Assembly (NCBI RefSeq): GCF_000719115.1
Contig: NZ_JOEA01000015.1
Span: forward strand, 62,001 to 126,000
Direction of reading: 5' to 3'
DNA from: Lentzea albidocapillata
GTDB lineage: Bacteria; Actinomycetota; Actinomycetes; Mycobacteriales; Pseudonocardiaceae
DNA length: 64,000 nt
The notes under the pieces are model-generated. The model saw only the letters and a program-made list of their open reading frames with translations, searched no databases and was not told the origin of the DNA. Position 1 is the stretch's first letter. Every line of letters begins with the position of its first letter. A program made the translations under genes and the position numbers. Shown in pieces: positions 1 through 64,000 of the stretch.

Positions 1-717
1 GTGGGGTGGAGCACCAGCCAGCTGGCCGATCTCGCCGGCACGACGTTGCGCACGATCCGGCACTACCACGACGTGGGCCTGCTCGCCGAGCCGGAACGCC
101 GCGCCAACGGCTACAAGAGCTACGGCGTGCCCCATCTCGTGCGGGTGATGAGGATCAAGCGTCTCACCGATCTCGGCCTGTCGCTCACGCAGATCGCGGA
201 CCTCGGTGACGGGGACGAACATCCCGGTGAGGCGTTGCGTGAACTCGACGCCGAACTGGCCGCGACGATCGAACGGCTGCAACGGATCCGGGCCGAACTG
301 GCGGTGATCCTGCGCCAGGAGGCGCCGACCGACCTGCCGGCCGACGTCGCGGCGATGATCTCGGAGGCGAACCTGTCACCGCAGGACCGTTCGTTCACCG
401 TCGTGCTGGCGCAGCTGCTCTCGCCGGAGACGCTGACCAGGTACGCCGAGACGCTGAAGGGCTACTCGAAGGATCCGGCGGTCGTCGAGTTCGACACGCT
501 GCCGGAGGACGCCGACGAGCAGACTCGGCAGAGCCTGGCCGAACGCATGCGCGCGATGCCGTACATGGCCGAGATGCGTGCCGCGTTCCCGGACGCGGCT
601 GGTCTGTACAGCGACGCACCGCGCGGTGTGGAGCACGCGAAGCGGACGGTCATCAAGGTCATGGTCGAGCTCTACAACAAGGCCCAGCTGGACGTTCTCG
701 TCCGCATGAGCGGCTGA
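1..717 (+). CDS. MerR-family transcriptional regulator
   Basis: Dimeric DNA-binding regulator of 238 residues. The N-terminal winged helix-turn-helix is clear (LRTIRHYHDVGLL near residues 16-28, wing around NGYKSYG), followed by a Leu/Glu-rich coiled coil (about 75-110) and a roughly 130-residue C-terminal part. The protein has no cysteine, so no metal or redox site of the classical MerR kind is visible; the effector is unknown. The GTG start is the first base of the window, so its ribosome site and promoter are not visible; the N-terminus looks complete for the family. It lies 54 bp upstream of the secreted hydrolase and might regulate it, which is inference only. Confidence 0.85.
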   Translation: MGWSTSQLADLAGTTLRTIRHYHDVGLLAEPERRANGYKSYGVPHLVRVMRIKRLTDLGLSLTQIADLGDGDEHPGEALRELDAELAATIERLQRIRAELAVILRQEAPTDLPADVAAMISEANLSPQDRSFTVVLAQLLSPETLTRYAETLKGYSKDPAVVEFDTLPEDADEQTRQSLAERMRAMPYMAEMRAAFPDAAGLYSDAPRGVEHAKRTVIKVMVELYNKAQLDVLVRMSG

Positions 718-771
718 CATTCCATTGGTTTCGGCGCGCCGAGGGGGCGCGTCGTCGGGGAGGATTTGCTA

Positions 772-2235
772 ATGCGAAAATCGTTGTCTCTGGCTGCGGT
801 CGTGACCGCCGCCGCAGCGCTGGTGGCGGTACCGGGGGTGTCGTCCGCCGCACCTCCCGTGAAGCAGGTGCAGTGGGTCGCGTGTCCCGCTGACGTGGCG
901 CTTCCCGGACTGGAGTGCGGAAAGCTCCAGGTGCCGCTCGACTACCGCGAGCCGCAGGGCCGCCAGACCGAGGTCATGATCACCCGGCTGGCCAGCAAGA
1001 GCCCTGAGAAGCGCAAGGGCATCCTGCTGACCAACCCCGGCGGGCCGAGCGAGGGCCTGACGTTCCCGTTCATCCTGAAGGCACTGGGAATGCCGCAGAG
1101 CGTGCTGGACGCGTACGACATCATCGGCATGGATCCGCGCGGCCTCGGTTACAGCTCGCCGACGACGTGCGACCTCACGGAAGAACAGATGGCCGCGGGC
1201 AGCGTGCCGCCGTACGCCGTGAAGCCGTCTGACGTGCGCAAGCGCGCCGACGAGACGAAGAAGATCGCAGAGCAGTGCCTGAAGTCGTCGACCGCGGACA
1301 CGTTGCCCTACAACACGACCAGGAACATCGCCCACGACCTGGACAGCGTTCGCGCCGCACTGGGTGAGAAGAAGGCTTCGTTCCTCGGTTACTCGTACGG
1401 CACCTACCTGGGTTCGGTCTACGCCACGCTGTTCCCGAAGACCAGCGACCGCGTCGTGATCGACAGCAGCCTCCCCGCGAGCGGCTGGGACGTCGAGGGC
1501 GGGCGGCTGATGGCCCGTGGCGTGGAGGACACGTTCCCGGACTTCGCGAAGTGGGCGGCGGCGCACCCCGAGTACGGCCTGGGCGCCACGCCGCAACAGG
1601 TGCGCGCCAAGTACTTCGACCTGGCCGCACGACTGGACGAGAAGCCGTCTGTCGAGGGCATCAACGGCCAGATGTTCCGCATGGGCACGTTCGCGGGCCT
1701 GTACAGCACGACTGACGAGTCGTTCGCGAAGCTCGCCGCCTCCTGGAAGGCGTTCGACACCGGCCAGCCGCAGCCGCCGCAGGAGTTCCCGGAGGTCCCG
1801 CGCATCCAGGCCCTGCTCGCGGGCCGCCTGAACGTGATCTGCGGCGACTCGGAATGGCCTTCGACGGTCCGCGCCTACGAGCGCAACGTCGCCGTGGACC
1901 GCATCCGCTACCCGATGTTCGGCGCGGCCGCCGCGAACATCCAGCCGTGCGCGTTCTGGCCGAAGCCGGTGGAGAAGCAGGTGCGGCTGTCCGACCGCGG
2001 ACCGCGCAACATCCTCATGGTGCAGAACGAGCGCGACCCCGCCACGCCACTCGCCGGCGCCCACTCGACGCGGCGCGCGTTCGGTGACCGGGCCGCGATG
2101 ATCACCGTCGACCAGGGCGGGCACGGCGCCTACCTGATCGGCAGGAACAAGTGCGCCAACGACAAGGTGACCGAGTACCTGCTCGGCGGGCAGCGTCCGG
2201 CACACGACCTCAAGTGCGCGGCTGAGACCGGCTGA
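772..2235 (+). CDS. secreted alpha/beta hydrolase, tripeptidyl aminopeptidase (TAP-like) family
   Basis: Exported serine hydrolase of 487 residues, related to the Streptomyces tripeptidyl aminopeptidase/SlpD family, expected to cut short peptides from the N-terminus outside the cell. A signal peptide ends near residue 29 (VSSAAP). The nucleophile elbow GYSYGT places the catalytic Ser at about 208; the C-terminal TAP-like domain carries the acid (NERDPATP, about 422) and His (GGHGAY, about 451). ATG 772 is chosen over an in-frame TTG at 766 because GGGGAGG at 757-763 is well spaced for it. It ends in a long hairpin shared with the convergent synthetase gene. Substrate range is unproven; a proline iminopeptidase-like activity is possible. 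Confidence 0.88.
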   Translation: MRKSLSLAAVVTAAAALVAVPGVSSAAPPVKQVQWVACPADVALPGLECGKLQVPLDYREPQGRQTEVMITRLASKSPEKRKGILLTNPGGPSEGLTFPFILKALGMPQSVLDAYDIIGMDPRGLGYSSPTTCDLTEEQMAAGSVPPYAVKPSDVRKRADETKKIAEQCLKSSTADTLPYNTTRNIAHDLDSVRAALGEKKASFLGYSYGTYLGSVYATLFPKTSDRVVIDSSLPASGWDVEGGRLMARGVEDTFPDFAKWAAAHPEYGLGATPQQVRAKYFDLAARLDEKPSVEGINGQMFRMGTFAGLYSTTDESFAKLAASWKAFDTGQPQPPQEFPEVPRIQALLAGRLNVICGDSEWPSTVRAYERNVAVDRIRYPMFGAAAANIQPCAFWPKPVEKQVRLSDRGPRNILMVQNERDPATPLAGAHSTRRAFGDRAAMITVDQGGHGAYLIGRNKCANDKVTEYLLGGQRPAHDLKCAAETG

Positions 2236-2242
2236 CCGAAAC

Positions 2243-2292
2243 GGCGTCTGCAAGTACTACCGGCCAACAGGCCGGCGGTACTTGCAGACGCC
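2243..2292. terminator. long hairpin between convergent genes
   Basis: Stem of 15 perfect pairs (GGCGTCTGCAAGTAC at 2243-2257 with its complement at 2278-2292), a 2-nt internal mismatch, 6 further pairs (CCGGCC/GGCCGG) and an AACA loop. It sits between the stop of the + strand hydrolase and the stop of the - strand synthetase. There is no U-tract, which is common for actinobacterial terminators. Probably ends transcription from both sides. Confidence 0.7.
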
Positions 2293-2300
2293 CGTTCGTC

Positions 2301-5240
<2,940 letters not shown>

Positions 5241-5247
5241 GGCGACG

Positions 5248-5278
5248 AGTCTACGAAACAGATAAAACCGCTGGTCAA
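5248..5278 (-). promoter_or_regulatory. probable promoter of the glycyl-tRNA synthetase gene
   Basis: On the minus strand TTGACC (5278-5273) is followed after 19 bp by TAGACT (5253-5248). The predicted transcription start falls on or next to the GTG at 5240, which has no Shine-Dalgarno sequence, so the mRNA is probably leaderless. The spacer is slightly long. Confidence 0.5.
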
Positions 5279-5383
5279 GGGGCCTCGATCGGGTGGTCTT
5301 CGCCACTGTGTCACCCTGTGCACAACCGAGTGGCGGCCCCGCACGTCTACTTGGTGTACCCGAATGTGCTGAAAGGAGTGGGT

Positions 5384-7264
5384 GTGGACAACCGGCCGCC
5401 GCGGCCGGGAGACCCGAACGGGAATCCCAGGCGACCTTCCGCCACCCCGCGCCCCCAGACGGGCCAGCCCCGCCGCCCGCAGGTGCCACCACGTGCGGCC
5501 GAGCCTCCACGCAGGCAGCCCGGCGGTGCCGAACCCCCACGCCGGGAGCCTCCGAAGCGCGCCGAACCGCCGCGTCGTGAGCCGGCGAGCCGCGCCGAAC
5601 CGCCGCGCCGCGAGACCCCGCGCAGGGAGTCGGCGAACCGCAGCGAACCACCGCGCCGCGCACCCGGCCGAGCCACGTCGTCCGCCCCGCGCCCGCGTCC
5701 GGTCATCGACCGTCCCACGGTCCGCACCACGCCCGCGAAGGCGGCCGCATCCGCGTCCCGGCCGAGGCCCAGGCCCGCACCGGCCCGCCGGCCGAGCAAG
5801 GCCGAGCGCGGCGCGTCCACCGGCGCCAAGATCTTCATCAGCATGCTGTCGGCGACGGTCCTGCTGGTCACCGGCATCGCGTGGCAGAACCTGACGGCGC
5901 TGACGGACGGCCTGACCAAGCAGGACCTGAACCTGGCCGACGCGGGTGAGAAGCCCGCCGACGGCGCGATCGACATCCTGCTGGTCGGCATGGACAGCCG
6001 CACCGACTCCAAGGGCAACCCGCTGCCGCCGCACATCCTCAACGAACTGCAGGCGGGCGGCGCCGACGACGGCGGCTTCAACACCGACACGCTGATCCTG
6101 CTGCACATCCCGAACGACAGCGGCAAGGCCTACGCCGTGTCGTTCCCGCGCGACTCCTACGTGAAGATCGCGGGCGGATTCGGGCGACACAAGATCAACT
6201 CCGCCTACGGTTTCGCCAAGAACAAGGCCGCCGAGAAGCTCCAGGGCAGCGGCAAGCCCGCGCCCGAGGTCGAGATGGAGTCGCGCAAGGCGGGCGCGAA
6301 CAACCTCATCGAGACCATCCAGACCCTGACCGGCGCGACGATCGACCACTACGCCGAGGTCAACCTGGTCGGCTTCTACGACATCACCAAGGCCATCGGC
6401 GGCATCGACGTCTGCCTCAACACCAAGGTGCGCGACAGCTTCTCCGGCGCGAACTTCCCCGCGGGCCAGCAGACCATCGAGGGCAAGAACGCGCTCGCGT
6501 TCGTCCGCCAGCGCCACGGCCTGCCGATGGGCGACCTCGACCGTGTCGTGCGCCAGCAGGTCTTCATGGCGGGCCTCGCCAAGAAGATGCTGTCGGCGGG
6601 CGTGCTCGCCGACAGCACCAAGCGCAACGACATGATCAAGGCCGTCAGCGGCGCGATCGTGCTCGACGACGGCTGGGACATCACCAAGTTCGCCCTGCAG
6701 ATGAAGGACATGACGGGCGGCAACATGACGTTCCAGACGATCCCGACGGGCAACCCCGACCTGCAGACGCCGGAGGACGGCTCGGCGGTCGAGGTGGTCG
6801 AGTCCGAGGTGCGGACGTTCGTCAAGAACCTCGGCAAGGGCCCGGCGTCGTCGAACCCGGCGGACCCGAAGTTCGACAAGGCCTCGGTGACCGTCGACGT
6901 CCGCAACGCCTCCGGCCAGGCCGGTCTCGCGGGCCAGGTGCTCCAGTCGCTCGTCGCGAAGGGCTTCACGGGCGGCCAGACCGGCAACGCCGACGCCATG
7001 TCGAAGTCGGTCGTCCGCTACGGCAAGGGTGGCGAGGCTGGCGCGAACGCGGTCCAGGAGACGCTCGGCGGCCTGAAGGTCGAAGAGGACGTGAACGTGC
7101 CGGCCGGCGCCGTCCGCGTCTTCCTCGGATCGGACTACGCGGGTCCCGGCGCGCGGGGTTTCACCGGTTCCGGAGTACTCGCCCTGGACGGTGCGCGTCA
7201 GCAACCGGCTGACCCCGCGGCCCCTCCGCCCATCTCCGCAGACGGTGTGCGCTGCGTAAACTGA
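5384..7264 (+). CDS. LCP-family cell-wall ligase with C-terminal LytR_C domain
   Basis: LytR-CpsA-Psr phosphotransferase of 626 residues that attaches glycopolymers (arabinogalactan or teichoic-acid type) to peptidoglycan on the outer membrane face. The cytoplasmic N-terminus (1-145) is extremely Pro/Arg-rich with repeated EPPRRE-like units; a single membrane helix follows (about 150-168), then the LCP domain (from about 197, ILLVGMDSRTD, with later Arg/Asp positions such as FPRDSY and VRQRHG), and a LytR_C domain (about 500-590). GTG 5384 is chosen for AAAGGAG at 5372-5378, although the frame is open further up. It is divergent from the synthetase gene. The basic tail may recruit the protein to an anionic partner; that is inference. 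Confidence 0.9.
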   Translation: MDNRPPRPGDPNGNPRRPSATPRPQTGQPRRPQVPPRAAEPPRRQPGGAEPPRREPPKRAEPPRREPASRAEPPRRETPRRESANRSEPPRRAPGRATSSAPRPRPVIDRPTVRTTPAKAAASASRPRPRPAPARRPSKAERGASTGAKIFISMLSATVLLVTGIAWQNLTALTDGLTKQDLNLADAGEKPADGAIDILLVGMDSRTDSKGNPLPPHILNELQAGGADDGGFNTDTLILLHIPNDSGKAYAVSFPRDSYVKIAGGFGRHKINSAYGFAKNKAAEKLQGSGKPAPEVEMESRKAGANNLIETIQTLTGATIDHYAEVNLVGFYDITKAIGGIDVCLNTKVRDSFSGANFPAGQQTIEGKNALAFVRQRHGLPMGDLDRVVRQQVFMAGLAKKMLSAGVLADSTKRNDMIKAVSGAIVLDDGWDITKFALQMKDMTGGNMTFQTIPTGNPDLQTPEDGSAVEVVESEVRTFVKNLGKGPASSNPADPKFDKASVTVDVRNASGQAGLAGQVLQSLVAKGFTGGQTGNADAMSKSVVRYGKGGEAGANAVQETLGGLKVEEDVNVPAGAVRVFLGSDYAGPGARGFTGSGVLALDGARQQPADPAAPPPISADGVRCVN

Positions 7265-7284
7265 TACCCAGAGTAGATATGTAT

Positions 7285-7298
7285 CCCCCATTCGGGGG
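7285..7298 (+). terminator. short G/C hairpin after the LCP gene
   Basis: CCCCC (7285-7289), loop ATTC, GGGGG (7294-7298), followed by GTTCTCC. A weak terminator-like stem between the LCP gene and the XRE regulator; it could also be part of the leader of the next gene. Confidence 0.35.
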
Positions 7299-7380
7299 GT
7301 TCTCCTAGCAAGTTGCGTAAGCGGCGAAGCACTGGCGCCTTCCATCACCGTGAGACCCGCTCACGGGGTGGAGGACCAGG

Positions 7381-7866
7381 GTGCAGACTGCGAACGGCCA
7401 AATCGACACAGTGGCGTACCAGCGCGTGCTCGGTGATGAGATCCGCAGCCTTCGCAAGCAGCGCGGATGGACCCGCAAGGAACTGAACAAGCGGCTGCAG
7501 ACCGAGATCTCGCTGCAGACGCTGGCGACCTACGAGCTCGGCACCCGGCAGTGCTCCGTCGTGCGTCTCGTGGAGATCTGTCACGCCCTCGACGTTCCGG
7601 CACACGAAGTCCTCGCCCGCGTGCACGAACGCTTCTTCGGCGACACCCCCGCCGGGCATCTGACGCTGAGCCTCACCGGGATCGCCGCGACCGACAACCC
7701 CCGGATCCTGCCGCTCAAACGGTGGGCGGCCGGACGGCTGCACGCGCTGCCGTCAGGTGCCACGCCCGACGTGCACCTCGACCTGCCCGCACTGGAAAAC
7801 ATGGCGCAGCTGTGTCAGGTGCCGACGGTGGAGCTCATCCGGATCCTGCGTGGTCTCTCCCGGTGA
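7381..7866 (+). CDS. small XRE-family helix-turn-helix regulator
   Basis: Cytoplasmic 161-residue DNA-binding protein. Residues about 17-72 form a lambda-repressor-type HTH (LGDEIRSLRKQRGWTRKEL, then LQTLATYELGTRQCS and VVRLVEICHALDVPAHEVL). The C-terminal half has no recognised domain. Size and HTH resemble BldD-like actinomycete regulators, but I cannot assign it to BldD. GTG 7381 follows a GGTGGAGGA Shine-Dalgarno. The last 16 residues before the stop are duplicated in the same reading frame just after the stop (7921-7971), which suggests a recombination scar or an earlier longer form. It lies upstream of murT; a link to cell-wall genes is only positional. Confidence 0.85.
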   Translation: MQTANGQIDTVAYQRVLGDEIRSLRKQRGWTRKELNKRLQTEISLQTLATYELGTRQCSVVRLVEICHALDVPAHEVLARVHERFFGDTPAGHLTLSLTGIAATDNPRILPLKRWAAGRLHALPSGATPDVHLDLPALENMAQLCQVPTVELIRILRGLSR

Positions 7867-7971
7867 AAAGCACAGGTGCCTCAGCCAGGCAACGCTCAAG
7901 AACATGACTCCAACATTTGCCAGGTGCCGATGGTGGAGCTCATCCGGATCCTGCGAGCACTGAGTCGCTAG
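7867..7971 (+). pseudogene. in-frame 3'-end repeat of the XRE regulator gene
   Basis: This 105-bp stretch directly follows the TGA of the XRE gene and stays open in the same frame for 34 codons to a TAG at 7969-7971. Its last 16 codons (7921-7968) read QVPMVELIRILRALSR, versus QVPTVELIRILRGLSR at the true end. Positions 7921-7955 match 7816-7850 with one mismatch in 35, while the final codons differ mostly at synonymous positions. The 18 codons between (7867-7920) are unlike the rest of the gene and lower in GC. It could be the remnant of a paralogue's tail or a readthrough extension. Confidence 0.7.
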
Positions 7972-8047
7972 TTGTACCGAACCCCGTTCACACCAACGCA
8001 ACCACCGTCCGAAAGGGCCGAACAGCTTCGCCGGTAGCATCGCCGGG

Positions 8048-9295
8048 GTGAACGATTCCCCCGCCCGCCTCCCCCTGCGCACCGCAGCCGCCGTGAAACT
8101 GGGCAACCTGAGTTCCACGCTGTCCCAGAAGATGGGTCTCGGCGCCGGCGGCATGATCGGCGGCCGGGTCGCGCTGAAGCTCGACCCGCAGGCGCTGGGC
8201 CACCTCACCCAGGGCCGCAGGGTCGCCGTCGTGACGGGCACCAACGGCAAGACCACCAGCACGATGATGCTGGCGCGGGCCGTGGGCGCGCTCGGCGAGG
8301 TCGCCACGAACCACAGCGGCGCGAACATGCCCGACGGCCACGTCACGGCGCTTTCGAAGCAGCCGGACGCGCCGTACGCCGTGCTGGAGTGCGACGAGGC
8401 CTACTTCCCGGCCGTCGCGGGCGCCAGCAACCCGTCCGTCGCGGTGATCCTGAACCTTTCGCGCGACCAGCTCGACCGGGTCGGCGAGGTCCGCACCATC
8501 GAGCGGTCGCTGCGCGACGCCGTCGACAAGCTGCAGAACTGCACGATCATCGCGAACTGCGACGACGTGATGGTGACGAGCGCGGCTTGGAACGCCTCCA
8601 ACGTCGTCTGGGTCGCCACCGGCACCGGCTGGCACCACGACTCGGCGAGCTGCCCGCGCTGCGGCAACCCGATCCGCTGGCAGGGCGAGCACTGGCACTG
8701 TACGGGCTGCGACCTCTCCCGCCCGCACCCGAACTGGATCACCGCCGACGAAGCGATGATCACGCCGGACCACCAGCAGCTCGAACTGCGCCTCACGCTG
8801 CCGGGCAAGTTCAACCAGGCCAACGCCGTCATGGCGGCCGCCGCCGCCCACGCGATGGGTGTCCCCGCCGACGAGGCGGTGCGCCGCCTGCGCGGTGTGT
8901 CCAACGTGAGCGGGCGCTACCGCACGATCCAGCGGGGTGGCCGCAGCGCGCGTCTGCTGCTCAGCAAGAACCCGGCGGGCTGGAGCGAGACCCTCACGGT
9001 CGTCAAGGAGGCCAACCACCCGGCCGTCCTGGTGATCAACGCCCAGGAGGCCGACGGCCGCGACCTGAGCTGGCTGTGGGACGTCCCGTTCGAGCGCCTC
9101 CAGGGCCGCACGGTCATCGCGTCCGGCGAACGGGCGACCGATCTCGCCGTCCGCCTGACCTATGCCGAGGTCCAGCACACGATCGTGCCCGACCCGCTGA
9201 AGGCCATCGACCAGATGCCGCAGGGGGCGGTCGAGGTCATCGCCAACTACACCGCGTTCCGCGACTTGAATGCCAGGGCTGCCGCTGATGAGTGA
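8048..9295 (+). CDS. murT: lipid II isoglutaminyl synthase, MurT subunit
   Basis: Mur-ligase-like subunit that, with GatD, amidates the alpha-carboxylate of D-Glu in lipid II using ATP. The 415-residue protein has the ATP loop GTNGKTT near residue 65, a zinc-ribbon insertion typical of MurT (CPRCG and CTGC, about 202-221) and the C-terminal DUF1727 domain. GTG 8048 has no Shine-Dalgarno but TAGCAT lies at 8035-8040, consistent with a leaderless start. The stop overlaps the gatD start by 8 bp, so the two subunits are translationally coupled. Confidence 0.93.
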   Translation: MNDSPARLPLRTAAAVKLGNLSSTLSQKMGLGAGGMIGGRVALKLDPQALGHLTQGRRVAVVTGTNGKTTSTMMLARAVGALGEVATNHSGANMPDGHVTALSKQPDAPYAVLECDEAYFPAVAGASNPSVAVILNLSRDQLDRVGEVRTIERSLRDAVDKLQNCTIIANCDDVMVTSAAWNASNVVWVATGTGWHHDSASCPRCGNPIRWQGEHWHCTGCDLSRPHPNWITADEAMITPDHQQLELRLTLPGKFNQANAVMAAAAAHAMGVPADEAVRRLRGVSNVSGRYRTIQRGGRSARLLLSKNPAGWSETLTVVKEANHPAVLVINAQEADGRDLSWLWDVPFERLQGRTVIASGERATDLAVRLTYAEVQHTIVPDPLKAIDQMPQGAVEVIANYTAFRDLNARAAADE

Positions 9296-9995
9296 GTCGA
9301 CAATCCAGATCGCGCTCGTGCTGCCGGATCTCCTCGGCACGTACGGCGACTTCGGCAATGCCGTGGTCCTCGAGAAGCGCATGACGTGGCGCGGTATCAA
9401 AGCCGAGATCGTGCCGATCAACTACGGCCAGCCGGTGCCGGACTCGTGCGACATCTACGTCGTCGGCGGAGGTGAGGACACCGCGCAGACGCTGGCGGTG
9501 AAGCACCTGCGCGAGCACCCCGGCCTGCAGCGCGCCGTCACGAAGAACGCCGTGGTGCTGGGCGTCTGCGCCGGCATCCAGATCTTCGGCGAGAGCTTCA
9601 CCCGTGCCGACAACGTCACGCACCCCGGCATGGGCCTGATCGACTCGACCTCGCACGCCGGAGGCAGCCGCGCGATCGGTGAGGTCCTCGCCGAGCCGGC
9701 GAACGGCCTGTTCGAGGGCGTGCTGAGTGGGTTCGAGAACCACCAGGGCCGCACCGTGCTCGGCCCGGCCGCCCGGCCGCTCGCGCACGTCAAGGTCGGC
9801 ACCGGCAACGACGGCAGCGTCGAGGGCGCCGTCCAGGGCAGGATCCTGTGCACCTACCTGCACGGCCCGGTGCTGCCGCGCAACCCGCAGATCGCGGACC
9901 TGCTGATCGAGTGGGCGACGGGTGTGAAGCCCGCGCCGCTGGACCTGCCCGCCGTCACCGCTATGCGAGCTGAGCGGGTGAAGGCAGCGAGCTGA
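9288..9995 (+). CDS. gatD: lipid II isoglutaminyl synthase, glutaminase subunit GatD
   Basis: Class I glutamine amidotransferase-like subunit of 235 residues that releases ammonia from glutamine for MurT. The nucleophile motif LGVCAGIQIFG places Cys at 94, and a conserved HGPVLPRNP lies near residue 192. ATG 9288 overlaps the end of murT (ATGAGTGA). Its 3' end runs 35 bp into the convergent TetR gene, so those two transcripts are antisense at their ends. Confidence 0.93.
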   Translation: MSESTIQIALVLPDLLGTYGDFGNAVVLEKRMTWRGIKAEIVPINYGQPVPDSCDIYVVGGGEDTAQTLAVKHLREHPGLQRAVTKNAVVLGVCAGIQIFGESFTRADNVTHPGMGLIDSTSHAGGSRAIGEVLAEPANGLFEGVLSGFENHQGRTVLGPAARPLAHVKVGTGNDGSVEGAVQGRILCTYLHGPVLPRNPQIADLLIEWATGVKPAPLDLPAVTAMRAERVKAAS

Positions 9996-10593
9996 CCGGC
10001 AACAGCCGGTCCGCGACACCTGGCCAGATCACGGCCATCACGTAGTCGGTTGCGAGCGCGGGCCCCACCGAGGGCCTGCGCTCCATCCACACCGCGAGGC
10101 GTTCCGTCGCGCCGACGACGATCTCGGCGAACGCCTCCGCCTCCAGCGGGTCGATCTCCGGCGTGAACGACGCCAGCACGGCCCCGATCATGTCCGTCTG
10201 CTGCTGACGGATGCCTTCCACTTCCTCCTGCGCCGACGGGACCGCCACGGCCGCCTCCTGCCGCAACAGCGCCCACGACCTGCGGTGCTCGTCGATGAAC
10301 TCGAAGAACGCCAGCAGGCCGAGCCGCAGGAACTCCTCGGGACTCGTCGCACCCGCGATCGCCGCCGCCGTCTTCTCGCGCAGCTCCGTGCGCGCACGGT
10401 GGATGCAGCCGATGAGCAGGCCTTCCTTCGAGCCGAAGTACTCGTAGAGCATCGGCTTCGAGACGCCCACGCGTTCGGCGATCTCGTCCATCGAGGTGGC
10501 GAGGTAGCCCTGCTCGGCGAAGATCTCCTCAGCGACGGTGAGCATCTGGGCCATGCGCTGGGCCTTGGGCATGCGGCGCCGAGGAGCTGTCAC
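9961..10593 (-). CDS. TetR-family repressor, divergent from the monooxygenase gene
   Basis: 210-residue regulator with an N-terminal TetR HTH (VAEEIFAEQGYLATSMDEIAERVGVSKPMLYEYF, about residues 20-53, quoted in part: LATSMDEIAERVGVSKP) and a helical ligand domain. GTG 10593 lacks a Shine-Dalgarno, but TAGACT on the minus strand (10606-10601) lies 7 nt upstream, consistent with a leaderless mRNA. The 77-bp divergent space to the monooxygenase holds overlapping palindromes, so it probably represses both itself and that gene, responding to a substrate or product of the enzyme (inference). Confidence 0.88.
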   Translation of the reverse strand: MTAPRRRMPKAQRMAQMLTVAEEIFAEQGYLATSMDEIAERVGVSKPMLYEYFGSKEGLLIGCIHRARTELREKTAAAIAGATSPEEFLRLGLLAFFEFIDEHRRSWALLRQEAAVAVPSAQEEVEGIRQQQTDMIGAVLASFTPEIDPLEAEAFAEIVVGATERLAVWMERRPSVGPALATDYVMAVIWPGVADRLLPVSSLPSPAQLA

Positions 10594-10617
10594 GAACTAG
10601 AGTCTACCGCTCGTAAC

Positions 10618-10644
10618 TTACTTCGAGTAACCTACTGCGAAGTA
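10618..10644. promoter_or_regulatory. candidate TetR operator in the divergent intergenic region
   Basis: TTACT-TCG-AGTAA (10618-10630) is a perfect-armed palindrome, and TACTTCG (10619-10625) also pairs with CGAAGTA (10638-10644). The near-direct repeat GTAACTTACT / GTAACCTACT spans the same bases. It lies between the TetR gene and the monooxygenase. Confidence 0.6.
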
Positions 10645-10670
10645 GCCACCGCGAGCGGAGGGACTTCCCC

Positions 10671-12143
10671 ATGCACCGAGAGACGAAAGTGCTCGTCATC
10701 GGCACCGGCTTCTCCGGCCTCGGTATGGCCATCGAGCTGAAGCGCCGCGGTGAGCGCGACTTCGTGGTGCTGGAGAAGGCCGCCGACCTCGGCGGCACCT
10801 GGCGGGACAACTCCTACCCGGGCTGCGCGTGCGACGTGCCGTCGCACATGTACTCGTTCTCGTTCGAGATGAACCCGAGGTGGTCGCGGATGTTCGCGCG
10901 CCAGGGCGAGATCTTCGACTACCTGCAGCGCGTCGCCGAGAAGTACCGGCTGCGGCCGCACATCCGCTTCGACACCAAGGTCTCCGGCGCGCAGTGGGAC
11001 GACGAGGCCAAGCGCTGGCACGTCACGACCGAGCAGGGCGACACGTACACGGCGCAGGCCCTGGTCGCGGGCGTCGGCGCGTTGCACATCCCGAACGTCC
11101 CGGAACTGCCGGGCATCGAGAACTTCAGCGGCAAGGCGTTCCACTCGGCGCAGTGGGACCACGACTACGACCTGACGGGCAAACGCGTCGCCGTCATCGG
11201 TACGGGTGCGTCCGCGATCCAGTTCGTGCCGAAGATCGCCGGCCAGGTCGCGTCGATGAAGATCTTCCAGCGCACGCCGCCGTGGATCATGCCCAAGGCC
11301 GACCGCGCGATCAACGGCTGGGAGCAGAAGCTGTTCCGCGCCCTGCCCTTCACGCAACGGATCTACCGCAACTTCGTCTACTGGGTACGCGAGTCGTCCG
11401 CGCTGGGGTTCGCGATCAACCCGAAGATCATGCAGTTCGCGCAGGGCATCGCGTTGAAGCACATGAAGAAGCAGGTGCCGGACGCACAGCTGCGCAGGAA
11501 GCTGAAGCCCGACTACACCATGGGCTGCAAGCGCGTGCTGATCTCCAACGACTTCTACCCCACCCTCGGCTACCCGAACGTGGACCTGGTGACGGACAAG
11601 GTCTCCGAGGTGCGCGAGAAGTCCATCGTGGACAGTGCGGGCGTCGAGCACGAGGTCGACGTCATCATCTACGGCACCGGGTTCCACGTCGTCGACTCGT
11701 TCGACTACCTGGACATCCAGGGCAAGGGCGGCGTCGACCTCGCGAAGCAGTGGCGCCAGGAGGGCATCGAGACCTACTACGGCATCACGGTCTCGGGCTT
11801 CCCCAACCTGTTCTTCCTGCTGGGCCCCAACACCGGACTCGGGCACAACTCGGTCGTGTTCATGATCGAGTCGCAGATCCGGTACATCTCGCAGTGCCTC
11901 CAGCTCCTCGAAAAACACCGCGCAGCGGAGCTGGACGTGCGAGTGGAGGCCCAGCAGGAGTTCAACAAGGAGCTCCAGCAGAAGCTCACCAAGGGCGTGT
12001 GGACCCAGGGTGGCTGCAAGAGCTGGTACCTCGACGCGCAGGGCGTGAACCGCACCGTGTGGCCGGGATTCACCTGGCGGTACTGGATGCGGACCAAGCG
12101 CGTGCGCGCCGAGGACTACGTGCTCACGACGGCTGCACGATGA
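10671..12143 (+). CDS. FAD-dependent Baeyer-Villiger-type monooxygenase
   Basis: NADPH- and FAD-dependent oxygenase of 490 residues, expected to convert ketones to esters or lactones. It has the FAD Rossmann motif GTGFSGLG near the N-terminus, a second dinucleotide motif GTGASA near 178, and between them the type I BVMO fingerprint F-x-G-x3-H-x3-W-D (FSGKAFHSAQWD, about residues 152-163). ATG 10671 follows a GCGGAGGG Shine-Dalgarno. Control by the divergent TetR is likely. It converges on a zinc alcohol dehydrogenase (20-bp overlap). An alcohol dehydrogenase, BVMO and esterase next to one another would suit an alcohol-ketone-ester breakdown route; substrate unknown. Confidence 0.88.
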   Translation: MHRETKVLVIGTGFSGLGMAIELKRRGERDFVVLEKAADLGGTWRDNSYPGCACDVPSHMYSFSFEMNPRWSRMFARQGEIFDYLQRVAEKYRLRPHIRFDTKVSGAQWDDEAKRWHVTTEQGDTYTAQALVAGVGALHIPNVPELPGIENFSGKAFHSAQWDHDYDLTGKRVAVIGTGASAIQFVPKIAGQVASMKIFQRTPPWIMPKADRAINGWEQKLFRALPFTQRIYRNFVYWVRESSALGFAINPKIMQFAQGIALKHMKKQVPDAQLRRKLKPDYTMGCKRVLISNDFYPTLGYPNVDLVTDKVSEVREKSIVDSAGVEHEVDVIIYGTGFHVVDSFDYLDIQGKGGVDLAKQWRQEGIETYYGITVSGFPNLFFLLGPNTGLGHNSVVFMIESQIRYISQCLQLLEKHRAAELDVRVEAQQEFNKELQQKLTKGVWTQGGCKSWYLDAQGVNRTVWPGFTWRYWMRTKRVRAEDYVLTTAAR

Positions 12144-13161
12144 CCTTGAGGGCGGTCCGCTCGTCCATCGCCTGGTAGCCCAGCGCGACGTCGTCGAGCG
12201 AGACCGTCCGGTCGAAGACGGGACCGGGGTCGATCCGCCCGGCGAGCACGTCGGCCAGCAGCTCCGGCAGGTACGCGCGGACGGGCGCGACACCGCCGCC
12301 GATGGCGATGTTGCGGCCGAACAGCTTGCCCAGCGGCAGCCCCGGCATCTCGTGCGGCACACCGACGTAACCGATCCGGCCGCCGTCGCGCACGATGCCC
12401 ATCGCGGTCTCCCACGACTGCTCGGTGCCGACGCACTCCAGCACCGCGGACGCGCCGAGCCCGCCGGTCATCTCCTTGATCCGCTCGATCGCGGCCTCAC
12501 CGCGTTCGGAAACCTGGTCCGTGGCGCCGAAAAGCTTCGCGATCTTGGCTCGGTCCTCGTGGCGGCCCATCGCGATGATCCGCTCGGCGCCGAGCCGCTT
12601 GGCCGCGAGCACACCGCACAGGCCGACCGCGCCGTCACCGACGACCGCGACCGTCGCACCGGGACCGACACCCGCGCCCATGGCGGCGTGGTGACCGGTG
12701 CCCATGACGTCGCTCAGGCTCAGGAACGCGGGCAGCAACGCCGCCGGCGCGTCCGCGGGAACCCGGACCAGCGTGCCGTCGGCCTGCGGCACGCGCACGG
12801 CCTCGCCCTGCCCGCCGTCGCTGCCCTTGCTGCCCCAGAAACCGCCGCTGCGGCAGGACGTCTGCAGCCCGGCCTGGCAGTACGCGCACGTGCCGTCGCT
12901 CCACACGAACGGCGCGATGACGCGGTCGCCGACGTTGACGGAGTGGACCTCGCTGCCGACCTCCTCGACGATGCCGAGGAACTCGTGCCCGATCCGCTGC
13001 CCGCCCTCGCGCTTGGCCACGCCCCGGTACGCCCACAGGTCGCTGCCGCAGATGCACGCGAGCTCGACCCGGACGACGACGTCGGTGGCCTCCTGGACGG
13101 CCGCGTCCGGCACCTCCTCGACTCGGATGTCTCGGGTGCCGTAGATCGTCGTAGCCCGCAC
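12124..13161 (-). CDS. zinc-dependent alcohol dehydrogenase
   Basis: Medium-chain dehydrogenase/reductase of 345 residues that oxidises an alcohol with NAD(P). The catalytic zinc site is seen in CICGSD and GHEFLG near the N-terminus, the structural zinc lobe in CAYCQAGLQTSC, and the cofactor loop in VVGDGAVGLCG. GTG 13161 is chosen because GGGAGG sits about 6 nt upstream and the fold begins there (RATTIYGTRDI); the frame is open for another 38 codons. It overlaps the monooxygenase tail by 20 bp on the opposite strand and is divergent from the carboxylesterase. Confidence 0.88.
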   Translation of the reverse strand: MRATTIYGTRDIRVEEVPDAAVQEATDVVVRVELACICGSDLWAYRGVAKREGGQRIGHEFLGIVEEVGSEVHSVNVGDRVIAPFVWSDGTCAYCQAGLQTSCRSGGFWGSKGSDGGQGEAVRVPQADGTLVRVPADAPAALLPAFLSLSDVMGTGHHAAMGAGVGPGATVAVVGDGAVGLCGVLAAKRLGAERIIAMGRHEDRAKIAKLFGATDQVSERGEAAIERIKEMTGGLGASAVLECVGTEQSWETAMGIVRDGGRIGYVGVPHEMPGLPLGKLFGRNIAIGGGVAPVRAYLPELLADVLAGRIDPGPVFDRTVSLDDVALGYQAMDERTALKVIVQPS

Positions 13162-13249
13162 CGGGCGCCTCCCTTGCCTCGTTGCCCAACCGTTACATCG
13201 TCCTCCTGTCCCGGCGTTTCCGCCGAATCGAGACGCTGTGGAATTGCTC

Positions 13250-14404
13250 ATGCTTAGTATCGGCAGGGTGATCACTGCCGAAGGTCTCGTACGGGCGCGC
13301 GGAATCCGTTACGCGACAGCTGACCGCTTCGCCGCGCCGTCCCCCGTCGCCTGGGACGGCGTGATCGACGACTCGCGGCGCGGCCCCGCCTGCCCGCAGC
13401 CCCCGTCGATGCTGGCGCCGATGGTCGGCAACTCGGTCGAGGGCCTCTCGTTCGACGAGCACTGCCAGGTGCTCTCGGTGACCGCTCCGGCCGGCGCGTC
13501 CGGTCTGCCGGTGATGGTCTGGTTCCACGGCGGCGCGTACGTGACCGGCAGCGGCGAGTCCACTAAGTACGAGACCGGACTGCTGGCCTCGGAAGGCGTC
13601 GTGGTCGTCAACGTCAGCTACCGCCTCGGCGTCTTCGGTTACCTGCGCGACAACCTCGGCCTGCTCGACCAGTTCGTCGCGCTGCGGTGGGTGCGGGACA
13701 ACGTCGCGGCGTTCGGCGGCGATCCCGCGAACGTCACGGTCTTCGGGCAGTCCGCGGGCGGCGACTCGGTGTACGCGCTGATGCTCACCGACACGGAGGG
13801 CCTGTTCCACCGCGCGATCATGCAGAGCGCGCCGATGGGCACCCGCAGCCCGGAACGCGCGGAGATGACGGCGGCTCTGCGCGCGGCGATCACCGTCGAC
13901 GCCTCCACCTCCGTGGAGGACGTGCTGGCGGCGCAGGTCGCGGCCGTCGCCGACGTCGGTCCGCGGTTCGGCCCGTCGGGCGGCATGCCGTTCGCACCGG
14001 AGGTCGGCGCCGACCTCGCCGCGGCCGCGTCACGCGTCGAACTGCTCGTCGGGCACACGGCCGACGACGGCAGCCCGTACGTGCCGAGCCGGGAGTACTG
14101 GGAGGCAGTGACCGAGCTGATCTTCGCCGGCGGTGCGCGTCAGCTGGCGCAGGACTGGACGGCGGCGGGCGGCAGGGTCGCCACCTACCTGTTCAGCTGG
14201 GCGCCTGCCGATGCCCCGCTGGGCTGCTGCCACTGCATGGAACTGCCGTTCCTGTTCGACCCGGAGGGCTGGCTCGGGGCGGGCATGCTCGCCGGGCAGG
14301 AACCGGATCCCGTGCTGGCCAAGACACTGCGGGGCGCCTGGACGACGTTCGCGCGAAGCGGGCTGGACGCGCTGCCGTCCCGCTCGCTCGAATTCGGCGG
14401 GTGA
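13250..14404 (+). CDS. type-B carboxylesterase
   Basis: Serine esterase of about 385 residues. Oxyanion HGGAY, nucleophile GQSAGG (Ser near 168 counted from ATG 13250) and a C-terminal GCCHCMELPF carrying the catalytic His are visible. It is shorter than the usual ~500 residues, but the catalytic set is present, so it appears compact rather than broken. The start is uncertain: ATG 13250, GTG 13238 or GTG 13268; the last lies 7 nt after TAGTAT (13255-13260), matches a leaderless pattern and is where family similarity begins. No signal peptide is seen, so it is probably cytoplasmic. Confidence 0.82.
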   Translation: MLSIGRVITAEGLVRARGIRYATADRFAAPSPVAWDGVIDDSRRGPACPQPPSMLAPMVGNSVEGLSFDEHCQVLSVTAPAGASGLPVMVWFHGGAYVTGSGESTKYETGLLASEGVVVVNVSYRLGVFGYLRDNLGLLDQFVALRWVRDNVAAFGGDPANVTVFGQSAGGDSVYALMLTDTEGLFHRAIMQSAPMGTRSPERAEMTAALRAAITVDASTSVEDVLAAQVAAVADVGPRFGPSGGMPFAPEVGADLAAAASRVELLVGHTADDGSPYVPSREYWEAVTELIFAGGARQLAQDWTAAGGRVATYLFSWAPADAPLGCCHCMELPFLFDPEGWLGAGMLAGQEPDPVLAKTLRGAWTTFARSGLDALPSRSLEFGG

Positions 14405-14814
14405 CCGCCCGCGGGGCATTTCCGCCGGGGTGCAGCCCGTGCCGTTCCCGTTCCGCGGCGGCGGCTGGGGCGTGGAAGTGTCCTGCTTGGACTGTCCTGG
14501 CAGGACTTTCGGGTTATTCGTCGGCCGGGCGCCAACGCCAGCGCGGCGGCCGTGTATGACCCGGTTACACCGCCCCTCGTCGAGACCGGTCGTGATCTTC
14601 AGGCTTCCGACATGAATCCCACGAACCCTCCCCGGTCGCGGGCCGACGTGCCATCACAGGCCAATTCCGACGGAGATCACGTAAGCCCGACCGGTGCAAC
14701 ACGATGCAACAACCGGGTGCTGCTGACCCTGCGACTGGGGCAGAACGCCTAGGATGTGCCGCCAAAGGGGCGGGGAGGACACGCATCAGCCGTGCCCTTG
14801 TACGAGGAGGTGGC
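14405..14814. other. 410-bp intergenic region with palindromes upstream of the second TetR gene
   Basis: No convincing gene. A 13-bp perfect palindrome GTCCTG-G-CAGGAC lies at 14494-14506. The heptamer TGCAACA is repeated at 14695-14701 and 14705-14711, flanked by CCGGT and ACCGG. A -10-like TAGGAT is at 14750-14755, followed by a 59-nt leader to the ATG at 14815. These are candidate control sites for the TetR gene; a 66-codon open frame here (14552-14752) has poor codon use. Confidence 0.45.
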
Positions 14815-15429
14815 ATGGCTGTGTCGACAGCGGCGTTCAACGAGGGCAGGGTCCCCCAGCGGGGCCGTCCTCGCGACGCCAGCAGGGACGACGCCTTACG
14901 TCAGGCAGCGCTCGAGGTGATGGCCGAGGTCGGGTACCGGGCACTCACCATGGACGCGGTGGCGGCCCGTGCGCGAGCGGGCAAGGCAACGATCTACCGG
15001 CGGTGGGAGTCGAAGCTCGATCTCGTGATCGACACGTGCACCCAGCTCGCCACGCAGAACCTCGCGGCACCGGACACCGGCTCGCTGGCCGGAGACCTGC
15101 GCGAGTTCCTCTCGTCGTTCGCCGCGTTCCTCTCAGGACCGATCGGCAAGGCCGCTCAGGCGCTCGTGGGCGAGCTACCGCACGAGCCCGAGCTGGCGGC
15201 GGCGTTCCGGGAGACGTTCCTGATCTCGCAGCGCGACGTGCTGCGCGGCATCCTGGACCGGGCCGCCGAACGGGGCGAGCTCAAGGCCGACGCACCGCGC
15301 GGCATGGCGGTCGAGATCGCGGGCGCCGCCCTGATCTACCGGCTGATGCTGACCGGGGACCCGCTCGACGAGCCGTTCGTGGAGAAGGTCGTCGAGCAGG
15401 TACTCCTGCCGTTGGTGCGGGTTTCCTAG
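14815..15429 (+). CDS. TetR-family transcriptional regulator
   Basis: 204-residue repressor. The HTH (ALEVMAEVGYRALTMDAVA and ARAGKATIYRRW) lies at about residues 30-65 and the C-terminal domain resembles the TetR_C groups that bind hydrophobic ligands. ATG 14815 follows GAGGAGG at 14804-14810. No obvious divergent target is present; the next gene is convergent and overlaps it by 4 bp. Role unknown. Confidence 0.85.
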   Translation: MAVSTAAFNEGRVPQRGRPRDASRDDALRQAALEVMAEVGYRALTMDAVAARARAGKATIYRRWESKLDLVIDTCTQLATQNLAAPDTGSLAGDLREFLSSFAAFLSGPIGKAAQALVGELPHEPELAAAFRETFLISQRDVLRGILDRAAERGELKADAPRGMAVEIAGAALIYRLMLTGDPLDEPFVEKVVEQVLLPLVRVS

Positions 15430-15647
15430 CGGAAGAGCTTGCGGACCAGCGCGAAGCCGACCACGGCGCCGACCGCGATCAGGGTGTACTTCACCTTGGG
15501 CTGGCTCAGCACGTCGAGCACGGACGACTTGCCCTGCTCGACGAGCTTCTGCGGGCTGGCGCGCTCGCTGAGCTCGTCCAGGGTGGCGGCCAGCGCGGTA
15601 CGAGCCTGTTCGATCTCGCGCTGGATGGTGTCGGGATCGCGAGCCAC
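15426..15647 (-). CDS. DUF3618 small membrane-anchored protein
   Basis: 73-residue protein of the actinobacterial DUF3618 family. It starts with RDPDTIQREIEQARTALA, an amphipathic helix typical of the family, and ends with one membrane helix (YTLIAVGAVVGFALV) and a basic tail. GTG 15647 is fixed by AGGAGG just upstream on the minus strand. Members are often found with phage-holin-like or stress membrane proteins; function is unknown. Confidence 0.8.
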   Translation of the reverse strand: MARDPDTIQREIEQARTALAATLDELSERASPQKLVEQGKSSVLDVLSQPKVKYTLIAVGAVVGFALVRKLFR

Positions 15648-15756
15648 ATGTCCTCCTAGCAGCAGTTCTGCCCGCAACCGTAGTGGACGGTCAGGAGTGC
15701 GGCTTCGCGCGACCCGGGAGAGCGTGTACATGCAGTGCCTATAGGCTTCCACTTGA

Positions 15757-15833
15757 GGGGTCGTAGCCCAATTGGCAGAGGCACTGGGTTTAGGTCCCAG
15801 CCAGTGGGGGTTCGAGTCCCCCCGACCTCACCA
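15757..15833 (+). tRNA. tRNA with Leu(UAG) anticodon and short variable loop
   Basis: Complete cloverleaf with encoded CCA: acceptor GGGGTCG (15757-15763) with CGACCTC (15823-15829, one G-U), D stem GCC/GGC, anticodon stem CTGGG/CCCAG around loop TTTAGGT, T stem GGGGG/CCCCC with loop TTCGAGT, A73 and CCA at 15831-15833. The anticodon at 15791-15793 is TAG, which reads the Leu codon CUA. The variable region is only five bases (CCAGT), whereas bacterial tRNA-Leu normally has a long variable arm. The anticodon loop equals that of ordinary tRNA-Leu(UAG). Amino-acid identity is therefore less certain than the tRNA call. Confidence 0.88.
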
Positions 15834-15840
15834 TCTTCTG

Positions 15841-15868
15841 GCGAACTGTGCTCACGGAGCACGTTCGC
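15841..15868 (+). terminator. hairpin after the tRNA
   Basis: GCGAAC-T-GTGCTC (15841-15853), loop ACG, GAGCAC-GTTCGC (15857-15868): 12 pairs with a single bulged T, starting 7 bp after the tRNA. It overlaps the nominal end of the truncated ATPase frame on the other strand, which argues that those last codons are not genuine protein. Confidence 0.65.
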
Positions 15869-17054
15869 CCAGGTCAGATCGCGTGTCCTGCGGGGGCACC
15901 CCGCACCCCGGGTCAGGGCTTTTCATTTGGTTCGCCGCAGGGGCCGGCCCGCGGCGGACCACCTTCGGATTAGCCGCTGAAGTACCGCGAACTCTCCCGC
16001 GCACCTCCCCGGCGAACTGTTCCGCGAGCCGTTCCCTGCCGTAGAGCCGGACCGACTCCAGCTGCTCGAACCGGCCGGCCCCGGTGAACGTGAGCAGCGA
16101 CTTGGCCACGAGCGCGGACAGCACCACCAGCACCCGGTCCGAGGGCAGGTCGCAGGCCTGGACGGCGCCGTCGAGCCCGAAGCCGCCGGGCCCCTGCGAG
16201 ATGCACCGGAACACGTGCTGCTCGTCGGCGCTCAGGTGGTCGTAGCTCCACCCGATCGCGGCGCGCAGGCTCCGGTGGCGTTCCGCGGCGGTGCGGTTGC
16301 CCCGGTTGAGCAGCTCCAGGCGGTCGTCCAGCCGCGCCAGGACCTCCTTGACGGGCAACAGGGTCACCAGCCTGGCCGCGAGTTCGATGGCCAGCGGGAG
16401 GCGATCAAGACGTGCGCACAGAGCGGCCAGCGCGTCCCTGTCGCCCAGCCGCAGGCCCACCTGGTTCGCGCGGGCGCGGTCGGCGAACAGCTCCACCGCG
16501 TCCGTGATCGACAACGGCTGCACCGCGAAGAGAACCTCACCCGGCACCCGCAACGGTTCGCGGCTGGTCGCGATGACCGTGAGGCCGGGACAGCCGAGCA
16601 GCAACGGCTCCAGCAGCGCCGCACACTTCGCAGCGACGCGTTCGCAGTTGTCCAGCACCAGCAGCGTCCTGTGGCCCGCGAGCGCGCGCACCAGTGTGCT
16701 CAGCACAGGCTCCCTGGCCGGTTCGCCGAGCGCCGCCACACAGGCTCTCGCGACGTCGGTGGCCGACGCGAGCTCGACCCACGTCGCCCGGCTTCCGGCG
16801 AACTCCTTGACCAGCCTGCTCTTCCCGACGCCGGCCGGCCCGACGAGCGTGAGCACGCGCGTGCCGCCGAACCCGCAGAGACGAACCAGTTCGGCATCGC
16901 GGCCGACGAAACTGTCCAGTGCCGTAACGGGTTCGTTCACGCGCTGCCGGTAAGCGCGCTGCCGGCAGGCGTTCGAGCAGTACCGCGCGTGCCTGCGCCG
17001 GGAGGTGGCGGTCGCGGTGCCGCAGAACGCACATGTCTCCACCTGGTCAGCCAT
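15852..17054 (-). CDS. truncated NB-ARC/AfsR-type ATPase with N-terminal zinc finger
   Basis: Signal-transduction ATPase. Residues about 8-35 carry CAFC and YCSNAC, a probable zinc finger; a P-loop ATPase follows (Walker A GPAGVGKS near 76-83, Walker B LLVLDN, sensor TSREPL) with winged-helix and AfsR/LuxR-like linker regions. Relatives continue for several hundred residues into TPR or LuxR domains. Here recognisable sequence stops near residue 345 (RLYGRERLAEQ), and about 50 low-complexity residues follow that overlap the tRNA terminator. It looks 3'-truncated by an event beside the tRNA, so probably non-functional or altered. ATG 17054. Confidence 0.75.
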   Translation of the reverse strand: MADQVETCAFCGTATATSRRRHARYCSNACRQRAYRQRVNEPVTALDSFVGRDAELVRLCGFGGTRVLTLVGPAGVGKSRLVKEFAGSRATWVELASATDVARACVAALGEPAREPVLSTLVRALAGHRTLLVLDNCERVAAKCAALLEPLLLGCPGLTVIATSREPLRVPGEVLFAVQPLSITDAVELFADRARANQVGLRLGDRDALAALCARLDRLPLAIELAARLVTLLPVKEVLARLDDRLELLNRGNRTAAERHRSLRAAIGWSYDHLSADEQHVFRCISQGPGGFGLDGAVQACDLPSDRVLVVLSALVAKSLLTFTGAGRFEQLESVRLYGRERLAEQFAGEVRGRVRGTSAANPKVVRRGPAPAANQMKSPDPGCGVPPQDTRSDLGERAP

Positions 17055-17197
17055 CGAACACGATCGTAGTCAAACGATTCCAAGCCGGCGTGAGGACTCT
17101 CACCCTGCCCGTTCCGGACGGTCGCGATGGCACTCGGAACGACCGCGCTTCTCGCGCGAACACTGAGGATTCGACTCCCCCTAGTGGTCATCCCCCA

Positions 17198-17225
17198 GTT
17201 GGGGTGGGGTTTTCCCCACCCCAAC
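17198..17225. promoter_or_regulatory. perfect 12-bp G/T hairpin in a divergent promoter region
   Basis: GTTGGGGTGGGG (17198-17209), loop TTTT, exact complement (17214-17225), then TTTGC. It lies between the divergent ATPase and DedA genes, upstream of the -10-like TAACTT (17265-17270) of dedA. The shape is that of a terminator but the place is not, so it may insulate the two promoters, act as a regulatory element, or be a relic of the rearrangement that truncated the ATPase. Confidence 0.55.
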
Positions 17226-17277
17226 TTTGCGGCTTACCCCAATGTCCCCGAACCACACCGTCCGTAACTTGGACCCC

Positions 17278-17892
17278 ATGAACTTGGTCGACTGGGTCAC
17301 CGACCTGATGCACACGGCCGGCGCACCCGGAGCGGCTTTGGCGATCGCGCTGGAAAACCTGTTCCCGCCCCTCCCGAGCGAGGTCTTCCTGCCCCTGGCA
17401 GGCTTCACCGCGGCCCAGGGCAAGATGTCGCTGCTCGACGCCATCCTCTGGACCACGCTCGGCTCGGTCTCCGGCGCACTGCTGCTGTACTGGGTCGGCG
17501 CCCTGCTGGGCCGTGACCGGGTCCGCCGCATCGCCTCCCGGATGCCACTGGTCCGAGTGTCCGATGTGGACAGGACAGAGGCCTGGTTCCTGCGCAACGG
17601 CTACCGAGCGGTCTTCTTCGGCCGCATGATCCCGGTCTTCCGCAGCCTGATCTCGATCCCGGCCGGCGTCGAACGCATGCGATTAGCACCGTTCCTCGCC
17701 TACACCGCGGCAGGCAGTCTCCTGTGGAACACGGCGCTGATCCTCGCGGGATACCTGCTGGGCGACAACTGGCACCTCGTCGAGCAGTACGTGGGCATCG
17801 GCTCGAAGGTGGTCCTGGGCCTGGCAGTGGTGGCCGTGCTGACCTTCGTGGTGACCCGCCTCTCGAAGAAGCGTGCCGACTCACGCGTCTGA
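17278..17892 (+). CDS. DedA/SNARE-associated family membrane protein
   Basis: 204-residue polytopic membrane protein of the DedA (VTT-domain) family, implicated elsewhere in undecaprenyl-phosphate or phospholipid flipping. It shows the re-entrant signature ENLFPPLPSEVFLPLAGF near the N-terminus, the conserved FFGRMIPVFRSLISIPAG, and four to five hydrophobic helices, ending in a basic tail. ATG 17278 has no Shine-Dalgarno; TAACTT ends 7 nt before it. No neighbours suggest a narrower role. Confidence 0.88.
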   Translation: MNLVDWVTDLMHTAGAPGAALAIALENLFPPLPSEVFLPLAGFTAAQGKMSLLDAILWTTLGSVSGALLLYWVGALLGRDRVRRIASRMPLVRVSDVDRTEAWFLRNGYRAVFFGRMIPVFRSLISIPAGVERMRLAPFLAYTAAGSLLWNTALILAGYLLGDNWHLVEQYVGIGSKVVLGLAVVAVLTFVVTRLSKKRADSRV

Positions 17893-18101
17893 ACGCCCCG
17901 CACGCCGGAGCCGCTCGCAGGGCGGTCAGACCTTCCGGCGTCACAGCGGACACGCGTACCGCTCGCGCCCCTCGACCACGCCCGCCGTGAGGCCGTCTAG
18001 TGCCGTGACCGGCAACCTTCGCCGCGTCTTCCGGCGCTCAGCAGGGCGCCTCGCACCCGTCTGACCACCGAAATACGGGGCAAAGGCAGCCGGTCACGCC
18101 A

Positions 18102-19148
18102 CTAGTTCGCGACCTTGAGGCTGTCCAGGTACCCCATCAACTCACGAACGGCGCTGCGCCCGGCCCGGTTCGCGCCGATCGTGCTGGCCGAATGCCCGTA
18201 GCCCACGAGGTGAATCCGCGGGTCGGACACCACGCGGGTGCCGTCCACCTGGATCCCGCCGCCGGAGGCCCGCAGGTGCAACGGTGCGAGGTGCTCCAGG
18301 TCGTGCCGGAACCCGGTGGCCCACAGGATGATGTCGGCGTCGAAGCGTTCCCCGGACGCCCACTCGACGCCGGTGGGCGTGACCCGCTCGAACATCGGCT
18401 TGCGGGCCAGCACGCCGGAGGCGATGGCGGCGCGCGTCTGGTCGGTCAGTGCCAGCCCGGTGACGCTGACGACGCTGCGCGGGATCAGGCCTGCCCGGAC
18501 GCGTTCCTCGACCATGCCGACCACCCAGCGGCCGTAGTCCTCGGTGAACGGGCCCTCCCGCCACACCGGTTCGTGCCGCGTGACCCAGCGGGTCTCCGCA
18601 GCGAAAGGAGCGAGTTCCATCAGCAGTTGCGTGGCCGAAGCGCCGCCGCCCACGACCACGACCCGCTTGCCTGCGAAGTCGGCGGGGCCCTGGTAGTCGG
18701 CGGTGTGCACCTGGCGGCCCTGGAACGTCTCCTGGCCCGGGTAGTACGGCCAGAACGGGCGGCGCCAGGTGCCGGTCGCGTTGATCAGGCCGCGGGTGGT
18801 CCAGACGCCGTCGGTGGTCTCGACCTTGAGCAGCGAGCCGTCGTTCACCACCTGGGTGACGTTCACCGGGCGCACGACGGGGAGGTCGAAGAGCTGTTCG
18901 TAGCGGGCGAAGTAGGACGGGATCGCCTCGTTGGCGGCCTCGTCGGGCGAGGGCTGCTCGAACGGCATGCCCGGCAGCTCGTGGATGCCGTGCACGGTCC
19001 GCATGCGCAGGCTCGGCCAGCGGTGCAGCCAGGCGCCGCCGGGAGCGTCGTTCGCGTCCAGCACCACGTGCCCGACACCGCGCCGCTGCAAGAAGTACGA
19101 GGCGGACAGGCCCGCCTGTCCCGCGCCGATCACCACCACATCCGTCAC
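18102..19148 (-). CDS. flavin-containing monooxygenase-like NAD(P)/FAD oxidoreductase
   Basis: 348-residue two-dinucleotide-binding flavoprotein. FAD motif GAGQAGLSAS is at the N-terminus, NAD(P) motif GGGASATQ about halfway, and LWATGFRHD near the C-terminus. It resembles putative flavoprotein monooxygenases of the YhiN/Trk-like and CzcO types and lacks the BVMO fingerprint. GTG 19148 is chosen as the first start before the FAD motif; the frame is open for 47 more codons without a ribosome site. It is divergent from the serine hydrolase across 94 bp. Confidence 0.83.
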   Translation of the reverse strand: MTDVVVIGAGQAGLSASYFLQRRGVGHVVLDANDAPGGAWLHRWPSLRMRTVHGIHELPGMPFEQPSPDEAANEAIPSYFARYEQLFDLPVVRPVNVTQVVNDGSLLKVETTDGVWTTRGLINATGTWRRPFWPYYPGQETFQGRQVHTADYQGPADFAGKRVVVVGGGASATQLLMELAPFAAETRWVTRHEPVWREGPFTEDYGRWVVGMVEERVRAGLIPRSVVSVTGLALTDQTRAAIASGVLARKPMFERVTPTGVEWASGERFDADIILWATGFRHDLEHLAPLHLRASGGGIQVDGTRVVSDPRIHLVGYGHSASTIGANRAGRSAVRELMGYLDSLKVAN

Positions 19149-19242
19149 ATCTCGGTCAACGGAAGGAGGCAGCCGGTTCTTCTCACCTGTGACCCACAAA
19201 ACATCGGGCAAAAGGTCCGGGCGGCCGCTAGCTTCCGGGAGC

Positions 19243-19995
19243 GTGCACCTAACTCTGACGATGGCGTTGCTCGCGGCGCCCGTTTCCACGACGGCGCCCG
19301 TTCCCGCGCCGACGGCCTCCTACGCGGTCTACGACCGGATCACGCACCAGGTGACCGGCCGGGACGTGCACAAACCGATCAGATCAGCCTCGCTGGTGAA
19401 GATCCTGATCGCGATCGAACAGTTGGAGACGCGGGGCGACGACCCGCGCATCGAACCGATGTTGCGCGTCAGCGACGACAACGCGGCGAGCGAGCTGTGG
19501 GTCGAGAACGGGTGGGAGCAGCTCGTCGTGCGCACGGCCGAGCGGTTGAAGCTCGACGACACGCGGCCGCCCGAGAACCGCGGCATGTGGGGCTACACGG
19601 CCGTGAGCGCCTCGGACGTCGTGAAGATCTATCGGTACGTGCTGGAGGAGGCGAAGCCGAAGGTGCGGCACACGATCATGGGGCACCTGCAGCGGGCCGA
19701 GAAGTGCGCGGCGGACGGGTTCGACCAGTCGTTCGGGCTGCCGTCCACCACGTGGAAGCCCGCGTTCAAGCAGGGCTGGTCGGGGTTCGGCGACCCGGCG
19801 AAGCCGTGCGTCGACAGGCCGCGTCCGCGCATGCAGTGGGACCTGGACACGAAGTCACCGGCGCTGCACACGTCCGGGACGTGCTGGTTCAGCATCGTCG
19901 CGGTGCTGACGCTGCACCCCGAGGGCACCACCTACGAGAAGGCCACGAAACGAGTTACCCGGCTCACGGAAGAAGTCACGAAGTATCGGTGTTGA
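19243..19995 (+). CDS. secreted serine hydrolase of the class A beta-lactamase fold
   Basis: About 250 residues with a short signal sequence (LTMALLAAP, cleavage before about residue 25). It has an SxxK-type motif in [11 protein letters not shown] and an SDN-like motif in VSDDNAAS, the hallmarks of penicilloyl serine hydrolases; a possible KTG counterpart is FKQGWSGFG. It is probably a lipid-free exported peptidase/beta-lactamase-like protein; resistance activity is not implied. GTG 19243 lies 8 nt after TAGCTT and has no good ribosome site (leaderless); ATG 19261 is the alternative. It ends 7 bp before the LLM oxidoreductase. Confidence 0.78.
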
Positions 19996-20002
19996 TCGAT
20001 GT

Positions 20003-21031
20003 ATGAGCCGTCTGAGTGAGATCCCGCTGTCCGTCCTCGACCTAGCCCCCATCACGTCGGGGTCGGACGCGACGACCGCGCTGCGGAACTCGCGGGAGCT
20101 CGCTCAGCAGGCCGAACGTCTCGGCTACCACCGCTACTGGTTCGCCGAGCACCACAACATGCCGGGCATCGCCTCGTCCGCGCCGGCCGTGCTGATCGGG
20201 CACATCGCGGACGCGACGCGGACGATCCGCGTCGGCTCCGGCGGCGTCATGCTGCCCAACCACGCGCCGCTGGTGGTCGCCGAGCAGTTCGGCATGCTCG
20301 AAGCGTTGCACCCCGGCCGCATCGACCTCGGCATCGGCCGCGCGCCCGGCACCGACCAGAAGACGGCGCGGGCGCTGCGGCGCACCGAGGCAGGTCTCTC
20401 CGCGGAGAACTTCCCGCAGGAGCTGACCGAGCTGATCAAGTACTTCGAGGGCACCGCCGAGCTCAACGCCGTGCCCGCCGCCGGCAACAAGCCGCCGATC
20501 TGGCTGCTCGGCTCGTCCGGCTACAGCGCGCAGGCGGCGGGGATGCTGGGCCTGCCGTTCGCGTTCGCCCACCACTTCAGCGCGCAGAACACGCTGCCCG
20601 CGCTGGAGCTGTACCGGCGGCACTTCCGGCCGTCCGAGGTGCTCGACGAGCCCTACGCGATGGTGTGCGCCTCGGTCGTCGTCGCCGACACCGACGAGCA
20701 CGCCCGCTACATCGCGGGTCCGGGAGCGCTCTCCTTCGTGCGGCTGCGCCAGGGCCGCCCGGCTCCGCTGGCCACGCCGCAGGAGGCCGCGGACTACCCG
20801 TACACCGAGATCGACGAGCTGGTGATCGAGGACCGCATGGCCAGCCAGATCATCGGGTCCCCCTCAACGGTCCGCTCCGGGCTGGACGCGTTGATGGAGT
20901 CGACGGCGGCCGACGAGCTCATGGTCACCACCATCGTGCACGGGCACGATGACCGTCTGCGTTCGTTCGAACTCCTCAGCGAGCTGGCCGAACGGACGCC
21001 GTCTCTGGGCCGTTCAGCCGCACATACGTGA
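20003..21031 (+). CDS. LLM-class flavin-dependent oxidoreductase (luciferase-like)
   Basis: Bacterial luciferase-fold monooxygenase or reductase of 342 residues using FMN or F420. Family signatures include [19 protein letters not shown] at about 39-57, [14 protein letters not shown] and [17 protein letters not shown] 20003 is 7 bp after the hydrolase stop, so the two may be co-transcribed. Substrate unknown; the MsnO0-type alkanal monooxygenase-like subgroup is the best fit. Confidence 0.88.
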
Positions 21032-21367
21032 GTCGGCCAGGCGTGACCTTCACGTTTTGTACGACTGACGCTGGTCTGAACGGGTGATAAACGGCTCCGC
21101 TTGTAGCGCGGGGCACACAGTCGGCGATGATCGGTATGAGCGCGCACGCCCCCCGACGCGCTCCCTAGCGTGACCCGCGGCCTCGGCCGCAGGACGGCGT
21201 GGGGCCGGCGCACTCTGTGGCGCCGCCCACGCCGCCCATCACGAGTCGGCCACGTCCCGGCACCAGGTCCGCTTCAGAGGCCTCTTTCGTTCGCACTTCC
21301 CTCTTCGGCACCGTCACAGTGGACGCGAGTCGTTCACACCCACCGCCGGGGTGGGAAAGGGGAGTTC
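21032..21367. other. 336-bp intergenic region
   Basis: No gene supported. It is GC-rich with a slightly AT-richer stretch near 21050-21100 (TTTTGTACGACTGACG and GATAAACGG) that could hold a promoter for the lipoprotein gene. I see no strong palindrome or RNA structure. Confidence 0.4.
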
Positions 21368-21895
21368 GTGAAGTTCGCCAAATCGGCCGCGGCCGTGTGC
21401 CTGTTGCTGGCCGTGGCGGGATGTGCGGGCCCCAGTGTCGCCGTCACCCCCGACGAGAACCTGACGGTCGAGCAGCGAGCCGAGACGCCGAGCGCGTCCG
21501 GTGCCGCCGCGTACGGCTCGCAACGCGTGTGGGCCTCGGGCCTGTCCGTCGTGGTCTCCGCCCCCCGCTCTCTCGCACCGTCCGAGACGGCGATCCCGAA
21601 GGCCCGCCGCACCGCGGTCTTCACGATCACCGTCTACAACGGCTCCAAGGCCCCCTACCGGCCCTCCCAGCTCTCCGTGCGCGCCACGGCCGACGGAGAA
21701 CCCGCCGCAGAGCTCGTCGACTCCGTGCAGGGCCTCAACGGCCTCGCCGCCGCCGTCGCCGAGCTCCCGCCGGGCCGCGACACCCAGCTCCAGCTGGCGT
21801 TCGCGGTACCCGAGGCGCCGGTGCGCATGCAGCTGACCATCCAGCCGGGCGGACAGGGCCAGGACGCACCCACCGTCTTCGAGGGCCAGGCCTAG
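21368..21895 (+). CDS. lipoprotein of unknown function
   Basis: 175-residue predicted lipoprotein: signal peptide with lipobox AVAGC, lipidated Cys at 19, then an Ala/Pro-rich linker and a beta-rich domain (about 55-170) containing TAVFTITVYNGSKAPYRPSQL, reminiscent of DUF4352-like immunoglobulin folds. GTG 21368 is set by GAAAGGGGAG upstream. The TAG stop overlaps the -10 (TAGGCT, 21893-21898) of the peroxiredoxin gene. No function can be assigned. Confidence 0.8.
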   Translation: MKFAKSAAAVCLLLAVAGCAGPSVAVTPDENLTVEQRAETPSASGAAAYGSQRVWASGLSVVVSAPRSLAPSETAIPKARRTAVFTITVYNGSKAPYRPSQLSVRATADGEPAAELVDSVQGLNGLAAAVAELPPGRDTQLQLAFAVPEAPVRMQLTIQPGGQGQDAPTVFEGQA

Positions 21896-21905
21896 GCTCT
21901 GGGGC

Positions 21906-22373
21906 ATGACCAGTCGTCTCGAACCTGGTGACACCGCGCCCGCGTTCACGCTGCCCGACAGCGAGGGCAAGCCGGTGTCCCTGTCCGACTACCTCGGCAA
22001 GTCCGTGGTCGTGTACTTCTACCCGGCCGCGAGCACGCCGGGCTGCACCAAGCAGGCCTGCGACTTCCGCGACAACCTCGGCGTCCTCGCCGGCTCCGGG
22101 TACGAGGTCGTCGGCATCTCGCCCGACAAGCAGGAGAAGCTCGCGAAGTTCCGCGACGCCGAGGGCCTGACCTTCCCGCTCCTCGGCGACCCGGACAAGA
22201 AGGTCCTCACCGAGTGGGGCGCGTTCGGCGAGAAGCAGAACTACGGCCGCACCGTCCAGGGCGTCATCCGCTCGACGTTCCTCGTCGGCCCCGACGGCAA
22301 GATCGTCAAGGCCATGTACAACGTCCGCGCCACCGGCCACGTCGCCAAGCTCCTGCGCGAACTCCCTGCCTGA
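21906..22373 (+). CDS. bcp: thioredoxin-dependent peroxiredoxin (Bcp/PrxQ)
   Basis: Reduces peroxides in the cytoplasm using thioredoxin. The 155-residue protein carries the PrxQ signature PAASTPGCTKQAC, with peroxidatic Cys47 and resolving Cys52 five residues later, and catalytic Thr44 and Arg around IRSTFLV. ATG 21906 has no Shine-Dalgarno but follows TAGGCT by 7 nt (leaderless). A strong intrinsic terminator ends the gene. Confidence 0.94.
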   Translation: MTSRLEPGDTAPAFTLPDSEGKPVSLSDYLGKSVVVYFYPAASTPGCTKQACDFRDNLGVLAGSGYEVVGISPDKQEKLAKFRDAEGLTFPLLGDPDKKVLTEWGAFGEKQNYGRTVQGVIRSTFLVGPDGKIVKAMYNVRATGHVAKLLRELPA

Positions 22374-22390
22374 TTTCCCACCGGACGTGA

Positions 22391-22428
22391 GGCCGCCGTC
22401 GCCTCGACTGCGACGGCGGCCCTTTTTT
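22391..22428 (+). terminator. rho-independent terminator of bcp
   Basis: Perfect 12-bp stem GGCCGCCGTCGC (22391-22402) with its complement at 22410-22421, 7-nt loop, then C and six T (22423-22428). This is the only classical hairpin plus U-tract terminator seen in the window. Confidence 0.93.
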
Positions 22429-22658
22429 CAGGTATGGTCGAGGTGAAGGGCGTGCAACAAAGCCGCCCCTGTTCCGGTGAGGGTGATACACCGTGTGTCG
22501 TTTGACGGCACCTAACGGCCCCGACATCCCGTCTGATTTCATCTTGCGAGTCCACTTCCCCACGCGCGGCGGCTGACCAGGGCTTTTCGCCCACTGTCAA
22601 CCGTTCTCTTCAACCACGCATGCCTAGCGCTGCGTGCATTTCGTGCTGGGAAAGTTCA
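22429..22658 (+). promoter_or_regulatory. 230-bp leader upstream of the SMR efflux gene
   Basis: Non-coding and relatively AT-rich for this genome. It contains small dyads (GGTGATACACC near 22480; GTGTGTCGTTTGACGGCAC near 22495). SMR genes are often under guanidine riboswitches, but I cannot match the conserved loops of any guanidine class here. Holds the promoter; nothing more can be said. Confidence 0.35.
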
Positions 22659-22994
22659 ATGCTCAAGTGGATACTGCTGGCCGTCGCCGTAGGCGCGGAG
22701 GTCTTCGCGACCCTCTGCCTCAAATACTCCGACGGCTTCACAAAACTGTGGCCCACAGCCGGCCTCGGCGTCGGCTTCCTGACCGCCCTCTACCTCGAAT
22801 CACTCGTGATCAGAATGGGCCTGCCGGTCGCCATCACCTATGCGATCTGGGCAGGCGCAGGTATCGCCCTGGTGGCGATCACGAGCCGAGTGCTCTTCGC
22901 GGACCCGCTGAACCTCGCCATGCTCGCCGGCATGGCCCTGATCGCCGCAGGCGTCTGCGTCGTGTCCGTTGCGTCCCAGGGCGCCGCGGTGTGA
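22659..22994 (+). CDS. small multidrug resistance (SMR) efflux protein
   Basis: 111-residue four-helix transporter that exports cationic compounds in exchange for protons. The essential Glu14 lies in VGAEVFATLCLKYSDGF, and YAIWAGAGIALVAI matches the Qac/EmrE helix 3 signature rather than the SugE/Gdx guanidinium subgroup. ATG 22659 follows GGGAAAG; an upstream in-frame ATG at 22620 would add 13 residues outside the family. It converges on rdgB across a perfect hairpin. Confidence 0.9.
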   Translation: MLKWILLAVAVGAEVFATLCLKYSDGFTKLWPTAGLGVGFLTALYLESLVIRMGLPVAITYAIWAGAGIALVAITSRVLFADPLNLAMLAGMALIAAGVCVVSVASQGAAV

Positions 22995-23001
22995 CCTCCG
23001 C

Positions 23002-23028
23002 GCCGGGATCGAGGATCTCGATCCCGGC
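23002..23028. terminator. hairpin between convergent SMR gene and rdgB
   Basis: GCCGGGATCGAG (23002-23013), triloop GAT, perfect complement (23017-23028). It lies in the 45-bp convergent gap, without a U-tract, and probably serves both directions. Confidence 0.7.
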
Positions 23029-23039
23029 CGGTGGCGGAA

Positions 23040-23639
23040 CTAGACCAGCTTGCGCAGGTGCGGGACGAGGAGCTTCAGGGCGCGGCCCCGGTGGGACTCC
23101 GCGTCCTTCTCCTCGGCCGTCATCTCGGCCGAGGTGACCTCGTACCCCTCGGGCACGAAGATCGGGTCGTAGCCGAAGCCGTTGGTGCCGCGACGGGCCC
23201 GCAGCAACGTGCCGCGCCACTCGCCGCGCACGACGACCTCTTCACCGCCCGGCACCACCAGAGCGACCACCGACACGAAGGCAGCGCCGCGACGCTCGTC
23301 CGGCACGTCGCCGAGCTGACCGAGCAACAGGTCCAGGTTGGCGTCGTCGTCGCCGTGGCGGCCCGACCAACGGGCGGACAGCACGCCGGGCATGCCGTTC
23401 AGCTCGTCCACCGCGAGACCGGAGTCGTCCGCCACAGAAACCAGTCCAGTGGCCAACGCGGCGTCACGGGCCTTGGCCAGCGCGTTGCCCTCGAAGTCGG
23501 GCGCGGTCTCGGGGGCCTCCGGGAACTCCGGCACGTCCGACAGGCACAGCACCTCGATGCCGGACAGGTCCTCGGCGACGACGATGCGCTGGAGTTCGCG
23601 GAGCTTCTTCGCGTTGCGGGAAGCCAGAAGCAGCTTCAT
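23040..23639 (-). CDS. rdgB: non-canonical purine NTP pyrophosphatase (RdgB/HAM1)
   Basis: Hydrolyses dITP, ITP and XTP to monophosphates, keeping deaminated purines out of DNA. Length 199 residues; signatures are the N-terminal [41 protein letters not shown] and the C-terminal [15 protein letters not shown]. The start overlaps the rph stop by 4 bp (ATGA), giving translational coupling, the same order as in mycobacteria. Confidence 0.95.
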
Positions 23640-24400
23640 CGCTTGCTCGCCTTGGGCTCCGGCAGGACGCCGGGGTAAGGCTGGGCCAGCGCCTCCGCCT
23701 GGAGGCGGTTCAGTTCGACGCAGCCCTGCAGGGCGATGTCGAGCATGCGGTCCAAAGTGGACCGGGCGAACGTCGCGCCCTCGCCGGTGCCCTGGACCTC
23801 GATCAAAGTGCCGGCGTCGGTGGCGACGACGTTCATGTCGACCTCCGCGCGCGAGTCCTCCTCGTACGGCAGGTCCAGCCGGACGCGGCCGTCCACGACG
23901 CCCACCGACACCGCGGACACCGCGCAGGACAGCGGCGACGGGTCGGCCAGGCGGCCTGCCGCGCCCAGGTACGTCACCGCGTCGGCCAGCGCCACGTACG
24001 CGCCGGTGATGGCGGCGGTACGGGTGCCGCCGTCGGCCTGGATGACGTCGCAGTCGATGACGATGGTGTTCTCGCCCAACGCCGCCAGGTCGATGCAGGC
24101 ACGCAGGGAACGGCCGATCAGGCGCGAGATCTCGTGCGTGCGGCCGCCGATGCGGCCCTTCACGGACTCGCGGTCGCTACGGCTGTGCGTGGCCGACGGA
24201 AGCATCGCGTACTCGGCGGTCACCCAGCCGAGGCCGGAGCCCTGGCGCCACCGGGGGACGCCTTCGGTGACACTCGCGGCGCACAGCACGCGGGTGTTCC
24301 CGAACTCGATCAGGACCGAGCCCGCGGGCCAGGTCTGATATCCACGCGTGATCCGGATGTCACGCAACACGTCGTCGTTTCGCCCGTCGCTTCGCACCAC
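23636..24400 (-). CDS. rph: ribonuclease PH
   Basis: Phosphorolytic 3'-5' exoribonuclease that trims tRNA 3' ends. The 254-residue protein shows [47 protein letters not shown] and [22 protein letters not shown] 24400 has no Shine-Dalgarno, but TAGGCT on the minus strand (24413-24408) lies 7 nt upstream: leaderless. It heads the rph-rdgB pair. Confidence 0.95.
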
Positions 24401-24449
24401 GGCGCCTAGCCTAATGAACCCTGCGGAGCGTCATGGCGTAGGGAGAGAC

Positions 24450-24944
24450 ATGCTGACGATCGACGGTATTCCGCTTCACCCGTTGCTGGTGCACGCGGTG
24501 GTCGTGCTGTTGCCTCTCGCGGCGCTCAGTTCGGTCGCGATCGCGCTGGTCCCGGCCTGGCGGCGCAGGTACGCGTGGCCCGTTCTGGGGGTCACGCTGG
24601 CAGGCGTCGCGGCGGTCCCGGTGGCCAAGCAGGCCGGCGAGGACCTGCAGGTGGCACTGCAGAACAACGGCGTGCAGAACCCCGCCATCCAGACGCACGC
24701 CGACCTCGGCACCACGTTGCTGCCCGTCGCGCTCGGGTTCGGCGTCGCGGTGATCGCGCTGCTGGTCGCGGGCCGGCTCGCGGACCGCGAACGCCAGGCG
24801 GAGGCACCCACCACGAAGACGTGGCGGGTGCTCTCAGTCGTGGTGTCCGTGCTGGTCGTGCTGCTCGCGATCGGGACGACGGTGCAGACCGTGCGCGCCG
24901 GTCACAGCGGCTCGGCAGTCGTCTGGAGCGGTGTCGGGAGCTGA
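24450..24944 (+). CDS. DUF2231 membrane protein
   Basis: 164-residue membrane protein with four hydrophobic helices; the DUF2231 signature is IDGIPLHPLLVHAVVVLLPLA (quoted in part: IPLHPLLVHAVVVL), with the conserved histidines LHP and VHA and a third in THADLG. ATG 24450 follows AGGGAGAG. Homologues are often haem- or redox-associated but unassigned. Its 3' end overlaps the convergent OsmC gene by 43 bp. Confidence 0.82.
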   Translation: MLTIDGIPLHPLLVHAVVVLLPLAALSSVAIALVPAWRRRYAWPVLGVTLAGVAAVPVAKQAGEDLQVALQNNGVQNPAIQTHADLGTTLLPVALGFGVAVIALLVAGRLADRERQAEAPTTKTWRVLSVVVSVLVVLLAIGTTVQTVRAGHSGSAVVWSGVGS

Positions 24945-25318
24945 AGCGGCGACGTCGCCGACTGCTTCAACGTCCGCGTGACCGTGCAGAACTGCTCCAC
25001 GGCGCGCCGGACGACGGTTTCCAGCGCCTCCGGGTCGTCCACTGCGGACAGGTCGTACGAGAGCGTCACCGGGATGGAGATCACCTCGTTGCCGCTCTCG
25101 GACTGGACCGCGTCCGCCTCCGCTGTCAGCTTCTCGCCGCCGGTTCTGCGCAGGATCAACGTCTCCGACGTCACCATGGCGCACCCGGCGGCGGCCGCGA
25201 CCAGCAGTTCGACCGGGCTGAACGAGCCCTCCTGGCCCTTGCGGCCGATCCGCACCGACGCACCGCGCCCGTTGGAAGCGACGAACTCGTGCTCGCCGAC
25301 GCGCTCCAGGTTGATCAT
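24902..25318 (-). CDS. OsmC-family peroxide reductase-like protein
   Basis: 138-residue OsmC/Ohr-fold protein. One family cysteine is in AAAAGCAMVT (about 46) and a second in EQFCTVTRTL (about 110), the pair used for hydroperoxide reduction. ATG 25318 overlaps the stop of the upstream metallo-hydrolase gene (ATGA), so it is the last gene of that minus-strand operon. Substrate is presumably an organic peroxide; a role in sulfur metabolism is not excluded. Confidence 0.87.
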   Translation of the reverse strand: MINLERVGEHEFVASNGRGASVRIGRKGQEGSFSPVELLVAAAAGCAMVTSETLILRRTGGEKLTAEADAVQSESGNEVISIPVTLSYDLSAVDDPEALETVVRRAVEQFCTVTRTLKQSATSPLQLPTPLQTTAEPL

Positions 25319-26082
25319 GCCCGCTCCCCCATCTCGTACCGGCCGCCCTGCACGACCAGCTCACTGGGCCCGCCGAACGCCGACCGGGCCTCCTCCAGCA
25401 CGTCCTCGCGCGACGTCCACGGCGGCACGTGCGTGATCAGCAGCCGCCCGGCTCCCGCCCGCGCGGCCAGTTCCCCCGCCTCGCGCCCGGACAGGTGCAG
25501 GTCCGGCTGGCGGTCCGGCGCGTGCGTCCAGCTCGCCTCGCTCAGCAGCACGTCGGCACCGGACGCCAGCGAGTCCAGCGCGGCACAGGGCCCGCTGTCC
25601 CCTGTGTACGCCAGCGTCACCCCGCCGCACGAGATCCGGAACCCGTAGGCCTCGCAAGGATGTGCGACCACCGCGGAGTCCACGGTGAACGGTCCGATCT
25701 CCACCCGCGAACCCAGGCCGTGGAACGAGAAGACGTCGCTGAAGTCCAGTGACGACCGCTCGGCCTCGTTCGGCGCGTAGGCGGCGACGAACCGCGAGTG
25801 CGCCTCGGCGGGCGCGTGGACGGGCAACGGCCCGGACGGCGGAAGAGGGTGGTATTTCCTTGCCACATATAGCGAAGACACGTCGACGCAGTGGTCCGGG
25901 TGCAGGTGCGAGAGCACCAGCGCGTCCATCGAGAACAGCGGCCGCTCCTCCTGGAACCGCGACAGCACGCCGTTGCCGAACTCCAGCGCCAGCGTGAACC
26001 CGTCGGCCTCCAGCAGGTACCCCGACGCCGCCGCGCCGGGTCCGGGAATGCTGCCGGAGCAGCCGAGCACGGTCAGCAGCAC
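25315..26082 (-). CDS. MBL-fold metallo-hydrolase (Rv1339-like)
   Basis: 255-residue metallo-beta-lactamase-fold hydrolase. Metal ligands are in SHLHPDH (about 58-64), further His/Asp in VVAHPCEA, TGDSGP and the C-terminal ITHVPPW. It corresponds by sequence and position (between murI and rph) to M. tuberculosis Rv1339, reported as an atypical class II cAMP phosphodiesterase; a tRNase Z-like fold is the wider family. GTG 26082 is one base from the murI stop. Confidence 0.85.
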   Translation of the reverse strand: MLLTVLGCSGSIPGPGAAASGYLLEADGFTLALEFGNGVLSRFQEERPLFSMDALVLSHLHPDHCVDVSSLYVARKYHPLPPSGPLPVHAPAEAHSRFVAAYAPNEAERSSLDFSDVFSFHGLGSRVEIGPFTVDSAVVAHPCEAYGFRISCGGVTLAYTGDSGPCAALDSLASGADVLLSEASWTHAPDRQPDLHLSGREAGELAARAGAGRLLITHVPPWTSREDVLEEARSAFGGPSELVVQGGRYEMGERA

Positions 26083-26083
26083 G

Positions 26084-26851
26084 TCAGCCCCACTGTTCGA
26101 AGGTCGGCAGGAACCGGGCCGCGAGCTTCGCGAACCGCTCGGGCGGGCCGGTGCACGTCACGCGGTGCACGGCCGGGCCGGACGTGGCGAACTCGTCGCG
26201 TTCGGTCAGCAGCCGCACGACGTCCTTCACCGTCTCTTCGGCGCTCGACACCAGCGTCACGTGCTCGCCCATGACGATCTGGATCACGCCCGTCAGCAAC
26301 GGGTAGTGCGTGCAGCCCAGCACGACCGTGTCGACCTCGGCGCGCTGCAACGGTTCCAGGTAGGCCTGCGCCAGCCCGAGCACCTGCCGGCCGGAAGTGA
26401 TGCCGCGCTCCACGAAGTCGACGAACCGGGGGCACGCCGCCGGCGTCACCGTCACGTCGCGCGCCGCCTGGAACGCGTCCTGGTAGGCGTGGGAGTTGAT
26501 CGTGCCGACCGTGGCGATCACGCCGACCCTGCCGCTGTGCGTCGTCGTCACCGCACGGCGCACGGCGGGAAGGATCACCTCGACCACCGGCACGTCGTAG
26601 CGCTCACGGGCGTCGCGGAAGCAGGCGGCGGACGCGGTGTTGCACGCGATCACCAGCATCTTCGCGCCCTCGTCCACGAGCCGGTCGCAGATCTCGAGGG
26701 CGTGCTTGCGCGCCTGCGCGATCGGTAGCGGCCCATAGGGACCATGAGCCGTGTCGCCGATGTAGTGGATCGACTCGCCCGGCAGTTGGTCCATGATCGC
26801 GCGGGCGACGGTGAGGCCGCCGACGCCCGAGTCCATGATCCCGATCGTCAC
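26084..26851 (-). CDS. murI: glutamate racemase
   Basis: Makes D-glutamate for peptidoglycan by two-base racemisation in the cytoplasm. Length 255 residues; catalytic cysteines are in [10 protein letters not shown] and [10 protein letters not shown], the N-terminal [13 protein letters not shown] is diagnostic. GTG 26851 overlaps the TGA of the rhomboid gene (GTGA), so it is translationally coupled to it. Confidence 0.95.
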
Positions 26852-27459
26852 GCCGTGAATGTAGCCGGTGCGCTCGTGCGGCGGTTGTCGCGAGAAACAC
26901 CCCACGCAGCCAGAACTCCGCCGATTGCGCCGAACAGGTGGCCTTCCCACGACACACCGGGCTGGCCGGGCAGCACGCCCCACAATGCGGCGCCGTACAG
27001 CATGAACACGCCGACGGCGATCACCAGTTGCAGCCACGAACGCGCGAAGATCCCGCGCACCAGCAGGAACGCGAGGAAGCCGAACACCAGCCCGGACGCG
27101 CCGATGTGGCTGCCGACGCTGCCGAACACCCACACGCCCAGCGCGGACGACAGCCAGATGACGGCGGTGACCTGGAAGAACTGCTTGAGACCACCCGAGT
27201 TCGCGAGGAACCCCAGCAGCAGCAACGGAACCGCGTTGCCGGTGAGGTGGCTCCAGTCGCCGTGGATCAACGGCATCCACAGCAGGTTGTCCCACTCGCC
27301 GAAGTCACGCGGCAGTACGCCGTCGTCCTCCAGCGAGCCGCCGGTCGCCACGTCGAAGGCCTCGACGGCGTAGAGGAAGCCGACGAACCCCGCCACGACG
27401 AGCAGCGACAGCACTGGATGCGGCGGTATTACCCGTTTCGCGAGCGCGGTGCGGTCCAC
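26848..27459 (-). CDS. rhomboid-family intramembrane serine protease
   Basis: 203-residue membrane protease with about six helices. The catalytic Ser is in [13 protein letters not shown], the His in [11 protein letters not shown] and the supporting Asn/His in [10 protein letters not shown]. It matches M. tuberculosis Rv1337 in sequence type and neighbours (murI and cysM). GTG 27459 follows a minus-strand TACTCT (27471-27466) by 6 nt, so a leaderless start is likely. The divergent SMP-30 gene begins only 33 bp away. Confidence 0.9.
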
Positions 27460-27465
27460 TCGTCC

Positions 27466-27486
27466 AGAGTACGTGGCAACTAAGGT
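27466..27486. promoter_or_regulatory. back-to-back -10 elements of rhomboid and SMP-30 genes
   Basis: The 33-bp gap holds TACTCT for the minus strand (27471-27466) and TAAGGT for the plus strand (27481-27486), each 6 nt from a start codon without Shine-Dalgarno. The two -35 regions must lie inside or next to the opposite start codons, so the promoters overlap. Confidence 0.55.
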
Positions 27487-27492
27487 GGCTGG

Positions 27493-28353
27493 GTGTCGAT
27501 CGAAGTAGCGGTACGTGCGTCCGCCCAGCTGGGCGAGGGCCCTACGTGGGACCACAGCAGTTCCACGTTGCTGTGGGTGGACATCCTCGCCTCCGAGGTG
27601 CACCGGTACGCACCCGCGCGGGACGACGACGCGGTGCTCGTGGTGCCCCAGCACGTGGGCGCCGCCAAGCCCCGCGCGCAGGGCGGCCTCGTCTGCAACC
27701 TGCGCGACGGCATCGCGCTGATCGACCGCGACGGCGCCAAGAGCTGGCTCGTCTACTGGGCCCGTGACGGTGTGCGCGGCAACGACGCGGGCGTCGACCC
27801 GTCGGGCCGGTTGTGGGCCGGCACGATGCGCTACGACCAGGCCGCCGACGAGGGCTGGCTCGCCAGGATCACCGGCGACGGCTCCGCGAAGGTCATGGTG
27901 GACAAGGTGAACACGAGCAACGGCGTCGGCTGGAGCCCGGACGGCAGGCTCATGTACTACATCGACACGCCGACCCGCCGTATCGACGTCCTCGACTTCG
28001 ACAACGCCACCGGCACCGTCGCGAACCGCCGCCTGTTCACCCACGTCGGCAACACCGACGGCTGGCCGGACGGGCTCACCGTGGACGCCGAGGGGTGCGT
28101 GTGGGTCGCGCTGTGGGGCGGTCACGCCGTGCGCCGCTACACGCCGGCCGGTGAGCTCGACCGCGAGATCGGGGTGCCGGTCGACAACCCGACCGCGTGC
28201 TGCTTTGGCGGACCGGACTTCACCGACCTCTACGTCACGTCCGCCCGCGTCGGGCTGTCCGATGAGGCGCTGGCGGACCGGCAGCTCAACGGTTCCGTGC
28301 TCGTGCTGCCCGGCGCCGGGCAGGGCGTGCCGAGCGTCGCGTTCAACGGCTGA
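27493..28353 (+). CDS. SMP-30/gluconolactonase/LRE family protein
   Basis: 286-residue six-bladed beta-propeller lactonase, expected to open sugar lactones with a bound divalent cation. Metal-site motifs are visible: Glu in LGEGPTWD, Asn in NTSNGVGWSPDGR, and Asp in WPDGLTVDAEG. GTG 27493 follows TAAGGT by 6 nt (leaderless). It is a single-gene insertion between the rhomboid and cysM genes relative to mycobacteria. Confidence 0.88.
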   Translation: MSIEVAVRASAQLGEGPTWDHSSSTLLWVDILASEVHRYAPARDDDAVLVVPQHVGAAKPRAQGGLVCNLRDGIALIDRDGAKSWLVYWARDGVRGNDAGVDPSGRLWAGTMRYDQAADEGWLARITGDGSAKVMVDKVNTSNGVGWSPDGRLMYYIDTPTRRIDVLDFDNATGTVANRRLFTHVGNTDGWPDGLTVDAEGCVWVALWGGHAVRRYTPAGELDREIGVPVDNPTACCFGGPDFTDLYVTSARVGLSDEALADRQLNGSVLVLPGAGQGVPSVAFNG

Positions 28354-28382
28354 CGGAGCTGCCCGGAACGGGCTTCGCAGGC

Positions 28383-28421
28383 TGACGCAGGCGTCCCCCC
28401 GAGCTGGGAACCCCTGCGTCA
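28383..28421. terminator. hairpin between convergent SMP-30 gene and cysM
   Basis: TGACGCAGG (28383-28391) pairs perfectly with CCTGCGTCA (28413-28421) across a 21-nt loop in the 102-bp convergent gap. No U-tract. Confidence 0.5.
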
Positions 28422-28455
28422 CAACCTACTCGGCACCACCGACAAGATCGTCGGG

Positions 28456-29694
<1,239 letters not shown>

Positions 29695-29718
29695 CTACCT
29701 CCGGGAAACGGGTGCAAC

Positions 29719-30129
29719 TCAGGATTCGACGATCTTGACCGGTTCCTCGGTCACGACACCGTCGACGATGCGGTACGACCGCAGCTCGTGCTCGATCGGG
29801 TCACGCGTGGAGACCAGCACGTAGTGCGCCTCCGGCTCGCCCGCGAACGAGATGTCGGTGCGGGACGGGTACGCCTCCGTCGCGGTGTGCGAGTGGTAGA
29901 TGACCACCGGCACCTCGTCGTTCGCGTCCATCCCGCGCCACACCTTGAGCTGCTCGGCCGCGTCGAACCGGTAGAACGTGGGCGACCGCTCCGCGTTCTC
30001 CATCTCGATGAAGCGCTCAGGGCTGTCGGACCCGTACGGCCCGGCGATCACCCCGCACGCCTCGTCGGGATGGTCACGGCGCGCGTGGGCCACCATCGCG
30101 TCCACCAGGTCACGGCGAATCACCAGCAC
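29719..30129 (-). CDS. mec: CysO-cysteine isopeptidase (Mec, JAMM metalloprotease)
   Basis: 136-residue zinc hydrolase that releases cysteine from the CysO-cysteine adduct. The JAMM motif is complete: Glu in DEACGVIAG, then HSHTATEAYPSRTD (His-x-His, Ser, Asp). GTG 30129 follows a minus-strand TAGGAT (30142-30137) by 7 nt and lacks a Shine-Dalgarno, so mec-cysO-cysM probably starts as a leaderless operon here. Confidence 0.93.
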   Translation of the reverse strand: MLVIRRDLVDAMVAHARRDHPDEACGVIAGPYGSDSPERFIEMENAERSPTFYRFDAAEQLKVWRGMDANDEVPVVIYHSHTATEAYPSRTDISFAGEPEAHYVLVSTRDPIEHELRSYRIVDGVVTEEPVKIVES

Positions 30130-30213
30130 GCGCTCAATCCTACGGGCTGGCGAGAGTTGTCTCGGTATGCGAGATACCCGGTCCCGGCGGTGCTGGAACC
30201 GCACGTCAAGGCG

Positions 30214-30510
30214 TCATCGACGCCGGCTGAGCACCACCACGAGGTAGAGGGCCAGCAACGCCACCCCGCGCCGCCGTTGCCCCTGGTCGAGCCCGCGCCA
30301 CGCGGCCAGCTCCGCCCACGCGGCGAACGGCGTGGCCGCGACACCCAGCTTCATCAGCACTTTTCCCGGCCCCGGTGGAACCAGGAACGCCGCGGCGAAC
30401 AGCCCGGCGGGCGCGACCACCGCCAGTTCCCTGCCGGGGATCTCCCGCGCCGCACCGGGCGGCGCCAGCTCGGACACGACACCTGCTGCCTGATCGATGA
30501 CATCGGTCAT
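30214..30510 (-). CDS. small hydrophobic protein of unknown function
   Basis: 98 residues with two likely membrane segments (LAVVAPAGLFAAAFLVP and GVALLALYLVVVL) and an Arg-rich end. ATG 30510 is 18 bp after the P1 peptidase stop on the same strand, so it is likely the last gene of the clpS-DUF2017-peptidase unit. No Shine-Dalgarno is obvious. I do not recognise a family. Confidence 0.55.
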   Translation of the reverse strand: MTDVIDQAAGVVSELAPPGAAREIPGRELAVVAPAGLFAAAFLVPPGPGKVLMKLGVAATPFAAWAELAAWRGLDQGQRRRGVALLALYLVVVLSRRR

Positions 30511-30527
30511 GCCCGGTGGTTACCCGC

Positions 30528-31439
30528 TCAGAGGTCGCGGAATGCCGTCACACCGTTCAAAGACGTCGCCTCGCGCGTGCCGGACACCACGGCCTCCGCG
30601 AACATCTCCGCGGCGGCCGTGCACAACGCGTCCAACGCGAACGCGCGCGGCTCAGCCAGCGGCACGGCACCCGTGGCCAGCGCGAACACCGTGTCACCGT
30701 CGAACATCGAGTGTGCGGGCCGCACGGCGCGGGCCAGGCCGTCCTGTGCGGCCATCGCGAGCCGCTGACACTCCGCTTTGGACAGGTCCGCGTCCACCGC
30801 GACCACGCCGATCGTGGTGTTGAGGCCTTCGGGCTTGGCTTCGGGCAACGCCACCGCCGACGTGCCGAGCGAGGGCAGCCACGGCAGGCCGGACGCGCGG
30901 TCGACGACCTCGCCGGACGCGTTCACCACGGCGAGCGCGCCGATCCGGTGCGCGCCGACCGTGGCCGAGGCGACGCCGACGCCGCCCTTGAGCGAACCGA
31001 CCCGTGCACCGGCACCCGCGCCGACGCAGCCCAGTTCGAAATCCGGGGAAGCCGCCTCGCAGGCCGCGTAGCCGAACGAGGCGTCCGGCCGGTTGCCCCA
31101 CTCCGACATCGGCAGGTCGAAGATCACCGCGCCCGGCACGATCGGCACGACGTGGTGCGGCTGCGCGCCGACCCGGAAGCCGATCGACCGTTCCGAGAGC
31201 CAGCGCATGACGCCGTCCGCGGCCGCGAGCCCGTAGGCCGAGCCGCCTGACAGGCAGATCGCGTGCACCTGCTGGACCAGGTTCGCCGGGGCCAGGAGAT
31301 CGGTCTCGCGGGTGCCCGGCGCGCCACCTCGGCTGTCGACGGCACCGACGGCTCCGGCCGGCACCAGCACGACCGTCGTCCCCGTCGCCCAGCCCGGTTC
31401 GAGCCGGTGGTGGTGGCCGACGAGAACGCCCGGGATCAC
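30528..31439 (-). CDS. P1-family (DmpA-like) aminopeptidase
   Basis: 303-residue N-terminal nucleophile hydrolase that self-cleaves and acts as a beta- or D-selective aminopeptidase. Typical stretches are GHHHRLEPGWATGTTVVL, HAICLSGGSAYGL and the cleavage region VGSLKGGVGVAS. Corresponds to M. tuberculosis Rv1333 by type and place. GTG 31439 overlaps the DUF2017 stop (GTGA), indicating coupling. Confidence 0.9.
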   Translation of the reverse strand: MIPGVLVGHHHRLEPGWATGTTVVLVPAGAVGAVDSRGGAPGTRETDLLAPANLVQQVHAICLSGGSAYGLAAADGVMRWLSERSIGFRVGAQPHHVVPIVPGAVIFDLPMSEWGNRPDASFGYAACEAASPDFELGCVGAGAGARVGSLKGGVGVASATVGAHRIGALAVVNASGEVVDRASGLPWLPSLGTSAVALPEAKPEGLNTTIGVVAVDADLSKAECQRLAMAAQDGLARAVRPAHSMFDGDTVFALATGAVPLAEPRAFALDALCTAAAEMFAEAVVSGTREATSLNGVTAFRDL

Positions 31440-31993
31440 GGCATCATCGCTTCGACGAGCGTGTCCTGCACCCAGGTCAGCCAGTGGTAGACGCCGAGGT
31501 GCGGGGATCTCGGATCCTCCGGCGGCAGTTCCTCCGGCATGTCCTCGGTGACGTCCAGCGCTGTCCCCAGGGCCAGCCGCACGTCGTTGAGCGACGACAT
31601 CCAGGACTCGGCTTCCGCGATGGTCAGCCGGATCTCACCGCCGTCGGGCGAGCAGGTCCGCAGCACGGTCTCGGCCGCACCTGTCTTGTGGTCCAGAAGC
31701 TCCGGCTCGTGCAACGAGCGCAGCGCCGAGGCCGAGTTGACCTCGTCCGGGTCCGGCGCGTCGTCGTCGAGGCGGTGGAAGTCGGGCAGCAGCCTGCCCA
31801 GGATCGGATCGTCGGGAGCCTCAGACGGGCCTGTCCTGATGCCCGTCAGCTCCGCGAGCTCGTCCTGGGGCGCCTCCTCGGCGCGGGCCAGCAGCATGTC
31901 CTGGATCTGGCTGACCAGACCGCGCACGACCGCGGCCTCCTGCCGATCCAGCCTGCCGACGACGACGTCGCCGTCGCGGATCCACCTCTTCAC
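31436..31993 (-). CDS. DUF2017 family protein
   Basis: 185-residue soluble actinobacterial protein of unknown function (Rv1332-like). Conserved start [21 protein letters not shown] and C-terminal [19 protein letters not shown] (quoted in part). It lies between clpS and the P1 peptidase with 4-bp overlaps on both sides, so the three are co-translated. A role linked to ClpS-dependent proteolysis is possible but only by position. Confidence 0.87.
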
Positions 31994-32289
31994 GAGGCCC
32001 GCTGCATGGTCGCCCAGAGCCCTGCCGCGTGGAGTTTCGCCACGTCGGCCTCCACCTTGTCCTTGGTCCCCGATGTCACGATCGCCTTGCCCTTGTGGTG
32101 CACGTCGAGCATCAGCTTGGTCGCATGGTCCCTGCTGAACCCGAACAGCTTCTGGAACACGTACGTCACGTAGGACATCAGGTTTACCGGGTCGTTCCAG
32201 ACCACGGTCTGCCAGGGTCGGTCCTCGGCGGCGACTTCCTCACCGACGGCCTCCGGCTGCGTCCGTTCCTGTTCGACGGGCGTGGTCAT
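31990..32289 (-). CDS. clpS: ATP-dependent Clp protease adaptor ClpS
   Basis: 99-residue adaptor that feeds N-degron proteins to ClpC/ClpP. The core [20 protein letters not shown] contains the substrate-pocket Asn-Asp pair, followed by [11 protein letters not shown] 32289 is preferred; the frame is open 34 codons further. Divergent from pncB, as in mycobacteria. Confidence 0.95.
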
Positions 32290-32368
32290 ACCGCCAATGG
32301 TGTCATGTTCGCCGCAGTGACGGAGACCGCGTGCGGGTAAACCGGATGCGACCTTAGGGTTGGTGACC

Positions 32369-33652
32369 ATGAACTCGACGGCGTTGCTCACCGACCATTA
32401 CGAGCTCACGATGCTCGCCGCCGCGCTGCGTGACGGCACTGGTGACCGTCCGTGCGTGTTCGAGCTGTTCGCGCGCAGGCTCCCGAACGAACGGCGCTAC
32501 GGCGTGGTCGCCGGGACGAACAGGCTGCTCGACGCGATCGGGGACTTCCGCTTCGGTGAGGAGGAGATCGACCAGCTGCGCCGCAACGCCGTCGTCGACG
32601 ATTCCACCTTGGAATGGCTCGCGAACTACCGGTTCACCGGCGAGATCGACGGGTACCCCGAGGGCGAGCTGTACTTCCCCGGTTCGCCGGTGCTGACGGT
32701 GCGCGCGTCGTTCGCCGAGGGCGTCGTGCTGGAGACGCTCGCGCTCTCGATCCTCAACCACGACAGCGCGATCGCGTCCGCCGCCGCCCGCATGGTGACC
32801 GCCGCGAACGGCCGTCGGATGATCGAGATGGGCTCGCGCCGCACGCACGAGGAGGCCGCCGTGGCGTCCGCCCGCGCTTCGTACCTGGCGGGCTTCACCG
32901 CGACGTCCAACCTGGAAGCCGGGCGCCGGCACGGCATCCCGACGGCCGGCACGTGCGCGCACGCGTTCACGTTGCTGCACGACTCCGAGGAGGAGGCGTT
33001 CCGCAGCCAGGTCAAGGCGCTGGGCGCCGGGACGACGCTGCTGGTCGACACCTACGACATCACCGAGGGCATCAAGACCGCGGTCGCGGTCGCCGGTCCC
33101 GATCTCGGCGCGATCCGGATCGACTCGGGCGACCTGGGTGTGCTGGCCCGGCAGGCCCGCGACCAGCTCGACGCGCTGGGCGCCCGCAACACCCGCATCG
33201 TCGTGTCCGGTGACCTGGACGAGTACTCGATCGCCGCTCTGCGCGCCGAGCCCGTGGACGCGTACGGCGTCGGCACGTCGGTCGTGGTCGGATCCGGCGC
33301 GCCGACCGCGGGCATGGTCTACAAGCTGGTCGAGGTCGACGGCAGGCACGTCGAGAAGCGCAGCACGTCCAAGCAGTCGCGCGGCGGCTGGAAGAAGGCG
33401 TTGCGGCGGCACAAGGACACGGGCACGGCGCTGGAGGAGGTCGTGTTCCAGGCGTCTACCGAGCCGGAGCTCGGCCCGTACGACCGGCTCGTGCAGATCC
33501 CGCTGATGCGGGGCGGCCAGGTCACCGACGAGGTGCCCACGCTGGAGCAGAACCGCGAACGCCTGCGCGCGGCTCTGGTGAGCGTGCCGTGGGAGGGCCT
33601 CAAGCTCTCGCGCGGCGAGCCCGCGATCCCGACGATCTATCTGGAGAACTGA
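32369..33652 (+). CDS. pncB: nicotinate phosphoribosyltransferase
   Basis: NAD salvage enzyme of about 427 residues that couples nicotinate and PRPP with ATP. N-terminal [26 protein letters not shown], the catalytic-His region SRRTHEEA and the PRPP region [12 protein letters not shown] are visible. ATG 32369 follows TAGGGT by 8 nt; GTG 32363 is an alternative. pncA starts 1 bp after its stop, linking the two salvage steps. Confidence 0.94.
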
Positions 33653-33653
33653 C

Positions 33654-34193
33654 ATGACCAAGGCACTGATCGTCGTCGACGTGCAGAACGACTTCTGCGA
33701 AGGCGGTTCGCTGGCCGTCGCCGGTGGCGCGGCCGTGGCCGCGGCCATCTCGCAGCACATCACCACCTCGTCGTACGACCACGTCGTGGCGACCCGGGAC
33801 TACCACGTCGACCCCGGCGCGCACTTCTCCCCGACGCCGGACTTCATCGACTCGTGGCCGGTGCACTGCGTGGCGGGATCGCCCGGAGCGTCGTTCCACC
33901 CGGAGCTGGACGTGTCGGGGATCGAGCAGGTCTTCTCGAAGGGCCGCTTCGCCGCCGCCTACTCGGGTTTCGAGGCGGAGAACGACCTCGCGGGCTGGCT
34001 GACGGAGAGGGGCGTGACCGAGGTGGACGTCGTGGGCATCGCGACCGACCACTGCGTCCGCGCCACCGCCCTCGACGCCCACCGGAACGGCTTCCGCACG
34101 AGGGTGCTCGTCGACCTGACGGCGGCGGTCGCCGCGACGACCCGCGACGCCGCCGTTGAGGAGCTGCTCGCCGCGGGTGTCGCTGTCTCCTAA
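33654..34193 (+). CDS. pncA: nicotinamidase
   Basis: Hydrolyses nicotinamide to nicotinate, the substrate of PncB just upstream. 179 residues; the catalytic triad is visible as Asp9 (VVDVQNDF), Lys96 (SKGRFAAAYSGF) and Cys134 (ATDHCVRATA), metal ligands in DYHVDPGAHF. Members also activate pyrazinamide. The stop overlaps the stop of the convergent secreted-protein gene by 4 bp. Confidence 0.94.
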   Translation: MTKALIVVDVQNDFCEGGSLAVAGGAAVAAAISQHITTSSYDHVVATRDYHVDPGAHFSPTPDFIDSWPVHCVAGSPGASFHPELDVSGIEQVFSKGRFAAAYSGFEAENDLAGWLTERGVTEVDVVGIATDHCVRATALDAHRNGFRTRVLVDLTAAVAATTRDAAVEELLAAGVAVS

Positions 34194-34882
34194 GGAGTCG
34201 GCGAGCAGGCCACCGAACCGACGGTGATGCTTCCCGTGTAGCCGGACGACGGTTCGAAGGTGATCTTCAGCAGGGTCATGCTGAGACTGCCGTCGTTCGG
34301 CACCGGGAACACCGTGTCGGTGAACTTGGCCTTGGCGAGCACGGTTCCGTTGCTCGCCTTGACGTCGTACACGTAGCCGGACGGGATCTGCTGCGGCAGC
34401 CCGGTCCAGCCGGACATGCCCTTGAGCTGCCAGCCGGCCTGCGTGCCCTTCTCGTCGGCGTCGCAGTTGACCGACCACTCGGCGATCTTGAGCCGCGGTC
34501 CTCTGTTCCCGCCGGACAGCCCGGCGAGGGCGGACAGGTCGAAACCCGCGCCCTTCGCCACGGACTTCGTCCTGGTGAGGAACTCGTCCGGGTTCACCAC
34601 CTCGGTCGTGCAGGTGGAGCCGGTCTCGCCGATCTTGAGCCCGGTCCGGCTCACCGCCGGACTGGAGCCGGTGACGGTGCCCGCCACGTCCGGGTTCACG
34701 TTGCACACCGCGAGCGGCGCCACCTTGAACGTCTGACCCGCCTTCGCGAAGTCCGCGGATCCCGACGACGCGGTACCGGGCGGGTTGGCCGCGAGCGCGG
34801 TGCCCGCGGTCACGAACGTCAACGCGACCACAGCTCCGGCGATCGAAGTCTTGCGCATTTTTCGCATTGCCTTTGTTCCCAC
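34190..34882 (-). CDS. secreted choice-of-anchor-type protein without anchor
   Basis: 230-residue exported protein: signal peptide with TAGTALAANPP cleavage region near residue 32, then a beta-rich domain with paired cysteines (AVCNVNP, STCTTE, VNCDAD, ACSPTP). Its C-terminal NDGSLSMTLLKITFEP and SITVGSVACSP align with NNDGSLTVNAIHIKLL and DVIISSATCGP of the protein encoded at 36431-37195, so the two are paralogues, but this one lacks a C-terminal membrane segment and may be released or bound to a partner. Start GTG 34882 or ATG 34867. Last of four minus-strand genes in the exosortase island. Confidence 0.75.
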   Translation of the reverse strand: MGTKAMRKMRKTSIAGAVVALTFVTAGTALAANPPGTASSGSADFAKAGQTFKVAPLAVCNVNPDVAGTVTGSSPAVSRTGLKIGETGSTCTTEVVNPDEFLTRTKSVAKGAGFDLSALAGLSGGNRGPRLKIAEWSVNCDADEKGTQAGWQLKGMSGWTGLPQQIPSGYVYDVKASNGTVLAKAKFTDTVFPVPNDGSLSMTLLKITFEPSSGYTGSITVGSVACSPTP

Positions 34883-34982
34883 AGCCCGATAATGGTTGTA
34901 CTGGATGGCGCTGATAACTGCCTAGCCCTTCATGTCACCCAAACGTGTAGCCAATTACCCGGTTGAGTGACAGGCGTCTTCG

Positions 34983-36155
34983 TCAGCGAACGCCCACGAG
35001 CGTGGCGAACGGCTCTCGGCGCGGCAGGGCCGTCGGCAGGCCCGCCAGCCTCTCCAGCGCGGAGCACACCCGCACGGCGGCACGCCCGTCGCCGAACGGG
35101 TTGCGCCCCAGAGGAAGCCGCAGCCGGGAGCCGAGGACCCAGCCCGCCTCGGCGAGGATGCGGGTGGTGTCGGTACCGACGAGCCAGGCGCACCCGGCGT
35201 CGACGGCGAGCATCCGTTCGGTGGTCTCACGCAGCACCAGGACGGGCACGCCGAACGTCGGCGCCTCCTCCTGGATGCCACCGGAGTCGGTCAGTACGAG
35301 GGACGCCCGCTTCAGCACGCGCACCAGGTCCGGGTAGTCCAGCGGGTCGGTGATGACGATGCGCTCATGGCCGCCCAGCAGTGACACGACCTGTTCGCGC
35401 ACACCGGGGTTCGGGTGCGCGGGGATCACCACGTGCAGGTCGGGGTGGCGGTCGGCGATGGAGCGCACGGCGTTGAGCACGCGCATGAGCGGGCGGCCCC
35501 ACGACTCACGGCGGTGCACGGTGACGAGCATGAGCCGGCCACCGGTGGCGTCCAGGGTGCGTTCCAGAGCGATGAGGTCCGGGCTGGACGCGGGCAGGTT
35601 CGCGGCCGCGACGCGCTGCACGGCGTCCACGACGGTGTTGCCGGTGACGACGATGTGGCTGTCCGGCAGCGACTCGGAGTTCAGCGCGTTCGCGGCGTCG
35701 TCGGTCGGCGCGAGGTGCAGCGAGGTGATGCGGGAGATCATCTGCCGGTTCCCCTCCTCGGGGAACGGGCCGTACAGGTCACCGGTCCGCAGACCGGCTT
35801 CGAGGTGCGCCACGGGGATTCCGCGCCAGAACGAGGCCAGCGCCGCGGCCAGGGTCGTGGTGGTGTCGCCCTGCACGAGGGTGACCGCGGGGTCGCGCTC
35901 CTCCAGCAGGGCGTCGAACTCGGGCAACAACCGGGAGACCAGCTCGGCCTGCGTCCCGGAGTGGCGGGGGACGTCCAGCCGCACGTCCGGCACCAGGTCG
36001 AACGCGCCGAGCGCCTGCTCGACCATGCCGGAGTGCTGTCCGCTGTGGACGATCGTGGGACGCAGGCCGGGGTGCCCCTTCAGGGCGATGGCGACCGGGG
36101 CGATCTTCAGTGCTTCTGGCCGGGTGCCGGCCACCAGCAGAACCTCTTTGCTCAC
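34983..36155 (-). CDS. wecB: UDP-N-acetylglucosamine 2-epimerase (non-hydrolysing)
   Basis: Interconverts UDP-GlcNAc and UDP-ManNAc, a precursor for surface glycans. 390 residues with VAGTRPEALKIAPV, VQGDTTTTLAAAL, HLEAGLRTGD, FPEEGNRQM and TDSGGIQEEAP, all family signatures. GTG 36155 has AGAGGAC upstream. Its place among surface-protein genes, opposite a glycosyltransferase and exosortase, suggests it supplies sugar for that system rather than general metabolism (inference). Confidence 0.92.
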   Translation of the reverse strand: MSKEVLLVAGTRPEALKIAPVAIALKGHPGLRPTIVHSGQHSGMVEQALGAFDLVPDVRLDVPRHSGTQAELVSRLLPEFDALLEERDPAVTLVQGDTTTTLAAALASFWRGIPVAHLEAGLRTGDLYGPFPEEGNRQMISRITSLHLAPTDDAANALNSESLPDSHIVVTGNTVVDAVQRVAAANLPASSPDLIALERTLDATGGRLMLVTVHRRESWGRPLMRVLNAVRSIADRHPDLHVVIPAHPNPGVREQVVSLLGGHERIVITDPLDYPDLVRVLKRASLVLTDSGGIQEEAPTFGVPVLVLRETTERMLAVDAGCAWLVGTDTTRILAEAGWVLGSRLRLPLGRNPFGDGRAAVRVCSALERLAGLPTALPRREPFATLVGVR

Positions 36156-36224
36156 CGTTGTCCTCTTCTCGGGGAAAGAGCGGGAGGTCCGTCTGGGGCC
36201 GGGGGCAACCCCAGACGGACCAAT

Positions 36225-36416
36225 TCAGCCGGCTCGGTTCGGTCTGGTCTGGACGGGGATCGCGCGACGCCTCTTCCGCGCCGAGTGCACGAGGAACGCA
36301 CCCGCGACGAGGAGGACGATTCCCGCGGCGATCCACCAGGTCACGTCCGCGCCGGTGACCGCGAGGGCACCCACGCCCGTGCCGACACCAATGCCGGTAC
36401 CGGGGACCTTGTACAT
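36225..36416 (-). CDS. 63-residue mini-peptide consisting of a LAXTG sorting signal
   Basis: The protein is a Gly-rich 17-residue head (MYKVPGTGIGVGTG), the pentapeptide LAVTG (18-22), a hydrophobic helix (WWIAAGIVLLVAGAFLV) and a basic tail (RKRRR). That order is the sorting signal of class E sortases of actinobacteria, with almost no cargo in front and no separate signal peptide. ATG 36416 has GAGGAG upstream, 14 bp after the preceding stop, so it is co-translated with the choice-of-anchor gene. No family recognised; a membrane-anchored partner or an anchor module for its neighbour is conceivable. Confidence 0.75.
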   Translation of the reverse strand: MYKVPGTGIGVGTGVGALAVTGADVTWWIAAGIVLLVAGAFLVHSARKRRRAIPVQTRPNRAG

Positions 36417-36430
36417 CTGCCGCTCCTCGA

Positions 36431-37195
36431 TCAGGCCGCGTTGAGCGACGCGCGACGGCGCAGCGCCACGAAGGCGACCGGAGCGGCGACGACACCGAGC
36501 AGGCCGAGGCCGATCCACAGGCCGGCCCCCGACGCCATCGGGATGGGCAGGCCGGCGGGGCCGCACGTGGCGGACGAGATGATCACGTCGCCGGTGCCGA
36601 TGCCGCCGAGCACGCCCTGCAGCAGCTTGATGTGGATCGCGTTCACGGTGAGGCTGCCGTCGTTGTTCCTGATCTGCTCGTTGAAGATCACCTCGGCGAT
36701 CTTGATGCCCGCGAGTTGCACGTCGAGCTTGGTGTTCGCAGCGGGGTCGGCGTTGACCTGGCCGAGCCTGCCGAGGTTCACGCCCGCGAGCTTGGCCTTG
36801 CCGGCGAGGCCCTTCTGGGTCGCCGTGCACTCCGCCTCCACCAGTTCGGCGGAGATCTTGCCGGTGACCTTGGAGAGCAGGTCGACCCGGACGTCCGCGG
36901 TGCTCGCCCGCGAGTACACGCCGCCGGACTTCTCGTCCCGCGACGCGGAAGCGTTGATGACACCGGTCTTCAGGATCCCGGTGAGGTCGACGCCTGCGAA
37001 CGTGTTCTGGGTCGGACCGTTCGCATTGGCTGCGGCGAACGGCTCCGCGTTGACCGCGGGGTTGCCGAGCAGCGTCACGTCGAGCTTCGCACCGTAGGCC
37101 GAGGCGTCCCCCGGAGCGGCGGAAGCGGGTGCGGCACCGACCAGGAGTGCGGCAATCGCGATGACTCCAGCCAGTCCCGTCATTCGGACACGCAT
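36431..37195 (-). CDS. secreted choice-of-anchor-type surface protein with C-terminal anchor
   Basis: 254-residue exported protein. Signal peptide 1-27 (GAAPASAAPG), beta-rich domain starting DASAYGAKLDVTLLG, cysteines in AECTATQ and SATCGP, and a C-terminal hydrophobic helix with RRR tail (LWIGLGLLGVVAAPVAFVALRRR). The tail lacks LPXTG or LAXTG, so it is a candidate substrate of the divergent exosortase-like protein. I recall this fold as choice-of-anchor P; name given with moderate certainty. ATG 37195 is set by AAGGGAAGGAG upstream. Confidence 0.8.
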   Translation of the reverse strand: MRVRMTGLAGVIAIAALLVGAAPASAAPGDASAYGAKLDVTLLGNPAVNAEPFAAANANGPTQNTFAGVDLTGILKTGVINASASRDEKSGGVYSRASTADVRVDLLSKVTGKISAELVEAECTATQKGLAGKAKLAGVNLGRLGQVNADPAANTKLDVQLAGIKIAEVIFNEQIRNNDGSLTVNAIHIKLLQGVLGGIGTGDVIISSATCGPAGLPIPMASGAGLWIGLGLLGVVAAPVAFVALRRRASLNAA

Positions 37196-37416
37196 GAAAC
37201 TCCTTCCCTTGGTTCTCTGGCCCCAAGGCGCGTTGATACCGATGTGGTTTCACGCTTTCCGGGGGCAATTACCGGCATCGGCTTTCTTTCGAGGGAACTG
37301 AGGGTTACTCCCCGTATCGGGCGACACGACCACCCGACTCGCCCAACCGGCGCCACTCATGGTGGGACTTTTGATCAATTTCTGATTACGGCGTCACCCG
37401 ATCCGGGGGTGAGGGA

Positions 37417-37444
37417 TGACGTTGCGTCTACCGATGGAACGTCA
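37417..37444. promoter_or_regulatory. inverted repeat upstream of the exosortase gene
   Basis: TGACGTT (37417-37423) and AACGTCA (37438-37444) are perfect 7-bp arms 14 bp apart, in the 294-bp divergent region between the surface-protein gene and the exosortase gene. It is about 45 bp before the exosortase start, a likely operator. A smaller dyad CCTTGG/CCAAGG (37207-37228) lies in the leader of the surface-protein gene. Otherwise the region holds nothing recognisable. Confidence 0.5.
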
Positions 37445-37489
37445 AGTAGCCCGTCTGGGCGCTCCCTCATCGGTTGAAAGGATCTTCGG

Positions 37490-38008
37490 GTGACGCTTGC
37501 CGTGCGCCGCACCGCATTCCCGAGCCGGGTGACGGTGGTCGTCCTGCTCGCACTAGCGGCGGGACTCGTGTTCGCACATCGCCTGTACCGCACGGCGGAG
37601 ATCTCGCTGTCCGGCGCGGTCCTGAGCGTCATCAGCTCCTATGGCGTGGAAGTGGTCCCGGAACGCCAGACCGTCTACTTCGGGCTGGGCTCGGACACCC
37701 CGCTGGGCCTGCGGATGACGCCGGAGTGCACGTCCGCGTTCCTGGTGCTGCCGCTGATCGTCGTCGGCGCGGTCATGATCGCGTTGCGCCCGCGCATCCA
37801 GAGCCGCGTGCTGTTCGCACTGGGGGTCGCGGCGTTCGCGGTCGTCGTCGTGAACCAGTTCCGCGTGCTGACGCTGGTGGGCCTGGTCGACTGGCTGGGC
37901 GTCGACACCGGGTACTACTGGGGTCACACCCTGCTCGGGTCGATGGTGAGCGTGTTCGGTGGCGCGGCCGCGTTGGTCGCGTTCGTCTGGCTGGCCACGC
38001 GGAAGTGA
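37490..38008 (+). CDS. exosortase/archaeosortase-family transpeptidase-like protein
   Basis: 172-residue multi-pass membrane protein (about four helices). The three catalytic residues of exosortases are in order and in the usual settings: Cys80 in TPECTSAFLVLPL, Arg125 in VNQFRVLTLVG, His146 in YYWGHTLLG. Such enzymes cleave C-terminal sorting signals of secreted proteins. GTG 37490 follows GAAAGGA. The stop overlaps the glycosyltransferase start (GTGA), so a glycan step is coupled. I believe it matches the actinobacterial exosortase P type; the likely substrates are encoded divergently. Confidence 0.82.
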   Translation: MTLAVRRTAFPSRVTVVVLLALAAGLVFAHRLYRTAEISLSGAVLSVISSYGVEVVPERQTVYFGLGSDTPLGLRMTPECTSAFLVLPLIVVGAVMIALRPRIQSRVLFALGVAAFAVVVVNQFRVLTLVGLVDWLGVDTGYYWGHTLLGSMVSVFGGAAALVAFVWLATRK

Positions 38009-39375
38009 GCCTCGACCTCGTTCTCGGGTTCACGCAGGCGCTCGCCCTGACGATGAGCGTCGCCTTCGTGACGTACGTGTTCGTGATCGTCATCCCGTAC
38101 CTGCGGCGCAAACCCGCGCCCGTCGGCGAGCCCGCCTCGTTGGAGTGGCACTTCTTCGTGCCGTGCCGCGACGAGGAGGCCGTCATCGGCGACACGATCC
38201 GGTACCTGCGCGGGACTTTCCCCATCGCGCACGTGTGGGTCATCGACGACGACTCGGACGACCGCACCGCCGGAGTCGTGCGGACGTTGAAGCGCAACGG
38301 TGGTGTGCGGGACCCGCAGATCCACCTCGTGCAACGCCAGCGCCCGTACGCCCGCACCGGCAAGGGCAACGCGCTGAACGACGCCTACCGCACGTTGAAG
38401 ATGTGGATGGGGCGCCGCGCGGACACCGACCGCGCGATCGTCGTGGTGGTCGACGCGGACGGGCGACCGGCACCGAACTGCCTCGAAGTCTGTGCGGCGC
38501 AACACCTCTTCGGCAATCCGCGGATCGGCGCCGTGCAGGTGGACGTGCGGATGATCAACGCGGGCCGGCGGCAGCCGGGGGTGTCGCGGTGGCGCCGCGC
38601 GTTCGGTGCCGGGCTCGTGCGGATGCAGGACCTGGAGTTCCGCACGGCCATCGCGGCGATCCAGATGTCCCGCGGTGCCACCGGCACGATCTCCATGGGC
38701 GGCAACGGCCAGTTCACGCGTCTGTCCGCTTTGGACTCGATCGCCGGGCCGACCGGAAGCCCGTGGCGCGGGTCGTTGCTGGAGGACTTCGAGCTCGGCG
38801 TGCACCTGCTGACGGCGGGCTGGCACACGGGTTTCTCGTTGGACACGCACGTGAACCAGGAGGCGCTGTACTCGTTGCGGCGGTTCCTGGCCCAACGCAC
38901 GCGGTGGGGCCAGGGCACCATGCAGTGCATGCGTTATCTGCGGCGCATCTGGGACTCCGACCACCTGACCACGCTGGGAGCGGCGGAGATGATGTACTAC
39001 CTCGCGCAACCGTGGATGCAGTTGCTCGGCACGCTCATCTACCCGATTCCGATGGCGATGATGGCGTACCGGTTCGCGGTGTCGCCTTCTGAAGTCGTGT
39101 CGTGGTTCTTCGACGGCGCGTGGATCCTCTTCACCGTGTACGGCGCGTTCGGGCTGATGCCGTTCGTCCTGTGGGGACCGGTGTACCGCGCACGCTGTGA
39201 ACCCGTGGGGTTCTGGAAGTCCATTGCGTACGGGTTCGGCTACGCGCTGTACATCTACACCTTCTACATCACGTCGTGGCGCGCGCTGATCCGTTTGGTG
39301 CGCGGCAACAACGGTTGGACCAAAACGCGGCGCAACGAGGAGCGGGTGACGGGCAAGGTCGCCCTCGACGCCTGA
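38005..39375 (+). CDS. membrane-bound processive glycosyltransferase, family 2
   Basis: 456-residue GT2 enzyme that polymerises or transfers sugar across the membrane. One N-terminal helix, a cytoplasmic GT-A domain with DDDSDD, VDADGRP and EDFELG acidic motifs and QRTRWGQG (about 297-304, the Q-x-x-RW mark of cellulose/hyaluronan synthase-like enzymes), then about four helices (MMYYLAQPWMQLLGTL onward). GTG 38005 overlaps the exosortase stop, so the two are translated together. Product unknown; could decorate the exosortase substrate. Confidence 0.88.
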   Translation: MSLDLVLGFTQALALTMSVAFVTYVFVIVIPYLRRKPAPVGEPASLEWHFFVPCRDEEAVIGDTIRYLRGTFPIAHVWVIDDDSDDRTAGVVRTLKRNGGVRDPQIHLVQRQRPYARTGKGNALNDAYRTLKMWMGRRADTDRAIVVVVDADGRPAPNCLEVCAAQHLFGNPRIGAVQVDVRMINAGRRQPGVSRWRRAFGAGLVRMQDLEFRTAIAAIQMSRGATGTISMGGNGQFTRLSALDSIAGPTGSPWRGSLLEDFELGVHLLTAGWHTGFSLDTHVNQEALYSLRRFLAQRTRWGQGTMQCMRYLRRIWDSDHLTTLGAAEMMYYLAQPWMQLLGTLIYPIPMAMMAYRFAVSPSEVVSWFFDGAWILFTVYGAFGLMPFVLWGPVYRARCEPVGFWKSIAYGFGYALYIYTFYITSWRALIRLVRGNNGWTKTRRNEERVTGKVALDA

Positions 39376-39384
39376 TCCGCATGT

Positions 39385-39450
39385 GTGACCGGTCACTTTG
39401 TGGAGATCGAACAAAGACGTTCTCGAGCCTGCGTGGTTAACCTCGGTTCA
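39385..39450 (+). promoter_or_regulatory. cluster of palindromes upstream of bioY
   Basis: Three elements in the 99-bp gap: the perfect 12-bp palindrome GTGACCGGTCAC (39385-39396); GAAC and GTTC arms (39409-39412, 39419-39422); and GTTAACCTCGGTTCA (39436-39450), which on the other strand reads TGAAC-CGAG-GTTAAC and resembles the TGAAC-N3-GTTAC site I recall for the corynebacterial biotin repressor BioQ. Biotin control of bioY is plausible but unproven. Confidence 0.45.
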
Positions 39451-39474
39451 CTCGACTCCGCCTGGGAGGGAACC

Positions 39475-40047
39475 GTGACTCTCGCACTCGCACCTCGTCG
39501 CACCGTGCTCGCCGACTTCGTGCCGGGCGCCCTGGCCCGCGACCTCGCTCTCGTCGTCGCCGGTGCCGCGTTGACCGGTCTCGCCGCTCAGGTGGCGCTG
39601 CCGATCCCCGGCAGCCCGGTTCCGCTGACGGGCCAGACGTTCGCCGCCCTGCTCGTCGGCGCCTCGCTCGGCTGGCAGCGCGGAGCGACCTCGATGCTGC
39701 TGTACCTGATCGCGGGCGTTGCAGGCGTGCCGTGGTTCCAGGGCGGCTCGTCCGGTGTGCCGGTCTCTCTCGGCTACGTCGTCGGCTTCGTGTTCGCCGG
39801 TGCCCTCGTGGGCTACCTGGCCGGCCAAGGTGGCGACCGCACGCCGTTGCGCACTCTGGGCACGATGGCGCTGGGCAACCTGGCGATCTACTCGGTCGGC
39901 GTGCCGTGGCTGATGGCGATGACCGGGATGTCGCTCGGCAAGGCCCTGGCTGTGGGCGTGCTGCCGTTCCTGATCGGTGACGCGCTGAAGATCGCCCTCG
40001 CCGCCGGCGTCCTGCCGGGAGCCTGGGCCCTCGTCCGCCGCCGGTAG
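39475..40047 (+). CDS. bioY: biotin transporter BioY
   Basis: 190-residue substrate-binding membrane component (S component) of a biotin ECF transporter. Six helices; family signatures are GSPVPLTGQTFAALLVGASLG (quoted in part: PVPLTGQTFAALLVGA) and the GVPWFQGG region. GTG 39475 follows GGGAGGG. No bioM/bioN ATPase and permease are nearby, so it would act alone or share ECF modules encoded elsewhere. Confidence 0.93.
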   Translation: MTLALAPRRTVLADFVPGALARDLALVVAGAALTGLAAQVALPIPGSPVPLTGQTFAALLVGASLGWQRGATSMLLYLIAGVAGVPWFQGGSSGVPVSLGYVVGFVFAGALVGYLAGQGGDRTPLRTLGTMALGNLAIYSVGVPWLMAMTGMSLGKALAVGVLPFLIGDALKIALAAGVLPGAWALVRRR

Positions 40048-40057
40048 CTTGGACCGG

Positions 40058-40720
40058 GTGGTGACACCTGGGGAGTACCTCTCGTTCTTGGATGCGCGCC
40101 TGCCCGGTCTCGTGGCAGGCGCGCATGTTTATGGGTCCCGCGTGCTCGGCGACGTCGTGCGCGATTCCGACCTGGACATCGTGATCGAACTGTCCGCCGC
40201 CGCCGAACTGCCGTCGATGGACGGAGCCGACGTCGCGGTCGTGCTCGCCGGTTCGCTGGAGAAGCCGGTTTTCGACGTGACGCCGTTGGCCGGCGAGATC
40301 ACTCCCGTGCTGTGGCAACAGCTGCGGACCGTCGGTCAGACCGTGCGCGGCACACGACCCACTTGTCCGGGCACTGCCGCCGACGTCGAGGCCTACTGCC
40401 GCGACAACCTCGTCAGCTACTGGAAACTGGACTTCGATCGCTTCCGCGAGGTGCTGCCGTCCCTGGATCTCGCAGCGGCGATTCCGCGCGACTCGCTGCT
40501 GTGGGTAGGCCTGGGCCCGGCCCGGCTGTGGCACACCATCCGGACCGGCGAGATCGTCAGCAAGTCGCGCGCCGGCGAACTGGCCGCCGCCCGCTGGCCA
40601 GACCTGCCGATCCTGGACCTCGTGGCGTCACGGCGGGACTCGGACGTGCCGCTGACCGTCGCGCATGCCGCGGCGTCCCTCGAACTGTTCGACCGGATCA
40701 TGGCCGACGTAACGACGTGA
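40058..40720 (+). CDS. nucleotidyltransferase-fold protein
   Basis: 220-residue protein with an N-terminal polymerase-beta-like nucleotidyltransferase core: YGSRVLGDVVRDSDLDIVIEL gives the G-S-x-n-D-x-D motif (quoted in part: YGSRVLGDV and DSDLDIVI). The C-terminal half resembles HEPN/minimal NTase-associated helices (WHTIRTGEIVSKSRAG, then LASRRD). GTG 40058 lies 7 nt after TAGCTT. Could be an aminoglycoside adenylyltransferase-like or housekeeping enzyme; substrate unknown. Confidence 0.72.
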   Translation: MVTPGEYLSFLDARLPGLVAGAHVYGSRVLGDVVRDSDLDIVIELSAAAELPSMDGADVAVVLAGSLEKPVFDVTPLAGEITPVLWQQLRTVGQTVRGTRPTCPGTAADVEAYCRDNLVSYWKLDFDRFREVLPSLDLAAAIPRDSLLWVGLGPARLWHTIRTGEIVSKSRAGELAAARWPDLPILDLVASRRDSDVPLTVAHAAASLELFDRIMADVTT

Positions 40721-40742
40721 GGTCCGCGGCCGAGAAATCCGC

Positions 40743-41522
40743 GTGACGACGCATACCCCCGAGGAGCTGGGCTGTCTGGTCGGCGGCCCGGCCCGCGCGG
40801 CCGAGGTGGCCCTGGCCCGCCTGATCCAGTCCGGCCTGGTCCGGGTCTCGCGCGAGGGCGTGCTGAGCGCCGTCCACGTACCCGGCAGGGGCCCGGCCAC
40901 CCCACTGGAGGCGCAGATCCTGAACGGCCTGCGCCACGGCCGCCACCTGAACGACGTCGTCTTCACCGCGTTCGGCTCGGCCGAGGCGGAAGGCCTGCGC
41001 GCCCACCTGATCAACCGCAGGCTGCTGCGCCGCCGCCGATCCCTGCGCCCCCGCCTGTACTCGTGGCTGTTCCTGCTGGCACCTCTGCTCATGGTGGCGG
41101 GAGTGCTCAGCGCCGTGGCACCGGAACTCCAGCGGGAGTTCGTGCCGCAGCTGCCCGAGTTCCCGTTCTGGTACTTCTTCGCGGCCGCGGCGGCGATGTT
41201 CGTCTGGGCCTCGGTGCTGCGCGCCCGCGATCCCGGCCGCCTGCGCACCAGGGCCGGCTACGTCCTGCTGAAACGTGCCGAGCGCCGGGTGAACCCGCAG
41301 GATCCGGTCGGCGCGGTCGCCGTGCGGGGGCTGCGCGGAAGGATCGGCGGCCTCGCGGTCGCCGGGATGTTCGGGCTCAGCGCCGTCGTGGTCGGGACGC
41401 TGCCGCACCGCGACACGTCGTCCGGCAGTAGCTGCGGGGGCGGCTGTTCGTCGAGCTCGTGCGGCAGCGACGGCGGTAGTGACGGCGGCGGCGGTGGGTG
41501 CGGCGGCGGTGGCGGCGACTGA
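40743..41522 (+). CDS. TIGR04222-type membrane protein with Gly/Cys-rich tail
   Basis: 259 residues. The first 110 form the TIGR04222-like domain (EELGCLVGGPARAAEVALARL), two membrane helices follow (LFLLAPLLMVAGVLSAV; FFAAAAAMFVWAS), another after RIGG, and a C-terminal tail made almost only of Gly, Ser and Cys (SSCGGGCSSSSCG). Such tails end many actinobacterial members; role unknown. GTG 40743; no clear ribosome site. Confidence 0.78.
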   Translation: MTTHTPEELGCLVGGPARAAEVALARLIQSGLVRVSREGVLSAVHVPGRGPATPLEAQILNGLRHGRHLNDVVFTAFGSAEAEGLRAHLINRRLLRRRRSLRPRLYSWLFLLAPLLMVAGVLSAVAPELQREFVPQLPEFPFWYFFAAAAAMFVWASVLRARDPGRLRTRAGYVLLKRAERRVNPQDPVGAVAVRGLRGRIGGLAVAGMFGLSAVVVGTLPHRDTSSGSSCGGGCSSSSCGSDGGSDGGGGGCGGGGGD

Positions 41523-41567
41523 GCGGGTCTGACGGGACTGTCGGACCTTCCGGGTACGGTCTGTCCC

Positions 41568-43571
41568 GTGCCTGAAGTTCCCCCCACCCTGAGCCTGCTC
41601 GAAACCGCCGTCCACGCCGTCGGTGGCGCGGAGCGTCCTGGTCAGGTGGAGATGGCCGAGGCCGTCGACCACTCGATCCGCACGGGCGAGCACCTCGCGG
41701 TGCAGGCGGGCACGGGTACCGGCAAGTCGCTGGCGTACCTGGTGCCGTCGATCCGGCACGCCGTGGCCGAGGACGAGACGGTGGTGGTCTCGACGGCCAC
41801 GATCGCGTTGCAGCGGCAGCTGGTGGACCGGGATCTGCCGCGGCTCTCCAAGGCGCTCAAGAAGGACCTGGGGCGCGAGCCCACGTTCGCGATCCTCAAG
41901 GGCCGCAGGAACTACCTGTGCATGCACCGCGTGCACAACGGCGCGCCGGACGAGCCGGAGGAGGACGCGCTGTTCGACCCGTTCGCGGTGTCGAAGCTCG
42001 GGCGCGAGGTGAAGCGGCTGCACGAGTGGTCGTCGGACACCGAGACCGGGGATCGCGACGAACTGGTGCCCGGTGTCAGCGAGCAGGCGTGGCGGCAGGT
42101 CAGCGTCACGGCCCGCGAGTGCCTCGGGGTGTCGAAGTGCCCGATCGGGTCCGACTGCTTCGCGGAAAGGGCGCGGGCCGAGGCGGGCAAGGCGGACGTG
42201 GTGGTCACGAACCACGCGATGCTCGCCATCGACGCGCTGGAGGGCTACCAGGTTCTGCCCGACCACGACGTGGTGGTGATCGACGAGGCACACGACCTGG
42301 TCGACCGCATCACGTCGGTGGCCACGGAGGAGCTGACCGGGGCGTCCGTGGGCATGGCCGCGCGGCGGTGCGGGCGGCTCATCGACCAGGACATCGCGGA
42401 CCGGCTGGCCGAGGCGGGCGACGGGCTGGCGATGATCCTCGAGGACATGCCGTCCGGCCGGTTGGACGCGCTGCCCCGGGCGCTCGCGGGTGCGCTGGCG
42501 GCCACGCGCGACGCGGCGCACAACTGCATGTCGGCCATGGGTTCGGAGCGCAAGGAAGACCCGGACGCGGCGACGGCGCGCAAGCTCGCGCTGGCGTTGC
42601 TGGAAGAGGTCCACGACTGCGCGGTGCGGGTGCTGGAGGCGTTCGACGAGGAACATGACGTCGTCTGGGTCTCGGGCGACTTCAACCAGAAGGCCCCCTC
42701 GCTGCGGGTGGCGCCGCTCGGTGTCGGCGGGCTGCTGCGGGAGCGGCTGTTCGCCAAGCGCACCACCGTTCTGACGTCCGCGACGCTGACCTTGGGCGGC
42801 GCCTTCGACACGATGGCGCGCCAGTGGGGCCTGCCGCCGTCGGAGAAGGTCCGCAAGATCGAGGGCGCGGCGACCGAGAAGGACATCGACGGTCCCAAGT
42901 GGAGCGGCCTCGACGTGGGCTCGCCGTTCCAGCACGGCACGAGCGGAATCCTCTACGTGGCAAGGCATCTGCCGCAGCCGGGGCGCGACGGCCTGCCGCC
43001 GGAGTACCTCGACGAGATCGAGGGCCTGGTGAACGCGGCGGGCGGCCGCGCGCTCGGCCTGTTCTCCTCGACGCGGGCGGCCAAGGCCGCCACGGAGGCG
43101 CTGCGGGACAAGATCGAGTACCCGATCCTGTGCCAGGGCGACGACGCGACGGGCCTGCTGGTCAAGAAGTTCTCCGAGGACGAGCGCACGTGCCTGTTCG
43201 GCACCCTGTCGCTGTGGCAGGGCGTCGACGTACCGGGGCCCAGCCTCCAGCTCGTGATCATGGACCGCATCCCGTTCCCGCGCCCGGACGACCCACTGGC
43301 CTCCGCCCGCCAGAAGGCGGTGAGCTCACGCGGCGGCAACGGCTTCCTGACCGTCGCCGCCACGCACGCCGCCCTGCTGATGGCCCAGGGCGCCGGCAGG
43401 TTGCTGCGCTCGATGTCGGACAAGGGCGTGGTGGCCGTCCTCGATCCGCGCATCGCCACCGCTCGCTACGGCGGCTTCATCAGGGCCTCACTCCCCCCGT
43501 TCTGGACGACCTACGACCCGGAAGTGGTCCGCGGCGCCCTCAAGCGCCTGGACGAGGCTCAGACCCCTTGA
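41568..43571 (+). CDS. dinG: DinG-family ATP-dependent DNA helicase
   Basis: 667-residue XPD-like superfamily 2 helicase that unwinds DNA 5'-3' and resolves R-loops or damage intermediates. Walker A GTGTGKS (about 46-52), DEAH box VVVIDEAHDL, an Fe-S cluster region with Cys in NYLCMH, CLGVSKC and SDCFAE, and C-terminal QGAGRLLRS (motif VI). Corresponds to M. tuberculosis Rv1329c, which lies beside pncB; here an 8-kb island separates them. GTG 41568 is 7 nt after TACGGT (leaderless). The 3' end overlaps the convergent VOC gene by 32 bp. Confidence 0.92.
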   Translation: MPEVPPTLSLLETAVHAVGGAERPGQVEMAEAVDHSIRTGEHLAVQAGTGTGKSLAYLVPSIRHAVAEDETVVVSTATIALQRQLVDRDLPRLSKALKKDLGREPTFAILKGRRNYLCMHRVHNGAPDEPEEDALFDPFAVSKLGREVKRLHEWSSDTETGDRDELVPGVSEQAWRQVSVTARECLGVSKCPIGSDCFAERARAEAGKADVVVTNHAMLAIDALEGYQVLPDHDVVVIDEAHDLVDRITSVATEELTGASVGMAARRCGRLIDQDIADRLAEAGDGLAMILEDMPSGRLDALPRALAGALAATRDAAHNCMSAMGSERKEDPDAATARKLALALLEEVHDCAVRVLEAFDEEHDVVWVSGDFNQKAPSLRVAPLGVGGLLRERLFAKRTTVLTSATLTLGGAFDTMARQWGLPPSEKVRKIEGAATEKDIDGPKWSGLDVGSPFQHGTSGILYVARHLPQPGRDGLPPEYLDEIEGLVNAAGGRALGLFSSTRAAKAATEALRDKIEYPILCQGDDATGLLVKKFSEDERTCLFGTLSLWQGVDVPGPSLQLVIMDRIPFPRPDDPLASARQKAVSSRGGNGFLTVAATHAALLMAQGAGRLLRSMSDKGVVAVLDPRIATARYGGFIRASLPPFWTTYDPEVVRGALKRLDEAQTP

Positions 43572-44136
43572 TCCGCTCGACGAGCTCGTCGCGGTAGGCC
43601 TGGGCCTCCGGCAGTTCCGGTTCGGAACCGTCGGTCTTCTTCAGCGCGCCTTCGAGGATCTTCAACCCCTGCCGCTCGTCCCCGTGCGCGTCCGCCTGCC
43701 GTGCCGCGTTCTCCATGGCTTTCGCGAGCTTGGTGCGCGCCTCGGGTTCCTGGGCGGCCTTGTTGATCCGGATCCAGTTGCCGCCCGGATCGACGACGGT
43801 GAACCCGGTGTACCGGTCGTTGCGCAGCCGCGGCCGGGTCATCCGCGGGATGCCGGAGATGAGCAGCTTCCCGTGCACAGCGCGCATTCGCGCCGCGAAA
43901 TCCTCGAACAGCGGACCGGTGTCCTCGACGATGATCACGCACGTGCTGTGCGACTGCTCCGGAACGTGCCCGTCCATCCCGTAGAAGTGCAGGTTGATGT
44001 CCTCGCGCCGCATAGCGACGTACGGATTGGGACGCGTCTGCCGGTAGGTGATGGAGAAGCCGAGCATCTCGTAGAAGGCCGACATCTCGTCGATGTCGAC
44101 GCAGGGCAGGAGCGGAATAGTCAGTTCGTTTGCCAC
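43540..44136 (-). CDS. VOC-family (glyoxalase-fold) protein, copy 1
   Basis: 198 residues. An N-terminal vicinal-oxygen-chelate domain (IPLLPCVDIDEMSAFYEMLGF, quoted in part; DINLHFYG; VVDPGGNWIRI) is followed by a ~60-residue helical extension ending in KILEGALKK. It resembles bleomycin-resistance-type proteins lacking some metal ligands. It shares the whole layout, including the extension, with the protein at 44797-45369. GTG 44136 lies 6 nt after minus-strand TAGCTT (44148-44143). Confidence 0.85.
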   Translation of the reverse strand: MANELTIPLLPCVDIDEMSAFYEMLGFSITYRQTRPNPYVAMRREDINLHFYGMDGHVPEQSHSTCVIIVEDTGPLFEDFAARMRAVHGKLLISGIPRMTRPRLRNDRYTGFTVVDPGGNWIRINKAAQEPEARTKLAKAMENAARQADAHGDERQGLKILEGALKKTDGSEPELPEAQAYRDELVERIKGSEPRPGA

Positions 44137-44184
44137 CGCCCGAAGCTAAGCCCGGCCCTGCCGAAACGACACCGAGCTATTTGC

Positions 44185-44484
44185 TCAAGCGAACAGCAGT
44201 GCGAGCCCGCCCAGCACCATCAACGCGGAAACCACGGCAATGGCGAGCACCCGCCCACGCGAAGTCCCCGCGTGCTTCAAGGCAATGCCCAACGGTCCGA
44301 TTCCAGCCACAGCAGCCCCTTTCGAAGGTATGACAACGGCAGCACGCACAGCCCCGACCGCCACCCCGAACGGCGACATGCCGAGTTCGCGTGCCCCAAC
44401 GACATCCGCTTCCCACTGCTCGCGACAGCGCTCGTCACCCACCACCGCGGCCGCGAACCGCACCAGCAGCAACGCGACTCTCAC
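44185..44484 (-). CDS. small membrane protein coupled to PadR
   Basis: 99 residues with a C-terminal membrane helix (LAIAVVSALMVLGGLALLF) and possibly a weaker central one. The start overlaps the PadR stop (GTGA). The N-terminal RFAAAVVGDERCREQWEADVV resembles regions of the permease-prefix proteins encoded with PadR regulators in actinomycetes. Function unknown. Confidence 0.75.
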   Translation of the reverse strand: MRVALLLVRFAAAVVGDERCREQWEADVVGARELGMSPFGVAVGAVRAAVVIPSKGAAVAGIGPLGIALKHAGTSRGRVLAIAVVSALMVLGGLALLFA

Positions 44485-44786
44485 TGCGCCGCCCTCGGCA
44501 CGAACCTCGGCGCCGGAGCGGCCCGCGCAACGACCCTGCGGGCCTCCGCGGCCCCGTCAGCGGTCAGCCGGTACATCCGCCGGCGCGGCCCGCGCCGTTC
44601 CGCGTCGTCCTCCCAGGCGGAGGTGACCCACCCGGCCCGTTCCAGCCTGTCCAGCAACGGGTAGACGCTGCCGGACGGCCTGCCGGTGAGCTTGATGATC
44701 TCCAGGCCCCAGCGCGGCTCGTCGGCGCCGAGCAGCACTTCGAGAACGTCGATGGTGGCTTTGCCGATGCGTTGCAGTGGCTCCAC
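44481..44786 (-). CDS. PadR-family transcriptional regulator
   Basis: 101-residue winged-helix regulator: IDVLEVLLGADEPRWGLEIIKLTG, SGSVYPLLDRLERAGWV and a charged wing (RGPRRRMYRLT) (first motif quoted in part as VLEVLLGADEPRWG). GTG 44786 is 7 nt from minus-strand TAGTCT (44799-44794), suggesting a leaderless mRNA; the frame is open 12 codons further. The palindrome at 44797-44808 overlaps that -10, so autoregulation is likely. Flanked by two VOC paralogues. Confidence 0.87.
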   Translation of the reverse strand: MEPLQRIGKATIDVLEVLLGADEPRWGLEIIKLTGRPSGSVYPLLDRLERAGWVTSAWEDDAERRGPRRRMYRLTADGAAEARRVVARAAPAPRFVPRAAQ

Positions 44787-44796
44787 GCCACTAAGA

Positions 44797-44808
44797 CTAC
44801 CTATGTAG
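44797..44808. promoter_or_regulatory. candidate PadR operator
   Basis: CTAC-CTAT-GTAG, 4-bp arms around 4 bp, covering the minus-strand -10 of padR and the stop codon of the upstream VOC gene. Binding there would block padR transcription. Short, so moderate confidence only. Confidence 0.4.
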
Positions 44809-45369
44809 ATTAAGCCGGTCAAGCAGCTCTTCGCGGAACTCCAGTGCCGAGGCCCGCTCCTCCTCCGAGGCGTGCACCTCCCGCGCCAGCGCCCCTTCGA
44901 GGATCTTCAACGCCTGCCGCTCGGCCGCGTGCGACCCGGCCAGCGTCACCGCGGTGTCCAACGCCCGCGACAGCCCGTTCCGCCCGTTCTCCCGTTCGCG
45001 CACCGCGGGCACCACCCGGATCCAGTTGCCGCCGGGATCGACGAACAGGAACCCTTCCCGCCGGGGCCGCGTCATCCGCGGGATGCCCGTGACCAGCACC
45101 TGCCCGTACACGGCGCGCATCCCGGCCGCGAACGCGTCGTACAGCTCACGCGGGTCCTCGACCTGGACCAGGCACGAGCTGTACGACTGCGCGGCCTGGT
45201 AGCCGGGGATGCCGAAGAAGTGGAGGTTGATCTCCTCGCGGCGCACCGACAGGTACGCGTTCGGCCGGTACTGCCGGTACGTGACCGTGAACCCGAGCAT
45301 CACGTAGAACTCGGCCACCTCGTCGATGGAGGCGCACGGCAGCAGCGGGATCGTCACCTCGTTGGCCAC
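44797..45369 (-). CDS. VOC-family (glyoxalase-fold) protein, copy 2
   Basis: 190-residue paralogue of the protein at 43540-44136: same start (MANEVTIPLLPCASIDEVA against MANELTIPLLPCVDIDEMS), same EINLHFFG, PRMTRPR and FVDPGGNWIR stretches and the same helical tail with LKILEGAL. GTG 45369 follows minus-strand TAGTTT (45381-45376) by 6 nt. Its stop lies in the padR promoter. Probably a binding or sequestration protein; substrate unknown. Confidence 0.85.
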   Translation of the reverse strand: MANEVTIPLLPCASIDEVAEFYVMLGFTVTYRQYRPNAYLSVRREEINLHFFGIPGYQAAQSYSSCLVQVEDPRELYDAFAAGMRAVYGQVLVTGIPRMTRPRREGFLFVDPGGNWIRVVPAVRERENGRNGLSRALDTAVTLAGSHAAERQALKILEGALAREVHASEEERASALEFREELLDRLNLHR

Positions 45370-45391
45370 GTCGCCAAACTAGACCCGGAGA

Positions 45392-46771
45392 TCAGCCATC
45401 GACCAGCAATCCACGTAACGGTCCTTGCAGTCTTCCGGCGCGGCGGGACACACCGGGCAGCGACGTCACCCGCCCGGAACCCTTCAGCTCGGACCGCCAC
45501 ACGCGGTCGACGATCTCGTGCGCGGGCCCGGAGACGTCCGTACCCAGATGTTCCGCCCACAGCCGCAACCGCGTCGCGCGCACCACCTCGGCGTCGTCGG
45601 TCACGACGTTGACCTCGGTGTCGTTGAACAGCGAGTGCTCGTTCAGGTTCGCCGACCCGATCGACATCCATCTGTCGTCCACAATGGACAGCTTGGCGTG
45701 CACGTAGACCGGCGCGTCGCCATGGGAGACGAGCGTTGCCGCGACGAGCCGCCCATCTTCGTCGACGTCGAGCAGACGGCCGAGCTGCCCACGGGTGGTG
45801 TCGGCGCCGTTGCTCGGCTTCTGCGGCAGCAGCAACACCATCCGGAACTCGGGCGACGGCGGCCGGCTCAGCTTCTCCAGCAGGACCTCGGTGATCTCCG
45901 GGGACCACAGGAACTGGTTCTCCACGTAGATCAGCGACTCGGCCGCCCGCAGCGCCCGCAGGTACGAGTCGAGCAGACTGAAGTCACCGTGCGGGGCGAA
46001 CGAGTAGGTCTTCTCCGGGATCGTCCGCACCAGCTGCACCGACGACGACCCGGCCTCGGGCGGTACCTCGGGCGCGGGCAGGGTCTCCCCCGCGATCTCC
46101 AGCCACCGCGCGGCGAAGTGCGCGGCCACCTCGGCGACGATCGGGCCTTCCAGCCGTGCGACGTGGTCGTGCCAGCCGAGATCACGCGGCGGATGCTCGG
46201 GCGAGTCGTGGCGGTCGCCCTCCACGGCCGTCATGTCGAGGCCGCCGACGAACGCCACGTCGTCGACGATCACGATCTTCTCGTGGTGACAGTGCAACGT
46301 GCGCTCGCGCGCGTCCAGCTCGCACCGGACGGCGCCGCAGTCCCAGAAAGCCTTCTGCGCGGCCAAAGCACGCTTGCGCGTCGGCTCGAACATCGGGACC
46401 GGCGGGCCGGCCCAGAGCAACACGCGCACCGGGATCCGTTCCGCCGCAGCCGAAAGCAGTTCACTCAAGTGCGGCGCGCCCGGCTCACGGGTCAGCCGGA
46501 AGTCCGGCGACGCGTGCCAGTTCGCGATGTGCACGTACTTCTCCGCGTTCTCGATCGCCTTCGCCACGACCGGGAACGCGTTGGCGCCGTCGATCAGCAC
46601 CTCGATCTTGTTGCCGCGCTGCACGGGACGGCGCGGGGTGAACCACCCCGCGCCGTCTCCTATGAGCACATCGCCCCACCCCAGCCGCGTCAGCCGGCGG
46701 GTGTGGTGCGAGCACAGCATGTTCTCCAGCCCGTCACCGAGCCGGGCGTCAAGAACGTCGAGGAAGCCCAC
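45392..46771 (-). CDS. phospholipase D-family protein
   Basis: 459-residue HKD-superfamily phosphodiesterase or transferase. Both H-x-K-x4-D motifs are complete: HCHHEKIVIVDD with VGGLDMT after it, and VHAKLSIVDDRWMSIGSAN. The N-terminus has no signal peptide, so it is probably cytoplasmic or membrane-peripheral. Could be a phospholipase D, cardiolipin synthase-like transferase or nuclease; the spacing resembles cardiolipin synthase/PLD of actinobacteria. GTG 46771. Confidence 0.85.
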   Translation of the reverse strand: MGFLDVLDARLGDGLENMLCSHHTRRLTRLGWGDVLIGDGAGWFTPRRPVQRGNKIEVLIDGANAFPVVAKAIENAEKYVHIANWHASPDFRLTREPGAPHLSELLSAAAERIPVRVLLWAGPPVPMFEPTRKRALAAQKAFWDCGAVRCELDARERTLHCHHEKIVIVDDVAFVGGLDMTAVEGDRHDSPEHPPRDLGWHDHVARLEGPIVAEVAAHFAARWLEIAGETLPAPEVPPEAGSSSVQLVRTIPEKTYSFAPHGDFSLLDSYLRALRAAESLIYVENQFLWSPEITEVLLEKLSRPPSPEFRMVLLLPQKPSNGADTTRGQLGRLLDVDEDGRLVAATLVSHGDAPVYVHAKLSIVDDRWMSIGSANLNEHSLFNDTEVNVVTDDAEVVRATRLRLWAEHLGTDVSGPAHEIVDRVWRSELKGSGRVTSLPGVSRRAGRLQGPLRGLLVDG

Positions 46772-46801
46772 GAGAGGCGGATTTACCCGTTTCGCACGCT
46801 T

Positions 46802-48774
<1,973 letters not shown>

Positions 48775-50562
48775 TTACTTGTGGTCGTCGTCGTCCTTCT
48801 CGGAGGCCGTGCCCGACTTGATCGCGGACGCCGCCATCTCGGACAGCGCCGGCTTGGCGTCCTTGTGCTGGATCGTCTTGCCGGTGAAGGTCACGTGACC
48901 CTCGTTCCGGATCCGCTCGATCATGTGCGGGTAGTGCAGCTCGAACGCCGGGCGCTCCGAACGAATCCGGGGCAGCTCGGTGAAGTTGTGCCGCGGCGGC
49001 GGAGACGAGGTGGCCCACTCGAGAGAGTTGCCGTAACCCCACGGGTCGTCCGCCGTGACGACCTCGCCGAAGCGGTAGCTCCGGAAGACGTTCCAGATGA
49101 ACGGCAGCGTCGACGCGCCCAGGATGTAGGCACCGATCGTCGAGATCATGTTCAGCGTCGTGAAGCCGTCGGACGCGAGGTAGTCGGCGTACCGGCGCGG
49201 CATGCCCTCGTTGCCCAGCCAGTGCTGGACGAGGAACGTCGCGTGGAAGCCGAGGAACGTCGTCCAGAAGTGCAGCTTGCCGAGCGGCTCGTCCATGAAG
49301 CGGCCGGTGATCTTCGGGAACCAGAAGTAGATACCCGCGAAGGTCGCGAACACGATCGTGCCGTAGAGCACGTAGTGGAAGTGCGCGACGACGAAGTACG
49401 TGTCGGACACGTGGAAGTCGATCGCGGGCGCGGCCAGCAGGATGCCGGACAGACCACCGAAGAGGAACGTGACGATGAAGCCGATGCTGAACAGCATGGG
49501 CGTCTCGAACGTCAGCTGCCCCTTCCACATCGTGCCGATCCAGTTGAAGAACTTCACACCGGTCGGGACCGCGATGAGGAACGTCATGAAGGCGAAGAAC
49601 GGCAGCAGCACGGCGCCGGTCGCGTACATGTGGTGCGCCCACACGGCGACGGACAGGGCCGCGATGCCGAGCGTCGCGTAGACCAGGCCGTTGTAACCGA
49701 AGATCGGCTTGCGGCTGAACACCGGGAAGATCTCCGACACGATGCCGAAGAACGGCAAGGCGACGATGTAGACCTCCGGATGCCCGAAGAACCAGAAGAG
49801 GTGCTGCCACAGGATCACCCCGCCGTTCTCGGGGTTGAACACGTTCGCCCCCAGATGGCGGTCGGCCAGCAGGCCGAGCAGCGCGGCGGTGAGGATCGGG
49901 AACGCGAGCAGCACCAGGATCGACGTCACCAGGATGTTCCAGGTGAAGATCGGCATCCGGAACATCGTCATGCCGGGCGCGCGCAGGCAGACCACGGTGG
50001 TGATCATGTTCACCGCGCCGAGGATGGTGCCGAGACCACCGACCACCAGGCCGGAGATCCACAGGTCGGCACCCGCGCCGGGCGAGTGGATGGCGCTCGA
50101 CAGCGGCGTGTACGCGAACCAGCCGAAGTCAGCGGCGCCACCGGGGGTGACGAAGCCCGCCATCACGATCAGGCCACCGAAGAGGTAGAGCCAGTACGAG
50201 AAGGCGTTGAGCCGCGGGAACGCCACGTCGGGCGAGCCGATCTGCAGCGGGAGCACGAAGTTCGCGAAGCCGAAGACGATCGGCGTCGCGTAGAGCAGCA
50301 GCATCACGGTGCCGTGCATCGTGAAGAGCTGGTTGAACTGCTCCTGGCTCAGGAACTGCATGCCGGGACGGGCCAGCTCGGTCCGCATCAGCATGGCCAT
50401 CGCGCCGCCGACCATGAAGAAGGCGAACGAGGTGACCAGGTACATGATGCCGATTTGCTTGTGGTCCGTGGTGCGGAACATCCGCAGCAGGAAGGACCCC
50501 TTGACCGCAGTGCGCGTCGGATAAGGACGCGTTGCGATCGGCTGCGGGGCTACGGCCGTCAC
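48775..50562 (-). CDS. ctaD: cytochrome c oxidase subunit I
   Basis: 595-residue catalytic subunit of the aa3-type terminal oxidase, twelve membrane helices, holding haem a, haem a3 and CuB. Visible ligands: [22 protein letters not shown] with the cross-linked His-Tyr, AHHMY, and HFHYVLYG. A soluble acidic C-terminal tail ends [11 protein letters not shown] 50562 is fixed by GGAGGTACC upstream. Subunits II and III are not in the window. Confidence 0.96.
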
Positions 50563-50695
50563 GGTACCTCCAGGCCTTGGTGGGACCAGTAGTTCGGGAA
50601 ACTCCCCGGATATTAGACGGAGCCGATCAGCTCCATTCGGGTGGGCCATGGCCGGTGGCCAGCGGCGTAGCGCACGTCACACGTATCCTGCCGCC

Positions 50696-51202
50696 GTGCT
50701 TCGATTGCTCGCTGTCGCTTCTGTCCTGTTGCTGGCCGCCTGTGGCTCTCCGGCCACGCACAACTCCGCGGACGTCACGTTCGCCCAGGGGATGGTGCCG
50801 CACCACGAGCAGGCGCTGGAGATGTCCGGCCTCGTCCCGTCCCGCACGGACAACCCCAGGCTGATCGATCTGGCCAAGCGCATCGCGGACGCCCAGAAGC
50901 CCGAGATCGACCGCATGAACGGCTGGCTCCGCACGTGGAACGCGCCGGTGCAGGCGTCCTCACACGGCCACCCCGAATCGCACGGCATGGTCGACCTGGG
51001 CAACCTCGCCGACCTGAACGGCACCGAGTTCGACCGCCAGTGGCTGTCGCTGATGATCCAGCACCACCGCGGCGCCGTGGACATGGCGCAGAAGCACCTC
51101 TCCGCCGGCACCGACCCGGAGGCCCGCAAGCTCGCCCAGGACGTCGTCAGCCACCAGGAGAAGGAGATCGCGGAAATGGAGTCGCTCCTCCCCCAGGGCT
51201 GA
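50696..51202 (+). CDS. DUF305 lipoprotein
   Basis: 168-residue exported lipoprotein: lipobox LLAAC with Cys16, then a four-helix DUF305 (ferritin-like) domain with two His-rich motifs MVPHHEQALEMS and MIQHHRGAVDMA that may bind copper or another metal. GTG 50696 lies 6 nt after TATCCT, no Shine-Dalgarno. Lies divergent from ctaD, which needs copper, so a metal role fits but is inference. Confidence 0.87.
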   Translation: MLRLLAVASVLLLAACGSPATHNSADVTFAQGMVPHHEQALEMSGLVPSRTDNPRLIDLAKRIADAQKPEIDRMNGWLRTWNAPVQASSHGHPESHGMVDLGNLADLNGTEFDRQWLSLMIQHHRGAVDMAQKHLSAGTDPEARKLAQDVVSHQEKEIAEMESLLPQG

Positions 51203-51218
51203 TGCCAGCCTTCTCGCC

Positions 51219-51998
51219 GTGAGCGCTCTAGCAGCCGCCGTGTCTCTCGCGGCCTCGCACGGCGTGGTCTGTTCCGACCCGGTCGTGCTCAAGCACAGCA
51301 GCAACGTCCTCGTGCACCTGCGCCCAGCCCCAGTCGTCGCCCGAATCGCGGCGCGCACTTTTTTGGTGCGCCCTACGGTCGCCTCACACTTCGCACGCGA
51401 CCTGTCGGTGTCGTCGTTCCTGGCCTCGCGCGGCGTGCCGGTCGTAACTCCCTCTTCAGAGCTGCCCGCAGGACCTCACACACACGACGGCTTCGTGATC
51501 TCGTTCAGCACGTACGTCCCGCACGACCCCACGGCGCGACTGTCCAGGCAGGACGTCCTCAAGCTCCTGCCTGACCTGCACGCCGAACTGAGGCTCTACG
51601 AGGGCCGGCTGCCCACGCGCGGCACGCTGGACGACGTGGACAACGTCCTGACCTACCTGGACGGCCTGGGCGTGCCCGACCTGGCCAGGTTTCGCAAGTG
51701 GCGCGACGACCTGCTCACCGGCTGGCCCGCGCACTACAACGACGTCCAGCCCCTGCACGGCGACCCGCACCCAGGCAACCTGCTGGTGACCCCCTCGGGC
51801 CCGGTCTGGAACGACTTCGAGGACACCTGGCGCGGCCCGCTCGCCTGGGACCTGGCCTGCTCCGCGGACAAAGAAGAAGCCGCCCAACGCACCGTAGAGA
51901 TCTACGGCGGCGGGGCGGCTCCTTCAGACGTGGAGTTCCACGTGGAGACACGACGCATGTTCGGCACGCTCTGGGGCGTGCTCATGCAGTGGTCTTAG
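51219..51998 (+). CDS. aminoglycoside phosphotransferase-fold (APH) kinase-like protein
   Basis: 259-residue protein-kinase-fold enzyme. The catalytic loop HGDPHPGNLL and the metal site NDFEDTWRGP are intact; the N-lobe is short. Small-molecule phosphotransferase; nothing shows that it acts on antibiotics. GTG 51219 is 16 bp after the DUF305 gene; its stop overlaps the stop of the convergent surface protein by 4 bp. Confidence 0.82.
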   Translation: MSALAAAVSLAASHGVVCSDPVVLKHSSNVLVHLRPAPVVARIAARTFLVRPTVASHFARDLSVSSFLASRGVPVVTPSSELPAGPHTHDGFVISFSTYVPHDPTARLSRQDVLKLLPDLHAELRLYEGRLPTRGTLDDVDNVLTYLDGLGVPDLARFRKWRDDLLTGWPAHYNDVQPLHGDPHPGNLLVTPSGPVWNDFEDTWRGPLAWDLACSADKEEAAQRTVEIYGGGAAPSDVEFHVETRRMFGTLWGVLMQWS

Positions 51999-52717
51999 AC
52001 GCGACGCCTGCGCATCACGAGCACCAGCGCGGCACCAGCGGCGACGAGCGCGGCACCGAGGCCGAGCATCCAGGCGGACCCGAACCCGGTGGCGGCGAGG
52101 TCGTCCTCGTTGGCGACCGGCACGACCGCGGCCGTGGTGGTCGTGGTGGGCGCGACCTCGGAGGACGACGCCCCGGTGGTCGTGGTGGTGGTGCTGGACG
52201 ACGAGGACGGGGTCGACGACTGCGTCACGGTCGTAGTCGTCGTGGTGGTCGTCGTCGTCGTGGTCGTCGTGTCCTTGATGCCACAGCCGTACCAGTGGCT
52301 GATGTCCGAGCCGTTCCCGTTGTCCTTCAGGGGAGCGCGGAGCTTCTCCCACGGCAACGTCGCGCCGAGCTTGTCAGCGAGGTAGACGTTGAACACGGGG
52401 CCGCCCTTGACCACGATGCCCGTGACCGTCATGCCCTCGGGCAGCCGGGACAGTCCGGTGATGTTCAGGTGCAGTTCGTTGTCGCCACCCGAGTAGTCGA
52501 ACAGGTTCGGGTGGATCGTCGAGCCGGTCAGTCCGCCGACCGTGCAGGCATCAGGGTGGTTGATGTCGACGTTGTTGAGGTACGCCGTCGCACGCGGGTC
52601 GTCGGTGACCGGTGCGTCCGGCTGAGCCAGCGACGTGGTCGCCAGGGCGAGCGTGGCCACAGCGGCCATGGCGGCCGAGGCGAGCAGGCCGGATCTTCTC
52701 AGAGGCGTCAGGCGCAT
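51995..52717 (-). CDS. LAXTG-anchored surface protein with polythreonine stalk
   Basis: 240-residue exported protein: signal peptide (ATTSLAQPD, about 31), a ~115-residue globular domain with two cysteines (DACTVGG and YGCGIKD), a stalk with 14 consecutive Thr followed by Ser/Thr runs, then the sorting signal LAATG (about 207-211), a hydrophobic helix and RRRR. LAXTG is the class E sortase motif; no sortase lies in the window. ATG 52717. Cargo function unknown. Confidence 0.82.
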   Translation of the reverse strand: MRLTPLRRSGLLASAAMAAVATLALATTSLAQPDAPVTDDPRATAYLNNVDINHPDACTVGGLTGSTIHPNLFDYSGGDNELHLNITGLSRLPEGMTVTGIVVKGGPVFNVYLADKLGATLPWEKLRAPLKDNGNGSDISHWYGCGIKDTTTTTTTTTTTTTTVTQSSTPSSSSSTTTTTTGASSSEVAPTTTTTAAVVPVANEDDLAATGFGSAWMLGLGAALVAAGAALVLVMRRRRV

Positions 52718-52859
52718 CGGGTTACTCCGTGAGGGTTGGCGGATTCGGAGATCTAAGACGATCGACGTCCCCCGAACGGTCTAGATGACGATCAACTTCG
52801 CCCTTGTGGCCGAGTTGTTACCCGTCCGTGAGGTCGCATCCCCAAACGACCGAACGCCG

Positions 52860-52889
52860 AAGGGGGCCTGCCCGACGGCAGACCCCCTT
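52860..52889 (-). terminator. hairpin after the small WFRRM gene
   Basis: AAGGGGGCCTGCC (52860-52872), loop CGAC, complement at 52877-52889 with one G-U pair: 13 pairs. It starts 27 bp after the stop of the 62-codon gene on the minus strand and most likely ends that transcript, showing that the tiny gene is expressed as the end of an operon. Confidence 0.7.
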
Positions 52890-52916
52890 GAAAAGCACAC
52901 GGGCGCGGAACGACTT

Positions 52917-53105
52917 TCAGTCGTTCTCCGCCACCTCGGCGGGCTTGAGGAACACCGTGCCACCGTTCGGCATGCGCCGGAACCAGTCAACGGGAGTAAC
53001 GGGCTGGCCGAGCACCGGACCCACCCCAGTGGGGAGGTGGGGAACAGGAACGCCGGCACCAAGGGGGATCTGGGGCCGACCGAGAGGCTGGTTCGGGGTG
53101 GTCAT
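52917..53105 (-). CDS. 62-residue putative precursor peptide (RiPP-like)
   Basis: Too short for ordinary calling but well supported: GAAGGAACC directly before ATG 53105, a terminator after the stop and a second copy upstream. The peptide has a Pro/Gly-rich leader (MTTPNQPLGR, then LGAGVPVPHLPTG), a core VTPVDWFRRMPNGG (37-49) and an acidic tail KPAEVAEND. It has no signal peptide. The gene lies on the same strand downstream of an HExxH-motif protein, a family linked to modification of ribosomal peptides, so I read it as a possible precursor. No known RiPP class recognised. Confidence 0.65.
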   Translation of the reverse strand: MTTPNQPLGRPQIPLGAGVPVPHLPTGVGPVLGQPVTPVDWFRRMPNGGTVFLKPAEVAEND

Positions 53106-53241
53106 GGTTCCTTCTCGACGAATGGGTCGGGGCCTGCGCACGAGGAACTCCGGATACCCGGGAAGCCCTGGCCACATCCGTCTACAACACGGTGTCGAGC
53201 TGGTGATACCCGGTTCGCCTGAGTGTGACCTCGAACGATAT

Positions 53242-53584
53242 TCATCGCCTATCGTCACGACGCACGCCGGAAAACGACTGGTGGCGGCGTCGAGCACGTA
53301 AGGGTTTGTGGCACACCGGGTGGACCGGATGCGGAAGTCTACAACGCCCCGCAAGGGGCCTCACCTGCACGTTCGCCGCCTGCAACACGAAAGCGTGAGG
53401 CCCGCCGATCACCCCGCACAAGGGGGGACGACGGGCAGGGCCACGATGGGCCATGCGGCGGAACCACTCGATCGGTACCACGGACCGCCTCTCTGGCATG
53501 CCCGCTCCAGGCAGCCGCGGGAGGCGCGCTCCTAACGGCCGGAGGGAACTGCTGCTGACGGACAACCCGGTTCGAGGTGGTCAT
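53242..53584 (-). pseudogene. frameshifted second copy of the WFRRM peptide gene
   Basis: Starts at ATG 53584 with the same context as the intact copy (AAGGAACC then ATGACCACC, giving MTTSN). After about six codons the similarity jumps to another frame, which reads PRLPGAGMPERRSVVPIEWF, then RRMAHRG, and matches PHLPTGVGP...VTPVDWFRRM of the intact copy. That second frame runs to 53242; its later part (FVLQAANVQV) resembles VFLKPAEVAE after an inserted segment. Either a single indel killed the copy or the second frame starts at TTG 53565. A GCCCC/GGGGC hairpin (53346-53359) lies inside the frame. Confidence 0.6.
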
Positions 53585-53607
53585 GGTTCCTTATAAAAAA
53601 GGTTGAG

Positions 53608-54888
53608 TCACTCACTCGCTTCAATGATCGAGAAAACGTGCAACGACCCCAGAGCGGCTGCCAGCCGCCGCCGCGCCTCGGGCCGGTCGACCCGCCACTG
53701 CTCGGTGGCGTTCCCGAGCAGCAGTCCGAACGGCGCGGGCGCCCGGCGGCACTCGCTCAGCACCCAGCCGGCGTCGGAGTCGAGCCAGAAGATCTCCGGC
53801 CGTTCCTCCATGCGACCCACCACGGCGCGACCACTCTTCGCAAGCCGGTAGGTCACGTCCGGCGGCACCCGGAAGTTCCCGTCCTCGCGGATACCGGCAG
53901 CAAGGAGGGACGCCTCCACAGTGGACACCCCTTCGACCGCATCGGCCACTTGGCCCGCGAGAGCGCGCAGCAACCATCGAGCATCCGGCAGCAGGTCGTG
54001 CTCGTGCGCGAGCAACCAGTCGCCGATCTCCGCGGCCCGCTCCCGCGCCTTGGGCAGCAAGGAGTGCGGGCCAAGCTGTTCCGACTCGGACGACAGGAAG
54101 AACTGGCCGAGACAGGTGTAGGCGTGCCAGGCCGCAAAGGTCTGTTCCAGCGGCCATCGGGCGTGAGACCACGAGTTCTCGAAATACTCCGCGTCTTCGG
54201 CGTGCGCGTCGAGGAACTCTCGCGTGATGGCCAAGTCGAAGAACTTCTCGTGCGCACCCTCGTGCACAAGTGCCTCAGCTACCTCCATCGGGCCGACCGG
54301 CTCGTCGATCAGCACGATTCCGGGCACGTATCGCGACGACGCGGAGACCACTCCCCCGGACGTCTCCGCCTTGAGCACCGCGAGCATCGACACGTGGGCC
54401 AGCAGATCGCCGGCCAGCGCGGGTGCGAGTCGCCTGAACAGGTCGACGCCCTCAGCCACGATCCTGATCGCCGTCTCGAACCGCTCACCGTCCGCCTCGG
54501 TCAGCGGCTGCGGCGCCTGACCGGGTGGGGCGATGATGCGCAACGGCGCTTCGAGCTGTTCAGCGGCCGCCGGATCGGACACCACCGCGATGCCTGCGTC
54601 CCGCACGCCCATCGCGGCGAGCTCGCGCAGCGCCTCCGGGTCCACGCCACCGTGCCCCGCCAGAGCGCGACCGATCTCGTAGCGCACGATCGGATGGTCG
54701 AGGAGGTTGTCTGACATCTCCGTGCCGGGCGCGAACAGTTCGACGGCGAGGCGGTAGAGCGCACGTCGCTCGTCGACCAGCACGTCGGCAGGCGCGAGCC
54801 GCGCATGCAGTGCGGGTGCTGATGGAGAACTCAACATCGAAGACCCCGTGTTCACGTACCCGGCGGCGTGGAGTCGGCGCTTGACCAC
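53608..54888 (-). CDS. HExxH-motif protein, putative peptide-modifying enzyme
   Basis: 426 residues, mostly helical, with the metal-binding motif HEGAH at 209-213 in EALVHEGAHEKFFDL. It resembles the HExxH-motif domain found alone or fused in RiPP clusters of actinomycetes, some members of which act as 2-oxoglutarate-type peptide beta-hydroxylases. The C-terminal ~100 residues (NFRVPPDVTYRLAKSGRAV, FWLDSDAGWVL) may be a recognition domain. GTG 54888 has GGGAG six nt upstream; ATG 54837 is an alternative. Its stop is 23 bp before the frameshifted small peptide gene on the same strand. Confidence 0.72.
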   Translation of the reverse strand: MVKRRLHAAGYVNTGSSMLSSPSAPALHARLAPADVLVDERRALYRLAVELFAPGTEMSDNLLDHPIVRYEIGRALAGHGGVDPEALRELAAMGVRDAGIAVVSDPAAAEQLEAPLRIIAPPGQAPQPLTEADGERFETAIRIVAEGVDLFRRLAPALAGDLLAHVSMLAVLKAETSGGVVSASSRYVPGIVLIDEPVGPMEVAEALVHEGAHEKFFDLAITREFLDAHAEDAEYFENSWSHARWPLEQTFAAWHAYTCLGQFFLSSESEQLGPHSLLPKARERAAEIGDWLLAHEHDLLPDARWLLRALAGQVADAVEGVSTVEASLLAAGIREDGNFRVPPDVTYRLAKSGRAVVGRMEERPEIFWLDSDAGWVLSECRRAPAPFGLLLGNATEQWRVDRPEARRRLAAALGSLHVFSIIEASE

Positions 54889-54955
54889 CGCAAACTCCCT
54901 GTCGCGGGAAGATAGCGACCTGGGTCACCGACGCGAAACCGGGATCCCCCGCAAG

Positions 54956-55000
54956 ACCGGTGCCCGGCCTGCGCCTGGGGGACGCCGACCGGGCACCGGT
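54956..55000 (-). terminator. 12-bp perfect hairpin after the 50-residue peptide gene
   Basis: ACCGGTGCCCGG (54956-54967) and its complement (54989-55000) around a 21-nt loop, located 13 bp after the stop of the small membrane gene and 68 bp before the HExxH start, all on the minus strand. It may end the short transcript or attenuate readthrough into the HExxH gene. Confidence 0.6.
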
Positions 55001-55012
55001 TGGTTCTGCTCA

Positions 55013-55165
55013 TCAGCCGAACATGATGCTGGTGACGTTCACGAAGCCGACGACGGCCAGTGCGATGACCGAGACGGCGATCATCGTGATCACGGTGCGC
55101 CAGCCGATCGCGGTGACGGCGACTGCGACGGCGGCGGCGATTCCGAGTGCACTCCCTGCGGACAT
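55013..55165 (-). CDS. 50-residue membrane peptide
   Basis: Small gene with a good ribosome site (GGAGGGAACGAG before ATG 55165). The product is nearly all hydrophobic: ALGIAAAVAVAVTAIGW, then TVITMIAVSVIALAVVGFVNV, giving two short or one kinked membrane helix. Codon third positions are GC-rich as in real genes here. It is divergent from the GntR gene, whose palindromes lie in between, and upstream of the HExxH gene on the same strand. Function unknown; an immunity-type or export-helper role is only a guess. Confidence 0.7.
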   Translation of the reverse strand: MSAGSALGIAAAVAVAVTAIGWRTVITMIAVSVIALAVVGFVNVTSIMFG

Positions 55166-55253
55166 CTCGTTCCCTCCCGACTAGGCGAGTACGTGCTCCC
55201 GGGTGTGGGCGGTCCCAGGCGCCTCGCCTGGGACAAGAGTCTCGCGTTGTAGG

Positions 55254-55295
55254 TTGTCTGTCAACGGTCGCCAGGTTGCCAGACAAGTTGCAACT
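55254..55295. promoter_or_regulatory. probable GntR operator
   Basis: TTGTCTGTCAAC (55254-55265) and GTTGCCAGACAA (55275-55286) form an inverted repeat, 11 of 12 pairs, 9 bp apart, immediately followed by the perfect palindrome AGTTGCAACT (55286-55295). It lies between the divergent membrane-peptide gene and the GntR gene, just upstream of TAAGCT (55311-55316). FadR-type regulators bind palindromes of this size. Confidence 0.65.
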
Positions 55296-55322
55296 GACCG
55301 GCAACACGCCTAAGCTGGACCA

Positions 55323-56120
55323 ATGCCCGCCGAGGACGTTCATCGAGGCGAGAGCTGGTCGCTCTCGCCTGATTCGCGACGGCCCCTGCCGGAGCTGATC
55401 GAGCAAAAGCTCCGGGAGCAGATCATCGGTGGCACCCTCAAAGCCGGCGACCGCCTCCCCACCGAGCCGGAACTCGCCCGCAAACTGGATGTCGCCCGGT
55501 CGTCGCTGCGCACGGCCCTGCAGCGGCTCCAGTTGCAGGGCATCGTCGAGGTCCGCCGCGGGCTGGGCTGGTACGTCCGCCGCACCGACCTCGCCGCCGT
55601 CGAGGAGCACATCGAGGGAAGGCTCGCCGCGCGGCAGTTCTCCCAGACCGACCTGCTGGAAGTGCGGATCGCGCTGGAGACCACCGCGGCGTCGCTGGCC
55701 GCGGTGCGCGCCGGCGACGGCGAACTGGACGAACTCGCCAAGCTGAACCTCCGCTACCAGCGCGCGCCGGTCGAGGACACCCAGGAGGTGATCGAGTCGG
55801 ACGAGGAGTTCCACTCGGCACTGATCCGCGCGTCGCACAACGAACTGCTGGAGCAGATGTACCAGGTGCTCGTGCCGGGCCTGCAGGACTGCAAGCGGCA
55901 CGCGCACCCGTCCCGCGAGGTGCACAACCGTTCCGCGAACGAGCACGAGCAGGTGATCTGGTTCCTCCGCCGGCACGACGAGGTGGGCGCGAAGAGCGCG
56001 ATGACCACCCATCTGCTCGGGTTGTACAACGACGTGGCCACGGACGACACGCAGCCCAAAGCGACCCTCAGCACCTACGTCGGGGTGTCGGACAACCCGA
56101 TCTGGGGCAAGTCGCGCTGA
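55323..56120 (+). CDS. GntR-family regulator (FadR/FCD subfamily)
   Basis: 265-residue regulator. Winged helix at about 25-85 (LIEQKLREQIIGGTLKAGDRLPTE, quoted in part as IIGGTLKAGDRLPTE; VARSSLRTALQRLQLQGIVEV), then an all-helical FCD domain with metal/ligand residues around DEEFHSALIRASHN and EHEQVIWFLRRHD. ATG 55323 lies 6 nt after TAAGCT without Shine-Dalgarno. The upstream palindromes make autoregulation and control of the divergent small gene likely; the effector is probably an organic acid. Confidence 0.88.
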   Translation: MPAEDVHRGESWSLSPDSRRPLPELIEQKLREQIIGGTLKAGDRLPTEPELARKLDVARSSLRTALQRLQLQGIVEVRRGLGWYVRRTDLAAVEEHIEGRLAARQFSQTDLLEVRIALETTAASLAAVRAGDGELDELAKLNLRYQRAPVEDTQEVIESDEEFHSALIRASHNELLEQMYQVLVPGLQDCKRHAHPSREVHNRSANEHEQVIWFLRRHDEVGAKSAMTTHLLGLYNDVATDDTQPKATLSTYVGVSDNPIWGKSR

Positions 56121-56208
56121 TACGGCGGTGACCGAAAGGGGCTGGCGCTGACCCCTCATCACTCCCACCATGTATGGACAGCCGGTGGAGTGAGGGGGCG
56201 GCGACCAG

Positions 56209-57345
56209 GTGGTGACGGCGCACAAGCACAAACAAGCGCTGGCCGTCGCGATCCTGTTGGTCACCGTCGCGGCCGCGGACCTGACGGCGGTCCTGCTGTG
56301 GCAGCCCACTTCGCGCAGCCTCCTGCACGACGCGTTGGTCGTGTTCTGGCCGCTGCCGGCGCTCGCGGGATTTCTGCTCGGCTTTTACGAACTGTTCCTG
56401 CACAAGCGCCTCGTCGCGGAGTTCGGCCGGATCTCCGGGCCTGGCATCGTCGAACACCTGCTGCCGTCCGAGGTGCTGCGCACCTTCCTCTCGTCCGTGT
56501 ACGGCCCGAACGACGCGAACGACGACGTGGTGGCGGGTGTGCTCGGCGGCGACGGCATGCGCCCGCGCGGCGACGACCTGACGATCAGCACCAGCACCAC
56601 CGTGAAGCTGGAACTGCAGGGCATCGACACCAAGACGTACCACCTGATGACGACGCAGCGGTACCGGTTCCGCAACGACGTCCCCACCGAACGCTTCGTC
56701 ATCTTCGCCACCTCGAACGCGACCCTGCGCGACAGCATCAGCGCCGCCTGCCGCTACCCGTTGTTCGAGCTGTACTTCATCCCGGACCCGTCGCTGTTCC
56801 TCGACTCGGTCGACGACCTGCGCCACTCCACCCAGATCGCCATCGACTACCTCGACCACGAAGGACTGCGCCGCTCGGCGGAACCCAGCCAGATCCCGCC
56901 GGTCGAGGTGAGGTTCGACCAATGGGCCAACTACCTGACGTTCTTCCGCGAGTCCACGGGCCCACTGGGCAAGCTCAGCCCGGTGGACCACATGAGTGAT
57001 CTGCGGATCCTCGAGTGCGACCTCAGCCGCATCGCGGACGACCACGTGGTGCGCGCGATCCGCGAGCTCACCGTCTGGTCACGTACGCTGCAGCGCACCA
57101 ACGACGGCTTCTGCTACTGGCAGTCGCCCTATCCGTCCTTTGTGGACACCATCAGCTTCGACGCGACCGGGCTGGAGGTCGACCAGTCCCCCAGGCACGA
57201 GTTCCGGGTCATGCCCTTCACCTTCCGGTCGGCGACGGCGGCCGCGCGCTGGCTGGAAGCAGGTGAGCTCGAGGACCTGGACGTGCGGTCGTGGCTTCTG
57301 CCGGGGCATGGGGTGGCCTTGCTGTGGCGAGAGGCAATGGGCTGA
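56209..57345 (+). CDS. membrane protein of unknown function
   Basis: 378 residues (GTG 56209; GTG 56212 possible). Two membrane helices at the N-terminus (AVAILLVTVAAADLTAVLLW and ALVVFWPLPALAGFLLGFYE), then a ~300-residue cytoplasmic or extracellular part with a beta-rich middle (LTISTSTTVKLELQG, YRFRNDVPTERFVIFATS) and a helical end. I recognise no domain. It lies alone between the GntR gene and the LacI operon, on the same strand. Confidence 0.65.
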   Translation: MVTAHKHKQALAVAILLVTVAAADLTAVLLWQPTSRSLLHDALVVFWPLPALAGFLLGFYELFLHKRLVAEFGRISGPGIVEHLLPSEVLRTFLSSVYGPNDANDDVVAGVLGGDGMRPRGDDLTISTSTTVKLELQGIDTKTYHLMTTQRYRFRNDVPTERFVIFATSNATLRDSISAACRYPLFELYFIPDPSLFLDSVDDLRHSTQIAIDYLDHEGLRRSAEPSQIPPVEVRFDQWANYLTFFRESTGPLGKLSPVDHMSDLRILECDLSRIADDHVVRAIRELTVWSRTLQRTNDGFCYWQSPYPSFVDTISFDATGLEVDQSPRHEFRVMPFTFRSATAAARWLEAGELEDLDVRSWLLPGHGVALLWREAMG

Positions 57346-57386
57346 GTCACCAGAGGACCAGGCGGTGGAGTGACGTTGCAAGTGAG

Positions 57387-57400
57387 CGCAAGAAATTGCG
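57387..57400. promoter_or_regulatory. LacI-type operator at the regulator's promoter
   Basis: CGCAA-GAAA-TTGCG (57387-57400), a palindrome of the kind used by LacI-family sugar regulators, directly before TACACT (57401-57406) and the ATG at 57413. Two TTGCG elements recur upstream of the binding-protein gene (58414-58418 and 58435-58439) but in direct orientation. Confidence 0.6.
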
Positions 57401-57412
57401 TACACTTGCGCC

Positions 57413-58396
57413 ATGACGCAACGGAGGCTGGCCGAGGTCGCGGCCAAGGTCGGGGTCAGCGAGGCCACCGTCAGCCGGGTGCTGAACGGCAAGCCGGGCG
57501 TCTCGGACGCCACGCGGAGCGCCGTCCTCACCGCGCTTGACGTGCTGGGTTACGAGAGGCCGACACAGCTCAGGGGGGAACGGGCGAGGCTGGTCGGGCT
57601 GGTGTTGCCCGAGTTGCAGAACCCGATCTTCCCCGCTTTCGCGGACGTGGTCGGGAACGCGCTGGCGCAACGGGGGTTCACGCCCCTTCTGTGCACCCGG
57701 ACGGCCGGCGGAGTGACTGAGGCGGAGTACCTGGAGCTGCTGTTGGAGCAGCACGTCAGCGGCATTGTGTTCGCCGGTGGGCTGTACGCGCAGAAGGACG
57801 CGAGCCACGGTCATTACCAGCAGATGATGTCCCGCAAGTTGCCTACGGTGCTGGTCAACGCCGCTATAGACGATCTGGCGTTTCCTCGGGTGTCGTGTGA
57901 TGACGCGGTGGCCGTCGAGCAGGCGTACGGGCATCTGACGTCGCTGGGGCACAGGCGGATCGGGGCCGTGCTCGGGCCGCTGGACCACGTGCCGAGCCTG
58001 CGCAAACAGCTGGCCATCGACAAGTGCGGCGGGGCCGATGTCGAGCACGCGATGTTCAGCCTGGAGGGCGGGCAGGCGGCGGCTACCAAGCTCGTGCAGC
58101 GCGGCGTCACGGCGATCATCTGCGCCAGCGACCCGTTGGCGCTGGGTGCGATCAGGGCCGTGCGGCGTGCGGGACTGGACGTGCCCAAGGACGTGTCGAT
58201 CATCGGGTACGACGATTCCGCCTTCATGACCTGCACTGATCCGCCGCTGACCACGGTCCGGCAACCGATCGAGGCGATGGGGCGGGCGGCCGTCGAACTG
58301 CTGGCCAACCAGATCTCCGGCAACTCGGTGGCGCCGGACGAGTTGCTGTTCGAGCCCGAGTTGGTGGTGCGGGCGTCCAGCGCGCCGGTGAGGTAA
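57413..58396 (+). CDS. LacI-family sugar regulator
   Basis: 327-residue repressor with N-terminal HTH and hinge (LAEVAAKVGVSEATVSRVLNG, quoted in part as VGVSEATVSRVLNG) and a periplasmic-binding-protein-like effector domain (LVGLVLPELQNPIFP, SIIGYDDSAFM). ATG 57413 is 6 nt from TACACT and overlaps the operator region, so it represses itself. It stands before the alpha-glucoside ABC transporter genes and is expected to control them; effector likely a maltodextrin or related sugar. Confidence 0.92.
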   Translation: MTQRRLAEVAAKVGVSEATVSRVLNGKPGVSDATRSAVLTALDVLGYERPTQLRGERARLVGLVLPELQNPIFPAFADVVGNALAQRGFTPLLCTRTAGGVTEAEYLELLLEQHVSGIVFAGGLYAQKDASHGHYQQMMSRKLPTVLVNAAIDDLAFPRVSCDDAVAVEQAYGHLTSLGHRRIGAVLGPLDHVPSLRKQLAIDKCGGADVEHAMFSLEGGQAAATKLVQRGVTAIICASDPLALGAIRAVRRAGLDVPKDVSIIGYDDSAFMTCTDPPLTTVRQPIEAMGRAAVELLANQISGNSVAPDELLFEPELVVRASSAPVR

Positions 58397-58505
58397 CGAG
58401 AGCAGTCGTCTTCTTGCGAGTTTTCGTCTAGATATTGCGTTCAGATGTAACGGCGCCTTATGGTCGCCGTCACATCGACGCGCTCGCGAGAAGGGCGGCC
58501 CCACC

Positions 58506-59843
58506 ATGAAGAAGTCCGCTGCCGTGCTGATTGGCGGTGTCCTGGCCCTAAGCTCCGCCGGCTGTGGGAGCGGTTCCACGACCGAGCCCGGCGCCAAGGT
58601 CCAGGTCAACATCAACGGTCAGCCGCCGCAGACCCAGGCGTTCGACCGCAAGGTCTTCGACGAGGACGTCGCGGAGTTCGAGACAGCGAACCCCGACATC
58701 GACCTCGTGCCGCACGAGGGGTTCATGGACCCGAAGACGTTCAGCGCCAAGCTCGCCGGTGGCCAGCTGGAGGACGTCTTCTACGTCTACTTCACCGATC
58801 CCGCGGCGCTCATCGCCCGCAAGCAGGCCGCCGACCTGACGGACTACGTCAAGGACGTTCCGCACTACGGCGACCTGAAGCAGGAGCTCAAGGACGTCTT
58901 CACGGTCGACGGCAAGGTCTACGGCCTGCCCACCGCCAACTACACGATGGGCCTGCTCTACAGCCGCACCAACTTCACCAAGGCGGGCCTGGACCCCGAC
59001 TCGCCGCCGAAGACGTGGGACGAGGTCCGCGCCGCCGCCAAAAAGCTCAAGGACGCCGGCGTCACCGGGTTCGCCGAGTACAGCAAGAGCAACCAGGGTG
59101 GCTGGCACTTCACCACGTGGATGAAGTCCGTCGGCGGTGACATCGCCCGCAAGGACGGCGACACCTACAAGGCCGACTTCAACAACGACAAGGGCAAGGA
59201 AGTCCTGCGCAGGCTCAAGGAGATGCGCTGGGACGACAACTCCATGGGCGAGAAGCAGCTCCTGGAGATCGGCGACGTGCAGAACATGATGGGCGCCGGG
59301 CAGCTCGGCATGTACCTGGCCGCGCCCGACAACGTCGCCGCGATCGTCAACCAGTTCAAGGGCAAGTACGACGACTACGGCCTGGCCGCGATCCCGGAGC
59401 AGAAGGGCACCCTGCTCGGCGGCGAGGGCTACATGATCAACCCGAAGGCGACGCCGGAGAAGATCAGGGCGGGCCTGAAGTGGATCCAGTGGAAGTACCT
59501 GAACCCGGACCGGCTCGAAGGCAGCCTGCAGAAGTACAAGGACCGCGGCCAGCCGGTCGGCCTGCCGATCCCGCCGATCGCCGACATCTGGACCGGTGAG
59601 CCGCGCAAGCAGCAGGAAGATCTGAAGGCCAAGTACGCCACCATGCCGGTGAAGAACTTCCAGGCCTATGTGGACGGTGCGGAGAAGACCAAGGGCTCAC
59701 TCGAGCCGCCGCAGGCACAACAGGTCTACGCGATCCTCGACAGCGTGGTGCAGGCGACGCTGACGAACTCCGACGCCGACCACTCGGCACTGCTGAAGGA
59801 CGCGGAGACCAAGGTCAACGCCGTTCTGGCGCAGGTGAAGTGA
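58506..59843 (+). CDS. sugar ABC transporter, substrate-binding lipoprotein
   Basis: 445-residue family 1 solute-binding protein. Lipobox SSAGC with Cys20, then the two-lobed binding fold (EFETANPDIDLVPHE, GKVYGLPTANYTMGLLYSRT, GAGQLGMYLAAPDN, LLGGEGYMINPKA). First gene of an operon with two permeases and a GH13 glucosidase, so it binds an alpha-glucoside or malto-oligosaccharide (inferred). ATG 58506 follows AGAAGGG. No ATPase is encoded nearby; a shared MsiK-type ATPase is the usual solution in actinomycetes. Confidence 0.92.
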   Translation: MKKSAAVLIGGVLALSSAGCGSGSTTEPGAKVQVNINGQPPQTQAFDRKVFDEDVAEFETANPDIDLVPHEGFMDPKTFSAKLAGGQLEDVFYVYFTDPAALIARKQAADLTDYVKDVPHYGDLKQELKDVFTVDGKVYGLPTANYTMGLLYSRTNFTKAGLDPDSPPKTWDEVRAAAKKLKDAGVTGFAEYSKSNQGGWHFTTWMKSVGGDIARKDGDTYKADFNNDKGKEVLRRLKEMRWDDNSMGEKQLLEIGDVQNMMGAGQLGMYLAAPDNVAAIVNQFKGKYDDYGLAAIPEQKGTLLGGEGYMINPKATPEKIRAGLKWIQWKYLNPDRLEGSLQKYKDRGQPVGLPIPPIADIWTGEPRKQQEDLKAKYATMPVKNFQAYVDGAEKTKGSLEPPQAQQVYAILDSVVQATLTNSDADHSALLKDAETKVNAVLAQVK

Positions 59844-60701
59844 GTGCGGCGCCACGTCACCGCGTACGGCTTCCTGAGTGCCGCGCTGGTCGTCTTCGCG
59901 GTGTTCTCCTGGTACCCCATCGTGCGCGGGGTGGTCCTGAGCTTCCAGCAGGTCAACTTCGTCACGAGTCCCGACTGGGTGGGCTGGGAGAACTTCGAGC
60001 GACTCTTCGCGGACCCGCTGTTCGGGGTGGCGTGGCGCAACACGTTGTACTTCACGCTGCTGGCACTGGTCCTCGGTTTCGGCGTCCCGTTCCTGACCGC
60101 TGTGGTGCTCAACGAACTGCGGCACGCCAAGGGCTACTTCCGCCTGTTGGTCTACCTGCCGGTGATGTTGCCGCCGGTCGTGACGGCCCTGCTGTGGAAG
60201 TGGTTCTACGACCCGGGGCCAGGCCTGTTCAACTCCGTCCTCAGAGGACTCGGGCTGCCGACGTCCCAGTGGCTCGACTCCGCCGACACCAGCATGATCA
60301 GCCTCGTCCTGGTGATCACCTGGGCGAACATGGGCTCGGCAACGCTGATCTACCTGGCCGCGCTGCAGACCATCCCTGGTGAGCTGTACGAGGCCGCCGA
60401 TCTGGACGGCGCGGGGATCGTCAAGAAGGTCTGGCACATCACGATCCCGCAGACCAAGTTCGTGATCCTGATGCTGTTGCTGCTGCAGGTCGTCGCGACC
60501 ATGCAGGTCTTCACCGAGCCCTTCATCATGACCGGCGGCGGCCCGGAGGAGTCCACGGTCACCGTGCTGCTCCTGCTGTACCGCTACGCCTTCTACTACA
60601 ACGACTTCGGCACCGCGAGCGCGCTGAGCCTGATCCTCTTCGCGGTGCTGGGCGTCTTCTCCTTCCTCTACCTCAAGATCACGAAGAAGGCCGACGCATG
60701 A
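59844..60701 (+). CDS. sugar ABC transporter permease (MalF type)
   Basis: 285 residues, six membrane helices, with the cytoplasmic EAA loop (LYEAADLDGAG, near 185) that docks the ATPase. GTG 59844 begins directly after the binding-protein stop, and the end overlaps the next permease by 4 bp. First of two permease subunits of the alpha-glucoside importer. Confidence 0.93.
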   Translation: MRRHVTAYGFLSAALVVFAVFSWYPIVRGVVLSFQQVNFVTSPDWVGWENFERLFADPLFGVAWRNTLYFTLLALVLGFGVPFLTAVVLNELRHAKGYFRLLVYLPVMLPPVVTALLWKWFYDPGPGLFNSVLRGLGLPTSQWLDSADTSMISLVLVITWANMGSATLIYLAALQTIPGELYEAADLDGAGIVKKVWHITIPQTKFVILMLLLLQVVATMQVFTEPFIMTGGGPEESTVTVLLLLYRYAFYYNDFGTASALSLILFAVLGVFSFLYLKITKKADA

Positions 60702-61531
60702 GGACTCTCACCAGGGGAACGGGCCCGGCGTACTGGATCGTCCTGATCGGCACGCTGGTCCTGTTCACGGCGGCGTTCCTGCTCCCGCTGGTCTGGGTGC
60801 TGCTCGGCGCGTTCAAACCGCCGGCGGAACTGGCCCAGCAACCGCCGACCATCCTGCCGCAGACGTGGGAACCGGGCGCGTACGTCGACGCCTGGAACTA
60901 CATGGACCTGGGCCGGTTCTTCCTCAACACGTTCGTCGTCGCGATCGGCGCGTGGGCGGTGCAGATGGCCGTGATCGTCCCCGCGGCCTACGCGCTGTCC
61001 AAGCTCCGGCCGATCTTCGGCAACGTGGTGATGGGCCTGATGCTGGCGACGCTGATGTTGCCCTCGACGGCCATTCTGGTCCCGGTCTACCTCACGCTCA
61101 CCGACCTCGGCCTGCTCAACAACCCGGCAGGCATCTGGTTGCCGGCCGCGGCGAACGCGCTGAACGTGTACCTGCTCAAGCGGTTCTTCGACCAGATCCC
61201 GGAAGAGCTCCTCGAAGCGGCCAGGATCGACGGTGCCGGAACGTGGACGACCCTCGTCCGCATCGTGCTGCCGATCTCACGCCCCATCCTCGCCGTCGTC
61301 TCGATCTTCGCGGTCGTGGCGGCGTGGAAGGACTTCATCTGGCCGCTGCTCGTGTTCCCCGATCCGGCGAAGCAGACGCTCAGTGTCGCGCTTCAGCGCT
61401 TCGCTCCGGACACCCCGATCAACCTCCTGCTCGCGGGCCTCGTGCTGGCGAGCCTGCCGATGGTGGCGCTGTTCCTGGCGTTCCAGCGGCACATCCTCGC
61501 GGGGCTCACCGCGGGCGGCGTAAAAGGCTGA
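60698..61531 (+). CDS. sugar ABC transporter permease (MalG type)
   Basis: 277 residues, six helices, EAA loop LLEAARIDGAGTW near residue 175. ATG 60698 overlaps the previous gene (ATGA). Partner permease of the same importer; the glucosidase begins 11 bp downstream. Confidence 0.93.
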   Translation: MRTLTRGTGPAYWIVLIGTLVLFTAAFLLPLVWVLLGAFKPPAELAQQPPTILPQTWEPGAYVDAWNYMDLGRFFLNTFVVAIGAWAVQMAVIVPAAYALSKLRPIFGNVVMGLMLATLMLPSTAILVPVYLTLTDLGLLNNPAGIWLPAAANALNVYLLKRFFDQIPEELLEAARIDGAGTWTTLVRIVLPISRPILAVVSIFAVVAAWKDFIWPLLVFPDPAKQTLSVALQRFAPDTPINLLLAGLVLASLPMVALFLAFQRHILAGLTAGGVKG

Positions 61532-61542
61532 AAGGACACCAG

Positions 61543-63024
61543 ATGAGTTGGTGGCGCAACGCTTCCATCTACCAGGTCTACCTGCGCAGCTTCGCGGACG
61601 GCAACGGTGACGGCATCGGCGACCTGGCCGGCCTCCGCGACAAGCTCCAGCACATCGCGAGCCTCGGCTTCGACGCGATCTGGTTGAACCCGTGGTACCC
61701 GAGCCCGCTCGCGGACGGCGGCTACGACGTGGCGGACTACCGCGACATCGAGCCGGTCTTCGGGTCGCTCGCCGACGCCGAGAAGCTCATCGCGGACGCG
61801 CACGGCCTGGGCATCCGGATCATCATCGACCTCGTCCCGAACCACAGCAGCGACCAGCACCCGTGGTTCAAGGACGGCCTGTGGGACCGCTTCCACGTCC
61901 GTGCCACCGAGGAGATCCCGAACGACTGGCAGTCGCGCTTCGGCGGCCCCGCCTGGAGCAAGCTCGAGGACGGCCGCTGGTACCTGCACCTCTACGCCGC
62001 CGAGCAGCCGGACTTCAACTGGGAGAACCAGGTCGTCCACGACGAGTTCGAGGACATCCTGCGGTTCTGGCTCGACCGCGGCGTCGACGGCTTCCGCATC
62101 GACGTGGCCGACGGCCTGGTCAAGGACTTCAGCAGGCCCGACGCCGACCTGCCCTACTCCGACCAGGACGGCGTGCACGAGATCTACCGCCGGTGGCGGC
62201 AGATCGTCGACGAGTACGAGGGCGACCGCATCCTCGTCGGCGAGATGTGGCTGCCCGATCCGGTCAGGTTCGCCCGGTACCTCCGCCAGGACGAGATGCA
62301 CAGCGCGTTCAACTTCGACTTCCTGTGCTGCCCGTGGAACGCCGACGAGCTGCGCAAGGTCGTCGACAGCACACTGGCCGCGCACGAACCCGTTGGCGCG
62401 CCACCGACCTGGGTGCTCTCGAACCACGACGTCACCAGGCACGTGACCCGCTACGGCCGCGAGAAGACGGGATTCTCCTTCGCGGACAGGCAGCACGGCG
62501 CCCCGACCGACTTCGAACTGGGGACCCGCCGCGCCCGCGCGGCGATCATGCTCACCGCGGCACTGCCCGGCGGCGTCTACGTCTACCAGGGCGAGGAGCT
62601 GGGCCTCTGGGAGGTCGAGGACCTGCCGGACGAGCTGCGCGAGGACCCGGTGTGGCACCGCTCCGGCTTCACCGACCGGGGCCGTGACGGCTGCCGCGTG
62701 CCACTCCCCTGGTCCGCCGAGGACGGTCCGAGCTGGTTGCCGCAACCCGAGAACTGGCAGGACTTCTCGGTCGCGGTCCAGTCGGACGACCCGGAGTCGA
62801 TGCTCGCTCTGTACCGCCAGGTGTTCGCGCAACGCCGCGGCATCGACGGTGATCTGGAGTGGCTCGACCTGGGCGAGGACGTGCTGGCGTTCAAGCGCGG
62901 CGGCCACACCTGCGTCGTCAACCTGTCGGACCAGGCGATCGATCTGCCGGGCGTGCCAACGTTGTCAAGCGTCCCGCTCACCAACGGCCAGCTGCCGCCG
63001 GACGCCGCGGCCTGGATCTCCTGA
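61543..63024 (+). CDS. GH13 alpha-glucosidase
   Basis: Cytoplasmic 493-residue enzyme of the oligo-1,6-glucosidase/alpha-glucosidase group that hydrolyses the imported sugar. The (beta/alpha)8 catalytic residues are visible: nucleophile Asp187 (GFRIDVAD), acid/base Glu234 (VGEMW) and Asp296 (LSNHDV); conserved region I is DLVPNHSS. No signal peptide. ATG 61543 follows AAAGGA. Last gene of the LacI-controlled operon. Trehalose- or sucrose-type specificity cannot be excluded. Confidence 0.93.
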   Translation: MSWWRNASIYQVYLRSFADGNGDGIGDLAGLRDKLQHIASLGFDAIWLNPWYPSPLADGGYDVADYRDIEPVFGSLADAEKLIADAHGLGIRIIIDLVPNHSSDQHPWFKDGLWDRFHVRATEEIPNDWQSRFGGPAWSKLEDGRWYLHLYAAEQPDFNWENQVVHDEFEDILRFWLDRGVDGFRIDVADGLVKDFSRPDADLPYSDQDGVHEIYRRWRQIVDEYEGDRILVGEMWLPDPVRFARYLRQDEMHSAFNFDFLCCPWNADELRKVVDSTLAAHEPVGAPPTWVLSNHDVTRHVTRYGREKTGFSFADRQHGAPTDFELGTRRARAAIMLTAALPGGVYVYQGEELGLWEVEDLPDELREDPVWHRSGFTDRGRDGCRVPLPWSAEDGPSWLPQPENWQDFSVAVQSDDPESMLALYRQVFAQRRGIDGDLEWLDLGEDVLAFKRGGHTCVVNLSDQAIDLPGVPTLSSVPLTNGQLPPDAAAWIS

Positions 63025-63030
63025 TCACGC

Positions 63031-63070
63031 GACGAGGGAGCCTTTCCACACCCGGCAAGGCTCCCTCGTC
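63031..63070. terminator. strong hairpin closing the glucosidase operon
   Basis: Perfect 14-bp stem GACGAGGGAGCCTT (63031-63044) with its complement (63057-63070) and a 12-nt loop, between the stop of the glucosidase and the stop of the convergent WXG-type gene. Bidirectional terminator without U-tract. Confidence 0.85.
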
Positions 63071-63074
63071 CACA

Positions 63075-63929
63075 TCACCTCGTGGCGTACGACTGGTCGT
63101 CCATGTTGGTGCTGTAGACGCCCGTGTTCTTCACCACCTGCGCGGCGACCACGCCCTTCGGCGTCAGGTTCTTCATGGCGTCCTTGGCCTTCTCCAGCAC
63201 GTCGAGGAGCTTGGAGACCAGCTTGGAGAGGCTCCGGATCGTGGTGACGATCTTGTCGATCCACTCGCGGACCTTGTTGACCCACTTCACGACGACGCGG
63301 ATGCCGTCGGCCACGATCGCGGGGGTGGCCAGGCCGACGGTGATCACGGCAGCCGCGGCGGCCCTGATCAGGAACTGCACCAGCTCGCTCATCGCCATCG
63401 CGATCAGGTCGCGCACGGTCGTGCGGACCACGGCGACAGCCGTGGCGGCACCGGTCAGCGCGGCTCCCACACCGCTCGCGGCGATCGACGCGCCCTTGAT
63501 CGCTTCCGCCTCGAGCAGTGCGACCGGCTTGTAGGCGGCGATCGCGGCCCCCTGCCAGGCGGAGGTGTCCGACTCCACGACCTGCTTCATGTACTCGGAG
63601 GCCTTGGCGAGGTGGTCGGAGACGTTGCCCCAGGTGGCGGCGTTCAGGTTGATCGTGCCGGGGTCGCCCGCGAGCGAGTTGAGCATCGACGTCAACGGCT
63701 CGACGTGCTCGATGAACCAGGCGAACGCCGAGCTGAGCAGGCTGCCGAACGGGTCGGCGATGAAGCCGAGCGCGTCGAGGCCGGCCCCTGCGGCGTTGAC
63801 ACCGGCCTCCAGCCAGTCGCCGCGCTGAACGGCGAGAACCGCGTCGGCCCCCAGCTCGACCACACCGATACCGGTCAGGCCGTCGAGGCCGTCGCTCGCC
63901 GCCGGCCCCGCAATCAACGGGTTGCTCAT
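63075..63929 (-). CDS. WXG100/ESX-type secreted protein
   Basis: 284-residue mostly helical protein. The middle resembles a WXG100-like hairpin (ATWGNVSDHLAKASEYM, then SAWQGAAIAAY with W-x-G), followed by a long hydrophobic Ala/Val region (GVGAALTGAATAVAVV, AAAAAVITVGLATPAIVADG) and a basic coiled coil. Such proteins are type VII secretion substrates or toxin carriers in actinomycetes. ATG 63929 overlaps the stop of the upstream gene (ATGA). Specific role unknown. Confidence 0.75.
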   Translation of the reverse strand: MSNPLIAGPAASDGLDGLTGIGVVELGADAVLAVQRGDWLEAGVNAAGAGLDALGFIADPFGSLLSSAFAWFIEHVEPLTSMLNSLAGDPGTINLNAATWGNVSDHLAKASEYMKQVVESDTSAWQGAAIAAYKPVALLEAEAIKGASIAASGVGAALTGAATAVAVVRTTVRDLIAMAMSELVQFLIRAAAAAVITVGLATPAIVADGIRVVVKWVNKVREWIDKIVTTIRSLSKLVSKLLDVLEKAKDAMKNLTPKGVVAAQVVKNTGVYSTNMDDQSYATR

Positions 63930-64000
63930 TTCCCGCCTCCCAGCTTCTCGATGAGCTTGTGCAGGCTGCCCCCGACCGCCTCGTCCACGTTGTCGTAGGT
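63926..64000 (-). CDS. C-terminal fragment of a gene cut by the window edge
   Basis: Only the last 24 codons are visible (TYDNVDEAVGGSLHKL and a Gly-rich end), in frame to a TGA that overlaps the next start. Such tails are seen in EspC-like ESX-associated proteins encoded beside WXG genes, so a type VII secretion partner is likely but not proven. Confidence 0.55.
   Translation of the reverse strand, partial: TYDNVDEAVGGSLHKLIEKLGGGK

What the first reader, a model, noticed from the sequence alone, without database searches (positions are those of the whole stretch)
52917..54888. Possible new RiPP-type cassette: HExxH protein plus two related tiny peptide genes
Seen: an HExxH protein (HEGAH, residues 209-213) is followed on the same strand, 23 bp on, by two tiny genes with identical translation starts (AAGGAACC-ATGACCACC) and a shared core V-x-P-(I/V)-(E/D)-WFRRM. 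A terminator closes the unit. Known: HExxH-motif proteins occur with ribosomal peptides, and some hydroxylate side chains. Inferred: the enzyme modifies the small peptides, perhaps at the acidic residue or His/Asn near WFRRM. I know of no RiPP class with this core.
Basis: partly seen in the sequence, partly recalled or inferred. Interest (0 to 1): 0.85.

Follow-up and report, generated by a model that had tools for sequence, protein, structure and literature searches.

The report
New RiPP-like peptide-modifying cassette
A soil actinobacterium carries an iron-enzyme gene with what looks like a built-in peptide-grabbing domain, beside tiny peptide genes with a shared signature; the pairing recurs across related genera, which points to an undescribed family of enzymatically modified peptides.

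Summary

The signature is longer than WFRRM: V-x-[WF]-F-x-R-M-P-x-G-G-T. All 24 Lentzea genomes examined have enzyme plus peptide. Of 51 ortholog loci read, 50 have such a peptide downstream on the same strand. In 297 Pseudonocardiaceae genomes a DNA pattern for the core occurs in 40, all among the 51 with the enzyme, and in 0 of 246 without. A GntR regulator and an unannotated membrane protein recur with it.

The acidic target residue is not supported: that position varies. Chemistry and product are unknown. I read it as a new RiPP-like family using known enzyme chemistry.

The parts
53608..54888 (-). alphaKG-HExxH peptide-hydroxylase-like enzyme, 426 aa (GTG start as listed; the true start may be about 17 codons later)
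54250..54264 (-). HEGAH motif, residues 209-213; HExxH present in 51 of 51 ortholog loci read (HEGAH, HECSH or HEAAH)
53608..53898 (-). C-terminal domain resembling a PqqD-like RiPP recognition element (about residues 331-426)
52917..53105 (-). precursor-like peptide B, 62 aa, intact, core PVTPVDWFRRMPNGGTVFLKPAE
   Evidence: 23-sequence Lentzea alignment, dN/dS core 0.16, leader 0.38, tail 0.47
53452..53584 (-). remnant of precursor-like peptide A (broken in this genome)
   Evidence: frames; alignment with L076 and L077
55013..55165 (-). 50-aa hydrophobic peptide; family called in 19 of 24 Lentzea and 18 of 18 g8 (Amycolatopsis-type) loci, not in the 9 other loci
55323..56120 (+). GntR/FCD transcription regulator, divergent; family in 50 of 51 fetched loci
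   Evidence: Pfam FCD 7.5e-26, GntR 8.7e-18; clusters
56209..57345 (+). 378-aa protein: two hydrophobic N-terminal helices (TM by eye) plus a beta-rich domain, no Pfam or NCBIfam match; family in 50 of 51 fetched loci
57353..57377 (.). junction at which other Lentzea carry an extra segment with a third core peptide and, in 9 loci, a second membrane-protein paralog
   Evidence: blastn gap; ORFs
52860..52889 (-). GC-rich hairpin after peptide B; not called as a terminator

Best explanation
A self-contained RiPP-like system. A GntR/FCD regulator probably controls a unit made of a membrane-anchored partner protein, an alphaKG/Fe(II) HExxH oxygenase with an RRE-like C-terminal domain, and one to three short precursor peptides. 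The RRE-like domain holds the precursor upstream of its core, and the HExxH domain oxidises the C-terminal core V-x-[WF]-F-x-R-M-P-x-GG-T. Shown here: the gene association, the domain content (by homology and model), and coding and purifying selection of the peptide. Inferred: that the peptide is the substrate, and the chemistry. By residue conservation I favour oxidation of an invariant or near-invariant core residue: beta-hydroxylation of Phe or Pro (about 45% of the weight) or alpha-oxidation at Gly-Gly with backbone cleavage to an amide, as PosC does at Ala and partly at Gly (about 25%), rather than at the variable acidic residue. The membrane protein, whose beta domain would be cytoplasmic by the positive-inside rule (judged by eye), would tether or hand over the peptide (guess).
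Confidence: 0.7

Rival explanations
1. The HExxH protein is a zincin metallopeptidase that simply cleaves the peptides to release a C-terminal fragment, as related peptide-processing systems were first interpreted.
Confidence: 0.12
2. A standalone branch of the actinobacterial conflict systems: the modified or cut peptide is a toxin or alarm signal in defence.
For: Known zincin plus small-peptide pairs with conserved C-terminal motifs sit with NTPase effectors, and standalone versions are mentioned (PMC7159879).
Against: No PADLOC match at E 0.1 for the enzyme, membrane protein, 50-aa protein or peptide B; the regulator touches only two models weakly. No further family recurs in more than two genera. 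Present in all 24 Lentzea examined, unlike typical patchy defence genes.
Confidence: 0.09
3. The peptides are not enzyme substrates but partner or regulatory micro-proteins that bind the enzyme or the membrane protein.
For: In 18 of 24 Lentzea a further core peptide lies upstream, 3.8-4.9 kb before the enzyme's stop, and in 7 of these next to a second membrane-protein paralog.
Against: Repeated cores within one peptide, the RRE-like domain and the enzyme class all point to a substrate.
Confidence: 0.09

Closest known systems
FxsBH / ChlB-HExxH systems (rSAM fused to alphaKG-HExxH)
   Same: HExxH domain fold and family; tiny precursors with a conserved C-terminal motif
   Different: No radical SAM domain in this enzyme and no rSAM family recurring in the unit; different core motif; RRE-like domain at the C-terminus
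PflC/PosC of the pfl and pos clusters (Pseudomonas)
   Same: Stand-alone alphaKG-HExxH enzyme, small precursor, no dedicated protease in the cluster
   Different: Nitrile-hydratase-like leader, Gln run plus ARMD, MNIO-nitroreductase partner; none of these seen here
PesO of the nitrilobacillin cluster
   Same: alphaKG-HExxH acting on a precursor (at Pro)
   Different: MNIO, asparagine-synthetase-like enzyme, M16 peptidases and transporter in the cluster
Actinobacterial peptide-processing systems (FxSxx, RxD, acidic, FtsH-associated types; PMC7159879)
   Same: Zincin-like protein plus small diverging protein with conserved C-terminal peptide
   Different: Motif V-x-[WF]F-x-R-M-P-x-GGT is none of the four types named in section 24; no ATPase or ternary-system family recurs in the loci

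Membership tests
alphaKG-HExxH peptide beta-hydroxylase (TIGR04267) | Score above the curated cutoff | tested here: met
   67.8 bits vs 40
alphaKG-HExxH peptide beta-hydroxylase (TIGR04267) | HExxH motif and ChlB-type fold | tested here: met
alphaKG-HExxH peptide beta-hydroxylase (TIGR04267) | Fe(II)/alphaKG-dependent oxidation of a peptide | not testable with these tools
   needs enzyme assay
RiPP biosynthetic system | Short conserved precursor gene next to a modifying enzyme | tested here: met
   50 of 51 loci read
RiPP biosynthetic system | RRE or other leader-binding element (common, not universal) | tested here: inconclusive
RiPP biosynthetic system | Post-translational modification and release of a product | not testable with these tools
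   no mass data; no protease or transporter recurring in more than two genera
FxSxx-COOH / FxsB system | FxSxx C-terminus | tested here: not met
   peptide alignment A4
FxSxx-COOH / FxsB system | Radical SAM/SPASM enzyme in the unit | tested here: inconclusive
   Families recurring in all five genera are the enzyme, the membrane protein and the GntR regulator only, none rSAM by Pfam/NCBIfam; no rSAM profile was run on the loci
pfl/pos-type (PflC) system | ARMD motif in the precursor | tested here: not met
   peptide alignments
pfl/pos-type (PflC) system | MNIO-nitroreductase partner | tested here: inconclusive
   no such family among those recurring in all genera; no MNIO profile was run on the loci

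The most novel reading that the evidence does not exclude
Probability: 0.15. Interest if true: 0.85.

Novelty: new variant of a known kind. Interest (0 to 1): 0.62.

Why it matters
It gives a defined, genus-spanning candidate substrate family for alphaKG-HExxH enzymes, whose reactions cannot at present be predicted (so says a passage of PMC13060819), and an RRE-like domain on that fold, which I did not see described in the listings and passages that I looked at. Because all 24 Lentzea genomes examined keep it, the product is likely to have a standing role rather than being a sporadic antibiotic (inference), and only two genes are needed for a first co-expression test.

Tried and rejected
Acidic residue as target: rejected, since the position varies over D, E, Q, S, N, A, T, V.

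Plasmid copies: a weak Pseudonocardia plasmid hit covers 8% of the query in two pieces and lies at the edge of an unrelated hypothetical gene, judged spurious. A 32%-identity Nonomuraea hit and a 38%-identity Actinoplanes hit over 88 residues (L011; no core-like peptide by the first regex) were not followed further.

Pentatricopeptide hits to PDB: repeat artefacts; the single stretches printed for the two best score under 4 bits.

Wider spread: in 394 genomes of the class only the own genome matched the enzyme profile (E <= 1e-12). The W-only core pattern in 397 genomes of the order hit 5 Lentzea genomes plus single sites in two other genera (G144, G396), not looked at further and probably chance.

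Rows dropped: G518 (weak 60.7-bit enzyme hit) was not fetched, so 51 of the 52 places were read. L087 was left out of alignment A2, which used 23 of 24 Lentzea enzymes. Alignment A3 used 37 of the 59 membrane-protein calls plus the window's own. The dN/dS set is 23 of 24 Lentzea (L098 left out). Start choices for peptide A of L092 and L093 are unreliable. L089's upstream peptide start is doubtful.

Full report
Observation. But the upstream small gene (A) does not carry the core in the frame of its start: the ATG at 53584 opens an 81-aa frame, and WFRRM lies in another frame. In the two closest relatives (L076, enzyme 95% identical; L077, 88%) gene A is an intact 57-aa peptide, and alignment shows that the window copy carries frame-disrupting indels and diverges after WFRRM. 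Gene B is intact. A strong hairpin follows it, not called as a terminator.

Peptides and co-occurrence. In the genus, 24 of 24 genomes held have the enzyme. The WF-type core pattern is in 22 of 24, and reading the loci shows a peptide downstream of the enzyme in all 24, though in the window and L095 the first intact one starts about 0.5 kb away. Among 297 genomes of the family, 51 have the enzyme at E <= 1e-15, at 52 places. I read 51 of the 52 (24 Lentzea, 27 others; G518 not fetched). A peptide is downstream on the same strand in 49 by regular expression and in one more by eye (L151); L149, a 6.1-kb metagenome contig, has none. The opposite strand gave 0 of 51 and shuffles 0 of 1020. A DNA pattern for [WF]FRRMPxGG over the same 297 genomes hits 40; comparing the two lists by hand, all 40 are among the 51 and none of the 246 others is hit. 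The 11 enzyme-positive genomes not hit are three Lentzea with variant cores, six g87 and two g11 genomes. Of 52 sites, one (G541 C71) is on a contig other than that of the enzyme.

Core and evolution. In 75 core matches (51 unique; paralogs and near-identical sequences included) the residue before the aromatic pair is D 58, E 6, Q 4, S 3, and N, A, T, V once each; the pair is WF (54) or FF (21). In a diverse 27-row alignment M1, F42, P46, G48 and T50 are invariant; L155, not in that alignment, lacks the Pro. In 23 Lentzea B peptides dN/dS is 0.16 in the core, 0.38 in the leader and 0.47 in the tail: a real gene under purifying selection. Matching contig lengths identify at least six g8 genomes as Amycolatopsis. 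P0027, P0028 and P0034 carry two cores and P0077 two to three.

The unit. My own simple gene calling and clustering of the 51 loci shows that three families recur in all five genera: the enzyme (51 of 51), the 378-aa membrane protein (50 of 51) and the GntR/FCD regulator (50 of 51). A 50-aa hydrophobic peptide recurs in Lentzea (19 of 24) and g8 (18 of 18). Of the 45 largest clusters, the others stay within one genus or are shared by two (for example five neighbours common to Lentzea and the single g97 genome). In the g87 and g11 loci displayed (L150, L152, L154, L155, L156) the order is GntR, membrane protein, enzyme, then peptide, on one strand; the called membrane-protein and enzyme genes overlap by about 22 nt in L150 and L154. 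Searching 14 genomes with the membrane-protein profile: 10 of 11 with an enzyme hit have it (not the weak-hit G518); of three without an enzyme hit, G574 and G188 lack it and G471 has it at a contig edge. It has no Pfam or NCBIfam match and its beta-rich domain gives only weak fold matches. In 18 of 24 Lentzea a further core peptide lies 3.8-4.9 kb before the enzyme's stop codon. Nine Lentzea loci have a second, diverged membrane-protein copy there, seven of them with such a peptide. That segment is absent from this window at 57353-57377.

Mechanism. Known alphaKG-HExxH enzymes hydroxylate Asp and His (after rSAM cyclophane formation), Gln, Phe and Pro; PflC/PosC cut the backbone oxidatively at an Ala leaving an amide, and PosC does so partly at Gly in a variant (PMC12636437, parts 1, 3 and 4 of 6 read; PMC13060819, passages). 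The conserved residues of the new core include Phe, Pro and Gly-Gly, not the acidic residue. I therefore favour Phe or Pro hydroxylation, or oxidative cleavage at Gly-Gly; this is inference.

Literature. Searches: HExxH+RiPP+hydroxylase (6), HExxH+cyclophane+hydroxylation (27), WFRRMP anywhere (28, no paper), HExxH+RiPP recognition element (54), HExxH+ketoglutarate+precursor peptide+actinobacteria (55), SjiH (65, only unrelated papers), TIGR04267/IPR026337/FxSxx-COOH (85), HExxH+RiPP+Lentzea+Amycolatopsis (86). None of the titles, abstracts and passages that I saw describes this family; subscription papers are mostly outside the library. The ChlB paper (Nat Chem 2024) was seen only as a citation. 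PMC7159879 section 24 was read and its four peptide types do not include this motif. PMC12710340, PMC12707348, PMC12452194, PMC13174530 and PMC12257519 were seen as passages only.

Noticed in passing
window 51995-52717 (-): Thr-rich surface protein with a C-terminal sortase-like LAATG signal; the family was called in the loci of 23 of 24 Lentzea (two copies in L077), in no other genus.
   Followed up: no
G000:C4:265607-266089 (L012): A second, stronger TIGR04267 match (168.4 bits, open frame 586 aa) in the same genome, possibly an FxsBH-type enzyme.
   Followed up: no
window 57353-57377 vs L077, L078, L081, L082, L085, L090, L091, L092, L095: Segment with a second, diverged copy of the membrane protein (18-20% identical in the five aligned), with a core peptide beside it in seven of the nine (not seen in L078, L095); missing in the window.
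   Followed up: partly
P0077, P0027, P0028, P0034: Small proteins with two or three tandem cores from sources without context here; like multi-core RiPP precursors.
   Followed up: partly
P0087, P0091, P0092, P0096: Core peptides with long C-terminal extensions (P0091 bears precomputed Pfam PF00196 and PF08281, recalled as LuxR-type and sigma-70 helix-turn-helix families).
   Followed up: no
G541:C71:17404-17429: A core-pattern site on a contig other than that of the enzyme; possibly an orphan precursor.
   Followed up: no
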